DNA of 64,000 bases from Zeimonas sediminis. GTDB lineage: Bacteria; Pseudomonadota; Gammaproteobacteria; Burkholderiales; Burkholderiaceae_E. Of the stretch, positions 1 to 64,000 are shown one piece after another. The stretch's first letter is position 1, and each line of letters opens with the position of its first letter. Where the stretch lies: contig NZ_JAMQYE010000002.1 of NCBI RefSeq assembly GCF_023721795.1, positions 434,001 through 498,000 on the forward strand. The letters are read 5' to 3'. The notes below the pieces were generated by a model that worked only from the letters and a program-made list of their open reading frames with translations, made no database searches and was not told where the DNA came from. The translations under genes were made by a program, and so were the position numbers.

Positions 1-75
1 GAGGAAATCCTGGCGGCGGGCGAGAAGGTCAAGGTCTCGCGCGTCGAGACGATGCGGGCGGCAGGGCTGGCCTGA
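1..75 (+). CDS. C-terminal end of an unidentified protein (partial)
   Basis: The first 25 codons of the window form an open frame ending in TGA, and its last residues read EEILAAGEKVKVSRV and then ETMRAAGLA. The gene starts outside the window. The fragment is charged and short, and I do not recognise the family. It is followed at once by a strong GC hairpin, which fits the end of a transcription unit. Confidence 0.6.
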   Translation, partial: EEILAAGEKVKVSRVETMRAAGLA

Positions 76-81
76 TCCAGC

Positions 82-108
82 GGCGCCCGGGAGCGGTTCC
101 CGGGCGCC
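82..108 (+). terminator. GC-rich hairpin after the first gene
   Basis: An 11-bp perfect stem (82-92 pairing with 98-108) encloses a 5-nt loop. It starts a few bases after the stop codon of the partial gene. There is no T-run, so termination may need help or the hairpin may only protect the 3' end. Confidence 0.5.
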
Positions 109-126
109 TGCCTGCCCGAGACAGGC

Positions 127-151
127 GGCGGGCCCCGTTGCAGGGCCCGCC
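127..151 (-). terminator. hairpin downstream of hpf
   Basis: A 9-bp perfect stem (127-135 with 143-151) and 7-nt loop lie just beyond the hpf stop codon on the minus strand. The convergent layout with the preceding gene makes a termination role likely. A U-tract is absent. Confidence 0.45.
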
Positions 152-159
152 GGATCGCG

Positions 160-528
160 TCAGACCTCGGGGGATTCCGGCGCTTCGGCGACCGGCCGCT
201 GGCCCGGGTGGCGAACCTCGGCCTGCTTGCGCTTCACGTGATCCTCGACCTGGCGGCGGGCCGCCAGGAAGGCGTCGCGCACCGCGACGTTCGCGTCCTC
301 GTTGCGAACGTGGTTGACCACCAGGTTCGCGCCGGGAACGGTCACGTCGACCGTGACGGAAAACTGCTCGCCCTGCTGGCTGTGGTTGTGCGGCTTGTCG
401 ACCACGACGCGGCACGCGGTCATGTTCGGGTGGAACTGTTCGAGCTTGGCGGCCTTCTCCCGGATCAGGGCCTCGAGGGCGGGCGAAACGGGCATGTCGT
501 GGAAGCTGATCTGCAGGGGTATTTTCAT
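160..528 (-). CDS. hpf: ribosome hibernation promoting factor / RaiA family
   Basis: The 122-residue protein starts MKIPLQISFHDMPVS and belongs to the HPF/RaiA (S30AE) family, which binds the small ribosomal subunit near the decoding centre and inactivates ribosomes in stationary phase or stress. The S30AE fold covers about residues 1-105; a short charged tail follows, so this is a short-form protein without the dimerisation domain of long HPF. The start at 528 was chosen because homologues begin with the MKIPLQI strand; an upstream in-frame start would add 19 unrelated residues. AGGA lies 12 nt upstream, a slightly long spacing. The gene is not in the common rpoN neighbourhood. Confidence 0.85.
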   Translation of the reverse strand: MKIPLQISFHDMPVSPALEALIREKAAKLEQFHPNMTACRVVVDKPHNHSQQGEQFSVTVDVTVPGANLVVNHVRNEDANVAVRDAFLAARRQVEDHVKRKQAEVRHPGQRPVAEAPESPEV

Positions 529-596
529 CTTCGGCTTGCGTCCTTCGTGGAGTGTCTCGGCGAGCGGGGCGCCCTCCGGACGCACCCGCCTGCTGG

Positions 597-1118
597 CTAG
601 AGCTTACAACGCAGCGAGCCCAGGGCTTCCTCGAGCACCCGCAGGTGGCGGGTCTCGGCCAGCGCGAGCGCGAGCGCCCGGACCCGGATCTGGTCGTCGC
701 CCGCGCGGGCGGCGAGCTGCTCGAACGCGCTGCGCAGCCGTCGCTCGTGCGCGAGGGCGTCCTCCAGGGCGCGCGCGCACGCGCCCAGCGAGGCCTCGCC
801 GTCGCCACCGACGGCATTGCCGTCGCCGCGTCCGCCCCCCGCGCGTGCCGGCCTCCGGGCTTCGCGCCCGGCCGCCGCCCCCTCCGGGCGCGTGGCGCCG
901 ACGATCCGCACGAATTCCTCGCCGTCGAGCATCGGCAGCTCCCGGGCGAGCCGCTCGGCGTGCTGCTGCTCGCTTGCGCTGACCCGGGCGAGCGCCGGCG
1001 CGAGGCCGGGATCCCGCGTGGCCGCGCGCTCCGCAAGCTGCCGCCAGCGCGCCACGGCCTGCTGGCGCAGCGCAAGCGCGCTCGTCAGGGCGTTCTGGTC
1101 GGGTGTGGCGGTCTTCAT
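597..1118 (-). CDS. ferritin-like all-alpha protein
   Basis: The 173-residue protein is almost entirely helical and rich in Ala, Arg, Glu and Leu. It contains ASEQQHAERLAREL near residue 50 and a second acidic helix (ALEDALAHERRL) near residue 115, the pattern of ferritin-like four-helix bundles; an SEQQHA-type segment could supply metal ligands. I cannot see a full canonical iron-binding set, so the function is open. The start at 1118 (MKTATPDQNAL) avoids overlap with the divergent ABC gene. A low-complexity Ala/Gly/Arg linker sits between the two halves. The upstream region holds two palindromes described separately. Confidence 0.5.
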   Translation of the reverse strand: MKTATPDQNALTSALALRQQAVARWRQLAERAATRDPGLAPALARVSASEQQHAERLARELPMLDGEEFVRIVGATRPEGAAAGREARRPARAGGGRGDGNAVGGDGEASLGACARALEDALAHERRLRSAFEQLAARAGDDQIRVRALALALAETRHLRVLEEALGSLRCKL

Positions 1119-1182
1119 CCGGACTCGGAGGATCGGGTGCCGGAACCGGCTGGCGGGCCGATCCGGCCGGGCACGGCAGGTC

Positions 1183-1240
1183 ATTGAGGTCAATACGGAC
1201 TTTGCCCGGGCGGAAACCCGGAACGGTTGACCCGCGTCAA
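1183..1240. promoter_or_regulatory. two TTGA/TCAA palindromes in a divergent region
   Basis: ATTGA-GG-TCAAT lies at 1183-1194 and TTGAC-CCGC-GTCAA at 1227-1240. Both are perfect inverted repeats. The second has the size and half-sites of CRP/FNR-superfamily boxes (TTGAY-N4-RTCAA). They lie between the minus-strand ferritin-like gene (start 1118) and the plus-strand ABC operon (start 1342). No convincing -10 element at -41.5 is visible for either gene, so the target is uncertain. Confidence 0.4.
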
Positions 1241-1341
1241 GCGCTTCCGACATTGGCGCTACCGGCGCCTGATGCGTTAGAGTCGGGATTCCCCCGCCGG
1301 GCCGCGGGCGGGCACGAATACGAAACATCGGGAGACACTGC

Positions 1342-2397
<1,056 letters not shown>

Positions 2398-2438
2398 CCC
2401 GCGGCCGATCCCACCCCGCAAGACAAGGAGGAGACACC

Positions 2439-3758
2439 ATGACCCAACGCCGTGACTTTCTGAAGACCACCGCGGGCGTCGCCGCGGGCAGCGCGGTGGC
2501 CGCGCCCGCGCTGTGGATTCCCAGCGCGCATGCCCAGTGGAACAACCAGCCGGAGCCGGGCGCCAAGCTGCGCGTGCTGCGCTGGAAGCGCTTCGTTCAG
2601 GGCGACGAAGACCAGTACCTGGCCAACGTCAAGAAGTTCACCGAGAAGACCGGCATCGAGGTCCGCGTCGACAGCGAGAGCTGGGAAGATGTGCGCCCGA
2701 AGGCGGCGGTCGCGGCGAACACCGGCGCCGGCCCGGACATCATCCTGTCCACCAACGACGACGCCAACCTGTACCCCGAGAAGCTGGTCGACGTCACCGA
2801 CCTGGCCGACTACCTCGGCAAGAAGTACGGCGGCTGGTACCCGGTCTGCGAGCAGTACCTGCGCCCCGACGGCCAGCGCTGGATCGGCATCCCGCTGGGC
2901 GCGGCCGGCAACTGCATGGTCTACCGCACCAGCCAGCTGAAGGCGGCCGGCTTCGACTCCTTCCCGAAGGACACCGACGGCTTCCTGAAGATGTGCAAGG
3001 CGCTGAAGGAGAAGGGCACGCCGGTCGGCTTCGCGCTCGGCAACGCCACCGGCGACGGCAACACCTGGACCCACTGGCTGCTCTGGGCCTTCGGCGGCAG
3101 CCTGGTCGACAAGAACAACAACGTCGTCGTCAACAGCCCCGAGACGATCAAGGCGCTCGAGTACATCAAGGAGCTCTACTCGACCTTCGTGCCCGGCACG
3201 CTGTCCTGGCTCGACCCGAACAACAACAAGGCCTTCCTGGACGGCCAGGTCAGCGTCACCTGCAACGGCATCTCGGTGTACTACGCGGCCAAGACCTCGA
3301 AGGACCCGAAGATCAACGCGCTGGCGGCCGACATCAACCACGCGAACATGCCGATCGGACCGGCCGGCGTGCCGACCGAGTTCAACCTGTTCTTCAACCA
3401 GATGATCTTCAAGCACACGAAGTACCCGAAGGCTGCGAAGGAGTTCATCCGGTTCATGATGGAAGAAGAGCAGTACGGCCCGTGGATGCAGGCGGCGATC
3501 GGCTACGTGTCGCACCCGCTCGACGCGTACTCGAAGAACCCGATCTGGACGAGCGACCCGAAGCACACCCCGTACCGCGACGCCGTGAAGATCATGCGGC
3601 CGGGCGGCTGGCCGGGCAAGCTGGGCTACGCCTCGGCGGGCGCGATGGCCGACTTCATCGTGGTCAACATGATGGCCGAGGCCGCCTCGGGCCAGCGCTC
3701 GCCGAAGGAAGCCGCCGAGCGCGCCCAGAAGCGCGCCGAGCGCTACTACAAGGTCTGA
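2439..3758 (+). CDS. Tat-exported ABC transporter sugar-binding protein
   Basis: This 439-residue extracellular solute-binding protein (family 1, MalE/UgpB-like) captures the substrate in the periplasm for the permeases that follow. The N-terminus MTQRRDFLKTTAGVAAG is a twin-arginine signal (RRDFLK), with cleavage likely after SAHA near residue 33, so the protein is probably folded before export. The ATG is preceded by AAGGAGGAG. Tryptophans and aromatic residues typical of sugar sites are spread through the mature part. A strong hairpin follows, as is common after binding-protein genes that must be expressed more than their permeases. Confidence 0.88.
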   Translation: MTQRRDFLKTTAGVAAGSAVAAPALWIPSAHAQWNNQPEPGAKLRVLRWKRFVQGDEDQYLANVKKFTEKTGIEVRVDSESWEDVRPKAAVAANTGAGPDIILSTNDDANLYPEKLVDVTDLADYLGKKYGGWYPVCEQYLRPDGQRWIGIPLGAAGNCMVYRTSQLKAAGFDSFPKDTDGFLKMCKALKEKGTPVGFALGNATGDGNTWTHWLLWAFGGSLVDKNNNVVVNSPETIKALEYIKELYSTFVPGTLSWLDPNNNKAFLDGQVSVTCNGISVYYAAKTSKDPKINALAADINHANMPIGPAGVPTEFNLFFNQMIFKHTKYPKAAKEFIRFMMEEEQYGPWMQAAIGYVSHPLDAYSKNPIWTSDPKHTPYRDAVKIMRPGGWPGKLGYASAGAMADFIVVNMMAEAASGQRSPKEAAERAQKRAERYYKV

Positions 3759-3790
3759 GCCGGGAAAGTCTCCGGCGCTCCTCGTAGCGC

Positions 3791-3819
3791 GCCCCCGCCG
3801 GCCCTGCGCCGGCGGGGGC
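3791..3819 (+). terminator. 12-bp GC hairpin between binding-protein and permease genes
   Basis: The stem 3791-3802/3808-3819 is perfect, with a 5-nt loop. It has no T-run and the downstream permeases clearly belong to the same operon. It therefore more likely causes partial termination or protects the 3' end of the binding-protein message than acts as a full stop. Confidence 0.55.
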
Positions 3820-3846
3820 CTCGTCCAACCCTCACGGCCGAACGAC

Positions 3847-4749
3847 GTGCTCGACAGAATCCTGAACAACCGCAATGCGCTGGGCCTGCTGTTCATGCTG
3901 CCGGCGGCCGTGCTGCTCCTGCTGTTCCTGACCTATCCGCTGGGGCTCGGCGTGTGGCTGGGCTTCACCGACACCAAGATCGGCCGCGGCGGCTCGTTCA
4001 TCGGCCTCGAGAACTACGAATTCCTCTTCGGCGACAGCGTCGCGCGCCTGTCGCTGTTCAACACGCTGTTCTACACGATCGTCGCCAGCATCCTGAAGTT
4101 CCTGCTCGGGCTCTGGCTGGCGCTGCTGCTGAACAAGCACCTGCCGTTCAAGAGCTTCTTCCGGGCGGTCATCCTGCTGCCCTGGATCGTGCCCACCGCG
4201 CTGTCGGCGATCGCGTTCTGGTGGATCTACGACGCCCAGTTCTCGGTGATCAGCTGGGTCCTCGCGCGCATGGGCCTGATCGACGAGTACATCAACTTCC
4301 TCGGCGACCCGTGGATGGCGAGGTTCTCCACGATCGCCGCCAACGTCTGGCGCGGCATTCCCTTCGTGGCGATCTCGCTGCTGGCCGGCCTGCAGACGAT
4401 CTCGCCCAGCCTGTACGAGGCCGCGGCGATCGACGGCGCCACGCCCTGGCAGCAGTTCCGCAACATCACGCTGCCGATGCTCACGCCGATCATCGCGGTC
4501 GTGATGACCTTCTCGGTGCTGTTCACCTTCACCGACTTCCAGCTGATCTACGTGCTGACCCGCGGCGGGCCGCTGAACGCCACGCACCTGATGGCCACGC
4601 TGTCCTTCCAGCGCGCGATCCCGGGCGGCGCGCTCGGCGAAGGCGCCGCGCTGGCGATTTCGATGGTGCCCTTCCTGCTCGCGGCGATCATGTTCAGCTA
4701 CTTCGGGCTGCAGCGCCGCGCCTGGCAGCAGGGCGGCAGCGACCGCTGA
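3847..4749 (+). CDS. sugar ABC transporter permease, UgpA/MalF type
   Basis: A 300-residue inner membrane protein with about six membrane segments, the first being LLFMLPAAVLLLLFLTYPLG. The EAA loop that docks the ATPase is EAAAIDGATPWQQFRNITLP (near residue 195). Translation begins at GTG (MLDRILNNRN) with no clear ribosome-binding site. It pairs with the next gene to form the transmembrane channel of the importer encoded from 1342. The spacing from the binding-protein gene is 88 bases and holds a strong hairpin. Confidence 0.88.
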   Translation: MLDRILNNRNALGLLFMLPAAVLLLLFLTYPLGLGVWLGFTDTKIGRGGSFIGLENYEFLFGDSVARLSLFNTLFYTIVASILKFLLGLWLALLLNKHLPFKSFFRAVILLPWIVPTALSAIAFWWIYDAQFSVISWVLARMGLIDEYINFLGDPWMARFSTIAANVWRGIPFVAISLLAGLQTISPSLYEAAAIDGATPWQQFRNITLPMLTPIIAVVMTFSVLFTFTDFQLIYVLTRGGPLNATHLMATLSFQRAIPGGALGEGAALAISMVPFLLAAIMFSYFGLQRRAWQQGGSDR

Positions 4750-4800
4750 GCCGGCACGACGCCACCGACAAGACTTCGAACACGGGGAGCATTCGCCGAC

Positions 4801-5670
4801 ATGGCCGAACAGAAGGAAACCAGCGGCATGGACTACCTGCAGTCGCTGCCGCGCAGGTGGGTCACCGTCTACATCCCGCTCGGGATCTTCGTCTTCGTGC
4901 TGCTGTTCCCGTTCTACTGGATGGGGATGACCTCGTTCAAGCCGAACGAGGAGCTGCTCGACCGCGACGGCAACCCGTTCTGGCTGAACAGCCCCACGCT
5001 CGACCACTTCCACAAGCTGCTGTTCGAGACGCCCTACCCCGAGTGGCTGCTGAACACGATGATCGTGTCGGTGGTGTCCACCTTCTTCTCGCTGTTCGCC
5101 TCGGTGCTGGCGGCCTACGCGATCGAGCGGCTGCGCTTCCAGGGCGCCAAGCCGACCGGCTTGGCGATCTTCTTCGCCTACCTGGTGCCGCCCAGCATCC
5201 TGTTCATCCCGCTGGCGGCCATCGTGTTCAACCTGGGCCTGTTCGACACCCGCTGGGCGCTGATCCTCACCTACCCGACCTTCCTGATCCCGTTCTGCAC
5301 CTGGCTGCTGATGGGCTACTTCCGCTCGATTCCCTACGAGCTCGAGGAGTGCGCGCTGATCGACGGCGCCACCCGCTGGGAGATCCTGGTCAAGATCATC
5401 CTGCCGCTCGCGGTGCCGGGCCTGATCTCGGCCGGCATCTTCGCGTTCACGCTGTCCTGGAACGAGTTCATCTACGCGCTCACCTTCGTGTCGTCGTCAG
5501 AGGTGAAGACGGTTCCGGTCGGCGTGATCACCGAACTGGTCGAAGGCGACGTTTACCACTGGGGATCGCTGATGGCCGGCGCGCTGCTCGGGTCGCTCCC
5601 GGTGGCGGTGATCTACTCCTTCTTCGTCGAGTACTACGTCTCCGGCATGACCGGCGCGGTCAAGGAGTAG
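4801..5670 (+). CDS. sugar ABC transporter permease, UgpE/MalG type
   Basis: A 289-residue inner membrane protein and the second permease of the importer. It starts MAEQKETSGMDYLQSL after a GGGGAG site. The first membrane segment (VYIPLGIFVFVLLFPFYWMG) is followed by the periplasmic loop typical of MalG-type subunits. The EAA loop is EECALIDGATRWEILVKIIL (near residue 180), with the usual Gly in GAT. Only two bases separate its stop from the start of the dehydratase gene, so the enzyme and transporter are made together. Confidence 0.88.
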   Translation: MAEQKETSGMDYLQSLPRRWVTVYIPLGIFVFVLLFPFYWMGMTSFKPNEELLDRDGNPFWLNSPTLDHFHKLLFETPYPEWLLNTMIVSVVSTFFSLFASVLAAYAIERLRFQGAKPTGLAIFFAYLVPPSILFIPLAAIVFNLGLFDTRWALILTYPTFLIPFCTWLLMGYFRSIPYELEECALIDGATRWEILVKIILPLAVPGLISAGIFAFTLSWNEFIYALTFVSSSEVKTVPVGVITELVEGDVYHWGSLMAGALLGSLPVAVIYSFFVEYYVSGMTGAVKE

Positions 5671-5672
5671 CC

Positions 5673-7406
<1,734 letters not shown>

Positions 7407-7458
7407 GGCCCGGGCAGGCCCTGCCGACCCCGATAACGGCTCCGGGGAGCGCGCGTTC

Positions 7459-8349
7459 TCAGATCAGGCGCTTGCGGAAGAAGGCCAGGGTGCGCTCCCA
7501 GGACAGCTTAGCGGCCGCCTCGTCGTAGCGCGGCGTGGAGTCGTTGTGGAAGCCGTGCTGGGTGCCGGGGTACACGTGCATCTCGTGCGGCACCCCGGCC
7601 TGCTTCAGCGCCGCCTCGAAGGCCGGCCGCATCGCGTTGATCCGCTCGTCCTTCTCGGCATAGTGGACCAGCAGCGGCGCCGCGATCTTCGGGACGCTCG
7701 CGGTCTCGGCCGCGGCGCCGTAGTACGGCACGCCCGCCTGCATGTCGGCGCCCAGCTCGGTGGCCAGCCAGTTCGTCGTCCCGCCGCCCCAGCAGAAGCC
7801 GGTCACGCCCAGCCTGCCTGAGGACAGCGGATGCGCCTTCAGGAAGCGCGCGCCGTTCAGCATGTCGGTGCGCAGCTTCGGCTGGTCGAGCTTCGCCTGC
7901 ATCGCGCGGCCGTCGTCGTCGTTGCCCGGATAGCCGCCGAGCGGGGACAGGCCGTCGGGCGCCAGCGCGAGGAAGCCCTCGACCGCGAGCCGGCGCGCGA
8001 CGTCCTCGATGTACGGGTTCAGCCCGCGGTTCTCGTGGATGACCAGCACGGCGGGAAAGGGCCCGGCGCCGGCCGGCTGCACCAGGTAGCCCCGCATCTG
8101 CCCGGAGTTGCCGCCGGGCGACGGGTAATCGACGTAGCGGGCCTTGATGCGCGAATCGGTGAAGGAGATCGTCTGCGCGGCCGCGTAGTTCGGCAGCAGC
8201 GCATGGGCCATCGCCAGCCCGCCGGCCGTCACCGCGGCAGCGCGGGCCAGGAAGGTGCGCCGGTCGATCCGGCCGTGGCAGTACTCGTCGTAGAGATCGA
8301 ACACGCGCTGGTCGATCTCGAGCTGCGTCAGCGCTTGCGGTGCGTTCAT
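7459..8349 (-). CDS. dienelactone hydrolase family protein with Tat-like signal
   Basis: A 296-residue alpha/beta hydrolase. The triad is visible: Cys186 in GFCWGGG, Asp234 in EKDERI and His265 in TQHGF, the Cys-Asp-His set of dienelactone hydrolases. The N-terminus carries an unusually long n-region and then RIDRRTFLARAAAV near residues 27-40, a twin-arginine motif before an Ala-rich segment ending near AAAQT, so periplasmic export by Tat is likely. This arrangement is common in a YghX-like subgroup of unknown substrate. The ATG has GGGGGA upstream. It converges with the dehydratase operon. Confidence 0.85.
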   Translation of the reverse strand: MNAPQALTQLEIDQRVFDLYDEYCHGRIDRRTFLARAAAVTAGGLAMAHALLPNYAAAQTISFTDSRIKARYVDYPSPGGNSGQMRGYLVQPAGAGPFPAVLVIHENRGLNPYIEDVARRLAVEGFLALAPDGLSPLGGYPGNDDDGRAMQAKLDQPKLRTDMLNGARFLKAHPLSSGRLGVTGFCWGGGTTNWLATELGADMQAGVPYYGAAAETASVPKIAAPLLVHYAEKDERINAMRPAFEAALKQAGVPHEMHVYPGTQHGFHNDSTPRYDEAAAKLSWERTLAFFRKRLI

Positions 8350-8521
8350 CGCCGTCCCCCGTTGCGGTCACCCGCGAAAGATCACCCGGACGATGGATGG
8401 TCACCCGAAGCGAGGGGGACTTTCAACCGCGCCGCAGCAGGCCGACGAGCAACAGGGCGGCCCGAAGCAGCCGACTCCACGGCCGAACCGGGCCGCGGGA
8501 CGCCCGGCCCTTGCGACCGAG

Positions 8522-9049
8522 TCAGAGCAGCGACGATGGCATGGCGCCTTCGATGCCGAGCAGCGCGCGCTTGCGCGGCAGCCCCCCGCCGAAACCGGTC
8601 AGCGAACCGTCGCTGCCGACGATCCGGTGACAGGGAACGACGATGGACACCGGGTTGCGCCCGATCGCGCCGCCGACCGCCCGTACGGCCCGCGGCCGCC
8701 CGATTCGCGCCGCGATCTCGCCGTAGGTGCTCGTGGCGCCGAATGGGATGGCGAGCAGGGCCTGCCAGACCTCGCGCTGAAAGGGCGTGCCGACGAGTTC
8801 CAGCGGCAGGTCGAAGCGCCGGCGGCGGCCGTCGAAGTACTCCCGCAGTTGCCCGCTCGCCCGGTCGAGCACGGTCGCGTCCTCGGCATGCGCTTGCCGG
8901 TCCTCGCCAGGCGCCAGGCCCAGATCGGGCTCGTCCCGCTGGCCCTCGAAGTAGAGCCCGGTCAGGCGGCCGCGCGCGGCGACCAGCAACACGCGGCCGA
9001 GCGGCGAGTCGACGCGCCGGAAGGAGGCGGCGGAAGCCTCCGGCTTCAC
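8522..9049 (-). CDS. ogt: methylated-DNA--[protein]-cysteine S-methyltransferase
   Basis: The 175-residue protein repairs O6-alkylguanine by moving the alkyl group to its own cysteine, a suicide reaction. The acceptor Cys140 lies in IVVPCHRIVG; the helix-turn-helix segment TSTYGEIAARIGRPRAVRAVG precedes it and GNP-type spacing is normal (GRNPVSIVVPC). The N-terminal Ada_N-like ribonuclease-fold part is short, as in Ogt. The start codon is GTG and shares bases with the stop of the upstream GNAT gene (GTGA), so the two are translationally coupled. Confidence 0.9.
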   Translation of the reverse strand: MKPEASAASFRRVDSPLGRVLLVAARGRLTGLYFEGQRDEPDLGLAPGEDRQAHAEDATVLDRASGQLREYFDGRRRRFDLPLELVGTPFQREVWQALLAIPFGATSTYGEIAARIGRPRAVRAVGGAIGRNPVSIVVPCHRIVGSDGSLTGFGGGLPRKRALLGIEGAMPSSLL

Positions 9050-9549
9050 AGCAGCTTGCGGTACTGGATGAAGCCGGGCCGGTCGGCGACCCGGTCGTAG
9101 AGCATCCGGCCCGCGTAGTTCGTTTCCTGGGTCAGCCACCAGACCCGGCTGGCCCCCGCCTCGGCGGCGCGCTGGTAGACCGCCTCGATCAGCGCCCGGC
9201 CCACGCCCCGGCCGCGCGCCTCCGGCACCGTGAACAGGTCCTGCAGATAGCAGTAGGGGCCGGCCGTCCAGCAGGAGCGATGGAAGACGTAGTGCACGAT
9301 GCCGAGCAGGCGCGGGCGGTCGCCGTCCGCCGCGGCCTCGCCGGCGCCCGACGCACCGGCCTCGCCGGCAGCGAACGCGCCCATCGCGTGCATCGGCTCG
9401 CTCGAATCGTGGAAGCGCGCCCAGGTCAGGTCGCTGACCTCGTCCGGAATCTCGACCCCGTAGAACTGCTGGTAGCCGCGCCACAGCGGCCACCACTTCT
9501 CCTTCTCGTCGGCCCGCAGAGGCCGAACGACCCACCGCCCGTCCGTCAT
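9046..9549 (-). CDS. GNAT family N-acetyltransferase
   Basis: A 167-residue GNAT enzyme using acetyl-CoA. The acyl-CoA loop is VPEARGRGVGRALIEAVYQ (near residues 108-126), preceded by the strand YCYLQDLFTV. An Ala/Gly-rich insertion (about residues 60-77) separates the first two strands and is absent from tight homologues, probably a surface loop. The substrate is unknown. A long purine-rich leader with GGGAGAAGAAG precedes the ATG. The stop overlaps the ogt start. Confidence 0.82.
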   Translation of the reverse strand: MTDGRWVVRPLRADEKEKWWPLWRGYQQFYGVEIPDEVSDLTWARFHDSSEPMHAMGAFAAGEAGASGAGEAAADGDRPRLLGIVHYVFHRSCWTAGPYCYLQDLFTVPEARGRGVGRALIEAVYQRAAEAGASRVWWLTQETNYAGRMLYDRVADRPGFIQYRKLL

Positions 9550-9589
9550 CTTCTTCTCCCTTCCGCCCTCTCTCTTCCCCCTTCCCCGA

Positions 9590-12500
9590 TCAGTACTCGA
9601 CCAGCAGGTCGTGCGCCTCCACCGTGTCGCCGGACTTCACGTGGACCGCCTTCACCGTGCCGTCCCGCTCGGCGCGGATCTGGGTTTCCATCTTCATCGC
9701 CTCGATCGAGACCAGCGGATCGCCGGCGCGGACCTTCTGGCCGGCCTTCACCGCCACCGTCACGATCATTCCCGGCATCGGCGCCGGCACTTGCGAGGGA
9801 TCTGTCGGGTCGGCCTGGCGCCGCTTCGCCGCCCGCGCAGCGCCGGCCTTCTCGACCCGCATCGTGCGCGGCTGGCCGTTGAGCTCGAAGAAGACCCGCA
9901 CCAGGCCCTCTTCCTCGGCGGGCGCGGTGCCCTGCATCCTCACGACCAGCGTCTTGCCCGGGTCGATGTCGATCGAGATCTCCTCGCGCTCGCGCATGCC
10001 GTAGAAGAAGGCCTGGGTCGGCAGCACGGACACGTCGCCGTAGTGGCGCCGGTGCTCGGCGTAGTCGCGGAACACCTTCGGGTACATCAGCCAGGACGAC
10101 AGGTCGTCGTCGCTCACCTGCCGGCCCGCCGCCTTCGCGGCCTCCTCGCGCGCGAGCTCCAGGTCGGCCGGCGCCAGCCGGTCGCCCGGCCGATAGGGCT
10201 TAGGCGGCTCGGCGAGGATCGGATTGGCGCTGTCGCACTTGAGGATCTTGCGCGACAGCGCCGCCGGAAAGCCGTCCGGCGGGAAGCCGAGCTCGCCCTT
10301 GAACAGCGACACCACGCTCTCGGGAAAGGCGACTTCGCGAGCCGGGTCGGCGACGTCGGCCGCGTCGAGGTCGTTGGCCACCATGAACAGCGCCATGTCG
10401 CCGACGACCTTCGAGGTCGGCGTCACCTTGACGATGTCGCCGAACAGCTGGTTGACCTCGGCGTAGGCCTGCGCGACCTCGGGCCAGCGGTGCTCCAGGC
10501 CCAGCGCCCGGGCCTGCTCGCGCAGGTTCGTGTACTGGCCGCCCGGCATCTCGTGCCGGTAGACGTCCGACGTGCCGGCGCGGATGTCGGACTCGAAGGG
10601 CGCGTAGAGCCGGCGCACGCCTTCCCAGTAGTGCGAGATCGCCTGCATCGACTCGCGATCGATGCCCGGGTCGCGGTCGCCGCCCTCGAGCGCGGCGACG
10701 ATCGCGCCGAGGTTGGGCTGCGAGGTCAGGCCGCTCATCGCGTCCATCGCGCCATCGACCGCGTCGGCGCCGGCCTCGATCGCCGCCAGCACCGAGGCCA
10801 CCGACGCGCCGCTGGTGTCGTGCGTGTGAAAGTGCACCGGCAGGCCGGTCTCGGCCTTCAGCGCGGCCACCAGCTCGCGCGCCGCCCGCGGCCGGCACAC
10901 GCCGGACATGTCCTTGACGCCGATGATCTGCACGCCGGCGCGCTGCAGCTGCTTCGCGATGTCGAGGTAGTACATCAGGTCGTACTTGGAGCGCGAGCGG
11001 TCGAACAGGTCGCCGGTGTAGCAGATCGCGCCCTCGCACAGCGCGCCGGCCTCGTTGACCGCGTCGATCGCCACGCGCATGTTCTCGACCCAGTTCAGCG
11101 AGTCGAACACGCGGAACAGGTCGATGCCGCCGGCTGCCGCCCGGCCGACGAAATGCCGGACCACGTTGTCCGGGTAGTTCGTGTAGCCGACCGCGTTGCT
11201 GCCCCGCAGCAGCATCTGGAACAGGATGTTCGGCACCGCCTCGCGCAGGCGCGCCAGGCGCTCCCACGGGTCTTCCTTCAGGAATCGCAGCGCCACGTCG
11301 AAGGTGGCGCCGCCCCAGCACTCGAGCGAGAACAGCTGCGGCAGCATCCGCGCGTAATAGGGCGCGATCCGCTGCATGTCGATCGTGCGCATCCGCGTCG
11401 CGAGCAGCGACTGGTGGGCGTCGCGCATCGTGGTGTCGGTCAGCAGGACCCGGCCGCTCGCGCCCATCCACTCGGCGAACTTCGCCGGGCCGAGCTGGCG
11501 CAGCAGGTCGCGGGTGCCCGGCGGCGGCTTGACCGCCAGGTCGATCGGCTCGCCGGGCTGCGCGACCGGGTTGACGACGGCGCGGCTGCCCGCGATCGAG
11601 CGCGCGCCGGCTTCGGGCTTCAGCGACACGACGCCCTGGGCGGTTGCCGAGCCCGCGGGCCAGCGCCTGGGCAGCCCGACGTGCACGTGCGAGAGGTCGG
11701 GCCTGGCGCGGCCCTTCATGTCGGGATGCCCGTTGACGGTCACGTCGCCGATGTAGCGCAGAAGGCGCGTCGCGCGGTCGCGCCGCTTCGGGAAGCGGAA
11801 CAGCTCGGGCGTGTCGTCGATGAAGCGCGTGGTGACCGTGCCGGCCGCGAAGTCCGGGTGGTTGATCACGTTCTCGACGAACTGCAGGTTGGTCGCGACG
11901 CCGCGGATCCGGAATTCGCGCAAGCCGCGGTCCATCCGGCGGATCGCCTCCTGCGCGGTCGGCGCCCACGCGGTGACCTTGACCAGCAGCGAGTCGTAGT
12001 AGGGCGTGATCACCGCGCCGGTGTAGGCGGTGCCGCCGTCGAGCCGCAACCCGAATCCGGCGGCGCTGCGGTAGGCCGAGATCCGGCCGTAGTCCGGCGT
12101 GAAACCGTTCTCCGGGTCCTCGGTGGTGATCCGGCACTGCAGCGCGTGGCCGTTCAGCCGGATCGCGTCCTGCGCGGGCACCGGGCCCCCGGACTCGCCG
12201 ATCCGCGCGCCTTCGCTGATGCGGATCTGCGCCTTCACGATGTCGATGCCGGTGACCATCTCGGTGACCGTGTGCTCGACCTGGATCCGCGGGTTGACCT
12301 CGATGAACCAGAAGTCGCCGGAGTCGGCGTCCATCAGGAACTCGACGGTGCCCGCGTGGGTGTAGCCGACCGCGCGGCCCAGCTTCAGCGCGGCCTCGCA
12401 AAGCGCGGCGCGGCGCGCGTCGTCGAGATACGGCGCCGGCGCGCGCTCGACCACCTTCTGGTTGCGCCGCTGCACCGAGCAGTCGCGCTCGAACAGGTGG

Positions 12501-13192
12501 ACCAGGTTGCCGTGCCGGTCGCCCAGCAGCTGCACCTCGACGTGGCGCGCCCGCTGGACGAGCTTCTCCAGGTAGACCTCGTCGTTGCCGAAGGCGGCGG
12601 CCGCCTCGCGGCGGGCGACCGGCAACTGCGACTCGAGCTCGGCGTCGCTGCCGATCACCCGCATGCCGCGCCCGCCGCCGCCCCAGCTGGCCTTCAGCAT
12701 GACCGGGTAGCCGATGCCGGCCGCCTGCCGCTTCGCCTCGGCCAGGTCGGCGGCTTCGTCGCTGGTCTTCGGCAGCGGCCCGGTGGCCGGCATCACCGGC
12801 ACGCCGGCCGCGACCGCCGCGTTGCGCGCGGCGACCTTGTTGCCCAGCGTGGTCATCACCTCGGGCGAAGGACCCACGAACAGGATGCCGGCCTTCTGGC
12901 AGGCCCGCGCGAGATCCGGGTTCTCCGACAGGAAGCCGTAGCCGGGGTGGATCGCGTCGACCCGGGAACGCTTGGCGATCCGGATCACGTCGTCGATGTC
13001 GAGATAGGCCTGCAGCGGCTTCAGGCCCTCGCCGACCTGATAGCTCTCGTCGGCCTTGAAGCGGTGCAGCGCGAAGCGGTCCTCGTGCGAGTAGATCGCG
13101 ACGGTGCGGATGCCGAGCTCGGCGGCCGCGCGCATCACGCGGATCGCGATCTCGGAGCGGTTCGCGACGAGCAGGGAGTGGATTCGGGCCAT
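9590..13192 (-). CDS. pyc: pyruvate carboxylase
   Basis: The 1200-residue single-chain enzyme carboxylates pyruvate to oxaloacetate for anaplerosis and gluconeogenesis. Domains in order: biotin carboxylase (about 1-460, starting MARIHSLLVANRSEIAIRV), carboxyltransferase (about 560-860, with LLTDTTMRDAHQSLLATRMR), the PC tetramerisation region, and a biotinyl domain with EAMKMET near residue 1165, whose Lys carries biotin. The length is slightly above the usual 1150. The start at 13192 matches homologues; the leader is pyrimidine-rich and no Shine-Dalgarno sequence is visible. A single gene rather than split subunits. Confidence 0.95.
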   Translation of the reverse strand: MARIHSLLVANRSEIAIRVMRAAAELGIRTVAIYSHEDRFALHRFKADESYQVGEGLKPLQAYLDIDDVIRIAKRSRVDAIHPGYGFLSENPDLARACQKAGILFVGPSPEVMTTLGNKVAARNAAVAAGVPVMPATGPLPKTSDEAADLAEAKRQAAGIGYPVMLKASWGGGGRGMRVIGSDAELESQLPVARREAAAAFGNDEVYLEKLVQRARHVEVQLLGDRHGNLVHLFERDCSVQRRNQKVVERAPAPYLDDARRAALCEAALKLGRAVGYTHAGTVEFLMDADSGDFWFIEVNPRIQVEHTVTEMVTGIDIVKAQIRISEGARIGESGGPVPAQDAIRLNGHALQCRITTEDPENGFTPDYGRISAYRSAAGFGLRLDGGTAYTGAVITPYYDSLLVKVTAWAPTAQEAIRRMDRGLREFRIRGVATNLQFVENVINHPDFAAGTVTTRFIDDTPELFRFPKRRDRATRLLRYIGDVTVNGHPDMKGRARPDLSHVHVGLPRRWPAGSATAQGVVSLKPEAGARSIAGSRAVVNPVAQPGEPIDLAVKPPPGTRDLLRQLGPAKFAEWMGASGRVLLTDTTMRDAHQSLLATRMRTIDMQRIAPYYARMLPQLFSLECWGGATFDVALRFLKEDPWERLARLREAVPNILFQMLLRGSNAVGYTNYPDNVVRHFVGRAAAGGIDLFRVFDSLNWVENMRVAIDAVNEAGALCEGAICYTGDLFDRSRSKYDLMYYLDIAKQLQRAGVQIIGVKDMSGVCRPRAARELVAALKAETGLPVHFHTHDTSGASVASVLAAIEAGADAVDGAMDAMSGLTSQPNLGAIVAALEGGDRDPGIDRESMQAISHYWEGVRRLYAPFESDIRAGTSDVYRHEMPGGQYTNLREQARALGLEHRWPEVAQAYAEVNQLFGDIVKVTPTSKVVGDMALFMVANDLDAADVADPAREVAFPESVVSLFKGELGFPPDGFPAALSRKILKCDSANPILAEPPKPYRPGDRLAPADLELAREEAAKAAGRQVSDDDLSSWLMYPKVFRDYAEHRRHYGDVSVLPTQAFFYGMREREEISIDIDPGKTLVVRMQGTAPAEEEGLVRVFFELNGQPRTMRVEKAGAARAAKRRQADPTDPSQVPAPMPGMIVTVAVKAGQKVRAGDPLVSIEAMKMETQIRAERDGTVKAVHVKSGDTVEAHDLLVEY

Positions 13193-13196
13193 CTTT

Positions 13197-13236
13197 GGGG
13201 GGAAGCGAGAAGGGGGGAGGGAGAAGGGACAAGGGG
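13197..13236 (+). other. G-run tract opposite the pyc leader (potential G-quadruplex)
   Basis: On the plus strand five G-runs of 6, 6, 3, 3 and 4 bases occur within 40 bases with only purines and a few C between. On the minus strand this is the C/U-rich 5' leader of pyc, ending four bases before its ATG. The tract satisfies the usual G3+N1-7 rule for three of its loops. It could fold in the template strand during pyc transcription. Confidence 0.5.
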
Positions 13237-13427
13237 AAACAGTAGCTGCCGAGGGGGGGCGGCGCAAGTCGCGGCCCGGCCGCGAGCGGCGCGGTTCGGC
13301 CGTGGCCGGCGCGGCTGTCGCGCGACATTGCGCCGATCGGCCGGCCTTCAAATGCTGCAAGCTCGGGCGCTCACGGGTAGCATGCGGCTGGAAGCCGCTT
13401 CGCCCGCTCGCCGGGCCCCCGCAATCG

Positions 13428-15041
13428 ATGCCAGCCCGACGCACGCCACGCCTGCCCGCCCTGATCGCCTGCCTCGCGCTCGCGACGCTCGCCGGTTGCG
13501 GCGGCGGGGATTCCGGAGACGCCTTCGACCCGTCGAGCTGCTTCTACCAGTACACGCTGACCGACTCCCCGCAGCTGGTCGGCCTCGATCCGCTTCTGAC
13601 CAGGCAGTGGCACCTGCAGAACATCGGCCAGAGCGGCGGCACCCCCGGCGAGGACCTGCGCGCGATCGCCGCCTGGGCTGAAACCAGGGGCGCCGGCGTC
13701 CGGGTGGCCGTGGTCGACGACGCGATCGAGACGCTCCACCACGACCTGTCTCCGAACGTGGTCGAGGGCGCCTGGTTCGACTACCGCTCGAACACCGCCA
13801 CCGCGCCGCTGCCCTGCTACCAGGACGACGACCACGGCACCGCGGTGGCCGGCATCGTCCTCGCGCGCGACGACAACGCGGCCGGCGGCGCCGGCGTCGC
13901 GCCGCGCGCCTCGCTCGCCGCCTACAACGCGCTGGCCACCAGCACCGACGCCGACATCGCCGACGCGCTGAACCGCGACCTGGCCGGCAACGCGATCTAC
14001 AACAACAGCTGGGGCTCGCCGGACAACGGCATGCTGAACCCGGCCGAAGCGAGCTTCGCCGCCGCGATCCGCGAGGGCATCGACAAGGGTCGCAACGGCA
14101 AGGGTGCGATCTACGTGTTCCCTGCCGGCAACGGCGGCTGCTTCCTGGTCGACCGGAACGGCGACTGCGCCTTCGACGAGAACTCGAACTACGACGGCTA
14201 CGTGAACAAGCTGGGCGTGATCACCGCCTGCGCGTTCGACCACGACGGCAAGGCGCCGATCTACGCGGAGCCGGGGGCCAACGTGCTGGTCTGCGGCCCT
14301 TCCGGCAACACCGACACGGCGATCACCACCACCGACGTGCTCGACGACTACCGCAGCGACTTCTCCGGCACCTCGGCCAGCACGCCGATGGTCTCGGGCA
14401 CGGCCGCGCTGATCCTGTCGGCGAACCCGAGCCTCACCTGGCGCGACGTGCGACTGGTCCTCGCGCGCAGCGCGAGGCAGAACGACCCGCTCCATCCTGG
14501 CTGGGTCGCCGGCACCGCCGGCCGGCCTCCGTTCAATCCCTACTACGGCTTCGGCGCCGCCGACGCACAGGCCGCCGTAGCGCTGGCGAAGACCTGGCCC
14601 TCGGTGGGCGGCAGCGAGTCGCTGGTCAAGTGCGGGCCCTATGCCAGGGGCATCGGCGTCTTGCCGTTCCCGATCCCGATCCCCGACGACGCGAGCGCCG
14701 CGCGCGAGGACCGGATCACCGTGGGCAGCGACTGCGCGATCGGCAAGATCGAGTTCGTCGAGATCGGCTTCAGCGCCACGCACCCGTTCAGCGGCGACCT
14801 GCGGGTGGAGCTCTTCAGCCCGAACGGGCTGGTCAGCCGGCTCGCCGACGCGCGCCTGTGCGACCCGGACCAGGACGGCTTCGCCGACAACTGCGGGGTC
14901 TACGACGACTGGCGCTTCGGGTCGGTCCGGCATCTCGACGAGCCGGCGCCCGGCACCTGGCGGATGGTCGTGTCGGACCTGTTGGCCCAGGACGCCGGCA
15001 CCTGGACCGGCTGGAGCCTGACTTTCTGGGGGCGTCCATGA
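13428..15041 (+). CDS. lipoprotein subtilisin-like (S8, kexin-type) protease with P-domain
   Basis: The 537-residue protein has a lipoprotein signal (LATLAGC, lipidated Cys24) and is therefore envelope-anchored. The S8 catalytic set is present: Asp97 (VAVVDDA), His136 (DDHGTAVAG), oxyanion Asn235 (PAGNGG) and Ser316 (SGTSASTPMVSG). The mature-type N-terminus (LTRQWHLQNIGQSGG) follows the Cys after only about 35 residues, so the usual inhibitory propeptide is missing. A C-terminal P-domain (about 420-537, jelly-roll) and calcium-type loops (DPDQDGFADNC) are visible. Its stop overlaps the next start (ATGA); that next gene resembles the missing propeptide. Confidence 0.9.
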   Translation: MPARRTPRLPALIACLALATLAGCGGGDSGDAFDPSSCFYQYTLTDSPQLVGLDPLLTRQWHLQNIGQSGGTPGEDLRAIAAWAETRGAGVRVAVVDDAIETLHHDLSPNVVEGAWFDYRSNTATAPLPCYQDDDHGTAVAGIVLARDDNAAGGAGVAPRASLAAYNALATSTDADIADALNRDLAGNAIYNNSWGSPDNGMLNPAEASFAAAIREGIDKGRNGKGAIYVFPAGNGGCFLVDRNGDCAFDENSNYDGYVNKLGVITACAFDHDGKAPIYAEPGANVLVCGPSGNTDTAITTTDVLDDYRSDFSGTSASTPMVSGTAALILSANPSLTWRDVRLVLARSARQNDPLHPGWVAGTAGRPPFNPYYGFGAADAQAAVALAKTWPSVGGSESLVKCGPYARGIGVLPFPIPIPDDASAAREDRITVGSDCAIGKIEFVEIGFSATHPFSGDLRVELFSPNGLVSRLADARLCDPDQDGFADNCGVYDDWRFGSVRHLDEPAPGTWRMVVSDLLAQDAGTWTGWSLTFWGRP

Positions 15042-15637
15042 AGCCAGCCATTACGTTCGCGCTCGCGGCGGCGGTCGTCGCGACGACGGCCTTCGCCCAG
15101 CCGGGGACTGCGCCGCGCGCCGCGGCGAAGGCCCCGGAAAAGGCCGAGGGCCGCCGCCCTGCCCCGCCCGCCTCGAGCGGGGACTTGTACTGGTACGAGG
15201 AAGGCACGCGACGGGCGCTGAGAGTCGACGCGGCACAGGTTGCGGACTTCGGCCGCAAGGACGCGTCCCGGGGCCGGATGCCGCTGCGCGCCAGCCGCGA
15301 CACCGAGAAGGATCCGGCCGGCCTGCCCGACGGCGTGTCGCCGGTGCTTCGCGACACCGGCGCGCCAGGTCGGCCGCGCGCGCTGCCCGGCGGCGTGATC
15401 GTCACGCTGAGGACGGCGCCGGCCGGCAACGATGCCGGCGCCCGGCAGGCCGAGGCGCACCGGCAGCTCGCGGCTGCAGGCCTGCAGCCGCTGCGCGCCC
15501 TCGACCCTGAGGCGCGCCGCTGGCTGGTCGCCTCGCCGGCCGGGCTCGCGTCGCTGGAGCTTGCGAACCGATTGCACGAAAGCGGCGATTTCGCCGCAGC
15601 CGCGCCGAACTGGTGGCAACCGCGGGCGCTGAAGTAG
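15038..15637 (+). CDS. secreted protein resembling a detached S8 protease propeptide
   Basis: A 199-residue protein with an N-terminal signal peptide (MKPAITFALAAAVVATTAFA). No catalytic motif is present. The second half reads GGVIVTLRTAP, then AAAGLQPLRAL, then SLELANRLHESGDFAAAAPN: a beta-alpha-beta pattern ending in a phrase very like the last part of bacterial S8 propeptides (LANRLYESGLVEYAQPN type). It overlaps the protease gene by four bases (ATGA), and that protease lacks a propeptide. I infer a trans-acting intramolecular-chaperone or inhibitor role; no direct evidence exists here. The middle is Pro/Arg-rich and probably disordered. Confidence 0.7.
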   Translation: MKPAITFALAAAVVATTAFAQPGTAPRAAAKAPEKAEGRRPAPPASSGDLYWYEEGTRRALRVDAAQVADFGRKDASRGRMPLRASRDTEKDPAGLPDGVSPVLRDTGAPGRPRALPGGVIVTLRTAPAGNDAGARQAEAHRQLAAAGLQPLRALDPEARRWLVASPAGLASLELANRLHESGDFAAAAPNWWQPRALK

Positions 15638-15638
15638 G

Positions 15639-15662
15639 CGCCGCGAAAGCCTGGCCGCGGCG
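15639..15662. terminator. hairpin between convergent genes
   Basis: A 7-bp GC stem (15639-15645/15656-15662) with a 10-nt loop sits in the 36-bp gap between two convergent genes. It lacks a T-run. A bidirectional terminator is the simplest reading. Confidence 0.35.
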
Positions 15663-15673
15663 GGGTTCCCGGC

Positions 15674-16321
15674 TCAGCGCGCCGCCGGCTCCACCGCCTC
15701 GCGCGGCACCTCGACTCGCCGGGTGACCCCGGACAGACCCGGAAAGTCCGCAAAGACCGCCCGCGCCAGGTAGGGCATCGCGCCGGCGATCGACGGCGCC
15801 CCGCCGGCGGCCACCGCAGTCGCTTCGTAGACCTTGCGGCCGCCCGCGCCCAGGTCGCGGATTTCCACCCTGAGCCGGTACTCGTACCAGCTGACGTCGC
15901 GCTCGACCGCATACGGGCCGTAGTAGCCGGGCCAGGGCGCGGCGATCGACACGCCGCCGTGCCGGCCCCAGGTGCCCCACCAGAACCAGGGCTGCACGTA
16001 GGGCTGCGTGTATTCCAGCCGCCGCTCGTGCCGCGGCGCCACCGCGGTGTCGAAGCGAACCTCGAAACGCGGCGCCTGCGCGGTTTCGGTGAACCCGACT
16101 CGCGCGAGCTCGCCGCGCATCTGCTGCCGGTAGCTCGCGTGCTCGAGGCTGTCGAGCTGCGTTTCGGTGGCCGCGAAGCGATAGGTGCGAGGCGCCTGCG
16201 ACGGCCACTCGTGGAACACGGTCAGGTCGCTGGAGACCGGGGTCGCGCAGGCAGCCAGCAAGGCCGCGGCGCCGAGCGGCGCGAGCACCCGCCTGAGGAG
16301 TCCGGAAACGAAGCCTTTCAT
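15674..16321 (-). CDS. DUF4136-type lipoprotein
   Basis: A 215-residue predicted lipoprotein: MKGFVSGLLRRVLAPLG leads to LLAACATP, with lipidated Cys near residue 25. The mature part begins SSDLTVFHEWPS and carries an aromatic Trp/Tyr-rich loop (YVQPWFWWGTWGRHGG) in its middle, typical of DUF4136 outer-membrane lipoproteins of unknown role. AGGAG lies 7 bases before the ATG. It is 31 bases downstream of the EF-hand lipoprotein gene and probably cotranscribed with it. Confidence 0.8.
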   Translation of the reverse strand: MKGFVSGLLRRVLAPLGAAALLAACATPVSSDLTVFHEWPSQAPRTYRFAATETQLDSLEHASYRQQMRGELARVGFTETAQAPRFEVRFDTAVAPRHERRLEYTQPYVQPWFWWGTWGRHGGVSIAAPWPGYYGPYAVERDVSWYEYRLRVEIRDLGAGGRKVYEATAVAAGGAPSIAGAMPYLARAVFADFPGLSGVTRRVEVPREAVEPAAR

Positions 16322-16352
16322 CGCATCACTCCTGCCACGCCAGCCGGCCAGG

Positions 16353-16721
16353 CTAGCGCGGGTTCTCGTAGAAGACATAGCTGGTCGAGTAGTCGCTGAA
16401 CTCGAAATACACCTTCTTCTCGCCCGGGTCGACCTCGCCGTTCAGGTTCGCGTCGAATACCCCGTAGCCGAAGCGGTAGGGCCGCGGAACGCCATCCTGC
16501 GTGCCGTGCGCGGTCGAGATCTTGTCGATCCTCAAGAAACGGCGCACCAGCTTGTCGCCGGCGTAGATTTCGAGCACGCCGTCGGTGCCGGTCCAGTTCT
16601 GGATGCCGCGTGAGATCGTGTTCTGGGTCTCCTGCGTGCAACCGGCCGCGAGCAGCGCGGCCAGCGCGACCGCCCCGGCCATCGCGGGGATCGCGGCACC
16701 CGAGCGCTTACAATCGTTCAT
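16353..16721 (-). CDS. small lipoprotein with a canonical EF-hand loop
   Basis: A 122-residue predicted lipoprotein (ALLAAGC, lipidated Cys near residue 28). Near residues 88-99 it has DANLNGEVDPGE, which matches the 12-residue EF-hand calcium loop: Asp1, Asn3, Asn5, Gly6, hydrophobic 8 and Glu12. Only one EF-hand is visible. The rest (GDKLVRRFLRIDKISTAHGT and a Tyr-rich C-terminus) is unknown to me. GGGAGA precedes the ATG. Its start codon is only 18 bases from the divergent pepN start, so the pepN promoter lies inside the beginning of this gene. Confidence 0.75.
   Translation of the reverse strand: MNDCKRSGAAIPAMAGAVALAALLAAGCTQETQNTISRGIQNWTGTDGVLEIYAGDKLVRRFLRIDKISTAHGTQDGVPRPYRFGYGVFDANLNGEVDPGEKKVYFEFSDYSTSYVFYENPR
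16709..16714 (+). promoter_or_regulatory. likely pepN -10 element
   Basis: TACAAT at this position matches five of six bases of the sigma-70 -10 consensus and would give a transcript start near 16721, leaving an untranslated leader of about 19 bases before the pepN ATG. No clear -35 is visible. The element sits inside the first codons of the divergent lipoprotein gene. Confidence 0.45.
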
Positions 16722-16739
16722 CCTCGGAATCTCCCTGCA

Positions 16740-19484
16740 ATGCGAACCGAACAGCCCGTCACGATCCGCCGTTCCGACTATACCCCGCCGGCCTTCCTGG
16801 TCGAACGGATCGCGCTCGTCTTCGAACTGCTGCCCGAGGCCGCTCGGGTCGAGTCGACGCTGGCGCTGCGGCGCAACCCGGCAGCCGGCCCGACGGCACC
16901 GCTGGCGCTCGACGGCGAAGACCTCGAACTCGAGGGCCTCTGGCTCGACGGCGAGCCGCTGCCGCCGGCCAGGTACACCGCGTCGGAAGCCGGCCTGGCG
17001 ATCGACGCGCTGCCCGACGCCTGCGAGTTGCGCATCGTCACCCGGATCGCGCCCGCCGCGAACACGACTCTCTCCGGCCTCTACGTTTCGAACGGCAACT
17101 TCTTCACCCAGTGCGAGGCCGAGGGCTTCCGGCGGATCACCTACTTCCCCGACCGGCCCGACGTGATGGCCCGCTACACGGTGACGCTGCGCGCGCCGCG
17201 CGAGCGCTTCCCGGTGCTGCTGTCCAACGGCAACCTGGTCGCCGAGCGCGACGGCCCGGCGCCGGCGTGGGTCGACGGGCCGGCGGCGAGCGAGGCCTGG
17301 CACGAGGCGGTCTGGGAAGACCCCTTCCCGAAGCCCAGCTACCTGTTCGCGCTGGTCGCCGGGCGGCTGGTCGCCACCGAGGCGCAACTGACCACGATGT
17401 CGGGCCGCGAGGTGCTGCTGCAGGTCTGGGTCGAGCCGGGCAACGAGGACCGAACCGGCCACGCGATGCAGTCGCTGATCCGCGCGATCCGCTGGGACGA
17501 GGCCCGCTTCGGGCTGGAGCTCGACCTCGACCGCTTCATGATCGTGGCCGTGTCCGATTTCAACATGGGCGCGATGGAGAACAAGGGACTGAACGTCTTC
17601 AACACGAAGTACGTGTTCGCCCATCCGCGCATCGCCACCGACCAGGACTTCGCAGGCGTCGAGTCGGTGGTCGGCCACGAGTACTTCCACAACTGGACCG
17701 GCAACCGGGTCACCTGCCGCGACTGGTTCCAGCTGACGCTGAAGGAGGGCCTGACGGTCTTCCGCGACCAGGAGTTCTCCGCCGACGTGATGGCCGAGCA
17801 GGCCGGCAACGAGGCCGGCGCGGCGAGCGCCCGGGCGGTCAAGCGGATCGAGGACGTCCGGGTGCTGCGCGCCGCGCAGTTCCCCGAGGACGCCGGCCCG
17901 ATGGCGCACCCGATCCGGCCCGACAGCTACCAGGAGATCAACAACTTCTACACGGTCACCGTCTACGAGAAGGGCGCCGAGGTCATCCGGATGCTGCAGA
18001 CCCTGGTCGGGCGCGACGGCTTCCGCAAGGGCATGGACCTCTATTTCGCGCGCCACGACGGCCAGGCTGTCACCTGCGACGACTTCGTCGCGGCGATCGC
18101 CGACGCGAACGGCGCCGACCTCTCCCGGTTCGGCCGCTGGTACTCGCAGGCCGGCACGCCCAGGGTGGTCGTTGCCGGCAGCCACGACGCGGCCGGGCGG
18201 CGCTACCGGCTCGAATTGCGGCAGGCCTGCCCGCCGTCGCCGGGCCAGCCGGACAAGCAGCCCTTCCACATCCCGTTCGCGGTCGGCCTGGTCGGCCCCG
18301 ACGGCCGCGACCTGCCGCTTCGGCCATCGCCCGCTTGCGCCGCCGCCGTCCGGCGCATCGAGACCGGGGGCGGGCGGGCGACCGCCGTGCTCGACCTGAC
18401 CGATCCCGCGCAGGTCTTCGAGTTCGAGGGCATCGACACGCCGCCCGTGCCCTCGCTGGGACGCAACTTCTCGGCCCCGGTCGTCGTCGAGCATGCCTAC
18501 GACGACGCGCAACTCGCGTTCCTGGCCGCGCACGACAGCGACCCGTTCAACCGCTGGGAAGCCGCGCAGCGGCTCGCCACCCGCTGCGTGCTCGCGGTGC
18601 TCGACGGCGCCGCGCCGGCCGAGCGCTGCGCGCCGCTGGTCGCGGCGATCGCGCGGGTCGTCGACGACCCCGATCTGGACGCCGCCTTCCGCGAGCAGGT
18701 GGTCGTGCTGCCCTCCGAAGGCTTCATCGCCGAGCAGCTCGCCGTCGTCGACCCGGTGGCGCTGCGCGCCGCGCGCGACGCAGTGCGCGGCGAGCTCGCG
18801 CGGGCGCTCGCCGGCCGGTGGCGCGCGATCGTCGAGGGGCTTTCGACCGGCGCGCCCTGGACGCCCGACGCAAAGGCCGCCGGCGAGCGCGCGCTGAAGA
18901 ACGCCGCGCTGGCCTACTGGGTCGACAGCGGCGACAGCGACGCGATCGCCGCGGCGCAGGTCCAGTTCGAGCGCGCCGACAACATGACCGACCGCGCCGG
19001 CGCCCTGCAGGCGCTGCTGAGGGCCGGCGGCGAACCGCGCGAGCGCGCGCTGGCCGCCTTCGAGAAGACCTTCGCCGACGAGCCGCTGGTCATGGACAAG
19101 TGGTTCTCGATGCAGGCCACGATGCCCCGCCGCCCCGGCGATCCGCCGGTGCTCGAGCGCGTGCGCGCGCTGGCTTCGCATCCGGCCTTCTCGCTGCGCA
19201 ACCCGAACCGCGTGCGCGCGCTGGTCGGCAGCTTCTGCCACGGCAACCTCGCCGAGTTCCACGCGGGCGACGGCGCGGGCTACGCCTGGTGGGCCGACCG
19301 CGTGCTGGAACTCGACCCGCTGAATCCGCAGGTCGCGGCGCGGCTGGCCCGCGCGCTCGACCGCTGGCGCAAGTTCACGCCCGAGCGGCAGGCGGCGATG
19401 CGCGCTGCGCTCGAACGCGTGGCCGCCGCCGAACACCTGTCGCGCGACGTGCGCGAGATAGTCACCAAGGCGCTGGCCGCCTGA
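16740..19484 (+). CDS. pepN: aminopeptidase N (M1 family)
   Basis: The 914-residue cytoplasmic zinc enzyme removes N-terminal residues from peptides. The substrate-anchoring GAMEN motif is at residues 277-281 and the zinc site is [11 protein letters not shown] from residue 313 with the third ligand Glu in LKEGLTVF. Length and domain order (beta saddle, thermolysin-like, beta, C-terminal alpha) match gammaproteobacterial-type PepN. It is followed 25 bases later by fbp in the same direction. Confidence 0.95.
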
Positions 19485-19509
19485 ACCGTCAATCCATCGG
19501 AACCCGACC

Positions 19510-20523
19510 ATGAGCTCCAAAGTCAGCCTGACCCAGTACCTCGTCGAGAAGCAGCGCGAGAAAGGCCTGATCCCGGGCGAGCTGCGCCTGCTTCTCGAGG
19601 TCGTCGCGCGCGCCTGCAAGCGGATCAGCATCGCGGTCAGCAAGGGCGCGCTGGGCGACGTGATCGGCGAGGCCGGCACCGAGAACGTGCAGGGCGAATC
19701 CCAGAAGAAGCTCGATGTGATCGCCAACGAGACCCTGCTCGAGGCCAACGAGTGGGGCGGCCACCTGGCGGCGATGGCTTCCGAGGAGATGGACATCTCC
19801 TACACGATCCCGAACCGCTATCCGAAGGGCGAGTTCCTGCTTCTGTTCGACCCGCTCGACGGCTCCTCGAACATCGACGTCAACGTGTCGATCGGCACGA
19901 TCTTCTCGGTGCTGCGGTTGCCTGAAGGGGTCGCCGAGCCCACCGACGAGCACTTCCTGCAGCCGGGCACCCGGCAGCTGGCCGCCGGCTACGCGATCTA
20001 CGGCCCCTGCACGATGCTGGTGCTCACGGTCGGCGACGGCGTCGCCGAGTTCACGCTGGACCGCGAGACCGGCAGCTGGACGCTGACCGCCGACCAGATC
20101 CGCATCCCCGAGCAGACGAAGGAATTCGCGATCAACGCGTCGAACGCGCGGCACTGGTACCCGCCGGTCAAGCGCTACGTCGACGAGCTGCTCGCCGGCA
20201 AGGAAGGCCCGCGCGGCAAGGACTTCAACATGCGCTGGGTCGCCTCGATGGTGGCCGACGTGCACCGGATCCTGACCCGCGGCGGCGTCTTCATGTATCC
20301 GCGCGACCGCCGCGAGCCCGACAAGCTCGGCAAGCTGCGGCTGATGTACGAAGCGAACCCGATGTCCTTCCTGGTCGAGCAGGCCGGCGGCGCCGCGACC
20401 AACGGCATGCAGCGGATCATGGAGATCCAGCCCGCGAAGCTGCACGAACGCGTCGCGGTGTTCCTCGGCTCGCGCGAAGAAGTCGAGCGCGTGACCGCCT
20501 ATCACGCAGGCGGGCCGGGCTGA
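19510..20523 (+). CDS. fbp: class I fructose-1,6-bisphosphatase
   Basis: The 337-residue enzyme hydrolyses fructose 1,6-bisphosphate to fructose 6-phosphate, the irreversible step of gluconeogenesis. The metal-binding motif [13 protein letters not shown] lies near residues 118-130; the substrate loop [20 protein letters not shown] and the EQAGG segment are in place. Probably cotranscribed with pepN. Its last 22 bases overlap the end of the convergent acyl-CoA synthetase gene. Confidence 0.96.
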
Positions 20524-23396
20524 TCGAGCGCGATCCAGACGATCTTGAGCGTCTCGTCGTCGGGGTCGCGGTCGATCGTGAAGCCGAGCGCGCGCATCAG
20601 CCCGATCATCGACGCGTTGATCGCCAGCACGTAGCCCTCCATCCGCTTCAGGCCGCGCAGGCGCGCCTCGGCGATCAGCGCGCGCATCAGCGTGCTGCCC
20701 AGCCCCTGCCCCTGGAAGTCGTCGGCGACCGCGATCGCGAACTCGCAGGTGTCCCGGTCCGGGTTCAGCAGGTAGCGGGCCACGCCGATGATCCGCTCGT
20801 CCCGCTCGTCCCGCTCGTCCCGCTCGTCCCGCTCGTCCCGCTCGTCCCGGTCGTCCCGGTCGTCCCGCTGGTCCCGGTCGCCCTGCCCCTGGCCCTGGCC
20901 CCGCCCCTGGCCCGCACCCGCGCCCGCCCCCGGCGCGCAGGCGCCCTCGCCGGGCCGGCAGACCGCCACCAGCGCCAGCTCGCGGTCGTAGTCGATCTGC
21001 GTGTATCGCGCCAGCATCCGGGGCGTCAGCTCGTTCAGCGTGGAGATGAAGCGGAAGTAGCGCGACTGCGGCGACAGCCCGCGGGTGAAGCGCTGCAGGC
21101 CTTCCGCATCCTCGGCCTGGATCGGCCGGATCAGGTAGCGGCGGCCGTCGCGCAGGCGGGCCTGCCGCGACAGGTGCGCCGGGTACGGCATGATCGCCAT
21201 GTGCCCGTAGCGCGCGCCGCGCGAAGCCGGCGCGCGGTCCAGCACGATGCGGGCGTCCACCGCGACCACGCCGTTCTCGTCGGCGATCACCGGGTTGACG
21301 TCCATTTCCAGGATCTGCGGCAGTTCGCAGACCATCTCGGACACCCGGACCAGCAGCCGCGCCAGCGCCTCGTCGTCGATAGGCGGCGCGCCGCGGAACT
21401 CGCCCAGCGTGGCCGCCACGCGCGTGCGGCCGATCATGCTGCGCGCCAGGTAGCCGTTGAGCGGCGGGAACTCCAGCGTCGTGTCGCGGACCACCTCGAC
21501 CCGCGTGCCGCCGGCGCCGAACGCGATGACCGGCCCGAACAGCCGGTTCCGGAAGACGCCGACGTACAGCTCGCGGGTGCCCCGGCTGCGCAGCATCGGC
21601 TGCAGCGACACCCCGTCGATCCTGGCCGCGGGCAGCGCTTCGCGCACCGAGGCGACGATCGCGTCGAACTGCGCGCGGACCTCCTCGGCGTTGCGCACGT
21701 TCAGCGCCACGCCGCCGGCATCGCTCTTGTGGCTCACGTCGGCCGACGCGATCTTCATCACCAGCGGGTAGCCGATCAGCTCGCCGATGCGCACCGCCTC
21801 GTCGACGTCGGTCGCCAGGACGGTGCGGGTGACCGGGATGCGGAAGGCGTCGAGCAGCGCCTTCGACTCGATCTCGGACAGGACCTCGCGGCGGTGCGCG
21901 AGCGCCGCGTCGATCACCGCGCGCGCGGCCTCGACGTCCGGCGGCTCCATCTCCGAAAGCGGATGCGGCACCTGCTGAAGCAGCAGCTGGTTCTGGTGGA
22001 AGGTCGCCACGGTGGAGAACGCATCGACCGCCGCCTCGGGCGTGCGGAACACCGGCAGGCCGGCAGCGTCGAGCTTGGCGCGCATTTCCCTGACCGAGCT
22101 GTCGCCCAGCCAGCAGGCGAAAAGCGGCTTGGCGAAACCGCGCGAGACCGACACGACCCGGTCGGTGATCGCGCGCGCGTCGACGCCGGCGCTCGGCGAC
22201 ATCAGCGCCAGCACCGCGTCCGAATCGGCATCCGAGGCGAGCGAGTCGATCGCGTCGGCGAAGGCGGACGGGCTCGCGTCGATGCCCAGGTTCAGCGGGT
22301 TGGCAGGCTCGATGCCCGGCAGCCGCTCGCGCAACGCCTGCCGGGTCGCGTCGGCGAAGGGCAGCAGCCGGATTCCCGCGCCCCATGACTGGTCGGCGGC
22401 CAGCATCGCCGGGCCGTGCCCGTTCGACACGATCGCAAGCCGCTTGCCGAGCGGCCAGTTGCGGGCGGCCAGGTAGCGCACCGCGGTGAACAACTGCGTG
22501 AACAGCCTGACCTGCACCGCGCCGGCACGGCGCAGCGCCGCGGCGTAGACCGCGTCGGCGGCGGCGATCGCGCCGGAGTGGGTGCGCGCCGCGCCGCGGG
22601 TCGAGGCGTCGCGGCCCGCCTTGAGCACGACGACCGGCTTGATCGTGGCCAGCGCGCGAAGCGCGCTCATGAAGCTGCGCGCCTCGGCGACCGCCTCGAG
22701 GTAGACGACGACGGCCTTGGTGCGCGAATCGCCGGCCAGGTAGTCGAGCACCTTGGCCAGGTCGACGTCGGCCTCCAGGCCGAGCGACACGATCAGCGAG
22801 AAGCCGATCGCGGTGTCCCCGGCCCAGTCGAGGATCGCGCCGGCCAGCACGCCGGACTGCGAGACCAGTGCCACGTTGCCCGAGGCGGGCAGCCTGCCGA
22901 GCCGGCTCGCGTCGAGCCGCACCGGCGGGCACATCAGGCCCATCGACCCCGGCCCCAGCAACTGCACCTGCAGCGCGCGGGCGCGCTCGACCAGCCGGTT
23001 CGCGCAGGCATCGTCCTCGCAGCGGTCGAGCACCGCGGCCGCGCGCACGCCGTGGGCGGCGGCCAGCTCGAGCGCGGCGAGCGCGTCGTCGATCGGCGTG
23101 GCGATCAGTGCCAGGTCGAGGCGGTCGGGCCGGTCCGCCTGGGCGGGCCCGGCCTGCTCGCCGGGCTGGGAACGCTCGGGCGGCCGACCGGACTCCAGCG
23201 AAACCAGCCGTCGTTCGATCCCGCGACGCCGCCGGTTGCCGTTGCCAGCCGCGTTCGCCGCGTTGTCGATCTCGGCCTGGAAGCGCGCCCGGATCGGCGC
23301 GGCCCACGATGGGTCGCTGCCGGGATCGTCGCGCGCCACGACCAGCAGCACGCCGGCCGGGTCGAACATCGGGGACAGGTAGTGGCGATGCTCCAT
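20502..23396 (-). CDS. NDP-forming acyl-CoA synthetase fused to a GNAT acetyltransferase (Pat-like)
   Basis: A 964-residue fusion. In order: a CoA-binding Rossmann domain (about 1-160), a succinyl-CoA-ligase-like flavodoxin domain with RTHSGAIA near residue 275 (aligned with the phospho-His region of NDP-forming synthetases), an ATP-grasp domain (about 490-720), and a C-terminal GNAT domain with the acyl-CoA motif [16 protein letters not shown]. This architecture is that of Pat/YfiQ protein lysine acetyltransferases and of bifunctional acetate-CoA ligases. An unusual Gln/Gly stretch and Asp-Glu-Arg repeats interrupt the GNAT domain. The ATG overlaps the stop of the upstream deacetylase gene (TGATG). 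Confidence 0.85.
20793..20882. repeat. tandem 9-bp repeat encoding Asp-Glu-Arg
   Basis: Ten head-to-tail 9-bp units, written CCGCTCGTC on the plus strand, occur inside the GNAT domain of the fused synthetase gene. The six nearest 20793 are identical; the last four differ by one to three bases. In protein the identical units read DER six times, after a run of DR/DDR units. A C/G-rich Gln-Gly stretch continues to about 20935. The repeat is in frame, so copy changes would lengthen or shorten the loop without a frameshift. Confidence 0.95.
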
Positions 23397-24322
23397 CAGT
23401 CGAGCCCGATCAGCGCGCGCACGTGCAGCTCGGCGCAGCGTGCGAGCGCGCCGAGGTGGTAGCCGCCCTCCAGCGTGGACACGATGCGCCCTTCGCACCA
23501 GCTGTCGGCGAACGAGACGATCTGGCGGCTGACCCAGGCGTAGTCGTCGTCGCGCCACATCAGGTGGCTCATGTCGTCCTCGCGGTGCGCGTCGAAGCCC
23601 GCCGACACGAAGATCATCTGCGGCGAGAAGGCCTGCAGCGCCGGCAGCCAGCGCTCGGTCACCGCCGCGCGCAGCGCGTCGCCTTCGCTGTAGGGCTTGA
23701 GCGGCACGTTGCACAGGTTCGGGCCGGTCGGCTCGTCGCCCGAGAACGGATACAGGCGGGTCTGGAAGGTCGAGACCATCAGCACCCGCTCGTCGCCGGC
23801 GAAGATCTCCTCGCTGCCGTTGCCGTGGTGAACGTCGAAATCGATCAGTGCGACCCGCTCCAGTCCCATCACGTCGAGCGCGTGGCGAATGCCGACCGCC
23901 GCGTTGTTGAAGAAGCAGAAGCCGCTGGCCGCCGAGCGGCCCGCGTGGTGCCCGGGGGGCCGCACGTTGCAGAAGGCCCGGGAGTAGCCCTGCCCGAGCA
24001 CGAGCTCGGTCGCGAGCACCGCGGCGCCGGCCGCGTGCAGCGCCGCCGCGAAGGTGTGCGGATTCATCGAGGTGTCGGGGTCGACCGCCACGTAGCCCTC
24101 GGCCGGCGACAGGGCCTGGAGCTCCAGCAGGTAGCGTGTGTCGTGCGCGCGGCCCACCTGTTCGAGCGTGGCCCTCGGCGCCTCGAACTGGTCCATCAGG
24201 TCGAGCACCCCGCGCATCAGCAGCCGGTCCGCGACCGCCGCGACCCTGTCGGGGCACTCCGGGTGATGCTCGCCCATCTCGTGGCGCTGGCTGGTCGGGT
24301 GCGTGATGTAGGCGGTCTTCAA
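23396..24322 (-). CDS. histone deacetylase family protein (AcuC/HdaH type)
   Basis: A 308-residue Zn-dependent amidohydrolase that would remove acetyl groups from lysines or polyamines. Motifs: VRPPGHHAGRS, the metal site DFDVHHGNGSEE, SAGFDAHRED and the C-terminal LEGGYHLGAL. I place the start at a TTG (MKTAYITHPTSQRHEMG) with GGAG seven bases upstream; a GTG at 24349 with no ribosome site would add nine residues. It is the first gene of a two-gene operon with the Pat-like fusion, which points to paired acetylation and deacetylation. Confidence 0.88.
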   Translation of the reverse strand: MKTAYITHPTSQRHEMGEHHPECPDRVAAVADRLLMRGVLDLMDQFEAPRATLEQVGRAHDTRYLLELQALSPAEGYVAVDPDTSMNPHTFAAALHAAGAAVLATELVLGQGYSRAFCNVRPPGHHAGRSAASGFCFFNNAAVGIRHALDVMGLERVALIDFDVHHGNGSEEIFAGDERVLMVSTFQTRLYPFSGDEPTGPNLCNVPLKPYSEGDALRAAVTERWLPALQAFSPQMIFVSAGFDAHREDDMSHLMWRDDDYAWVSRQIVSFADSWCEGRIVSTLEGGYHLGALARCAELHVRALIGLD

Positions 24323-24469
24323 GATTCGACTCCGGGCGGGACTCCCCACGTCGCTGCAATCTACCGCAACTGAAGCGATGCCGCCCCGCCGCAGCCGGGC
24401 CGCCCTGTACCCGGGGCGACCGATACCCGTGCCGGCTCACCGCCCTCGCGCCAGGCCCTTGTTTCTTTC

Positions 24470-24483
24470 TGACCCGATGGTCA
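24470..24483. promoter_or_regulatory. perfect TGACC-CGAT-GGTCA palindrome in the RND promoter region
   Basis: The 14-bp inverted repeat lies 50 bases before the RND adaptor ATG and directly upstream of TAGAAT (24486-24491), a near-consensus -10. A closely related palindrome (TGACC-CAAT-AGTCA) precedes the tetR gene at 63064. Its location across the core promoter suits a repressor operator. Confidence 0.6.
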
Positions 24484-24533
24484 TTTAGAATCACGCGAAA
24501 CGCCTTTCCTCCCTCCCCCTTCTCCTCCTGCCC

Positions 24534-25691
24534 ATGAAGCGCCGATCCAAGTGGCTGATCGCCGTGATCGCGGCGATCCTGTTGGCCGTGGCGATCGGTC
24601 GCGCGGTCGTCGAGCAACGGCAGGCGCGCGAGCGTCTCGCCGCGGTCGCGCCCGCGGTCCCGTCCCTGGAGCTCGCTCCCGAAGACCTGGTCCGGGCGCA
24701 ACGCCGCGAGCTGGTCCGCGCGCAGCCGGTCTCGGGCAGCCTGCGCGCCGTCGACACGGCCCTGGTCAAGGCGAAGGTCGCCGGCGAGCTTCGCGAGCTG
24801 TCGGTTCGCGAGGGCGACAGCGTTCGCGCGGGCCAGCTCGTCGGGCGGCAGGACGACACCGAATACGCGGCGCGGCTCAGGCAGGCCCGGCAGCAGGCGG
24901 CTTCCGCGCGTGCCCAGCTCGAGATCGCCGAGCGCACGCTGGCGAACAATCGCGCGCTGGTCGATCGCGGCTTCATCTCGCGCAATGCGCTGGACACCGC
25001 TGTTTCGAACGCGGCGGGGGCCCGCGCCAACCTGCTGGCCGCGGAAGCGGCCGTGGAGGTGGTGCGCAAGGCGCGCGACGACACTGCGCTGCGCGCCCCG
25101 ATCGGCGGCCAGGTCTCGCAGCGCTTCGCCCAGCCCGGCGAGCGGCTCGCGGTCGACGCGCGAGTGCTGGAGATCGTCGACCTTTCCCGGATCGAGCTCG
25201 AGGCGGCGGTCCCGCCGGAGGCGCTCGCGGGCATCTCGATCGGCGCCCGGGCCAGCCTGCAGGTCGATGGCGTGGCCGAATCGGTGCCGGCGCGGGTGGC
25301 CCGTATCAATCCGGCGGCCGCGGCAGGCACCCGGGCGGTCAGCGTCTACCTGTCGGTCGAGCCGCGACCGGCGCTGCGCCACGGCCTGTTCGCGACCGGC
25401 CGCATCGAGACCGGCCGCGACACGCTGCTCGCGGTGCCCGAGTCGGCGCTGCGCAACGATCGCAGCCGCCCCTACGTGCTGGCGGTTCGCGACGGCCGGG
25501 TCGTCGCCAGCGAGGTCGCGCTCGGCCCGCGCGGCCGCGACGCCGGCACGGGCGAAGCGCTCGTCGCGATCTCGGGCGGCCTCGACGAAGGCGCCGAGCT
25601 TCTTGCCGCCGGCGTCGGCATCGTCCAGGAAGGCACGCCGGTGCGGTTGACCGGCGGCGCGGCCGGGACGCCCGCGCCGGCGGCGCGCTGA
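24534..25691 (+). CDS. RND efflux periplasmic adaptor (membrane fusion protein)
   Basis: A 385-residue membrane fusion protein linking the inner-membrane RND pump to an outer-membrane channel. An N-terminal membrane anchor (WLIAVIAAILLAVAIG) without lipobox is followed by the lipoyl half-domain (LVKAKVAGELRELSV...VRAGQLVG), a coiled-coil hairpin (about 110-185), the second lipoyl half (APIGGQVSQRF) and beta-barrel/membrane-proximal domains. Its leader is a pyrimidine tract with no good Shine-Dalgarno sequence. The pump gene follows after 36 bases; no outer-membrane factor is present nearby. Confidence 0.9.
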   Translation: MKRRSKWLIAVIAAILLAVAIGRAVVEQRQARERLAAVAPAVPSLELAPEDLVRAQRRELVRAQPVSGSLRAVDTALVKAKVAGELRELSVREGDSVRAGQLVGRQDDTEYAARLRQARQQAASARAQLEIAERTLANNRALVDRGFISRNALDTAVSNAAGARANLLAAEAAVEVVRKARDDTALRAPIGGQVSQRFAQPGERLAVDARVLEIVDLSRIELEAAVPPEALAGISIGARASLQVDGVAESVPARVARINPAAAAGTRAVSVYLSVEPRPALRHGLFATGRIETGRDTLLAVPESALRNDRSRPYVLAVRDGRVVASEVALGPRGRDAGTGEALVAISGGLDEGAELLAAGVGIVQEGTPVRLTGGAAGTPAPAAR

Positions 25692-25727
25692 CGCCCGCCC
25701 CAGGCACCGGCGAAGGAAGCCGCCCGC

Positions 25728-28700
25728 ATGTGGTTCACCCGAGTCTCGATCGCCAACCCGGTGCTGGCGACGATGGTGATGCTCGCCTTCGTCGTGCTGG
25801 GCCTGTTCTCGTACCAGCGGCTCAAGGTCGACCAGTTCCCCGAAGTCGAGTTCCCGATCGTCGTGGTGCAGGTCGACTACCCGGGCGCATCGCCCGAGAT
25901 CGTCGAGACCGAGGTCACCCGCAAGGTCGAGGAGGCGGTCAACTCGATCGCCGGCATCAACAAGCTGTACTCGCGCTCGCTCGACGGCAGCTCGGTGGTC
26001 ATCATCGAGTTCAACCTCGACGTCGACGACCGACGGGCCGCCGAGGACGTCCGCGAGAAGATGTCGGCCCTGCGGCCGACGCTTCGCGACGAGGTCGAGG
26101 AGCCGCGCGTGCTGCGCTTCGACCCGGCGAGCCGCCCGGTGTACATCCTGGCGCTGACCTCTCCCGACGGGTCGCGCAGCGCGGTCGAGCTGAGCACCTA
26201 CGCCGACCAGGTGCTCAAGAAGCGGCTCGAGAACGTGCGCGGAGTGGGCTCGGTCTCGCTGGTCGGGCAGGTGCGGCGCGAGGTCAACGTGTACCTGAAG
26301 CCCGAGGCCCTCGAGGCCCTCGGGGTCGGCGTCGAGCAGGTTGTCTCGGCGGTGCGCACCGAGAACCGAGAGCTGCCCGCCGGCGCGCTGCGCTCGCGCG
26401 ACGTCGAGCGGGTGGTCCAGGTCGCGGGCCGGATCGCCGAGCCTGCCGACTTCGAGAAGATCGTCGTCGCGCGCCGGGGCAGCGCCGGCGTGCCGGTGAG
26501 GCTGGGCCAGGTAGCCGACGTGGTCGACGGCCCGCAGGAGCTCGAGAGCCTCGCGCTCTACAACGGCCGGCGCACGCTCGCACTCACCGTTCTGAAGGCC
26601 CAGGGCGAGAACACGATCGAGGTGGTCGACGGGCTGAACCGCGCGGTCGCCGAGATGCGCCCGGAGCTGCCCGCCGGCATCGCGCTGGACGTGGTCAGCG
26701 ACAACTCCAGGCCGATTCGCGTGGCGGTCACCAACGTGCGGCAGACGCTGCTCGAGGGCGCGCTGCTGACGATCGCGATCGTGTTCCTGTTCCTGAACTC
26801 GTGGCGCTCCACCGTCATCACCGGGCTGACGCTGCCGATCGCGCTGATCGGCACCTTCCTGTTCATGTACGCGTTCGGCTTCTCGGTGAACATGATCACG
26901 CTGATGGCGCTGAGCCTTTGCGTGGGCCTGCTGATCGACGACGCGATCGTGGTGCGCGAGAACATCGTGCGGCACGTGCAGATGGGCAAGAACGCCCACC
27001 AGGCTGCGCTCGACGGCACCAACGAGATCGGGCTCGCGGTGCTCGCCACCACGCTGTCGATCGTCGCGGTGTTCCTGCCGATCGGCTTCATGGGCGGCAT
27101 CATCGGCAAGTTCTTCCACGAGTTCGGCATCACGATCGTCGCGGCGGTGCTGATCTCGATGTTCGTGAGCTTCACGCTCGACCCGATGCTGTCCAGCATC
27201 TGGCACGACCCGGCGATCCACGCCGAAGGCGCGTCGCCGTCGGCGCGCAGGTCGCTGTACGACCGCACGCTGGGCCGGCTGACCGGCGCGGTCGATCGCT
27301 TCTCGCACCGCCTCGGCGCGGCCTACCAGGACATCCTGCGCTGGTCGCTGCGCCATCGCCCGGCCACGCTCGGCATCGCGGTCGCGAGCCTGGTCGCCGC
27401 ATTCGGCATCGTGCCGCTGCTGGGCACGGAGTTCGTGCCGAAGGCCGACTTCGGCGAGACCAACGTCAGCTTCCACACCCCGACCGGCACCTCGCTGGAG
27501 GCCACCGAGGCCAAGGCCAGGCAGGTCGACGCGATCCTGCGCGAGTTCCCCGAGGTGCGCTACACGGTCGCCACGATCAACACCGGGAACGCGCAGGGGC
27601 GCAACACGGTCAGCGTTTACGTGCGGCTGGTCGATCGCAAGGACCGCAGCCGCAACGTCGACCAGTTGTCGGTGCCGATCCGCGAGCGGCTGGCGCGCGT
27701 GCCCGGCATCACCGTCACGCAGGTCGGCCTGCTGGATGCGGTCGGCGGCCAGAAGCCGATCTCGCTGTCGATCCAGGGCGACGACCTGGACACGCTGCAG
27801 CGGCTCACCGCCTCGCTGCTGCCGAAGCTGCGCGAGATCCCGGGCCTGGTCGACATCGACACCAGCATGAAGCCGAACAAGCCTACGGTCGACGTCGTGC
27901 TGCGCCGCGACCTGGCCGCCGACCTCGGGCTTGGCGTGGGCAGCGTGACGAGCGCATTGCGCGCGCTGATCGCCGGCGACACGATCGGCAACTGGCGGGC
28001 CGACGACGACGAGAGCTACGACGTGAAGGTGAGGCTCGCACCGGAGCGGCGCAGCGAGCCGGCCGACCTCGAGCGGCTCGGCCTGGCGGTCGGGCAGAAC
28101 GCCGACGGCAGCGCGCGCGTGATCCGGCTCGCCCAGGTGGCCGAGATCGTGCCCTCCTTCGGCCCGAACCAGATCAACCGCCGCGACCTGAACCGCGAGG
28201 TCGAGATCACCGCCAACGTGTCGGGGCGCTCGCTGGGCGAGGTGTCGGCCGACATCCAGAAGGTGCTCGACGCCTCGGCCTTCCCGGCCGGCTACCGCGC
28301 GCGTTTCGGCGGGTCCACGAAGGACATGCAGGAGTCCTTCGGCTACGCGCTGTCGGCGCTGGCGCTCGCAGTGATCTTCATCTACATGATCCTTGCCTCG
28401 CAGTTCAAGAGCTTCCTGCAGCCGATCGCGCTGATGTCCTCGCTGCCGCTCACGCTGATCGGCGTCGTGCTGATCCTGCTGGTGTTCGGCTCCACGCTGA
28501 ACCTGTTCTCGATCATCGGCGTGGTGATGCTGATGGGCCTGGTCACGAAGAACGCGATCCTGCTGGTCGACTTCGCGAACCGCGCGCGCGAGGGCCACGT
28601 CGGCGAGGAGCTGCGCGAGCAGGGCCTGGTCGGCGAAGGCGGCAGCGGCGCGCCGCTGACCGGCGAGCCGCTGGCCGGCCGCAAGCTCGGCCGCGAGGAA

Positions 28701-28940
28701 GCCCTGCTGATGGCCGCGCGGGTGCGCCTGCGCCCGATCCTGATGACGACGCTGGCCATGATCTTCGGCATGGTGCCGCTCGCGTTCGCGATCTCCGAGG
28801 GCTCGGAGCAGCGCGCGCCGATGGGCCAGGCGGTGATCGGCGGCGTGATCACCTCTTCGCTGCTGACGCTGGTCGTGGTGCCGGTCGTCTACTGCTACCT
28901 CGACGACCTGGCGGGCTGGCTGCGGCGGAAGTGGCGCTGA
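25728..28940 (+). CDS. RND efflux transporter permease (HAE1-like)
   Basis: The 1070-residue inner-membrane proton antiporter starts MWFTRVSIANPVLATMVML, as in AcrB/MdtB-type pumps. Two repeats of six membrane segments and large periplasmic loops are visible. The proton-relay motif in TM4 is GLLIDDAIVVRENI with the Asp pair, and TM10 has GLVTKNAILLVDFANRAREG with the essential Lys. An extra acidic/Gly-rich loop (near residues 965-985) follows TM10. The substrate cannot be told from sequence. Confidence 0.92.
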   Translation: MWFTRVSIANPVLATMVMLAFVVLGLFSYQRLKVDQFPEVEFPIVVVQVDYPGASPEIVETEVTRKVEEAVNSIAGINKLYSRSLDGSSVVIIEFNLDVDDRRAAEDVREKMSALRPTLRDEVEEPRVLRFDPASRPVYILALTSPDGSRSAVELSTYADQVLKKRLENVRGVGSVSLVGQVRREVNVYLKPEALEALGVGVEQVVSAVRTENRELPAGALRSRDVERVVQVAGRIAEPADFEKIVVARRGSAGVPVRLGQVADVVDGPQELESLALYNGRRTLALTVLKAQGENTIEVVDGLNRAVAEMRPELPAGIALDVVSDNSRPIRVAVTNVRQTLLEGALLTIAIVFLFLNSWRSTVITGLTLPIALIGTFLFMYAFGFSVNMITLMALSLCVGLLIDDAIVVRENIVRHVQMGKNAHQAALDGTNEIGLAVLATTLSIVAVFLPIGFMGGIIGKFFHEFGITIVAAVLISMFVSFTLDPMLSSIWHDPAIHAEGASPSARRSLYDRTLGRLTGAVDRFSHRLGAAYQDILRWSLRHRPATLGIAVASLVAAFGIVPLLGTEFVPKADFGETNVSFHTPTGTSLEATEAKARQVDAILREFPEVRYTVATINTGNAQGRNTVSVYVRLVDRKDRSRNVDQLSVPIRERLARVPGITVTQVGLLDAVGGQKPISLSIQGDDLDTLQRLTASLLPKLREIPGLVDIDTSMKPNKPTVDVVLRRDLAADLGLGVGSVTSALRALIAGDTIGNWRADDDESYDVKVRLAPERRSEPADLERLGLAVGQNADGSARVIRLAQVAEIVPSFGPNQINRRDLNREVEITANVSGRSLGEVSADIQKVLDASAFPAGYRARFGGSTKDMQESFGYALSALALAVIFIYMILASQFKSFLQPIALMSSLPLTLIGVVLILLVFGSTLNLFSIIGVVMLMGLVTKNAILLVDFANRAREGHVGEELREQGLVGEGGSGAPLTGEPLAGRKLGREEALLMAARVRLRPILMTTLAMIFGMVPLAFAISEGSEQRAPMGQAVIGGVITSSLLTLVVVPVVYCYLDDLAGWLRRKWR

Positions 28941-28982
28941 GGCGGAAGTGGCGCCGATGTGGTGAAATGCATGTTCGGCGCC
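28924..28982 (+). repeat. 17-bp period duplication and hairpin at the RND stop codon
   Basis: GGCGGAAGTGGCGC occurs at 28924-28937 and again at 28941-28954, flanking the TGA stop, as if a 17-bp unit had been duplicated by slippage. The second copy forms the left arm of an 8-bp stem (28950-28957 with 28975-28982, 17-nt loop), which may end or protect the RND transcript. Confidence 0.55.
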
Positions 28983-29031
28983 AAGACGCCGGGTGAACAC
29001 CTTCCACCATTACATGCACGAGGAGACCGAG

Positions 29032-29484
29032 ATGAAACGCAAGACCCTGACCGCCCTCGCCGTGGCCGCCGTGGCCGCCGTCGCCGCGCAGACCGCCTGG
29101 CTGCCCGAGGCGGCAGCGCAGGCCAGCGCCCAGGCGACACCCGCCAATCGACTGGTCGTCCAGGTCAGCGACGGCGAACCCGCCCGCTGGAACATGGCGC
29201 TGAACAACGTGCGCAACCTGCAGTCCGAACTGGGCGCGAGCAACGTCGAAGTCGAGGTCGTCGCCTACGGGCCCGGCATCAACATGCTGAAGGCCGACGC
29301 CACCACCGCCAACCGGATCTCCGAGGCCATCAAGAGCGGCGTGAAGATCGTCGCCTGCGAGAACTCGCTGAAGGCGATGAAGGTCGGCAAGGAAGACATG
29401 CACGGCGAGATCGGCTACGTGCCTGCCGGCGTCGTCGAGATCATGCGCAAGCAGCAGCAGGGCTGGGCCTACGTGCGGCCCTGA
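29032..29484 (+). CDS. periplasmic DsrE-family protein
   Basis: A 150-residue protein with a signal peptide (MKRKTLTALAVAAVAAVAAQT...AAAQA) and a DsrE-like alpha/beta domain: the strand RLVVQVSDGEP, then NVEVEVVAYGPGINML and SGVKIVACENSLKAM with a single conserved Cys. DsrE-like domains often carry sulfur or act in sulfur-relay and stress roles; exported versions are common in betaproteobacteria and poorly understood. AGGAG lies six bases before the chosen ATG; an in-frame GTG at 28993 would hide the signal peptide behind 13 polar residues. Confidence 0.78.
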   Translation: MKRKTLTALAVAAVAAVAAQTAWLPEAAAQASAQATPANRLVVQVSDGEPARWNMALNNVRNLQSELGASNVEVEVVAYGPGINMLKADATTANRISEAIKSGVKIVACENSLKAMKVGKEDMHGEIGYVPAGVVEIMRKQQQGWAYVRP

Positions 29485-29501
29485 CCCGGCGAGGGTGGCG
29501 G

Positions 29502-29527
29502 CCAGGGCGGCGCGGCAGCCGCCCTGG
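29502..29527. terminator. bidirectional hairpin between convergent genes
   Basis: A 10-bp perfect GC stem (29502-29511/29518-29527) with a 6-nt loop lies between the stop of the DsrE-like gene and the stop of the minus-strand lipoprotein gene. Additional pairing continues below the stem with a small bulge. Confidence 0.55.
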
Positions 29528-29535
29528 CTGGCCGC

Positions 29536-30663
29536 TCAGCAGTTGAAGGGCTCCAGCCCTCCGTCCATCGTCCGGCGCTCCAGCTCGATCGCTTCGGGCT
29601 GGGTGCGCCGGCCGTTCACCTCCACCGGCGGCAGCCGGAGGCGGTATCGTTCGCCGGCCGCGCTTCCCAGCGGCACCTCGATCGACGCGGTCGCGCTCGC
29701 CCCCGCCGGCGCGGCCAGGGGGGTGGAAAGCGGCAGGCCTTGCGCGCGCACGCCGACCCCCGATGCCCCGAACGGCTGGCGCCACGACTGGCCGCTTCGG
29801 GGATCGCGCAGAAGCACATCCGGATCGCTCCAGCGCCAGGCCTGCAGCTGCGGGAGTTCCATCGTCAGGTAGGCGGCGAGCCGCGGCTTCGCCGGCTCGG
29901 TCACCAGCAGCCGGCCGCGCAGCGTGGCGCCATCGGCGCCCACGGTGAAACCGTTCTCGTAGGAATCCAGCAGGAAGGCGCAGTTGCGCTGCGGCGTCTC
30001 GGCGCGACAGCGCGCGTAGCGGGCCTGCAGGGCCTCTGTCTCGTCGTCGGTCCGGTACTGCAGCCAGCCCGACTTCGACATCCGGCCCTTCAGCTCGACG
30101 GCGGCGAAACGGGTGACGGTTCCGTCGGCCCAGCGGATCGACGGCCACTCGATTCGCAGCACTTCCGGCCTGACACCAGCCGCGCCCGGCGAGAAACCGG
30201 TGCCCACGGTGATCGACACCGCCCCGGGGCCCGCCGCATCGAGCGCGGCGGGCGCGACCGCCGACAGCGCAGGCAGGTCCACGATGTCGGTGGGCGCGAC
30301 CCGCGCGTGGCTGGCCACCGACATCCGGACCGGGATCCGCCCGGAGCCCGCGCCGTCGTCGACCCGCACCGAGTCTTCGAGGAAGCGCAGCGTCGTGCCC
30401 GGGGCGAGCTCGAAGCTCAACATGGCCTTCGGCGCGGCCCCGGTGGCGGTGGCCGCGCCCACCCTCATGGTCAGGCCGTCGGCCAGCGACACGACCAGCC
30501 CGGTCGGCGGCCCCGCCTGCCCGCCGCACCAGGCCTTGACGGCTTGCGCCGAAGCGTCGGGATACGAAGGGCGGTAGTAGGGACCGTAGGGCGCCGGGAT
30601 GCAGCCGGCCAGCAGCGCGACGGCGGCCAGCGGCAGACAGAGGCGGACGGCGAGCGCGAGCAT
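29536..30663 (-). CDS. lipoprotein of unknown function
   Basis: A 375-residue predicted lipoprotein (LPLAAVALLAGC, lipidated Cys near 21) with a short Pro/Tyr linker (PAPYGPYYRPSYPD) after it. The mature part is beta-rich and contains Cys residues that could pair (KAWCGGQ, RCRAETPQRNC, final FNC). I do not recognise a family. The ATG is only eight bases downstream of the CCA end of tRNA-Gly on the same strand and has no Shine-Dalgarno sequence, so it may be expressed from the tRNA transcript. Confidence 0.65.
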   Translation of the reverse strand: MLALAVRLCLPLAAVALLAGCIPAPYGPYYRPSYPDASAQAVKAWCGGQAGPPTGLVVSLADGLTMRVGAATATGAAPKAMLSFELAPGTTLRFLEDSVRVDDGAGSGRIPVRMSVASHARVAPTDIVDLPALSAVAPAALDAAGPGAVSITVGTGFSPGAAGVRPEVLRIEWPSIRWADGTVTRFAAVELKGRMSKSGWLQYRTDDETEALQARYARCRAETPQRNCAFLLDSYENGFTVGADGATLRGRLLVTEPAKPRLAAYLTMELPQLQAWRWSDPDVLLRDPRSGQSWRQPFGASGVGVRAQGLPLSTPLAAPAGASATASIEVPLGSAAGERYRLRLPPVEVNGRRTQPEAIELERRTMDGGLEPFNC

Positions 30664-30671
30664 TGGGAAGA

Positions 30672-30745
30672 TGGAGCGGGTGAAGGGAATCGAACCCTCG
30701 TATGCAGCTTGGGAAGCTGCCGTTCTACCATTGAACTACACCCGC
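30672..30745 (-). tRNA. glyU: tRNA-Gly (anticodon CCC)
   Basis: The 74-base cloverleaf is complete: acceptor stem GCGGGTG/CACCCGC, D-arm GTTCAATGGTAGAAC, anticodon stem GCAGC/GCTGC with loop TTCCCAA, T-arm GAGGGTTCGATTCCCTT, discriminator T and encoded CCA. Anticodon CCC reads GGG codons. The sequence closely resembles E. coli glyU. Confidence 0.96.
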
Positions 30746-30755
30746 GACGAAGCGG

Positions 30756-30761
30756 ATTCTA
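30756..30761 (-). promoter_or_regulatory. -10 element of tRNA-Gly
   Basis: TAGAAT on the minus strand lies ten bases before the mature 5' end of the tRNA, giving a transcript start near 30749. Five of six bases match the sigma-70 consensus. A -35 is not obvious. Confidence 0.55.
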
Positions 30762-30799
30762 ACCCAGCCGCGCCGCCCGCCGGCTGTGGCGAAGAGGCC

Positions 30800-30817
30800 C
30801 CGTGCGACAATTCGGGG
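30800..30817 (+). promoter_or_regulatory. promoter-like element before thiS
   Basis: CCGTGCGACAATTCGGGG ends just before the thiS ATG and includes a GACAAT -10-like hexamer. Nearly the same block occurs at 34791-34808 before the OsmC gene. Confidence 0.4.
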
Positions 30818-30818
30818 C

Positions 30819-31022
30819 ATGATCGATGTCGTCGTCAACGGCGAGCCCCGCTCGCTTCCCGAATCCGCGAGCGTCGCCGAGCTCGTCGCGGCGCTCGAGC
30901 TGTCCGGCAAGCGGATCGCCGTCGAGCGCAACGGCGAGATCGTCCCCCGCAGCCGCTACGCCGACGTGCGGCTCTCGCAGGGGGACCGCCTCGAGATCGT
31001 GGTGGCGGTCGGCGGCGGCTGA
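30819..31022 (+). CDS. thiS: sulfur carrier protein ThiS
   Basis: The 67-residue ubiquitin-like protein carries sulfur as a C-terminal thiocarboxylate to thiazole synthase in thiamine synthesis. It starts MIDVVVNGEPRSLPESASV and ends AVGGG; the terminal Gly-Gly needed for adenylation is present, with one extra Gly. The partner gene thiG lies over 4 kb downstream, not adjacent as usual. No TPP riboswitch precedes it. Confidence 0.88.
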   Translation: MIDVVVNGEPRSLPESASVAELVAALELSGKRIAVERNGEIVPRSRYADVRLSQGDRLEIVVAVGGG

Positions 31023-31314
31023 CGGCGCGCCGACCGGGGAGATCCGCCGCGTGTCGATGCTGGAGGGTTGACATCCGGTTGGCGGGGGGCGCATCCTGAC
31101 ATCCCCTCGGGAAAAACCAACAATCAAGCCGTTTCCGACGAACGGTAGGTCCGCGCCGCCCGGCCGATGCCGTCGGGCAACGGATCTCCGGACGTTCGAG
31201 GGGAGGCGGACCGAACCGTCGCGACCGGCAATGAAGCCGGCTCCTTCGTGGCAGCCCACCTGCCCCGAATTCGCGGATCGAGTCGCCGGCGAAACGGTGT
31301 CGGGAGGATAGCCG
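31023..31314 (+). other. intergenic region after thiS
   Basis: About 290 bases without a convincing gene. It contains a perfect -35-like TTGACA at 31068-31073, but no matching -10 at the right distance. A GGAGG site at the end serves the next small gene. Confidence 0.3.
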
Positions 31315-31605
31315 GTGAACGTGGTTCGGTTCGCGGTCGAGCACCACCACCTGGGCGCGAACCTGTTCGTCGCGCTCGCGTGGACGCTTCAGAGCGGCGC
31401 GCTCTACCTGCATTCGGACATCCTCTCGACGATCCGCCTCGCCGCGATGGCGATCCGCGTCGATCTCGAGTCCAGGCTCGGGCGCGCGCGGGCCGATGCG
31501 GCCACCCCGGTCGAGTTGCTCCAGCAATTCATGAGCTCGCACGCGCGAGCGCTCGACGACATCCCCAGGATCCGCTTCCACCGCCTCTGCGTGCTCAGGC
31601 AATAG
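31315..31605 (+). CDS. hypothetical protein, 96 residues
   Basis: The frame starts at GTG after GGGAGG at good spacing and shows the high third-position G/C of its neighbours, which supports a real gene. The protein starts [18 protein letters not shown] and has a moderately hydrophobic first third and a charged second half, with no signal peptide, membrane segment or motif that I recognise. It lies in the stretch that separates thiS from thiG. Confidence 0.5.
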
Positions 31606-31782
31606 GACCTGCCCTCCCCGGCCTTCGCGGCCGCCCCGCCCGCCACGCCCGGCGCGTGGGGGGCGCCCGATTCGAACCGCTTCAAGCAGCGTCCGACGGT
31701 CGGCTTCGACCGGATCTGGCTGCGAACTCGTCCGCACGAACAAGAAGAAGCGACGACAAGAAACGATCAGGGAGGTTTTCTC

Positions 31783-34665
31783 ATGAATCCGCTTTCCGAC
31801 ATGCGCCTTCGCATCCTGGCCGTCGCGCTGGGCTGCCTGGTGCTCGCATCCTGCGGCAGCGGCGGCGACTCCGCCGCCACCGATCCCGCCAACATCGCCG
31901 AGGCCGCGCCTCCGCCGCCGCCCCGGGCGCCGGTCGAGCCGCTGCAGCTCGTGACCGCGCCGGACATCAACGTTCTGGGGCTGCTGGACAAGACGGGGCT
32001 GAACGCGAACCTCTGGCCGTGGGAGCCGATCACCAAGACGGACCAGAAAACCGCCCTGCAGCAGTTCGGCAAGGCGCTGTTCTGGGACATGCAGGTCGGC
32101 GGCGACGGCATCCAGTCCTGCGCGTCCTGTCACTACCACGCGGGCGCCGACAACCGGGTGGCCAACCAGGTCAGCCCGGGCCTCAAGCGCGGCGACTTCG
32201 CCGCCGACATCGCGGCCCTGAACGCGAGCTTGAACCGGGTCCACTACAGCGGCACCGCGCAGGTCACGGTGAACGGCGTGGCGACGACGGTGCTCGACGC
32301 CGGCTTCCCGGTCAGCGAGGCGGCGCTCCTCGCGAGCGGGGCCACGGCGGACGCAGCCGACGGCGCGCCCGGCGCGCTCGGGTTCGGCGCGAAGCCGCTG
32401 CCGAACGTCGATGTCAACGACGTCGCGTCGTCGCAGGGCGTGCGCGCCGGCGATCACCACAGCGTCACGGTGAACCGCGTCGACACCGCCACACTGCGGC
32501 CCAGCGACCCGGGCTTCGACCTCGACTTCCAGGCCAACGCGGCCGGCGTTCCGGACACGGTCCGGCGGGTCGAGCCGCGCAACTCGCCGACCGTGCTCAA
32601 TGCGGTCTACAACCTGCGCAACTTCTGGGACGGCCGCGGCGACGCCTTCTTCAACGGGGTCACGCCGCTCGGCTTCCGCGACCCGGACGCGAGGGTCAAG
32701 ACCTTCACCAATGGAGCGCTCGGCGAGGAGCGCCTCGACCTGCCCTTCTCGTCGCTCGCCTCGCAAGCGGTCGGCCCGATCGAGAGCGAGTTCGAGATGA
32801 CCAATGCCGGCCGCATCCACAAGGAGCTCGGCAAGAAGCTGACGACCGTCGGCGTGCTGCCGCTGGCGGGACAGCTGATCGCGACGGACGACTCCCTGCT
32901 CGGAGACGACCCCCTGCTCGGAGGACTCGGCAAGGGTCCCGGCAATCGCGGCCTGACCAAGCCCTACGCGCAGTGGATCCGCGAGATCTTCCACGAGCGC
33001 TTCTGGGGCGACGGCGCCGGCAACGACGTGTGCCTGGACGCCAACGGGGCGATGATCGGCGTGTCCCCGGCCGACACCTGCTACACGAATCCGGCGCTGC
33101 TGGATCCGGCCGACGGCTCGCCGCTGACCGCCTATACGATGATGCAGTGGAACTTCTCGCTGTTCTTCGGGCTGGGCATCCAGGCCTACGAGGCGACGCT
33201 GTTCACCAACGAGACGATCGTCGACCTGGTGGCCGGCGGCATCGCGCAGGGCTCGATCACGGTCGGTACCGGCCGTCGCGCGAGGACCGTCGTGGTCGGC
33301 GGACCGACCATCCCGCAGGCGCAGTGGCTGTCGCTCGAGGGCTGCATCGCGCAGGTGGGCGCCAACCTCAGTGCCCGGGAACAGGCGCTGGCGACCGACC
33401 TGTGCACGACGCACTACGCGAAGTTCATCAATCCGAACGCGGTCACCGGCAGCGAGTCGAACCTCGCGCCGTTCCCGGTGCCGGCCAACGAGCCGATTGG
33501 CGGGAAATGCGGCCCGAACAGCGGCGCGTCGACGACCACGACTGTCGTGGTCGCAGGCGATTGCGTGTTTGCCCGCAACACACTGCTCAACGTCGACCGG
33601 GGCCTGGGCCGATTCTTCGCCGGCGCCACCGCCTGCGCGATCTGCCACTTCAATCCCGAGTTCACCGGCGCCACGGTCGGCGTGATGACCGGCTTCGGGA
33701 TCGCCCCCGAGCTGCTGAACCCGGGCCAGGCGCGCCGCGCCGAGCTGCGCGCGGTGATGGAGCGGATGGTCGCGTTCAACGGCCTGCCGAAAGTCTACGA
33801 CACGGGCTTCTACAACATCGGCGTTCGCCCGACCCCGGAGGACCTGTCGCTGGGCGACGCGATCGGCGGCGTGCCGCTGGGCTGGAACCGGCTGTTCGAC
33901 CTGATGGCCGGGGGGCCGGCCTTCAACGGCGACGCGCAAAACCTGACCTACGACATGGACAAGATCGGCACCTTCGCGAACCCCGCGCAGGGAACCATCG
34001 CCGGCCTGATCCCGTCGCTGATGATCCCGTTCTCGCCGACCGACCTGTCGCCGATCCCCTTCCCGTTCCGCGTCGGCTGCGGCGTGGGCCTGGTCGGCAA
34101 CGGCAACGCCAACAACAACCCGAACGTCAACTGCACCGCCACGGTGATCCCGGGCGAGCCGCTGTTGAGGAACGGGGCGTTCAAGGCGCCCGGCCTGCGC
34201 AACGTGAAGTTCACCGGCCCGTACATGCACAACGGTTCGAAGGCGACCCTGCGGCAGGTGATGGAGTTCTACAAGACGGCGGGCCACTTCGCCGGACTGA
34301 ACTTCAACAACCTCGACGCCGGCATGCGGGTCTTCAATCTCGGCGTGGCCGACGAGGCCGCGGTCGTCGAGATGATGGAGACCGGGCTGACCGACTGGCG
34401 GGTGGCGCACCAGTCCGGGCCCTTCGACCATCCGGAGATCTGCGTGCCGAACGGGCACGACGAATCGACGGGCGTCACCCGGCTGGTCGCGATCCCGGCG
34501 GTCGGCACGAACGGCGGCCCCCGGCTCGCCACCTTCGAGGAGATGCTCGAGGGGACGGCCGCAGGCCTGGCCAACAACCTGACCGACGCCTGCACCGTGC
34601 CGGGCATCGTGGACGCCGGCGGGCTGTCGACGATCGACGTCCCGCCCGCGCCGCCGCCGATCTGA
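31783..34665 (+). CDS. large di-haem cytochrome c peroxidase/MauG-like lipoprotein
   Basis: A 960-residue predicted lipoprotein (LVLASC, lipidated Cys24) with a Pro-rich linker (APPPPPRAP). Two CXXCH haem sites are present: CASCH at 113-117 and CAICH at 618-622. Flanking phrases [18 protein letters not shown] and [19 protein letters not shown] match the bacterial cytochrome c peroxidase/MauG family, whose usual length is 330-450 residues; here over 500 residues separate the haems. It probably acts at the outer membrane or periplasm as a peroxidase or haem oxidase. GGGAGG precedes the ATG. A strong terminator follows. Confidence 0.85.
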
Positions 34666-34746
34666 CCGGCGGCGCTCCCGCCGGCGCGCCCACGGGCGAC
34701 GCCGGCGGCGCGAGCCACCCGGCGGAACCCGCTTCCGCCGGCACAC

Positions 34747-34778
34747 AGGCCGCGGGCCCGCGCCCGCGGCCTTTTTTT
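34747..34778 (+). terminator. intrinsic terminator after the di-haem cytochrome gene
   Basis: An 11-bp stem (34747-34757/34762-34772), 4-nt loop and a run of seven T (34772-34778). This is the clearest rho-independent terminator in the window. Confidence 0.92.
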
Positions 34779-34790
34779 GGCCCCACCATG

Positions 34791-34808
34791 CCGTGCGACA
34801 ATTTCGGG
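34791..34808 (+). promoter_or_regulatory. promoter-like element before the OsmC gene
   Basis: CCGTGCGACAATTTCGGG repeats the element in front of thiS (30800) with one base inserted, including the GACAAT hexamer. It sits directly after the terminator and 23 bases before the OsmC start, so it probably drives osmC-thiG-trmB. Confidence 0.45.
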
Positions 34809-34830
34809 CTGTTCCCCCGGAGCAAGCCGA

Positions 34831-35292
34831 ATGTCCGACACGCATCTCTTCGAAGGCACGCTCGCCTGGCACGGCCAGCCGGCCGGCCGGCCGTTCACCT
34901 ACGAGACCTACGCCCGCGCCACCCGCATCGAGTTCGACGGCGGCGCTGCCATCGAGGCCTCTGCGCCCGCCGTCTTCCACGGCGACGACGCGAAGCCCAA
35001 CCCCGAGACGCTGATGATGGCCTCGCTGATGCAGTGCCACTTCCTGACCTTCATGGCTATCGCCGCGAAGTCGCGGGTCGAGGTGACCGGCTACGCCGAT
35101 CGCGCCACCGGCACGCTGGGCAAGAAGGACGGGAAGATGCGCTTCGTCGAGGTCGTTCTGCGCCCGCGCGTGCGGCTGACCGCGCCGGTCGACGCGGAGA
35201 AGTTCCGCTCGATGCACGAGAAGGCGCACGCCAACTGCTTCATGTCGAACTCGGTGAACTTCGAGGTCCGGGTCGAGCCGGAACTGGAGTGA
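34831..35292 (+). CDS. OsmC family protein
   Basis: A 153-residue OsmC/Ohr-fold protein. The two redox cysteines are Cys69 (LMQCHFLTF) and Cys136 ([10 protein letters not shown]), as in thiol peroxidases that reduce organic hydroperoxides. It starts [15 protein letters not shown] with GGAG upstream. Five bases separate it from thiG, so they share a transcript. Confidence 0.85.
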
Positions 35293-35297
35293 GCGAG

Positions 35298-36152
35298 ATG
35301 ACCCGAGCCACCGAACGGACAGGGGCCGGCGCCCCGGTCGCGCCATCGCCCGCCGCCGCCGGCGACCCGCTGCGCATCGGCAAGCGGAGCTTCTCGTCGC
35401 GCCTGCTGATCGGCACCGGCAAGTACCGCGACTTCGACGAGACCCGCGCCGCGGTCGAGGCCAGCGGCGCCGAGATCGTGACCGTGGCGATCCGCCGCAC
35501 GAACATCGGCCAGAACGCGGGCGAACCCAGCCTGCTCGACTTCCTGTCGCCCGACCGCTTCACGATGCTGCCGAACACCGCCGGCTGCTACACCGCCGAC
35601 GACGCGATCCGCACGCTGAGGCTGGCCCGCGAGCTGCTCGACGGCCACACGCTGGTCAAGCTCGAGGTGCTCGGCGACCCGGCCACGCTGTACCCGAACA
35701 TGCCCGAGACGATGAAGGCCGCCGAGGTCCTCGTCAACGAGGGCTTCGAGGTGATGGTCTACTGCAGCGACGACCCGATCCAGGCGAAGATCCTCGAGCA
35801 GATCGGCTGCGTGGCGGTGATGCCGCTGGCCTCGCTGATCGGCTCGGGCATGGGGATCCTGAACCCGTGGAACCTGCAGCTGATCCTCGAGAAGGCCGAG
35901 GTGCCGATCATCGTCGACGCCGGGGTCGGCACCGCGTCCGACGCGGCGATCGCGATGGAGCTGGGCTGCGCCGGCGTGCTGATGAACACCGCGGTGGCCG
36001 CCGCGCGCGAGCCGGTGCGCATGGCCCGCGCGATGCGGCTGGCGGTCGAGGCCGGCCGCGAGGCCTTCCTGGCGGGCCGCATGCCGAAGAAGCTCTACTC
36101 GGCCACGCCGTCGTCGCCCACCACCGGCATGATCGGCGGGGCGAAGGCTTGA
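35298..36152 (+). CDS. thiG: thiazole synthase
   Basis: The 284-residue (beta/alpha)8 enzyme builds the thiazole phosphate ring of thiamine from DXP, ThiS-thiocarboxylate and an imine of glycine. The Schiff-base Lys is Lys121 ([10 protein letters not shown]). Family phrases [21 protein letters not shown] and [11 protein letters not shown] are present. The first 24 residues are a disordered-looking extension ([15 protein letters not shown]) ahead of the usual start. The stop overlaps the trmB start (TTGA). Confidence 0.95.
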
Positions 36153-36895
36153 GCGAGCACCCGCACATCCGCTCCTTCTCGGGGCGGCGCGGCCACTTCA
36201 CGCCGGGCCAGAAGCTGGCCTACGAGTCGCTGTTCGACCGCTGGACGATCCCGTATCGCCGCGCGCCGATCGTGCCGGCCGAGGTCTTCGGCCGCGAGGC
36301 GCCGCTGGTGCTGGAGATCGGCTTCGGCATGGGCGAGACCACCGCGCGGATCGCGCAGTCGATGCCCGGCACCGATTTCCTCGGCGTCGAGGTCTACCCG
36401 GCCGGCGTCGGCTCGCTGCTGCGCCGGATCGACGAGGCGGGCCTGACCAACCTGCGCATCGTCCAGCACGACGCGGTCGAGGTGGTGCGCGACATGATCG
36501 CCCCCGGCTCGCTGGCCGGCATCCACGTGTTCTTTCCCGATCCCTGGCCCAAGAAGCGGCACCATAAGCGCCGCCTGGTCCAGCCCGGCTTCGTGTCGCT
36601 GCTCGCCTCGCGGCTCGCACCCGGGGGCTACCTGCACTGCGCGACCGACTGGGAGCACTACGCGGTGCAGATGCTGGCGGTGCTGGCCGGCGAACCGCTG
36701 CTGGAGAACACCGCGTTCGACGGCGCGTCCCGCGATTCGGACCGGCGCACCGTGATCGGCGAGACCGCTGCCGACTGCCGCGGCTTCGCGCCCCGCCCCG
36801 CGTATCGCCCGGTGACCAAGTTCGAGAACCGCGGCCTGAAGCTGGGTCACGGCGTGTGGGACGTCGTCTTCAGGCGTTTACAAACGCTTGCATGA
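36149..36895 (+). CDS. trmB: tRNA (guanine-N7-)-methyltransferase
   Basis: The 248-residue enzyme methylates G46 in the tRNA variable loop with S-adenosylmethionine. The SAM site is [11 protein letters not shown] and the signature is [16 protein letters not shown]. The TTG start overlaps the thiG stop by four bases. The thiG-trmB order is common in Burkholderiales. Confidence 0.94.
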
Positions 36896-36908
36896 CCGGG
36901 CCGGCGGC

Positions 36909-36922
36909 TTGATCGGGATCAG
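36909..36922 (+). promoter_or_regulatory. FNR/Anr-type box at -41.5
   Basis: TTGAT-CGGG-ATCAG matches the FNR consensus TTGAT-N4-ATCAA at nine of ten fixed bases. CCTAAT at 36945-36950 fits a -10 element and predicts a start near 36957, which puts the box centre at -41.5, the ideal class II activator position. The next gene starts at 37004. Confidence 0.65.
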
Positions 36923-37003
36923 GTCGCCCGCGGTCTCCTGGCCGCCTAATCCGGATGTCGCCGCTCACGAGGCGACGAAGAACCGGCAACAAGGAGCCAG
37001 AAA

Positions 37004-37336
37004 ATGACCCCCTCCAGATACGTCCTCCAGATCACGACCGCGACCCTGATCGCCTTAGCCGGCACCTCGCTCGCCTTCGCCGCGGGCGGCGGTGGCGGCG
37101 GACCGGGCGCAGGCCCCGGCGCGGGCCCGGGCGCGGGCGCCGCCAGCGGCACCGCGACGCGGCTCAAGCAGCAGCAGGAAGAGCAGCTGCGCCAGCGCGA
37201 GCGGCTGCGCGAGCATCAGCAGCAGCCCGGCCAGGGCGACGCTGTCCGGCAGCGCACCGAAACGCGGACCCGCACGCAGACCGAGACGCAGACGCAGACC
37301 CAAGAGCAAACGCAGCCTCGGACACCCGCCAAGTAG
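37004..37336 (+). CDS. small secreted Gly/Gln/Thr-rich low-complexity protein
   Basis: A 110-residue protein with a signal peptide (MTPSRYVLQITTATLIALAG...LAFA). The mature part is low-complexity in three blocks: Gly/Pro/Ala (GPGAGPGAGPGAG), Gln/Glu/Arg (QQQEEQLRQRERL) and a Thr repeat (RTRTQTETQTQTQEQTQ). No fold or family is recognisable. AAGGAG precedes the ATG. An FNR-type box upstream suggests oxygen-regulated expression. Confidence 0.7.
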   Translation: MTPSRYVLQITTATLIALAGTSLAFAAGGGGGGPGAGPGAGPGAGAASGTATRLKQQQEEQLRQRERLREHQQQPGQGDAVRQRTETRTRTQTETQTQTQEQTQPRTPAK

Positions 37337-37343
37337 GCGAAGG

Positions 37344-37373
37344 CCGCCGGGCGGGCAGGCGTCCGCCCGGCGG
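37344..37373 (+). terminator. hairpin after the low-complexity gene
   Basis: An 11-bp perfect stem (37344-37354/37363-37373) with an 8-nt loop follows the stop codon by seven bases. No T-run. Confidence 0.5.
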
Positions 37374-37400
37374 GGATCCGGCAGGTCGCCCCTCTCCGGG

Positions 37401-37457
37401 GCACCGTTTCCCCTCGGGCGTACGGTTTCCCCTCGGGGGTGCGGTTTTTCCTTTGGG
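37401..37457. repeat. three degenerate 18-20-bp tandem repeats
   Basis: Units sharing CGGTTTCCCCTCGGG occur at 37401-37418, 37419-37437 and 37438-37457, the third with T substitutions. They lie between the stop codons of two convergent genes. I see no gene or known regulatory motif in them. Confidence 0.6.
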
Positions 37458-37468
37458 ACGCGGCTTCG

Positions 37469-38317
37469 TCAGGCCGTCCAGTCCACCGAGCCGGTGGCCG
37501 CGGTGGCCAGCACGACCAACCCGAACGCGATCCTGTACCAGGCGAAGCCGCGGAAGTCGTGGGTCGCCACCCAGCGGATCAGCCAGTGCACGCAGGCCAG
37601 CGCGCTGAAGAAGGCGAAGACCAGCCCGACCGCGAACATCGGGACGTCCTGCGCCGAAAGCAGGTCGCGGTACTTCCAAGCGTCGTAGACCCCGGCGCCT
37701 ACCAGCGTGGGGATCGCCAGGAAGAACGAGAACTCGGTGGCCGCGCGCCGCGACAGGCCGAACAGCATGCCGCCGATGATCGTGGCGCCCGAGCGGCTGG
37801 TGCCCGGGATCAGCGCGAAGCACTGCGCCAGGCCCAGCCTGAGCGCGTCGGCGGCGGTCATCGAATCGACGTCGTGGATGCGCACGGCAGCGAGCCCGCG
37901 CCGCTGGCGCGACTCGACCCACAGGATCACGAAGCCGCCGACGATCAGCGCGATCGCGACCGGCACCGGCCGGAACAGCGCGTCCTTGATCCAGCTGCCG
38001 AAGGCCAGCCCGAACACCACGGCCGGGATGAAGGCGATAAGCACGTTCAGCGCGAAGCGCTGGGCGCGGCGCTCAGAGAAGATCCCCGCGACCGTCTCGG
38101 CGATCCGCTTCCGGTAGTACCAGATCACCGCGAACATCGCGCCGGTCTGGATCACCACGTTGAACATGTTGGCCTTCTCGCCGGTGAACCCGATCAGGCT
38201 CGAGGCCAGGATCAGGTGCCCGGTGCTCGAGATCGGCAGGAACTCGGTCAGGCCCTCGACGACCCCGAGGATCGCCGCCTTGGCGAGAAGCGGCAGCGCG
38301 TGCAGCAGCTCGATCAT
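37469..38317 (-). CDS. uppP: undecaprenyl-diphosphatase
   Basis: The 282-residue integral membrane phosphatase (BacA family) recycles undecaprenyl pyrophosphate for cell-wall synthesis. Signature motifs [16 protein letters not shown] (near 20-35) and [10 protein letters not shown] (near 170) are present among about eight membrane segments. The ATG overlaps the thiD stop (ATGA), so it is made together with thiD. Confidence 0.95.
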
Positions 38318-39243
38318 CCCGACTCCCGGCCGAAGCGGCCGAACCGGCCCTGCGCAGCGGCAGCAGCGCCTGCGGGCGTGCCCCACCAGGCGTGGAAGTG
38401 GTGGACCGGCCCGTGCCCCTTGCCGACGTTCAGTTCGCCGGAGTGGCGGATCGCCTCGGTCAGCCAGGCCTTGGCCGCGCGCACCGCGTCGGGCACGTCG
38501 GCCGCCCGCGGCAGCAGCGCGGCGATCGCCGCGGACAGCGTGCAACCGGTCCCGTGGGTGTTCTTCGTGGCGATGCGCGGGGCCGGCAGTTCGATCATCC
38601 GGTCGCCGTCGTGCAGCAGGTCGACCGGGTCGCCCGGCAGGTGGCCGCCCTTCACCAGCACCCAGCGCCGGCCGTCGTCGCGCAGCAGCCGGCGCAGCCG
38701 CTCGGCGAAGCGATGCATCTCCCTGACCGAGTCGGGCGGCCGCGAATCGAGCAGCACGCCGGCTTCCGGCAGGTTCGGGGTGATCACGGTGGCCAGCGGG
38801 AGCACCGCTTCGACCAGCGTGGAGATCGCCTCGCGATCGAGCAGCGGATCGCCGCTCTTGGCCACCATCACCGGGTCGACGACCAGGTGGCGCAGGCCGC
38901 CCGAGGCCAGCGGCGCGGCCAGCCCCTCGGCCACCGCGCGGGCGATCGGCGCGGTGCCGAGCATGCCGATCTTGCCGGTGACGATCTCGACGTCAGCGAA
39001 CAGCGTGTCGAGCTGCAGGCGCACGAAGTCGGGGGGCACGCCGTGCACGCCGGTCACCCCCTGCGTGTTCTGCGCGGTGAGCGCGGCGACGACGCCGGTG
39101 CCGTAGGCGCCGAGCGCCGAGAAGGCCTTCAGGTCGGCGTAGATGCCGGCGCCCCCTGACGGATCGATGCCGGCCACCGTCAGGGCGTTGGGGGGCGGCG
39201 CGAGCCCCTTCAGGTCAAGGGGCGAGTCGATGGAGTCGGACAC
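38314..39243 (-). CDS. thiD: hydroxymethylpyrimidine/phosphomethylpyrimidine kinase
   Basis: The 309-residue ribokinase-fold enzyme phosphorylates HMP and HMP-P in thiamine synthesis. Motifs: [19 protein letters not shown] near the start, [11 protein letters not shown], and the ATP/anion-hole motif [14 protein letters not shown] with the catalytic Cys. The C-terminus is extended by about 30 residues ([20 protein letters not shown]). I chose the GTG at 39243; the true start may be a few codons later. No riboswitch precedes it. Confidence 0.92.
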
Positions 39244-39310
39244 GGTTTCGGCGATAGCGGAAGGCGAAGGGCCGATGTTAACCTCTCGCGAGAACCCCGG
39301 ACGCGCCCCC

Positions 39311-39940
39311 ATGATCCAGCGGATTCCCGACATCGACCCGGTCGCAGACGCGCTGCTGGTCGTGGATGTGCAGAACGATTTCTGCCCGGGCGGTGCGCTC
39401 GCCGTCGCCGGCGGCGACGAGGTGGTCGCGCCGGCCAACGCGCTGATGGCGCGTTTCGCCCACGTGGTGCTCACGCAGGACTGGCATCCGCCGGACCACC
39501 GGTCCTTCGCCAGCGCGCACCCCGGCCATCGCCCGTTCGAGACCGTCGCGATGCCCTACGGCGAGCAGACCCTGTGGCCCGACCACTGCGTGCAGGGCTC
39601 GCCGGGCGCGGCGTTCCACGCCGAGCTCGACACGCGACGCGCATCCTTGATCGTTCGCAAGGGCGCCCGACCCGCGATCGATTCATACTCGACCTTCTTC
39701 GAGAACGACCGGCGCACGCCCACCGGCCTGGGGGGCGCGCTGCGCGAGATGGGCGTGAGCCGCGTGTTCCTCTGCGGTCTCGCGACCGACTACTGCGTCC
39801 AATACTCGGCGCTGGACGCGCGCCGGCTCGGTTTCGAAGCGGTGGTGCTGCTCGACGCCTGCCGCGCTATCGACCTCGACGGCTCGCTGGCCGCCGCGCT
39901 CGACGCGATGCGGCAGGCGGGTGTCGTGCTCGCCCCATGA
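39311..39940 (+). CDS. pncA: nicotinamidase
   Basis: The 209-residue isochorismatase-fold enzyme converts nicotinamide to nicotinate for NAD salvage. The catalytic triad is visible: Asp in VVDVQNDF, Lys in VRKGA and Cys in LATDYCV; the metal site is DWHPPDHRSF. No good ribosome site is visible at the chosen ATG. It is divergent from thiD. Confidence 0.92.
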   Translation: MIQRIPDIDPVADALLVVDVQNDFCPGGALAVAGGDEVVAPANALMARFAHVVLTQDWHPPDHRSFASAHPGHRPFETVAMPYGEQTLWPDHCVQGSPGAAFHAELDTRRASLIVRKGARPAIDSYSTFFENDRRTPTGLGGALREMGVSRVFLCGLATDYCVQYSALDARRLGFEAVVLLDACRAIDLDGSLAAALDAMRQAGVVLAP

Positions 39941-39963
39941 ACGACAACCTTCGGAGACGCTGC

Positions 39964-40803
39964 GTGACCTACCGGACCATCCTGCTCCACCTCGACGATG
40001 CCGCCGACGCCGGCCGCCGCACCGATGCGGCGATCCAGCTCGCGACCGCGCACGACGCCCACCTGACCGCGCTCTACGCGCCGCCGCGGCTCTACCAGCA
40101 GTGGCTGCCCGAGGCCGGGATGCGGACCGAGATCCTCGCGCGCCAGAAGGCCGAGGACGACGCCCGCGCGAAGGCCGCGCTCGAGAGCTTCGAGGCCGCG
40201 GCCGCAAAGGCCGGCCTCACCCGGCACGAAACCCGCAGGGCCGAGGGCGACCCCCGCGAGCAACTCGGCCTGCACGGCCGCTACGCCGACCTGATTGTCG
40301 TCGGCCAGGCCGATCCGAACGCGCCCGGCACGCGGGAATCTGCCTCGATCGTCGAGGACCTGATCCTGTCCTGCGGCCGGCCGGTGCTGCTCGTTCCGTA
40401 CATCGGGCTGCTGCAGCAGGTCGGGCGCCGGATCCTCGTCGCCTGGGACGCCAGCCGCGAGGCCGCCCGCGCGGTGGCCGACGCGATGCCGATGCTCGAA
40501 CGGGCCGACAGCGTCAGGGTGGTCTCGGTCGACGCGAAGCCGTCGGCCAACGGACACGGCCAGATGCCGGGCGCCGACCTGGCGCTGTATCTGGCGCGTC
40601 ACGGCATCGACGTCGAGGTCGCGCACGTCGGCTCGTCCGGCGTCGCGGTGGGCGACGTGCTGCTGAACCAGGCTTCGGACCACGACGCCGACATGATCGT
40701 CATGGGCTGCTACGGCCACGCGCGGCTGCGCGAACTGGTGCTCGGCGGCGCCACGCGCACGATGCTGCGAACGACGCCGGTGCCGGTGCTGATGGCGCAC
40801 TGA
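39964..40803 (+). CDS. universal stress protein with two Usp domains
   Basis: A 279-residue tandem Usp protein. The first domain (about 1-140) is degenerate; the second (about 150-279) keeps the nucleotide-binding pattern GCYGHARLRELVLGGAT. I chose the GTG at 39964 (MTYRTILLHLDD) because GGAGA sits seven bases upstream; an ATG at 39937 that overlaps the pncA stop would add nine residues. Such proteins help during energy stress and anaerobiosis. Confidence 0.86.
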   Translation: MTYRTILLHLDDAADAGRRTDAAIQLATAHDAHLTALYAPPRLYQQWLPEAGMRTEILARQKAEDDARAKAALESFEAAAAKAGLTRHETRRAEGDPREQLGLHGRYADLIVVGQADPNAPGTRESASIVEDLILSCGRPVLLVPYIGLLQQVGRRILVAWDASREAARAVADAMPMLERADSVRVVSVDAKPSANGHGQMPGADLALYLARHGIDVEVAHVGSSGVAVGDVLLNQASDHDADMIVMGCYGHARLRELVLGGATRTMLRTTPVPVLMAH

Positions 40804-40876
40804 ACGGTCGGCGGCGAAGGCCGGACGCGCGGCGGGCAGATCTGCGATCTCCCCGCCAGCCTCGCCGGGGCCGCGC

Positions 40877-41140
40877 TCAGGGCGCGGTCTCGGCCTCGAG
40901 CCGGGCCAGCCAGGCGAGCGCGTGCTCGCGCGAGTCACCGCACATCTCGGCCGAAGGCGCCAGTCCGGCGCAGCAGGCGGGGCGTTCCGGCATGCCGAAG
41001 ATCGCGCAACGCTGGTCGTCGGTCAGCTGCACGCAGCGCACGCCGGCCGGCTTGCCGTTCGGCATGCCCGGGATCGGGCCGGTGATCGACGGCGCGATGC
41101 AGCAGGCGCCGCAACCGGGACGGCAACCGGCGGCGCTCAA
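40877..41140 (-). CDS. YkgJ-type cysteine-cluster protein
   Basis: An 87-residue protein with the Cys pattern [10 protein letters not shown] followed by RCVQL, RCAIF, ACCAG and MCGDS, the zinc/iron-chelating YkgJ family. Proline-rich [11 protein letters not shown] is also typical. It starts at TTG overlapping the stop of the upstream gene (TTGA). The biochemical role of the family is not established. Confidence 0.85.
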
Positions 41141-42333
41141 GGCGGCGCCCCCCGCCTGACCGCGGCCAGCGGCACCGCGAGCTCGTCCGGATGGATGCCG
41201 CCGTGCATGCCGACGAAGGCCGGCTCGGGCTCGCCGGGAACACGGTCGACCAGCGTATAGCGGTCTCGACCGACGAGCGTGTGGCTGCCGATCCGCCCGG
41301 CAAGCCGGTGCGAGGCGGGTCCCGGCCCGAACCAGCCGGCATCGACCAGCGCCGGGCTGGGCAGCACGTGGAAGGCGAAGCCGAGCGTCGCGCGCGCGGC
41401 CTCCTCGAATGCCTCCTCATGGCCCGCCCTGGCCTTGCAGTAGACCACCCGAGGCTCGCCGGTCAGCGGGCGCTCGAGCAGCGCCGCGAGCTCCGGGAAG
41501 TCGTCGAGCCGCAGCTGCTGCGAGGCCGGCACGTCGACGAAGCCGTGGTCGGCGGTGGCCAGCAGCAGCGCGCCGGTGTCGCGAAGACGCCCGGCGAGGC
41601 GCTCGAAGAGAAGGTCGAAGCGGCGGGCGACGTCGGCCGCCGGCTCGCTCTGCCAGCCGCGTTCGTGGCTCACCGAATCGAACTGCGGAAGGTAGGCCCA
41701 CACGAAGCCGCCATCCGGATGCCCGCGAACGGCCTGCTCGACCGCGGCGACCAGCTCGTCGGCGGTTCGGTAGCCGACGCGCCGCGCCCCGGCCCAGGCG
41801 TGGCGCGAGAAGGCCGAGTCGGCGATGAAGTCCGGCTGGATCGACACGACGGGCAGCCCGAAATCGAGGCTCGCCGAGCGCCAGTCCCAGATCGTCTCCG
41901 GGGCCACCGGCTGGTCCGGGGCGCCTCGCAGGTCCATCGGCAGCGTGCGCACCACGGCGCGCTGCGCGTCGTTCCAGCAGAGCCAGCCGGGATTGGCGTG
42001 AGCCGCCGGAAACGTCGCCGTGGCGAAGGAGGTGATCGCCGGCGCGGTGCTCGAGGGAAAGACCGATCGCAACGCGCCTCCGCGGCAATCCGCGATCGCT
42101 CCGCCCGGAATCAGTGTCCGGACCTGCCGATCGCCCAGCCCGTCGAAGAGCAGCAGGACGACGTGCCGCGAATCGGCGATCGCGTCGTCGATCCGGGAAT
42201 CCGCAAGAGCGGCACCCGGCGCCTCGCGCCGGAATCGCCGGCCGATGCGCGCCGCGAGCCCGACGATGCAGGCGGCGGGGTCGCCGCCCCAGGGCAGGGC
42301 TCCGAGGTCGAGGCTGTCGTGATCGGGATTCAA
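41137..42333 (-). CDS. alkaline phosphatase superfamily protein (phosphodiesterase/pyrophosphatase-like)
   Basis: A 398-residue hydrolase. The metal ligand Asp is in [14 protein letters not shown], the nucleophile Thr in [11 protein letters not shown], further ligands in [14 protein letters not shown] and TADHGFVDV, as in type I phosphodiesterase/nucleotide pyrophosphatases. No signal peptide, so it is probably cytoplasmic. I chose the TTG at 42333 ([15 protein letters not shown]); upstream starts would run into the neighbouring gene. It is translationally coupled to the YkgJ-like gene. Confidence 0.8.
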
Positions 42334-42382
42334 GGACGGCGGACCCTTCCTGCGGGCCCGCCTCGCGCGCGCCGCGCAGTGT

Positions 42383-42853
42383 TCAGTGGCGATAGCCCCG
42401 GTCGTGCTTCCAGTTGCCGCGGCCTTCCTTCCAGTGGCCGCGACGATGGCCGTGCTTCCAGTGGCCACGCCCGTCGCCGTATTCGACGTACACCGGCGCG
42501 GGGCGGTAGATCACCGGAGGCGCCACATGATAGACGGGGGCCGGACGATAGACCACCGGCGGTGCGTAGTAGACCGGCGGCGGGGGCGGCAGGTGGTACA
42601 CCGGCGCCGGCGCCGCGTAGACGCCGCCGTGGTAGTGACGATGCGACCCGCGGACCGCCGACGCGCCCGCCGCCGCCCCGATCGCGCCGCCGATGATCGC
42701 GCCGTCTCGCCCGCCAAGCGATTGCCCGATCAGCGCACCGGCACCGCCGCCCACCACCGCGCCGAGCACCGCGTCGGACGCGTGGGCGGCACCCGCGATC
42801 GCCGTGCCTCCGGTCAGGACCGCTGCGGCAATGATCTTTCGGATTCGGTTCAT
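42383..42853 (-). CDS. glycine-zipper envelope protein with PVY and HWK repeats
   Basis: A 156-residue exported protein: a signal peptide (MNRIRKIIAAAVLTGGTAIAGAAHA), a glycine-zipper segment (VLGAVVGGGAGALIGQSLGG and GGAIGAAAGASA, about 29-65), a Pro/Tyr region with repeated PVY/PVVYRPAPVYH, and a His/Trp/Lys-rich tail (GHWKHGHRRGHWKEGRGNW). GAGGAG precedes the ATG. Glycine-zipper proteins associate with the envelope; the His-rich tail could bind metal. Confidence 0.75.
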   Translation of the reverse strand: MNRIRKIIAAAVLTGGTAIAGAAHASDAVLGAVVGGGAGALIGQSLGGRDGAIIGGAIGAAAGASAVRGSHRHYHGGVYAAPAPVYHLPPPPPVYYAPPVVYRPAPVYHVAPPVIYRPAPVYVEYGDGRGHWKHGHRRGHWKEGRGNWKHDRGYRH

Positions 42854-43056
42854 CTCTGACTCCTCTTGGCATTCTTCTGCCGTTCAGACGATTCGAAGCC
42901 TATCTGCGGCGCCCGCGCCCGAACAGACCGAAGCCTGCAACAGCGGTAACAGGATGTAATCCGCCGACCGCGGCGCGACGGCCGGCGGTGCGCGCGCTCG
43001 GCAACCGGGTTAGGCTCGGGCTTCCGACAGAGCCGAGACCTCGGGGACCCCGCAAG

Positions 43057-44967
43057 ATGCGAGCCAGGACCCTCGCCATCGCCGCCGCCGCCACGATCGG
43101 CATCGCCTTGCTGGCGCTGGCGATCTTCGTCGCGACCTTCGACGCGAACCGCTACAAGCCGCAGCTCGCCGAGCTGGTCCGCGCGCACACCGGCCGCACG
43201 CTGTCGCTCGAGGGCGACCTCGCCCTGTCGCTGTGGCCGCGCATCGGCTTGTCGACCGGGCCGGCGGCCCTGTCGGGCCAGGACGGGCGCGGCGAATCGG
43301 CCCGGATCGAGGGCGGCACGCTGGCAATCCCGATTCGCCCGCTGCTGTCGGGCCGGCTGCAGATCGAGGCCATCGCGCTGAGGGGCCTGAGCGTCGCGCT
43401 CGACGCCGCCCAGCCCGCGCAGGGCTGGCGCCTCGAGGCCGCCGAACTGCGAGCGGGGCCGGTCGCCGACCGCGAACCGGGGCAGCTCGAACTCGACGGC
43501 CGGCTGCGCTCCGCGGCCAGCGGCGCCGACCTGGCACTGGCGATCGAGTCGGGCTACCTGGCCGAGCTGGCCGCCGGCCGCGTGGCGCTAGACGGCCTGA
43601 AGGCCGGGCTGGAAGGCGCCGTCGCCGGGCTCGCCAGGGTCAGAGCGATCATCGGCGGACAGGCGAGGCTCGACCTGAACGACCGCAGCGCCGTCGCCGA
43701 ACGCCTGACGATCGAGGCCTCCGCGCCGGACGGACCGAAGCTCGCCCTGGCGGGCAGCGGCCGGGCCTCGCTTGCGCCCGAATCCGCCGAGCTCGAACTG
43801 AAGGGAACGCTCGACGACGGAACGGTCGCGATCTCGGCCCGCCTGGACCGCTTCGCCCCGCTGTCGGCCCGGTGGGAGCTGACCGCGGGCGAAGTCGACC
43901 TCGATCGCCTGAGCGAGCGGTTCGCGGCGATCGAGCGCAGCGCCCCGCCCCCCGCGAAGCCGGCGCCGGCCGCCGGTCCGGACCGTGGCGCGGGCGCCGC
44001 CGGCGCTGCGGGCGGGCGCCCCGCGCCGCCGCCCGCCGGCCGGCCGGCCGCCGAGCCGGCGATGCCGGCGATCGCCGACGTCGAGACGCGCGGCAAGTTG
44101 AAGGTCGGGCAGCTGCGCGTTTCCGGCCTGACGATTTCGGAACTGGCGGGAAGCGCCGCCACCGGCGCCGGGCGGATCGCGGTCGAGTCGCTGACCGGCA
44201 AGCTGAACGGAGGCGCGCTGCAGGCGCGCGTCGCGATGGCAGCCGCCGGGCACCGGCTCGCCGGCTCCCTGGCCGGGGTCGACGCCGGCTCGCTGGTCCG
44301 CGAGGCCAGCGGGCGCGACGCCCTGGAAGGCCGCGGTGACCTGCGCTTCGACCTCGCGACCCGCGGCTTCGATGCCGACTCGGCCCTGCGCGATCTCGGC
44401 GGCACCGCCTCGTTCGCGCTGCGCGACGGTGCCGTCAAGGGCGTCGACCTGGACCGCCTGATGGGACAGGTCCGGGCGGCGCTCGAGGGGCGGCTCCCGG
44501 TCGAGGGCCCGACCCGGGCCGGCGATCGCACGCCCTTCCAGTCGCTGACGGCCAGTTTCCGGATCGCGGGCGGCGTCGCGACCAGCAGCGACCTCGACCT
44601 GCAGGCCGACTGGCTGCGGGCGAGCGGAGAGGGCCGGGTCGACCTCCCCGCCCGGACGCTGGATTGGCTGGTCCGCGCCACGATGACCGGCAGCCCGGGC
44701 GCCGGCGCAGGCGACGCCGCCGCGCGCCGCGACGTCTTCCAGCGGCTGCAGGGCGTGCCGGTGCCGATCCGGCTGTCGGGACGCTTCGACGACCTGCGCT
44801 ACCGTGTCGAGGTCAGGGACCTCGCCGCAGGCGTGGCCCGCAAGGAAGTCGAGCGCCGCCTCACCGAGAAACTGGAGGAGCGCCTCGGCCTGCAGCCGGC
44901 CCAGCCCGCCTCGCCGGAGGCGCCGAAAGACCCGTTGCGTCAACTGAAGGACCTGTTGCGACGCTGA
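43057..44967 (+). CDS. AsmA family protein
   Basis: A 636-residue AsmA-like protein with an N-terminal membrane anchor ([23 protein letters not shown]) and a long periplasmic part beginning [21 protein letters not shown], the AsmA signature. An Ala/Pro-rich linker lies near residue 310. The C-terminal part ([17 protein letters not shown]...[13 protein letters not shown]) is the AsmA_2 domain. The family bridges inner and outer membranes in lipid or phospholipid transport and outer-membrane assembly. GGGGA precedes the ATG. Confidence 0.88.
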
Positions 44968-45026
44968 CCGCGCCGATCTTTCCGTATCATTGCGACGATG
45001 ACACCGTCCGCGACAAGGTTTCCACG

Positions 45027-45575
45027 ATGACTGCAGACCCGGCCGCCCGCCCGGCAGCCTTCACCCCGAAGTCGAGCTATGCGTATGACGAGCTGATCGA
45101 CTGCGGCCACGGCAAGCTGTTCGGCCCCGGCAATGCCCGGCTGCCGCTGCCGCCGATGCTGATGTTCGACCGGATCACCGAGATCTCCGCCACCGGCGGC
45201 GCCTTCGACAAGGGCTTCGTCAAGGCCGAGCTCGACGTAAGGCCCGATCTCTGGTTCTTCGGCTGCCACTTCGAGGAAGACCCGGTGATGCCCGGCTGCC
45301 TGGGCCTGGATTCGCTGTGGCAGATGCTCGGCTTCTACCTGGGCTGGACCGGCGCCCCGGGCTCGGGCCGCGCGCTGGGCCTCGCCCAGCTGAAGTTCAC
45401 CGGCCAGGTGCTGCCCGAATCGAAGCTTGTCGAGTACCGTATCGACATCAAGCGGGTGATCAGCCGCAAGCTGGTGCTCGGCGTGGCCGACGGCGAAATG
45501 AGGGTCGACGGCAGGGTCATCTACGAAGCGACCGACCTGCGGGTCGGGCTGTTCGAGAATCCGCGGGCGATGTGA
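45027..45575 (+). CDS. fabA: 3-hydroxydecanoyl-ACP dehydratase/isomerase
   Basis: The 182-residue hot-dog enzyme dehydrates 3-hydroxydecanoyl-ACP and isomerises the product to the cis-3 form, the branch to unsaturated fatty acids. Active-site His81 ([12 protein letters not shown]) and Asp95 (CLGLDSLWQ) match His70/Asp84 of E. coli FabA with an 11-residue offset. It lies 52 bases before fabB. Confidence 0.95.
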
Positions 45576-45627
45576 CCGCCCGCAAGGACGCCGAGTTCGC
45601 TCCCTGGAAAGCCGCGAGGCCAGCCCC

Positions 45628-46872
45628 ATGACCGAATCGTTCAAGACTCGCCGCGTGGTCGTCACCGGCATCGGAATCGTTTCCTGCATCGGCCTGAACC
45701 AGGACGAAGTCCTGGCCTCGCTGCGCGAGGGCCGCTCCGGCATCGTGGCCATGCCCGAGTACGCGGAGCTCGGCTTCCGCAGCCAGGTGGCGGGGCGCCC
45801 CGACATCGACCTGGACGCCGCGATCGACCGCAAGCTGCGCCGCTTCATGGGCGACGGCGCGGCCTACCTGCACCTGTCGATGGAACAGGCGATCGCCGAC
45901 GCGGGCCTGCAGGAATCCGACGTCGTCAACGAGCGCACCGGCATCATCGTCGGCTCCGGCGGGCCTTCCACCCGCAACCAGGTCGAGGCTGCCGCGATCG
46001 CCCGCGAGAAGGGCCCGCGGCGTGTCGGCCCCTACATGGTGCCGCGCTGCATGTCGTCGACCACCTCGGCCACCGCGGCGACCAACTTCCGGATCAAGGG
46101 GGTCAACTACACGATCTCCTCGGCCTGCGCCACCTCGGCGCACTGCATCGGCAACGCCACCGAGCTGATCCAGTGGGGCAAGCAGGACATCGTGTTCGCG
46201 GGCGGCGGCGAGGAGCTCGACTGGACGCTGTCGGTGCTCTTCGACGCGATGGGCGCGATGTCCTCGAAATACAACGACCGGCCGCAGGCGGCGGCGCGCG
46301 CCTACGACGCGAACCGCGACGGCTTCGTGATCGCCGGCGGCGGCGGCGTGGTGGTGCTGGAAGAGCTCGAGCACGCGAAGTCGCGCGGCGCGAAGATCTA
46401 CGCCGAGGTCACCGGCTACGGGGCCACCTCGGACGGCGAGGACATGGTCGCGCCGAGCGGCGAGGGTGCCGAGCGCTGCATGCGCAACGCGCTGAAGACC
46501 GTGCCCTCGAAGGTCACCTACATCAACAGCCACGGCACCAGCACGCCGGTGGGCGACATCACCGAGCTCGACGCGATCCGCCGCGCCTTCGGCAAGCCCG
46601 ACGCCGAGCTGCCGTGGATCTCGTCCACCAAGTCGATGACCGGCCACTCGCTGGGCGCGACCGGCGTGCAGGAAGCGATCTACTGCCTGCTGATGATGAA
46701 GCACGGCTTCGTGGCGCCGAGCATCAACATCGAGACGCTGGATCCGGGCGTGGGCGAGATCCCGGTCGCGCGCCAGCGCGTCGACGGCGTCGAGCACCAG
46801 ACCATGCTGTCGAACAGCTTCGGCTTCGGCGGCACCAACTGCACGCTGGCGCTGTCGCGCTACGAGGGCTGA
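45628..46872 (+). CDS. fabB: 3-oxoacyl-ACP synthase I
   Basis: The 414-residue condensing enzyme elongates the cis-3 intermediate made by FabA. The nucleophile is Cys167 ([11 protein letters not shown]); the catalytic histidines lie in [11 protein letters not shown] and TGHSLGATG; the C-terminal SFGFGGTNC is normal. The fabA-fabB pair indicates the anaerobic route to unsaturated fatty acids. Confidence 0.95.
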
Positions 46873-46881
46873 CGCGGGCCG

Positions 46882-46902
46882 CGCCGCCCCTTGCGGGCGG
46901 CG
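46882..46902 (+). terminator. hairpin after fabB
   Basis: An 8-bp GC stem (46882-46889/46895-46902) and 5-nt loop lie 10 bases after the fabB stop, in the gap to the convergent thiC gene. No T-run. Confidence 0.45.
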
Positions 46903-46959
46903 GCAGCCTGCGCCGGCGGGCCCAGCGCACGCAGTGCGGGGCCGCCCGGGGCCGGGCCC

Positions 46960-48984
<2,025 letters not shown>

Positions 48985-49108
48985 CGAAAGGTAGCCCAGG
49001 CGTGCGCCGGGCGCAAATCTCCGCGAAATTCCCCTGGACCGCGTCGGCGATTCCACGCGGTGCGAAGCCCCGGGACACCGGGAGCGGACGGCCCCGCTTC
49101 GGAGAGGG

Positions 49109-49774
49109 TCAGCTCCGCTCGACCGCCCAGACCGCCGCTTCCAGGCGCGAGCGGAAGCCCAGTTTTTTCAACAGGCTCTTCACGTGGACCTTCACGGTCC
49201 CTTCGGCGATGCCGAGCTCGCGGGCGATCAGCTTGTTCGACATGCCCGCCGACAGGCAGCGCAGGATCGCCTGCTCGCGATTGGTGAGCGGCGTCTTCAC
49301 CCGCTCGGCCTCGACCGCCTCGCCGCGCAGCGCCACCGCCAGCGAGCCGGCCAGCGCCGGGGCGACGCTGACCCGGCCCTCGAGCACCTCGCGGATCCGG
49401 TCGAGCAGATCCTCGGGCTCCATGTCCTTGAGCAGGTAGCCGTCGGCGCCCGCGCGGATCGCTGTGACCAGGTCCTCGCTGCGGTCGGACACGGTCAGGA
49501 TCACGACGCGCGCCTCGCAGCCCGAGTCCTTCAGCGCGCGAAGCGCCTCGATGCCGCCCACGCCCCTCATGTTCAGGTCGAGCAGGACCAGGTCCGGCTC
49601 GTGGCGGCGGCACAGCTCGGCCAGGCCCTCGCCGGACTCCGCCTCGGCCACGACCTGGAGCGCGGGCTCCATCGCGAGCAGCTGCGCAAGGCCGCGGCGA
49701 AACAGCGGGTGGTCGTCGACGATGACGACGGTGTGGCGGGCGCTCGCCGCCGGGGATCCTGGGAGGTTCGGCAT
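49109..49774 (-). CDS. narL: nitrate response regulator NarL
   Basis: A 221-residue response regulator. The receiver domain has acidic pair DD in VVIVDDHPLFRRGL, phospho-acceptor Asp in VLLDLNMRG and Lys in YLLKDMEPE. The C-terminal LuxR-type helix-turn-helix reads LTNREQAILRCLSAG...AEGTVKVHVKSLLKKLG. It follows narX after 35 bases. A NarL-type binding site lies upstream of narK1. Confidence 0.9.
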   Translation of the reverse strand: MPNLPGSPAASARHTVVIVDDHPLFRRGLAQLLAMEPALQVVAEAESGEGLAELCRRHEPDLVLLDLNMRGVGGIEALRALKDSGCEARVVILTVSDRSEDLVTAIRAGADGYLLKDMEPEDLLDRIREVLEGRVSVAPALAGSLAVALRGEAVEAERVKTPLTNREQAILRCLSAGMSNKLIARELGIAEGTVKVHVKSLLKKLGFRSRLEAAVWAVERS

Positions 49775-49809
49775 GTCTGCTGGCTTCGGGTTTCGAGGGC
49801 GGCGGGGGA

Positions 49810-51690
49810 TCAGGCCGGCGCGAACGGCGTCGCGGCCCGGAAGCGGAGCTCGACGCGCGTGCCGCCGCGGGCTCCCGGGCCGAATGCGATGGTGCCGCCA
49901 AGCGTGCGCGCCCGATCGCGCATGATCGTGAGCCCGTGATGACGGCGGACGTCCTCGCCCCGCTCGATCGGGATGCCGACGCCGTCGTCCTCGATGCTCA
50001 CCTGCACGTTGCGCTCGGGATCCATCGCCAGCCTGACGAGCACGGTGGCGGCGCGCGCATGGTGCAGGGCATTGGCGAGCGACTCGCGCACGATCTGCAG
50101 CACGTGGATCTGTTCGGCCGCCGACAGGGCCGTGTCGGGCAGCGAATTCGACAGGTCGATCGCCAGCTCGCCGCGCTCCGAGAACTCGCGGATCGTCGCT
50201 TCGAGGGCGGCCGCGAAGCCGCCGTCGCCCAGGCTCAGGCGGAAGGTGCTCAGGAGCTCGCGCAGCTGCCGGTATGCGCTGTTCAGGCCGACCCGAAGCT
50301 CGCCGACGATCTGCGACGGGTCCCTGCCGGCGCGAAGCTCGGCCGAGATCCTGGACACCTGGATCTTCAGGAAGGACAGGCTCTGCGCGAGCGAGTCGTG
50401 CAGCTCCCGGGCGATCACCGCGCGCTCCTCGAACAGGCCGAGCAGCTGCTCGTCGCGCGCGCGCCGGGCATTGGCCAGCGCCGCCCCGAGGTGCCTGGCC
50501 ACCGACTCGAGCAGCGAACGCTCCCAGGCCTCGAGCGGGCGGGCCGGCGACAGCGCGAGCGCGAGGGCGCCGAGCGCCTCCCCGCCCTCGCGCAGCGGCG
50601 CGCGCACGATCGTCCCCAGTTGCGTGCCGACCACCTCGATGCCTCGATCCGGCGTGCCGGCATCCGGGGCGCCCGAACCCGGCCCCTCGGCGAGCCCGGC
50701 GAGCAGGACCTCGCAGCCGCCCCGGTCGACGGTCGCCACCACGAACTGCGCATCGCGCCCGGGATCCGCGGCCCGCAGTTGCGCGCAGCAGGCGCCCAGC
50801 GCCGCGCAGAGCGTCTCGAGCACCTCGCCGAGCGCCCCCTGGGTCGGCTTGCTCTCGGTCAGCGTGCGGGTGACCGAGTAGAGCACCTCGAGTTGCCGGT
50901 GGCTGCGCGCAAGGTCCGCGGTCTTATCGTTCACCCTCTGCTCGAGCAGCGCGTAGCCGGCCTGCAACTCCTCGGCCATCGCGTTGAAGGCCTGGCCGAG
51001 CTGCCCCATTTCGTCGGGCCCGTCGTGCGACACGCGGGTGTCCAGCCGCCGCGCCTTCAACGCGCGCGACGCCTCGACCAGGTCGAGGATGGGGATCAGC
51101 GCCTGCGTGTGGATCAGGTACATCGTGGCCAGCACCAGCGCGAAGACCATGAACAGCGCCAGGCCCTGGATCAGCCTGAGGTTCGCCAGGCGCTGCTCGA
51201 GGTTCGCGCCCAGTTCGGCGGTCAGGCGGTCCGCCAGCCCGACGAATTCGTCGACCTGGATGAGATAGGCAGCATCGTGACCCGCCGCCAGGCCGTGATC
51301 GACGGCGGTCCGCTGGCGATCGCTGGCCGGGCCGAGGACATCGCGCCAGCGCGCCACGAGGCGCGCGTGCAGCTCGCGGCTGGAATCGCTCTGCAGCGCC
51401 GAACGCAGGGCGGGGTCGGCGAGGCGGCGCTCGAGGTCGCCGACCGCCTGGCGGTAGCGCCCGCGGCCCTCGGGCGTCGCGTCGTCGACCGCCAGCGCCA
51501 TCCGGTAGGTCAGCATCCGCAGCGAGCCCGACAGGTCTATCGCGCCGCTGCGACCGGCGACGCTGTCCAGGTAGACGGTGGCCGCGCCGATCACGAACAC
51601 CGCGAGCGTCGCGATCGCGCCGAGCAGCATGCCCAGCCGCAACAGCAGCGACTGCTCGAGCAGGGAGCGCAGGTTGGCCATGATCCGCAT
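49810..51690 (-). CDS. narX: nitrate/nitrite sensor histidine kinase NarX
   Basis: A 626-residue membrane sensor. It has two membrane segments (near 20-40 and 180-200) around a periplasmic four-helix part containing SGSLRMLTYRMA, which matches the nitrate-binding P-box of NarX/NarQ. HAMP (about 200-255), a GAF-like region (about 290-410), the HisKA_3 dimerisation helix with phospho-His in ARELHDSLAQSL, and an HATPase domain (IEDDGVGIPI, GLTIMRDRAR) follow. I chose the ATG at 51690; starts at 51681 and 51726 are also possible. Confidence 0.88.
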   Translation of the reverse strand: MRIMANLRSLLEQSLLLRLGMLLGAIATLAVFVIGAATVYLDSVAGRSGAIDLSGSLRMLTYRMALAVDDATPEGRGRYRQAVGDLERRLADPALRSALQSDSSRELHARLVARWRDVLGPASDRQRTAVDHGLAAGHDAAYLIQVDEFVGLADRLTAELGANLEQRLANLRLIQGLALFMVFALVLATMYLIHTQALIPILDLVEASRALKARRLDTRVSHDGPDEMGQLGQAFNAMAEELQAGYALLEQRVNDKTADLARSHRQLEVLYSVTRTLTESKPTQGALGEVLETLCAALGACCAQLRAADPGRDAQFVVATVDRGGCEVLLAGLAEGPGSGAPDAGTPDRGIEVVGTQLGTIVRAPLREGGEALGALALALSPARPLEAWERSLLESVARHLGAALANARRARDEQLLGLFEERAVIARELHDSLAQSLSFLKIQVSRISAELRAGRDPSQIVGELRVGLNSAYRQLRELLSTFRLSLGDGGFAAALEATIREFSERGELAIDLSNSLPDTALSAAEQIHVLQIVRESLANALHHARAATVLVRLAMDPERNVQVSIEDDGVGIPIERGEDVRRHHGLTIMRDRARTLGGTIAFGPGARGGTRVELRFRAATPFAPA

Positions 51691-52093
51691 CCGCGAATTC
51701 TCGCCGATGCCGGCGATCGTCCGCATGCCCCGGATCAAGCCCCACAGCCTCGCCGCTCGGCCGCGGCCACGGCCTTGCCGCGATCGCGCCCGCCGTGCGA
51801 ACGCAACGCGATTCCGTCGCCCGACCGGGGGTACCCCGAAAGAACCCCGGGCCGCGCGAAGCCGGCCTGGCTGCGCGCGAGCCCAAGCCGGAAGTGACTG
51901 AAAGAACTCGGAATTTCCAGGCCTCGACCGAGGCAGGAGGCTACCCATTTGGGGGTAGACGAGGCCATTGCCGCACCTGAGCGCCCCTCGAAAACCTTGA
52001 TCCGACTGGGGGTGTCCATCGGCCCGGATCGGGTCTCCTCGCGTTTGTCGACGCAACAGCGATCACGACAGCTCAAAGCCAGGAAAACCTGAA
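51691..52093. other. narX-narK1 intergenic regulatory region
   Basis: About 400 bases between divergent genes. It contains a NarL-type 7-2-7 site (51942-51957) and a GGGGTACCCC palindrome at 51828-51837 that also holds two NarL-like heptamers. No clear FNR box (TTGAT-N4-ATCAA) was found; TTGAT at 51998 lacks a matching right half. AGGAAA serves narK1. Confidence 0.6.
51942..51957. promoter_or_regulatory. NarL 7-2-7 binding site
   Basis: TACCCAT-TT-GGGGGTA: the left heptamer matches TACYYMT fully, and the inverted right heptamer matches at six of seven positions, with the two-base spacing that NarL requires. The site is about 145 bases upstream of narK1, next to the narXL genes themselves. 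Confidence 0.65.
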
Positions 52094-53395
52094 ATGGCCA
52101 CATCGAAAACCGGCCCGGCCCCGACTGCCGGACCCGCAGCGGCCAAGCCGCTGCCCAAGGGCGCGATCCCGGTGCTCGCCTCGAGCACCCTCGCATTCAC
52201 CGTCTGCTTCGCCGTCTGGATGATGTTCGCGGTGATCGGCGTGCCGATCAAGAAGGAGCTCGGGCTCAACGCCACCGAGTTCGGCCTGCTGACCGCCACG
52301 CCGGTGCTGACCGGCGCGCTGGTCCGGGTACCGCTGGGCATCTGGACCGATCGCTACGGCGGCCGGATCGTGTTCGCGCTGCTGATGGCCGCCTGCGTGA
52401 TTCCGATCTGGCTGATCTCCTACGCGACCGAGTACTGGCACTTCCTTGTGCTGGGGCTGTTCGTCGGCATCGCCGGTGGCTCGTTCTCGGTCGGCACGCC
52501 GTACGTGGCGCGCTGGTTCCCGAAGCATCGCCAGGGTTTCGCGATGGGCGTCTTCGGCGCAGGCAACTCGGGCGCGGCGGTCAACAAGTTCGTCGCCCCG
52601 GCCCTGCTGGTGGCCTTCGGCTGGACGATCGTTCCGCAGGTCTACGCGATCGCGCTGGCGATCACCGTGGTGGTCTTCTGGATGTTCTCGGCCAGCGACC
52701 CGGCCCACCTGGTGAAGGGCGGCACGACCTTCCGCGAGCAGATGGCGATGCTGAAGGACCCGCGGGTGCTCAAGTACTGCCAGTACTACTCGATCGTGTT
52801 CGGCGGCTACGTGGCGCTGTCGCTGTGGATGGTCCAGTACTACGTCAACGAGTTCGGCCTCGACATCCGCATCGCCGCGCTGCTGGCGGCCTGCTTCTCG
52901 CTGCCCGGCGGCGTGCTGCGCGCGATCGGCGGCTGGCTGTCGGACAAGCACGGCGCGCACAAGGTCACCTGGTGGGTCATGTGGGTCAGCTGGATCTGCC
53001 TGTTCCTGCTCTCCTACCCGCAGACCGACTTCACGATCCAGACGGTCGACGGCCCGAAGACCTTCCACATCGGCCTGAACGTGTGGGTGTTCACCGCGCT
53101 GATGTTCGTGGTCGGCGTGGCCTGGGCCTTCGGCAAGGCGTCCGTCTTCAAGTACATCTCGGACGAGTACCCGACCAACATCGGCGCGGTGTCCGGAATC
53201 GTCGGACTGGCCGGCGGCCTGGGCGGATTCATCCTGCCGATCATGTTCGGCGCGCTGCTCGACCTCACCGGCATCCGGTCCTCGGCCTTCATGCTGATGT
53301 ACGGCGTGGTCTGGGTGTCGCTGATCTGGATGTACTGGACCGAAGTCCGCCGCACCGACGTGATCGGCGGCACCACCGAGCGCGCCGCCGCCTGA
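52094..53395 (+). CDS. narK1: nitrate transporter NarK1 (proton symporter type)
   Basis: A 433-residue major facilitator protein with 12 membrane segments. Nitrate signatures are visible: AGGSFSVGTPYVARWFP (near 132) and GLAGGLGGFILP (near 373). In tandem NarK1-NarK2 systems the first, shorter protein is usually a nitrate/proton symporter. Its N-terminus is a Pro/Ala/Lys tail of about 25 residues. Confidence 0.9.
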   Translation: MATSKTGPAPTAGPAAAKPLPKGAIPVLASSTLAFTVCFAVWMMFAVIGVPIKKELGLNATEFGLLTATPVLTGALVRVPLGIWTDRYGGRIVFALLMAACVIPIWLISYATEYWHFLVLGLFVGIAGGSFSVGTPYVARWFPKHRQGFAMGVFGAGNSGAAVNKFVAPALLVAFGWTIVPQVYAIALAITVVVFWMFSASDPAHLVKGGTTFREQMAMLKDPRVLKYCQYYSIVFGGYVALSLWMVQYYVNEFGLDIRIAALLAACFSLPGGVLRAIGGWLSDKHGAHKVTWWVMWVSWICLFLLSYPQTDFTIQTVDGPKTFHIGLNVWVFTALMFVVGVAWAFGKASVFKYISDEYPTNIGAVSGIVGLAGGLGGFILPIMFGALLDLTGIRSSAFMLMYGVVWVSLIWMYWTEVRRTDVIGGTTERAAA

Positions 53396-53424
53396 GGCGC
53401 CCCGCAGCACCCGGAGAGAGAGAA

Positions 53425-54810
53425 ATGGCTTCTCACGTACTGACCGACTGGCGTCCCGAGGACGCCGCCTTCTGGGAGCGCGACGGCAAGAGCGTCGCGA
53501 GCCGCAACCTCTGGATCTCGATCCCCGCACTGCTGCTGGCCTTCGCGGTCTGGATGGTGTGGAGCGTGGTGGTCGTCAACCTGCCGAACATCGGCTTCAA
53601 GTTCGACACCAACCAGCTGTTCTGGCTGACCGCCCTGCCCGGCCTGTCGGGCGCCACGCTGCGGATCTTCTACTCGTTCATGGTGCCGATCTTCGGCGGC
53701 CGGCTCTGGACCACGATCTCCACCGCGTCGCTGGCGATCCCGGCGACCTGGATGGGCTTCGCGGTCCAGGACCCGAACACCCCCTACCTGACCTTCCTGG
53801 TCATCGCGCTGCTGTGCGGCTTCGGCGGCGGCAACTTCGCCTCGTCGATGTCGAACATCAGCTTCTTCTTCCCGAAGGCGCAGCAGGGCACGGCGCTGGG
53901 CCTGAACGCCGGCCTCGGCAACCTCGGCGTCTCGGTGGTGCAGTTCGTGGTGCCGATCGTGATCACGATGGGCATCTTCGGCGGCATCGCCGGCGACCCG
54001 CAGGCCTGGGTCAAGGGCGAGGTCACCAAGCAGATGTGGCTGCAGAACGCCGGCTTCTTCTGGGTGCCCTTCATCCTCGCCTCGTCGCTGGCCGCCTGGT
54101 TCGGCATGAACGACATCGCCAGCGCCCGGGCCTCCTTTGCCGAGCAGGCGGTGATCTTCGGCCGCAAGCACAACTGGCTGATGTGCTGGCTCTACATCGG
54201 CACCTTCGGCTCGTTCATCGGCTACTCGGCGGGCTTCCCGCTGCTGATCAAGATGCAGTTCCCGGCGATCGACCCGACCAAGTACGCGTTCCTGGGTCCG
54301 CTGGTCGGCGCGCTGGTCCGCCCGGTCGGCGGCTGGGTTTCGGACAAGCTCGGCGGCGCACGCGTGACCTTCTGGAACTTCATCGTGATGGCGCTCGCGG
54401 TGGTCGGCGTGCTGGCCTTCCTGCCGAAGGACGGCCAGGGCGGCAGCTTCGTCGGCTTCTTCTCGATGTTCATGCTGCTGTTCCTGACCACCGGCGTGGG
54501 CAACGGCTCGACCTTCCGGATGATTCCGGTGATCTTCCGCACCCTGCACGAGCGGACGAGCGCCGGCAAGGACGAGGCCACGAAGGCGGTCGCGATGCGC
54601 AATGCCGGCAAGGAGTCGGCCGCGGTGATCGGCTTCTCGTCGGCGGTCGCCGCCTACGGCGCCTTCTTCATCCCGAAGAGCTACGGCACCTCGATCAGCA
54701 TGACCGGCGGGCCCGAGCTCGCGCTGTGGGGCTTCGTCGGTTTCTACATCACCTGCATCGTGGTCACCTGGTGGTTCTACTCGCGCAAGAACGCGGAGAT
54801 GCCTTGCTGA
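53425..54810 (+). CDS. narK2: nitrate/nitrite antiporter NarK2
   Basis: A 461-residue major facilitator protein of the NarK2 type, exchanging external nitrate for internal nitrite. Signatures GFGGGNFASSMSNISFFFP (near 132) and an insert AMRNAGKESAAVIGFSSAV near the end are typical. GGAGAGAGAG precedes the ATG. It starts 29 bases after narK1 and is followed by narG. Confidence 0.9.
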   Translation: MASHVLTDWRPEDAAFWERDGKSVASRNLWISIPALLLAFAVWMVWSVVVVNLPNIGFKFDTNQLFWLTALPGLSGATLRIFYSFMVPIFGGRLWTTISTASLAIPATWMGFAVQDPNTPYLTFLVIALLCGFGGGNFASSMSNISFFFPKAQQGTALGLNAGLGNLGVSVVQFVVPIVITMGIFGGIAGDPQAWVKGEVTKQMWLQNAGFFWVPFILASSLAAWFGMNDIASARASFAEQAVIFGRKHNWLMCWLYIGTFGSFIGYSAGFPLLIKMQFPAIDPTKYAFLGPLVGALVRPVGGWVSDKLGGARVTFWNFIVMALAVVGVLAFLPKDGQGGSFVGFFSMFMLLFLTTGVGNGSTFRMIPVIFRTLHERTSAGKDEATKAVAMRNAGKESAAVIGFSSAVAAYGAFFIPKSYGTSISMTGGPELALWGFVGFYITCIVVTWWFYSRKNAEMPC

Positions 54811-54859
54811 GCGCCGAGCGTCCAGGCAGGCAAGGAACGGAACAGAAAAGGAGCAAGCA

Positions 54860-57800
54860 ATGAGTCATTTCCTCGACCGGCTGAAGTACTTCGGCGAGAA
54901 GCGCGAGAGCTTTTCCGGCGGCCACGGCGCCACCACCCATGAGGACCGCACCTGGGAGGAGGCCTACCGCCAGCGCTGGCAGCACGACAAGATCGTCCGG
55001 TCCACGCACGGCGTGAACTGCACCGGGTCCTGCTCGTGGAAGATCTACGTGAAGGGCGGCATCGTCACCTGGGAGACCCAGCAGACCGACTACCCGCGCA
55101 CCCGGCCCGACATGCCCAACCACGAGCCGCGCGGCTGCTCGCGCGGCGCGTCCTATTCCTGGTACCTGTACTCGGCCAACCGGCTCAAGCACCCGATGGT
55201 GCGCAGCCAGCTGCTGCGCCTGTGGCGCGCGGCGCGCGCCGAGATGAGCCCGGTCGAGGCCTGGACCTCGATCGTGGAGTCGCCCGAGAAGGCGAAGTCG
55301 TACCGCTCGCGGCGCGGGCTGGGCGGCTTCGTGCGCGTGACCTGGGAAGAGGCCAACGAGATCGTCGCGGCGGCCAACGTGTACACCGCGAAGAAGTACG
55401 GCCCCGACCGGATCATCGGCTTCTCGCCGATCCCGGCGATGTCGATGATCTCCTACGCCGCGGGCAGCCGGTACCTGTCGCTGATCGGCGGCGTGTGCAT
55501 GAGCTTCTACGACTGGTACTGCGACCTGCCGCCGGCCTCGCCGATGACCTGGGGCGAGCAGACCGACGTGCCCGAGTCGGCCGACTGGTACAACTCGAGC
55601 TACATCCTGATGTGGGGCTCGAACGTGCCGCAGACCCGCACGCCCGACGCGCACTTCATGGTCGAGGCCCGCTACAAGGGCACCAAGGTCGTGTCGATCT
55701 TCCCGGACTACGCCGAGGGCGCGAAGTTCGGCGACCTGTGGCTCAAGCCCAAGCAGGGCACCGACGCCGCGCTCGCGATGGCGATGGGCCACGTGATCCT
55801 GAAGGAGTTCGTCGCGAACGGGAAATCGGCCTACTTCGCCGACTACCTGCGCCGCTACAGCGATATGCCCAACCTGGTGCTGCTCGAGCAGCAGGGCGAC
55901 CGGGTGGTCACCGGCCGGATGGCGCGCGCCTCCGATTTCGACGGCAACCTCGGCCAGGACAACAACCCCGAGTGGAAGACCGTCGCCTACGATGAGAAGA
56001 GCGGCGAGATGGTCGTGCCCAAGGGCTCGATCGGCTTCCGCTGGGGCCAGAAGGAAGGCGGCGACGCCGGCAAGTGGAACCTGCAGTCCGAGGCCTCCGA
56101 CGGCCGCGAGATCGTGCCGCAGATGACGCTGCTCGGCTCGCACGACGAGGTCGTCGAGGTCTCTTTCCCCTACTTCGGCGGCGTGGCGCACCCGCAGTTC
56201 AACGCCAACCCGGTGGCCGACGTGATCACCCAGCGGGTGCCGGCCCGCCGCGTGAAGACGAAGGACGGCGAGAAGCTGGTGGTCACCGTGCACGACCTGA
56301 CCCTCGCCCACTACGGCGTGGACCGCGGGCTGGGCGGCGACTTCATGCCGAAGTCCTACGACGACAACCTGCCCTACACGCCGAAGTGGCAGCAGGCGAT
56401 CACCGGCGTGTCGCCGGAGGACGTGATCACGGTGGCGCGCGAGTTCGCCGACAACGCCGACAAGACGCAGGGCAAGTCGATGGTGATCATCGGCGCCGCG
56501 ATGAACCACTGGTTCCACATGGACATGAACTACCGGGGGATCATCAACCTGCTGGTGTTCTGCGGCTGCATCGGCCAGTCCGGCGGCGGCTGGGCGCACT
56601 ACGTGGGCCAGGAAAAGCTCCGTCCGCAGACCGGCTGGACCGCGCTGGCCTTCGCGCTCGACTGGCACCGCCCGCCCCGCCAGCAGAACTCGACCTCGTT
56701 CTTCTACGCGCACACCGACCAGTGGCGCTACGAGCGGCTGGCCACCAGCGAGATCCTGTCGCCACTGGCCGACCCGAAGAAATACTCGGGCAGCCTGATC
56801 GACTTCAACACCCGCGCCGAGCGCATGGGCTGGCTGCCCTCCGCCCCGCAGCTGCAGCGCAATCCGCTCGAGCTTTCGCGCGAGGCGAAGCGCCGCGGCC
56901 TCGACCCGAAGGAGTACGTGCTCGACGAGCTCAAGGGCGGCAGGCTGAACTTCTCCTGCGTGGACCCGGACCATCCGGACAACTTCCCGCGCAACCTGTT
57001 CGTGTGGCGCTCCAACCTGCTCGGCTCCTCGGGCAAGGGACACGAGTACTTCCTGAAGCACCTGCTGGGCACCAAGCACGGCGTGCAGGGCAAGGACCTC
57101 GGCCAGATGGGCGAGGCCAAGCCCGAGGACGTGGCCTGGCACGACGAGGCGCCCGAGGGCAAGCTGGACCTGCTGGTCACGCTCGACTTCCGGATGTCGA
57201 CCACCTGCCTGTACTCCGACATCGTGCTTCCGACCGCCACCTGGTACGAGAAGAACGACCTGAACACCTCGGACATGCACCCGTTCATCCACCCGCTGTC
57301 GACCGCGGTGGACCCGGCCTGGCAGGCGCGCAGCGACTGGGAGATCTTCAAGGGCTTCGCGAAGCGCTTCTCCGAACTGACCAATGGCCACCTCGGCGTC
57401 GAGCAGGACGTCGTGCTCACGCCGCTGATGCACGACTCGCCGGGCGAGCTGTCGCAGCCCTTCGAGCCCAAGGCCTGGTTCCGCGGCGAGTGCGAACCGG
57501 TGCCCGGCAAGACGATGCCCACGATCACCGTGGTCGAGCGCGACTACCCGGCCACCTACCGCAAGTTCACCTCGCTGGGCCCACTGATGGCCAAGGTCGG
57601 CAACGGCGGCAAGGGCATCGGCTGGAACACCGAGCACGAGGTCGATCTGCTGGGCAAGCTCAACGGCAAGGTCGCCGAGCCGGGCGTGTCCGAGGGCCTG
57701 CCCCGGATCGAGAGCGACATCGACGCCACCGAGGTGGTGCTGTCGCTGGCGCCCGAGACCAACGGTGAAGTGGCGGTCAAGGCCTGGGAGGCGCTGTCGA

Positions 57801-58588
57801 AGTTCACCGGCCGCGACCACACGCACCTGGCGATCCCGCGCGAGGACGAGAAGATCCGCTTCCGCGACATCCAGGCCCAGCCTCGCAAGATCATCTCGAG
57901 CCCGACCTGGTCGGGGCTGGAGTCCGAGCACGTGTCGTACAACGCCGGCTACACCAACGTGCACGAGCTGATCCCATGGCGCACGCTGTCCGGGCGCCAG
58001 CAGCTCTACCAGGACCATCCGTGGATGCGCGCGTTCGGCGAGGCGCTGGTCAGCTACCGGCCGCCGGTGAACACGCGCACCGTGGAGCCGATGCTGGGCC
58101 AGCGCGGCAACGGCAACCCCGAGATCCTGCTGAACTTCATCACGCCGCACCAGAAGTGGGGCATCCACTCCACCTACACCGACAACCTGCTGATGCTGAC
58201 GCTGTCGCGCGGCGGCCCGATCGTGTGGATCTCCGAGATCGACGCGAAGAAGGCCGGCGTGGTCGACAACGACTGGGTCGAGGTGTTCAACGTGAACGGC
58301 GCGCTGATCGCCCGCGCGGTGGTCAGCCAGCGGGTGCCCGAGGGGATGATCATGATGTACCACGCGCAGGAAAAGATCGTGAACACCCCGGGGTCGGAGA
58401 TCACCGGCACGCGCGGCGGCATCCACAACTCGGTCACGCGCGCGGTGCTCAAGCCCACGCACATGATCGGCGGCTATGCGCAGCTTTCGTACGGCTTCAA
58501 CTACTACGGCACCGTGGGGTCCAACCGCGACGAATTCATCATCCTGCGCAGGATGGACCGGGTCGACTGGATGGACGACGCGGCCTGA
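54860..58588 (+). CDS. narG: respiratory nitrate reductase alpha subunit
   Basis: The 1242-residue molybdenum subunit reduces nitrate to nitrite on the cytoplasmic side. FS0 cluster ligands are at His50, Cys54, Cys58 and Cys93 (THGVNCTGSCSW, RGCSRG) and the Mo ligand Asp222 is in YDWYCDLPP; these positions equal those of E. coli NarG. The N-terminus keeps the RR-less leader remnant used in NarJ-controlled maturation. AAAGGAG precedes the ATG. Confidence 0.97.
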   Translation: MSHFLDRLKYFGEKRESFSGGHGATTHEDRTWEEAYRQRWQHDKIVRSTHGVNCTGSCSWKIYVKGGIVTWETQQTDYPRTRPDMPNHEPRGCSRGASYSWYLYSANRLKHPMVRSQLLRLWRAARAEMSPVEAWTSIVESPEKAKSYRSRRGLGGFVRVTWEEANEIVAAANVYTAKKYGPDRIIGFSPIPAMSMISYAAGSRYLSLIGGVCMSFYDWYCDLPPASPMTWGEQTDVPESADWYNSSYILMWGSNVPQTRTPDAHFMVEARYKGTKVVSIFPDYAEGAKFGDLWLKPKQGTDAALAMAMGHVILKEFVANGKSAYFADYLRRYSDMPNLVLLEQQGDRVVTGRMARASDFDGNLGQDNNPEWKTVAYDEKSGEMVVPKGSIGFRWGQKEGGDAGKWNLQSEASDGREIVPQMTLLGSHDEVVEVSFPYFGGVAHPQFNANPVADVITQRVPARRVKTKDGEKLVVTVHDLTLAHYGVDRGLGGDFMPKSYDDNLPYTPKWQQAITGVSPEDVITVAREFADNADKTQGKSMVIIGAAMNHWFHMDMNYRGIINLLVFCGCIGQSGGGWAHYVGQEKLRPQTGWTALAFALDWHRPPRQQNSTSFFYAHTDQWRYERLATSEILSPLADPKKYSGSLIDFNTRAERMGWLPSAPQLQRNPLELSREAKRRGLDPKEYVLDELKGGRLNFSCVDPDHPDNFPRNLFVWRSNLLGSSGKGHEYFLKHLLGTKHGVQGKDLGQMGEAKPEDVAWHDEAPEGKLDLLVTLDFRMSTTCLYSDIVLPTATWYEKNDLNTSDMHPFIHPLSTAVDPAWQARSDWEIFKGFAKRFSELTNGHLGVEQDVVLTPLMHDSPGELSQPFEPKAWFRGECEPVPGKTMPTITVVERDYPATYRKFTSLGPLMAKVGNGGKGIGWNTEHEVDLLGKLNGKVAEPGVSEGLPRIESDIDATEVVLSLAPETNGEVAVKAWEALSKFTGRDHTHLAIPREDEKIRFRDIQAQPRKIISSPTWSGLESEHVSYNAGYTNVHELIPWRTLSGRQQLYQDHPWMRAFGEALVSYRPPVNTRTVEPMLGQRGNGNPEILLNFITPHQKWGIHSTYTDNLLMLTLSRGGPIVWISEIDAKKAGVVDNDWVEVFNVNGALIARAVVSQRVPEGMIMMYHAQEKIVNTPGSEITGTRGGIHNSVTRAVLKPTHMIGGYAQLSYGFNYYGTVGSNRDEFIILRRMDRVDWMDDAA

Positions 58589-58623
58589 GCGCCGGCGCGA
58601 ACGGAACGCATGGAGCAAATGAG

Positions 58624-60147
58624 ATGAAAGTACGCGCACAGATCGGCATGGTCCTTAACCTGGACAAGTGCATCGGCTGCCACACCTGCTCGGTCACCTG
58701 CAAGAACGTCTGGACCACCCGCGAAGGCATGGAGTACGCGTGGTTCAACAACGTGGAGACCAAGCCCGGCATCGGGTATCCGAAGGACTGGGAGAACCAG
58801 CAGCGCTGGAAGGGCGGCTGGACCCGCAAGGCCAACGGCGCCATCGAGCCGATGCAGGGCGGCAAGTGGTCGCTGCTGATGAAGATCTTCTCGAACCCGA
58901 ACCTGCCCGAGATCGACGACTACTACGAGCCCTTCACCTTCGACTACGAGCACCTGCACAACGCGCCGGACATGAAGCACGCGCCGGTCGCGCGGCCGCG
59001 CAGCCTGGTGAGCGGCAAGCGGATGGAGAAGATCGAGTGGGGCCCGAACTGGGAGGAGATCCTCGGCGGGGAGTTCTCCAAGCGATCGGCCGACTACAAC
59101 TTCGAGGGCATCCAGAAGGACATCTACGGCGAGTTCGAGAACACCTTCATGATGTACCTGCCCAGGCTGTGCGAGCACTGCCTGAACCCGGCCTGCGTGG
59201 CCTCGTGCCCCTCCGGTTCGATCTACAAGCGCGAGGAAGACGGGATCGTGCTGATCGACCAGGACAAGTGCCGCGGCTGGCGCATGTGCGTGTCGGGCTG
59301 CCCGTACAAGAAGATCTACTACAACTGGTCCAGCGGCAAGGCCGAGAAGTGCATCTTCTGCTACCCGCGGATCGAGGTCGGCCAGCCGACCGTGTGCTCC
59401 GAGACCTGCGTGGGCCGGATCCGCTACCTCGGCGTGCTGCTGTACGACGCGGACAAGATCCAGGAGGCCGCGTCGGTGGCCGATCCGCGCGACCTGTACC
59501 AGGCGCAGCTCGACGTCTTCCTCGACCCGAACGACCCGGCGGTGATCGCGCAGGCGCGGGCCGACGGGATCCCCGAGGCCTGGCTGCAGGCCGCGAAGGT
59601 GTCGCCGGTCTGGAAGATGGCGATGGACTGGAAGATCGCCTTCCCGCTGCATCCGGAATACCGGACGCTGCCGATGGTCTGGTACGTGCCGCCGCTGTCG
59701 CCGATCTCGGCGCGCGCGTCCAGCGGCCAGATCTCCGAGAAGGGAGGCATTCCCGACGTCGCCAGCCTGCGGATCCCGCTGCGCTACCTGGCCAACATGC
59801 TGACCGCCGGCGACGAGGAGCCGATCCGCGTCGCGCTGGAGCGGATGCTCGCGATGCGCGCGTTCATGCGGGCGCGCAACGTGGAGAAGCGGCACGCCGG
59901 CGAGCTGCTCGACAAGGTCGGCATGAGCGCCACCCAGATCGACGACATGTACCGGATCCTCGCGATCGCCAACTACGAGGACCGCTTCGTGATCCCGACC
60001 ACGCACCGCGAGTACGCGGAAGACGCGTTCGACATGCGTGGCGGCTGCGGCTTCTCCTTCGGCAACGGGTGCTCCGACGGCAGTTCCGCCGGCAGCCTGT
60101 TCTCCAGCAAGGGCAAGCGGGTCATCGCGATCAAGGAGACCCTCTGA
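58624..60147 (+). CDS. narH: respiratory nitrate reductase beta subunit
   Basis: The 507-residue electron-transfer subunit carries three [4Fe-4S] and one [3Fe-4S] cluster. The first motif has Cys16, 19, 22 and 26 (CIGCHTCSVTC), as in E. coli. The CRGWRMCVSGCP motif has Trp in place of a ligand Cys, which marks the [3Fe-4S] site. It starts 35 bases after narG; an upstream ATG gives only a five-codon reading frame overlapping the start. Confidence 0.97.
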   Translation: MKVRAQIGMVLNLDKCIGCHTCSVTCKNVWTTREGMEYAWFNNVETKPGIGYPKDWENQQRWKGGWTRKANGAIEPMQGGKWSLLMKIFSNPNLPEIDDYYEPFTFDYEHLHNAPDMKHAPVARPRSLVSGKRMEKIEWGPNWEEILGGEFSKRSADYNFEGIQKDIYGEFENTFMMYLPRLCEHCLNPACVASCPSGSIYKREEDGIVLIDQDKCRGWRMCVSGCPYKKIYYNWSSGKAEKCIFCYPRIEVGQPTVCSETCVGRIRYLGVLLYDADKIQEAASVADPRDLYQAQLDVFLDPNDPAVIAQARADGIPEAWLQAAKVSPVWKMAMDWKIAFPLHPEYRTLPMVWYVPPLSPISARASSGQISEKGGIPDVASLRIPLRYLANMLTAGDEEPIRVALERMLAMRAFMRARNVEKRHAGELLDKVGMSATQIDDMYRILAIANYEDRFVIPTTHREYAEDAFDMRGGCGFSFGNGCSDGSSAGSLFSSKGKRVIAIKETL

Positions 60148-60148
60148 C

Positions 60149-60868
60149 ATGAAACCGATCCGATACACGCTGCGCGCGATCGGCGCGCTGATCGACTACC
60201 CGCAGGCCGAGCGCCAGGGCCTGGCCGCCGCGGTGCGCGACGCGCTCGACGGCGAGCGCGCGCTGTCGCCGGCCATGCGCGAGCAGCTGGCCGGGTTCGC
60301 GGACGGCCTCGAGCGCGGCGACGCCTTCGACCTGGCCGAGACCTGGGTCGCCACCTTCGACCGCGGCCGGATGACCTCGCTGCACCTGTTCGAGCACGTG
60401 CACGGCGAGTCCCGCGACCGTGGCCAGGCGATGGTCGACCTGAAGATGCTCTACGAGAAGGCCGGCCTGCTGCTTTCGGCCGACGAGCTGCCCGACTACC
60501 TGCCCGCCTTCCTCGAGTACCTGTCGACCCAGGAGCCGAAGGCGGCGCTGGCCGACCTGCGCGACACGGCCGACGTGCTGCGCAAGCTCGGCAACGTCCT
60601 GGCGCGGATCGGCAGCCGCTACGCGCTGCTGCCGGCCGCGCTGCTCGAGCTGGCCGGGGCGCCCGGCCTCGACGAGCCGCTGCCCGCCGCCGAGAAACTC
60701 GCGCCGATCGACACCGAGGCGCTCGACCGCGAGTGGGCGGACGAGCCGGTGATGTTCGGCGGCGAAGGCGGCTGCGGCGCGGCCTCGCAGGGCGGCCAGG
60801 TCTCCCCGATCACGATCCACCGCAAGGGCGCCGGCAAGGCGCCGGTTTCGCACGGAGTGCAGTCATGA
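60149..60868 (+). CDS. narJ: nitrate reductase assembly chaperone
   Basis: The 239-residue helical chaperone binds apo-NarG and aids insertion of the molybdenum cofactor. The family phrase LFEHVHGESRDRGQAMVDL (near 80-98) is present. Its C-terminus is extended by a Gly-rich tail. It starts one base after the narH stop and overlaps narI by four bases (ATGA). Confidence 0.93.
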   Translation: MKPIRYTLRAIGALIDYPQAERQGLAAAVRDALDGERALSPAMREQLAGFADGLERGDAFDLAETWVATFDRGRMTSLHLFEHVHGESRDRGQAMVDLKMLYEKAGLLLSADELPDYLPAFLEYLSTQEPKAALADLRDTADVLRKLGNVLARIGSRYALLPAALLELAGAPGLDEPLPAAEKLAPIDTEALDREWADEPVMFGGEGGCGAASQGGQVSPITIHRKGAGKAPVSHGVQS

Positions 60869-61560
60869 GCGGCACCAACCAGTTCCTCTTCGGCATCTAC
60901 CCGTACATCGCGCTGGCGATCTTCCTGCTCGGCAGCCTGATCCGCTTCGACCGCGAGCAGTACACCTGGAAGAGCGACTCCTCGGAGCTGCTTCGCCGCG
61001 GACAGCTCAGGTGGGGCAGCAACCTGTTCCACCTCGGCATCCTGATGCTGTTCGGCGGACACTTCGTCGGCCTGCTGACGCCCAAGGAGCTCTACCACGC
61101 GGTCGGCCTGAGCACGCAGGGCAAGCAGATCATCGCGATGGCCGCCGGCGGCTTCGCCGGCACCCTGTGCCTGATCGGCATCGCGCTGCTGCTGCACCGC
61201 CGGCACACCGAGCCGCGGGTGCGCGCCAACTCGCGCACGATGGACTTCGTGATCCTGTACTGGATCCTGGTCACGCTGCTGCTGGGCCTGGTCAGCATCG
61301 TCGCGTCGCTCGCGCACCTCGACGGCAGCGTGATGGTGGCGCTGTCGCACTGGGCGCAGCACATCGTGACCTTCCGCGGCGACGCTGCCGGCTTCATCGT
61401 CGACGTGCCGCTGATCTACAAGATCCACCTGTTCTTCGGCATGACGCTGTTCGTGCTGTTCCCGTTCTCGCGGCTCGTGCACGTCTGGAGCGGCTTCGCG
61501 TCGGTTGCCTACGTGATCCGGCCCTACCAGCTGGTGCGCCGTCGCGGCACCGCTCGCTGA
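60865..61560 (+). CDS. narI: respiratory nitrate reductase gamma subunit
   Basis: The 231-residue membrane cytochrome b oxidises quinol and passes electrons to NarH. Five membrane segments are visible and the haem ligands are His56, His66, His188 and His206, matching 56/66/187/205 of E. coli NarI. The start overlaps narJ. Confidence 0.96.
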   Translation: MSGTNQFLFGIYPYIALAIFLLGSLIRFDREQYTWKSDSSELLRRGQLRWGSNLFHLGILMLFGGHFVGLLTPKELYHAVGLSTQGKQIIAMAAGGFAGTLCLIGIALLLHRRHTEPRVRANSRTMDFVILYWILVTLLLGLVSIVASLAHLDGSVMVALSHWAQHIVTFRGDAAGFIVDVPLIYKIHLFFGMTLFVLFPFSRLVHVWSGFASVAYVIRPYQLVRRRGTAR

Positions 61561-61571
61561 GGAGGCCCGCG

Positions 61572-62252
61572 ATGTCATCGATCGATTCGACCGCCGGCTT
61601 CGCCGCGAGCCGCGCCGGGCTGCTGCGCCGGGCGGCCGAGCTCGGCTGGCTCGAGGAAGGCGCCGATCCCGACACGCTGGTGTTCGCCTCGCCCGACGAG
61701 GAGCAGGCGCTTCTGCTGCGCGTGCTCGAGCACGAGGTGCCCTGGAAGAGCCCGGGCGCCGACGAGGCGCGACGCTGGTTCGACGCCCACGCCGAGAAGT
61801 ACCGGACCGGCGCGCGGCGATCGGTTGCCCACGTGCTGTATGGCGTCACGCCCCGGGTGCCGGTGGGCGCGCTGCGCGAGCACGCCGAGCGCAGGCTGAA
61901 GGAAGTGCTGGCCGACCCGGCCCGCTTCGAGGCGCTGGCCCGCGAGGAATCGAACTGCCCCAGCGGCGCCGAGGGGGGCGCCCTGGGCGGCATCGAGCGC
62001 GGCGAGACCGTGCCCGAGTTCGAGCAGGCGGTGTTCGAGGCGCGGGCGCCGGGTGTTCTGCCGCTGCTGGTGGCCACTCGCTACGGCTTCCACATCGTGC
62101 GGGTCGAAGCGATCGACGAAGGCCAGGCGCCATCGTTCGACGCGTGCCGCGAGGCGGTCGAGCGCGACCTGGCGACCGACGCGTGGCTGACCGCCTGCAG
62201 GCAGTACCTGCAGCGACTTTCGGACGAAGCGCCGGCGCCGCTCGTGCAGTGA
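61572..62252 (+). CDS. parvulin-type peptidyl-prolyl isomerase (NifM-like)
   Basis: A 226-residue protein with a C-terminal rotamase domain: RSVAHVLYGVTPR, CPSGAEGGALGGIERGETVPEFEQAVF and YGFHIVRVEAI. The N-terminal half is helical, as in NifM-type proteins. No signal peptide, so it is cytoplasmic. GAGGAGG precedes the ATG 12 bases after narI; a PPIase of this type at the end of nar operons is common and probably helps assemble the reductase. Confidence 0.88.
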   Translation: MSSIDSTAGFAASRAGLLRRAAELGWLEEGADPDTLVFASPDEEQALLLRVLEHEVPWKSPGADEARRWFDAHAEKYRTGARRSVAHVLYGVTPRVPVGALREHAERRLKEVLADPARFEALAREESNCPSGAEGGALGGIERGETVPEFEQAVFEARAPGVLPLLVATRYGFHIVRVEAIDEGQAPSFDACREAVERDLATDAWLTACRQYLQRLSDEAPAPLVQ

Positions 62253-62306
62253 GAGCGCCCCGCGCCGACTCGAGTTCATCGTGAACGCACCCGAGGCACC
62301 CAGCCG

Positions 62307-63008
62307 ATGGGAATGAGAATCCGCCCGGTCTGCGAGGGCATCAATCCGCTGCGCGACATCGTCGAGGGCGCGCGCCACTTCCAGCAGGCGATCGCGCCCG
62401 AGGCGCGCGAGTTCTTCGGCAACCTGGCCGCCGGCCAGGCGCCGAAGGCGCTGTTCGTGACCTGCTCGGACTCGCGGATCAACCCCTTCCTGATCACCGA
62501 CACGAACCCGGGCGACCTGTTCATCATGCGCAACGCCGGGCACATCGTGCCGCCCTTCGGCGCGGCCAAGGGCGGCGCCGAGGCCACGGTCGAGTTCGCG
62601 GTCGTGGCGCTCGGCGTCGAGGACATCATCGTCTGCGGGCACTCGCACTGCGGGGCGATCCGCGGCCTGATGCACCCCGAGGCGCTCGGCGAGATGCCCG
62701 CGGTCCGGCAGTGGCTGGCGCTCGCCGAGCCGACCCGGGCGATCGTCGCGGCGAACTTCGCCGACCTTCCCGAACGGGAGCGCACCGAGGCGATGACGCA
62801 GGTCCACGTGCTGACGCAGATGGCGAACCTGCGCACGCTGCCGCCGGTGGCGGCGCGGCTCGCCAGGGGCAAGCTGCGACTGCACGGCTGGGTCTATCAC
62901 ATCGGCTCCTCCGAGATCCTGGTGTGGAACCGCGAGACCCACCGATTCGGCCGGATAGACGGCGGCGAGCCCTTGCACTATTGCCCGGAGATCCGGCTCG
63001 ACGACTGA
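62307..63008 (+). CDS. can: beta-class carbonic anhydrase
   Basis: The 233-residue zinc enzyme interconverts CO2 and bicarbonate. Zinc ligands and dyad: Cys and Asp-Arg in CSDSRINPF, His and Cys in GHSHCGAI. It supplies bicarbonate for carboxylases such as the pyruvate carboxylase in this window. Confidence 0.93.
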   Translation: MGMRIRPVCEGINPLRDIVEGARHFQQAIAPEAREFFGNLAAGQAPKALFVTCSDSRINPFLITDTNPGDLFIMRNAGHIVPPFGAAKGGAEATVEFAVVALGVEDIIVCGHSHCGAIRGLMHPEALGEMPAVRQWLALAEPTRAIVAANFADLPERERTEAMTQVHVLTQMANLRTLPPVAARLARGKLRLHGWVYHIGSSEILVWNRETHRFGRIDGGEPLHYCPEIRLDD

Positions 63009-63063
63009 TCGGGCGCCCGGGTTTCGGGCAGGCTGCCGGGCGACCAGCGGTGTTAAGATTTGA

Positions 63064-63077
63064 TGACCCAATAGTCA
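63064..63077. promoter_or_regulatory. TGACC-CAAT-AGTCA palindrome before tetR
   Basis: This inverted repeat has one mismatch between half-sites and is flanked by A and T that extend the symmetry (ATGAC...GTCAT). It lies 23 bases before the tetR start and overlaps the likely promoter (TAAGAT at 63054-63059). The same motif is in the RND promoter region at 24470. Confidence 0.55.
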
Positions 63078-63099
63078 TTAATCGGCCCGACGACGCCCG

Positions 63100-63765
63100 A
63101 TGTCCGCCCTTCCCTCCCGTTCCCCGCGCTGGGAGCGCCGCAAGCAGGCGCGCCCCGGCGAACTGCTGGACGCGGCGCTCGACCTGTTCGTCGAACGCGG
63201 ATTCGCGGCCACCCGCCTCGACGAGGTCGCGGCGCGCGCGGGCGTCAGCAAGGGCACGCTGTACCTGTACTACGCCAGCAAGGAAGACCTGTTCAAGGCG
63301 GTGGTCCGGCAGAACATCGTGCCGCTGATCGAGGCCTTCGAACGCGACGTCGCCGCCTGGGAAGCGGGCAGCGCCGAGCTGCTCCAGGCCTTCTTCGAGG
63401 GCTGGTGGACCCGTTTCGGCGCGACCAAGCTGGCCGGCATCGCCAAGCTGGTGGTCGGCGAGGCCGGCAATTTCCCCGAGCTGGCCCTGTTCTTCCAGCA
63501 GGAAGTGGTGTTGCCGAACGCGAAGCTGCTGCGCACGATCATCGAACGTGGCATGGGCCGCGGGGAGTTCGCCGAAGTCGACGTCGAGGCGGCAGTGCAC
63601 CTGTGGATGTCGCCGCTGGTCATGAAGGCGATCTGGGAGCGCTCGATCCAGCCCTGCTGCCCGCCCGGCTTCGAGGTGCCGATCGAACGTTTCCTTGACG
63701 CGCATCTGCGCTCGGTGCTGGCCACCCTGGCACCACACGACCGCGCGGCGCGGCCCGTTGGCTAA
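63100..63765 (+). CDS. TetR/AcrR family transcriptional regulator
   Basis: A 221-residue repressor-type protein. The DNA-binding domain has ATRLDEVAARAGVSKGTLYLYYASKEDLF cut here into its known parts: helix-turn-helix near residues 38-57 (VAARAGVSKGTLYLYY). The C-terminal ligand domain is helical. Palindromes before this gene and before the RND pump suggest autoregulation and control of the pump. Confidence 0.9.
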   Translation: MSALPSRSPRWERRKQARPGELLDAALDLFVERGFAATRLDEVAARAGVSKGTLYLYYASKEDLFKAVVRQNIVPLIEAFERDVAAWEAGSAELLQAFFEGWWTRFGATKLAGIAKLVVGEAGNFPELALFFQQEVVLPNAKLLRTIIERGMGRGEFAEVDVEAAVHLWMSPLVMKAIWERSIQPCCPPGFEVPIERFLDAHLRSVLATLAPHDRAARPVG

Positions 63766-63768
63766 AAT
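63763..63768 (+). promoter_or_regulatory. -10 element of pcm
   Basis: TTGGCTAAAATTCG contains TAAAAT, five of six bases of the -10 consensus, overlapping the tetR stop codon. It gives a transcript start near 63775, 25 bases before the pcm ATG. Confidence 0.55.
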
Positions 63769-63799
63769 TCGCTGTTTGCAGACCCTCCGGAACCTCACG

Positions 63800-64000
63800 A
63801 TGGACATCGAACGCGCCCGCTTCAACATGGTCGAGCAGCAGATCCGCCCCTGGGAGGTGCTCGACCAGGATGTGCTCGACCTGCTGTTCGTGGTCCGGCG
63901 CGAGGAGTACGTTCCCGCCGCCTACCGGCAGCTGGCCTTCACCGACATGCAGATCCCGCTCACCGTGGACGGCCAGGCGACCGGCGAGGTGATGCTGGCG
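63800..64000 (+). CDS. pcm: protein-L-isoaspartate O-methyltransferase family protein (5' part)
   Basis: The first 67 codons are in the window: MDIERARFNMVEQQIRPWEV, followed by LDLLFVVRREEYVPAAYRQLA. This is the N-terminus of the Pcm-type methyltransferases of Burkholderiales that methylate damaged aspartyl residues. The SAM site lies beyond the window end. In related genomes a rhodanese gene and a TolC-type channel gene usually follow. Confidence 0.85.
   Translation, partial: MDIERARFNMVEQQIRPWEVLDQDVLDLLFVVRREEYVPAAYRQLAFTDMQIPLTVDGQATGEVMLA

What the first reader, a model, noticed from the sequence alone, without database searches (positions are those of the whole stretch)
13428..15637. 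Subtilisin-like lipoprotein protease whose propeptide appears to be a separate gene
The protease goes from lipidated Cys24 to the mature S8 start (LTRQWHLQNIGQ) within about 35 residues, so no room is left for the inhibitory propeptide. The next gene, overlapping by ATGA, encodes a secreted protein without catalytic motifs whose last 35 residues (SLELANRLHESGDFAAAAPN) resemble the end of S8 propeptides. A split, trans-acting propeptide that is itself secreted while the protease is membrane-anchored would be an unusual activation system.
Basis: partly seen in the sequence, partly recalled or inferred. Interest (0 to 1): 0.72.

Follow-up and report, generated by a model that had tools for sequence, protein, structure and literature searches.

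The report
Lipoprotein protease with separate prodomain gene
A protease that looks membrane-anchored lacks its usual built-in folding helper, and the next gene encodes what looks like that helper as a separate secreted protein; one pair of this kind, in Aeromonas, is already well studied, so this is a distant variant rather than something wholly new.

Summary
Gene 1 (13428-15041) is a kexin-like S8 protease with a P-domain and a lipobox; only 37 residues separate Cys24 from the first catalytic-domain motif, too few for a prodomain. Gene 2 (15038-15637, ATGA overlap) encodes a probably secreted protein whose C-terminal 80 residues look like an S8 prodomain. Its predicted fold best matches a convertase prodomain bound to furin, with weak E-values. 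Three of 8 distant relatives scanned pass Pfam's cut-off for Fervidolysin_NPro-like. The family profile also finds two true in-cis prodomains, ending where the catalytic profile begins. In 67 of 67 partner ORFs examined the protease lies just upstream; 64 of 65 complete partners end in Lys.

Precedent: Aeromonas sobria ASP and its chaperone ORF2 (PDB 3wqb), top PDB hit of the widened profile with a marginal E of 0.039. The best reading is an external prodomain: folding chaperone and temporary inhibitor whose basic C-terminus occupies the S1 pocket. Differences: lipoprotein anchor, spread, variable gene order, and tandem protease arrays with few partners. The complex prediction failed; function is inferred, not shown.

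The parts
13428..15041 (+). Gene 1: lipoprotein, kexin-like S8 serine protease with P-domain, no in-cis prodomain found (537 aa)
13497..13499 (+). Cys24 of the lipobox (LAGC-G), predicted lipidation site
   Evidence: read from sequence; of 32 protease ORFs a lipobox Cys with an upstream start was found in 28 (window included), three others are cut by a contig end and one (L056) has an atypical one. Invariance in A2 follows partly from that choice
13689..14489 (+). Peptidase_S8 domain; by alignment with kexin: catalytic Asp97, His136, Ser316, oxyanion Asn235
   Evidence: Asp, His and Ser present in 71 of 71 distinct partnered proteases of at least 350 aa
14022..14024 (+). Asp199, aligned with an acidic S1 residue of kexin/furin (residue role recalled)
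   Evidence: alignment; present with Asp256 in 57 of 57 proteases whose partner ends in Lys
14193..14195 (+). Asp256, second acidic S1 residue by alignment (role recalled)
14751..15026 (+). Proprotein convertase P-domain (PF01483)
15038..15041 (+). ATGA overlap of stop and start (translational coupling likely)
   Evidence: taking in each pair the ATG nearest the protease stop, 40 of 67 pairs overlap and 59 of 67 lie within 20 nt
15038..15637 (+). Gene 2: probably secreted external prodomain / chaperone (199 aa)
15179..15361 (+). N-terminal extension of gene 2 (YWY-hairpin and linker, residues 48-108)
   Evidence: AF2 strands 50-54, 57-70, 100-106; consensus YWYDGxxRRxLxVDPxxxADF
15389..15607 (+). 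Prodomain body of gene 2, beta-alpha-beta-beta-alpha-beta (residues 118-190)
   Evidence: relatives
15608..15634 (+). C-terminal tail ending in Lys199, proposed to enter the protease S1 pocket
   Evidence: Lys is the last residue in 64 of 65 complete partners in the family; Arg (12) or Lys (1) in 13 of 13 outside it

Best explanation
Gene 2 is the prodomain of the gene 1 protease, carried on its own gene. Both proteins are exported. The protease is lipidated and anchored, probably in the outer membrane. Gene 2 folds as an S8 prodomain, binds the unfolded or newly folded catalytic domain in trans, helps it to fold, and holds it inactive with its basic C-terminal tail in the acidic S1 pocket. 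It is later degraded or released, freeing an anchored protease of Lys/Arg specificity. Shown here: gene structure, no detectable in-cis prodomain, prodomain homology of gene 2's relatives and predicted fold of gene 2, conserved linkage, conserved basic C-terminus, acidic S1 residues. Inferred: binding, chaperoning, inhibition and release, export, lipidation and membrane location.
For: No in-cis prodomain in Pfam. AF2 model of gene 2 with mean pLDDT 83.6, about 94-98 over residues 111-190, order b-a-b-b-a-b. Foldseek ranks 1-3 are the PC1/3 prodomain in complex with furin, probability 1.00, 0.99, 0.98, TM 0.70-0.69 on the target. Of 8 separate-gene partners from further away, 3 pass Pfam's cut-off for Fervidolysin_NPro-like: 25.1, 23.6 and 21.8 bits against 21. 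Of 129 protease ORFs, 2 match the partner profile; both are single-chain proteases, and the match ends where the catalytic profile starts (residue 200/200 and 272/272). Protease just upstream in 67 of 67 partner ORFs examined. Co-occurrence over 74 genomes: both 58, protease only 7, partner only 2, neither 7 (Fisher P 5.7e-5; the genomes are related, so this is only a guide). Basic C-terminus and S1 Asp pair. Precedent ASP/ORF2: ORF2 is required for maturation and its C-terminal Lys lies at the catalytic centre (PMC5638518, passages). ORF2 chain 3wqb_B is the top PDB hit of the widened profile, E 0.039.
Against: The window's own gene 2 has no Pfam prodomain match at E up to 1; none of the members of A1 rescanned reaches the cut-off of PF22148 or PF18492, and the best E-values over all 31 belong to those; its phmmer search and the first profile find nothing in the PDB. 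Foldseek E-values are weak: best 0.041, none below 0.001, ranks 4, 6 and 8 are an unrelated folding chaperone (Boca), and 3wqb_B is not in the 50 rows shown of 493. Direct hhalign with a Vibrio ORF2-family protein is not significant. The read-through complex model was poor, pLDDT 64.9 and pTM 0.57. Seven of 65 protease-bearing genomes show no partner. Tandem paralogues without a partner keep their catalytic residues, so a partner may not be obligatory for every protease. In some relatives the Cys-to-WHL stretch is long (81-109 residues in L062, L064 and genus g2), though the partner profile found no prodomain in it. In Vibrio vulnificus, vvsA alone gave more activity than vvsAB, and that paper's figure legend lists a propeptide in the vvsAB fragments (PMC11272048, passages). 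Four of 12 partnered proteases outside the family (L168-L177, L150, L180) lack one or both S1 Asp.
Confidence: 0.82

Rival explanations
1. Gene 2 is a stand-alone inhibitor that protects the periplasm from the protease but is not needed for folding (a prodomain turned inhibitor, like I9 inhibitors).
For: Same fold and C-terminal tail would serve; VvsB was described as a weak inhibitor (PMC11272048 passages); partner-less paralogues keep the catalytic triad.
Against: Only 2 of 129 protease ORFs carry a stretch that matches the prodomain profile, and these two are the single-chain ones, so a partnered protease would have no other recognisable folding helper; ORF2 is required for ASP maturation (PMC5638518 passages).
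Confidence: 0.2
2. The split arose independently of ASP/ORF2 (convergence), from a fervidolysin-type single-chain protease.
For: The window protease matches kexin (E 1.2e-56) better than ASP (E 9.4e-36); direct partner-ORF2 comparison is not significant; the three partners that pass any Pfam cut-off pass that of PF22148, not of ORF_2_N.
Against: Sub-threshold ORF_2_N hits in three partners (L045, L047, L174), in L047 better than its PF22148 hit; 3wqb_B as top PDB hit, aligned over the N-terminal extension too. No tree was built.
Confidence: 0.35
3. Gene 2 is an unrelated secreted protein (substrate or accessory factor) and the protease folds unaided.
For: The window protein itself has no significant family hit.
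Against: Fold, family hits of relatives, in-cis counterparts and linkage.
Confidence: 0.04

Closest known systems
Aeromonas sobria serine protease ASP and its external chaperone ORF2 (PDB 3hjr, 3wqb; Pfam PF18492)
   Same: Kexin-like protease without in-cis prodomain, chaperone gene just downstream, C-terminal Lys of the chaperone at the catalytic centre (PMC5638518 passages).
   Different: ASP is extracellular, whereas here the protease has a lipobox. The partner is only marginally similar to ORF2 (E 0.039). The protease scores closer to kexin than to ASP.
Vibrio VvsA/VvsB (and the Vibrio campbellii pair in L127)
   Same: Protease-partner operon; the L127 protease has S8 and P-domain and its partner is ORF_2_N with E 1.1e-25.
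   Different: Chymotrypsin-like specificity reported for the V. parahaemolyticus orthologue (PMC3831164 passages); the L127 partner ends in Gln and the S1 Asp pair is absent in L127; VvsB reported as a weak inhibitor.
Fervidolysin-type single-chain subtilases (PF22148 prodomain)
   Same: Homologous prodomain: L178 44.0 and L179 49.3 bits in cis; partners L167, L174, L170 above cut-off.
   Different: There the prodomain is N-terminal on the same chain; here it is a separate gene, usually downstream.
Kexin, furin and PC1/3 (S8B)
   Same: Catalytic plus P-domain, acidic S1 by alignment, prodomain fold.
   Different: Eukaryotic convertases have an in-cis prodomain that they cleave themselves (recalled).

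Membership tests
Subtilase S8B (kexin-like) with P-domain | S8 catalytic domain with intact triad | tested here: met
Subtilase S8B (kexin-like) with P-domain | C-terminal P-domain | tested here: met
   PF01483 56.9 bits against cut-off 21
Subtilase with external chaperone (ASP/ORF2 type) | Protease lacks an in-cis prodomain | tested here: met
   37 residues from Cys24 to WHL; no prodomain hit
Subtilase with external chaperone (ASP/ORF2 type) | Exported prodomain-like protein encoded just downstream | tested here: met
   export judged by eye from the N-terminus, no signal-peptide program was run
Subtilase with external chaperone (ASP/ORF2 type) | Partner homologous to ORF2 (PF18492 over its cut-off) | tested here: inconclusive
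   cut-off not reached: best 20.3 bits against 29.2, in L047; 3wqb_B top PDB hit, E 0.039; hhalign not significant
Subtilase with external chaperone (ASP/ORF2 type) | Partner needed for folding and inhibits the mature enzyme | not testable with these tools
   needs biochemistry; complex model failed
S8 prodomain (Fervidolysin_NPro-like, PF22148) | Profile match over Pfam's cut-off | tested here: inconclusive
   not met by the window protein; met by relatives L167, L174, L170, 3 of 8 scanned
S8 prodomain (Fervidolysin_NPro-like, PF22148) | b-a-b-b-a-b fold | tested here: met
   element order; Foldseek ranks 1-3, E 0.041 to 0.18
Lipoprotein | Signal peptide with lipobox | tested here: met
   pattern in the sequence; lipidation itself not testable

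The most novel reading that the evidence does not exclude
The prodomain has become a diffusible trans-acting factor that serves several anchored proteases at once. In one genus, arrays of 4-6 tandem paralogous proteases carry one or two partner genes; in another genome the partner lies on a different contig from its two proteases; elsewhere the partner precedes the protease. The level of one secreted chaperone would then set the activity of a whole battery of surface proteases.
Probability: 0.3. Interest if true: 0.68.

Novelty: new variant of a known kind. Interest (0 to 1): 0.52.

Why it matters
A 2022 survey of subtilases names ASP as the exception without an in-cis propeptide in one passage and as one of two such subtilases in another (PMC9549277, passages). 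Here both genes of such a pair occur in 58 of 74 genomes of one family and in scattered other members of the class, with partners close enough to ordinary prodomains to suggest where external chaperones came from. As a split system with variable gene order it lets prodomain-assisted folding be tested with two separately controllable genes. The lipoprotein anchor adds a spatial question: a fixed protease and a diffusible prodomain.

Tried and rejected
Rejected: (1) DUF5956 and PepSY_2 matches of gene 2 are below cut-off and each occurs in 1 of 31 members: chance. (2) TIGR03921 mycosin and the other NCBIfam hits of gene 1 are below their cut-offs. (3) L066 (G030:C50): weak partner hit with no protease, dropped as chance; it is the one locus of the 65 without a partner ORF. 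(4) hhalign of A1 with an unrelated L127 protein as a control was also not significant, so discriminates nothing.

Led nowhere: PF18492 over 369 genomes of the class, 1 weak hit below cut-off (its locus L094 was not examined); single-sequence PDB searches with partners; profile A1 against the PDB; alignment A3, in which partners aligned to protease columns, replaced by A4; the complex model from A4, too poor to read an interface. A plasmid search with the protease gave 12 records at 28-33% identity, of which only the Vibrio one was followed; a plasmid search with its partner found only itself. The three named relatives L033-L035 were used only in the profile runs and residue tables. Papers: a search for Lautropia with subtilisin gave six listed papers, none on this by title; general searches for separate-gene propeptides and fervidolysin prodomains listed nothing on this pair by title (of 136 papers only 10 were listed). 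Subscription papers are not covered. The 2015 ORF2-ASP structure paper is not held; what I say of it beyond one search is recalled. No tree and no signal-peptide prediction was made.

Full report
WHAT IS THERE. Gene 1 runs from ATG 13428 to a stop ending at 15041 and encodes 537 residues; gene 2 starts with an ATGA overlap (15038) and ends at 15637, 199 residues. Gene 1 carries a lipobox ending at Cys24 and reaches the first motif of the catalytic domain (WHL, residue 61) 37 residues later. Pfam sees Peptidase_S8 and a proprotein-convertase P-domain and nothing else at E up to 1. Its best solved relatives are kexin (E 1.2e-56) and furin, then A. sobria ASP, 3hjr (E 9.4e-36). It is the only Peptidase_S8 match in this genome at E <= 0.001.

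WHAT GENE 2 IS. Alone it has no convincing family match and no PDB match. With 30 relatives (alignment A1) AlphaFold2 gives mean pLDDT 83.6, with about 94-98 over residues 111-190, and the element order strand-helix-strand-strand-helix-strand over residues 120-190, which is the S8 prodomain order (order recalled; model). Foldseek against the PDB puts the PC1/3 prodomain bound to furin at ranks 1-3 (probability 1.00, 0.99, 0.98; TM 0.70, 0.70, 0.69 on the target), with weak E-values (0.041, 0.13, 0.18; none below 0.001); rank 5 is the PC1/3 prodomain again, ranks 4, 6 and 8 are the unrelated Boca domain, and ORF2 (3wqb_B) is not among the 50 rows shown of 493. Of the 31 family members 5 give sub-threshold hits to Fervidolysin_NPro-like and 2 to ORF_2_N, the Pfam family of ORF2 (details for members rescanned). 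Of 8 more distant separate-gene partners scanned, three pass the PF22148 cut-off (L167 25.1, L174 23.6, L170 21.8 bits; cut-off 21), two more match below it (L176, L168) and three do not match (L175, L177, L166).

NATURAL SINGLE-CHAIN COUNTERPARTS. A search of 369 genomes of the class with the partner profile found 12 genomes (own included) and 15 places. I fetched the 14 places outside the window. Ten partners lie directly downstream of an A2-type protease (L168-L177). One lies directly upstream of it (L166/L180). One has no protease beside it, while its genome has two such proteases on another contig (L167/L181). Two are N-terminal prodomains of single-chain S8 proteases (L178, L179), where the partner profile ends at the residue where the protease profile begins: 200/200 and 272/272 (E 2.2e-6 and 5.4e-5). 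Those two are Fervidolysin_NPro-like by Pfam with 44.0 and 49.3 bits. So gene 2 corresponds to the stretch that an ordinary subtilase carries just before its catalytic domain. In the same run 2 of 129 protease ORFs matched the partner profile (these two), and the profile gave 93 hits on real ORFs, its own members and overlapping loci included, against 0 on shuffled ones.

CONSERVATION. In the window's taxonomic family 60 of 74 genomes have the partner (E <= 0.001) and 65 of 74 the protease (E <= 1e-30). Crossing the two lists gives both 58, protease only 7, partner only 2, neither 7; Fisher P 5.7e-5, to be read with care because the genomes are related. Of the two partner-only genomes, G027 has a protease fragment at a contig end just upstream (L057); G072 has a partial hit and was not fetched. 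I fetched regions for 59 of the 60 partner-bearing genomes. In 65 loci the profile found 67 partner ORFs, 67 of them with the protease upstream on the same strand. The loci were chosen around partner hits, so this measures linkage of partners, not of proteases. Taking in each pair the ATG nearest the protease stop, it overlaps the stop in 40 of 67 and lies within 20 nt in 59 of 67; the largest distance is 224 nt. Of 65 complete partners 64 end in Lys; the exception (L108) has PRAPK followed by seven residues ending in Arg. The 13 partners outside the family (L150, L166-L177) end in Arg (12) or Lys (1). In the order sample 10 of 349 genomes had the partner, nine of them in the window's own family, so outside it the system is patchy.

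THE C-TERMINAL LYSINE AND THE S1 POCKET. By the kexin alignment, Asp199 (SWGSPDNG) and Asp256 (NYDGY) fall on acidic residues that line the S1 pocket of kexin and furin (roles recalled). Over 71 distinct partnered proteases of at least 350 residues the triad is intact in 71. Both Asp are present in 57 of 57 whose partner ends in Lys, and 4 of those with Arg-ending partners lack one or both. A Vibrio campbellii relative whose partner ends in Gln has neither. This fits a tail that lies in the active site like a product, as reported for ORF2, whose C-terminal Lys seems to interact with catalytic residue 336 of ASP (PMC5638518, passages). It remains a correlation.

RELATION TO ASP/ORF2. ASP needs ORF2, encoded just downstream, to mature; its authors listed homologous operons in Vibrio, Shewanella, Chromobacterium and Pseudoalteromonas (PMC5638518, passages). 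From memory, the 2015 structure paper (not held) describes an ORF2 body and tail resembling an intramolecular propeptide. The widened profile A5 (36 sequences, the two in-cis prodomains included) finds 3wqb_B, ORF2, as the best of 177,635 PDB sequences with E 0.039 over profile positions 14-142 of 158; the next, unrelated hits follow closely at 0.052 and 0.057. A1 had found nothing. Direct hhalign with one Vibrio ORF2-family protein is not significant, nor is a control. I therefore say that it works like ASP/ORF2 and is probably a distant relative, but membership in PF18492 is not established.

WHAT FAILED. To see the interface I read four in-frame pairs through the stop between the two genes and folded the chain of L124 with A4. 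The model has pLDDT 64.9 and pTM 0.57 with a poor catalytic domain; nothing about the interface can be taken from it.

RESULTS AGAINST A SIMPLE ONE-TO-ONE STORY. In genus g2 the protease stands in tandem arrays: four in G018, G033, G067, G068 and G071 and six in G065, one of them broken, with one or two recognisable partners. The 18 partner-less g2 proteases of at least 350 residues keep the aligned catalytic Asp, His, Asn and Ser; by eye those printed have long low-complexity lipoprotein linkers, and the partner profile finds no prodomain in them. Either one partner serves several proteases, or these paralogues fold without one, or their partners are too diverged to see. Four of five genomes of genus g4 and two of genus g9 have a protease and no partner; I looked at the regions of three and one of these. 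G029 has none either, but its contig has a run of N there. Partnered proteases too can have long linkers, up to 109 residues from Cys to WHL (L062). In Vibrio vulnificus the partner reduced activity when co-expressed (PMC11272048, passages).

CONTEXT. The pair is flanked by a pyruvate-carboxylase-like gene on the other strand and, downstream, by a small lipoprotein-like gene and an aminopeptidase-N-like gene (names recalled, no family search). The aminopeptidase lies downstream in 17 of 19 same-family regions examined (L182-L200) and in 0 of 1 from another family (L201), so the locus looks like an old, vertically kept one rather than a mobile insertion.

VERDICT. A real, conserved, split prodomain-protease pair; most likely an external folding chaperone and temporary inhibitor. 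Known kind (ASP/ORF2), new variant (lipoprotein anchor, fervidolysin-like partner, variable gene order, arrays). Function is inferred.

Noticed in passing
L134-L139 (genus g2, e.g. G065:C1:396018-410077): Tandem arrays of 4-6 paralogous lipoprotein proteases with only one or two recognisable partner genes; the partner-less copies of at least 350 residues keep the catalytic residues.
   Followed up: partly
L134:1426-3039 (coordinates on the reverse complement): One protease of the G065 array is split over two overlapping frames, apparently a broken copy; not mended.
   Followed up: no
window 16740-19484 and L182-L200: An aminopeptidase-N-like gene follows the pair in 17 of 19 same-family regions examined, and a carboxylase-like gene lies on the other side in the window and in five g2 loci.
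   Followed up: partly
L166/L180 (G293) and L167/L181 (G144): Partner gene placed before the protease in one genome; in another, partner with no protease beside it and two proteases on a different contig.
   Followed up: yes
L143, L144, L145 (genus g4): Partner-less proteases with GASAAAP in place of GTSASTP around the catalytic Ser and VIDG in place of VVDD at the catalytic Asp.
   Followed up: no
L141 (G021:C39): Two tandem proteases followed by a single partner gene.
   Followed up: no
window 15674-16378, minus strand: Small lipoprotein-like gene next to the pair, also found in 12 of 19 same-family regions; its family was not searched.
   Followed up: partly
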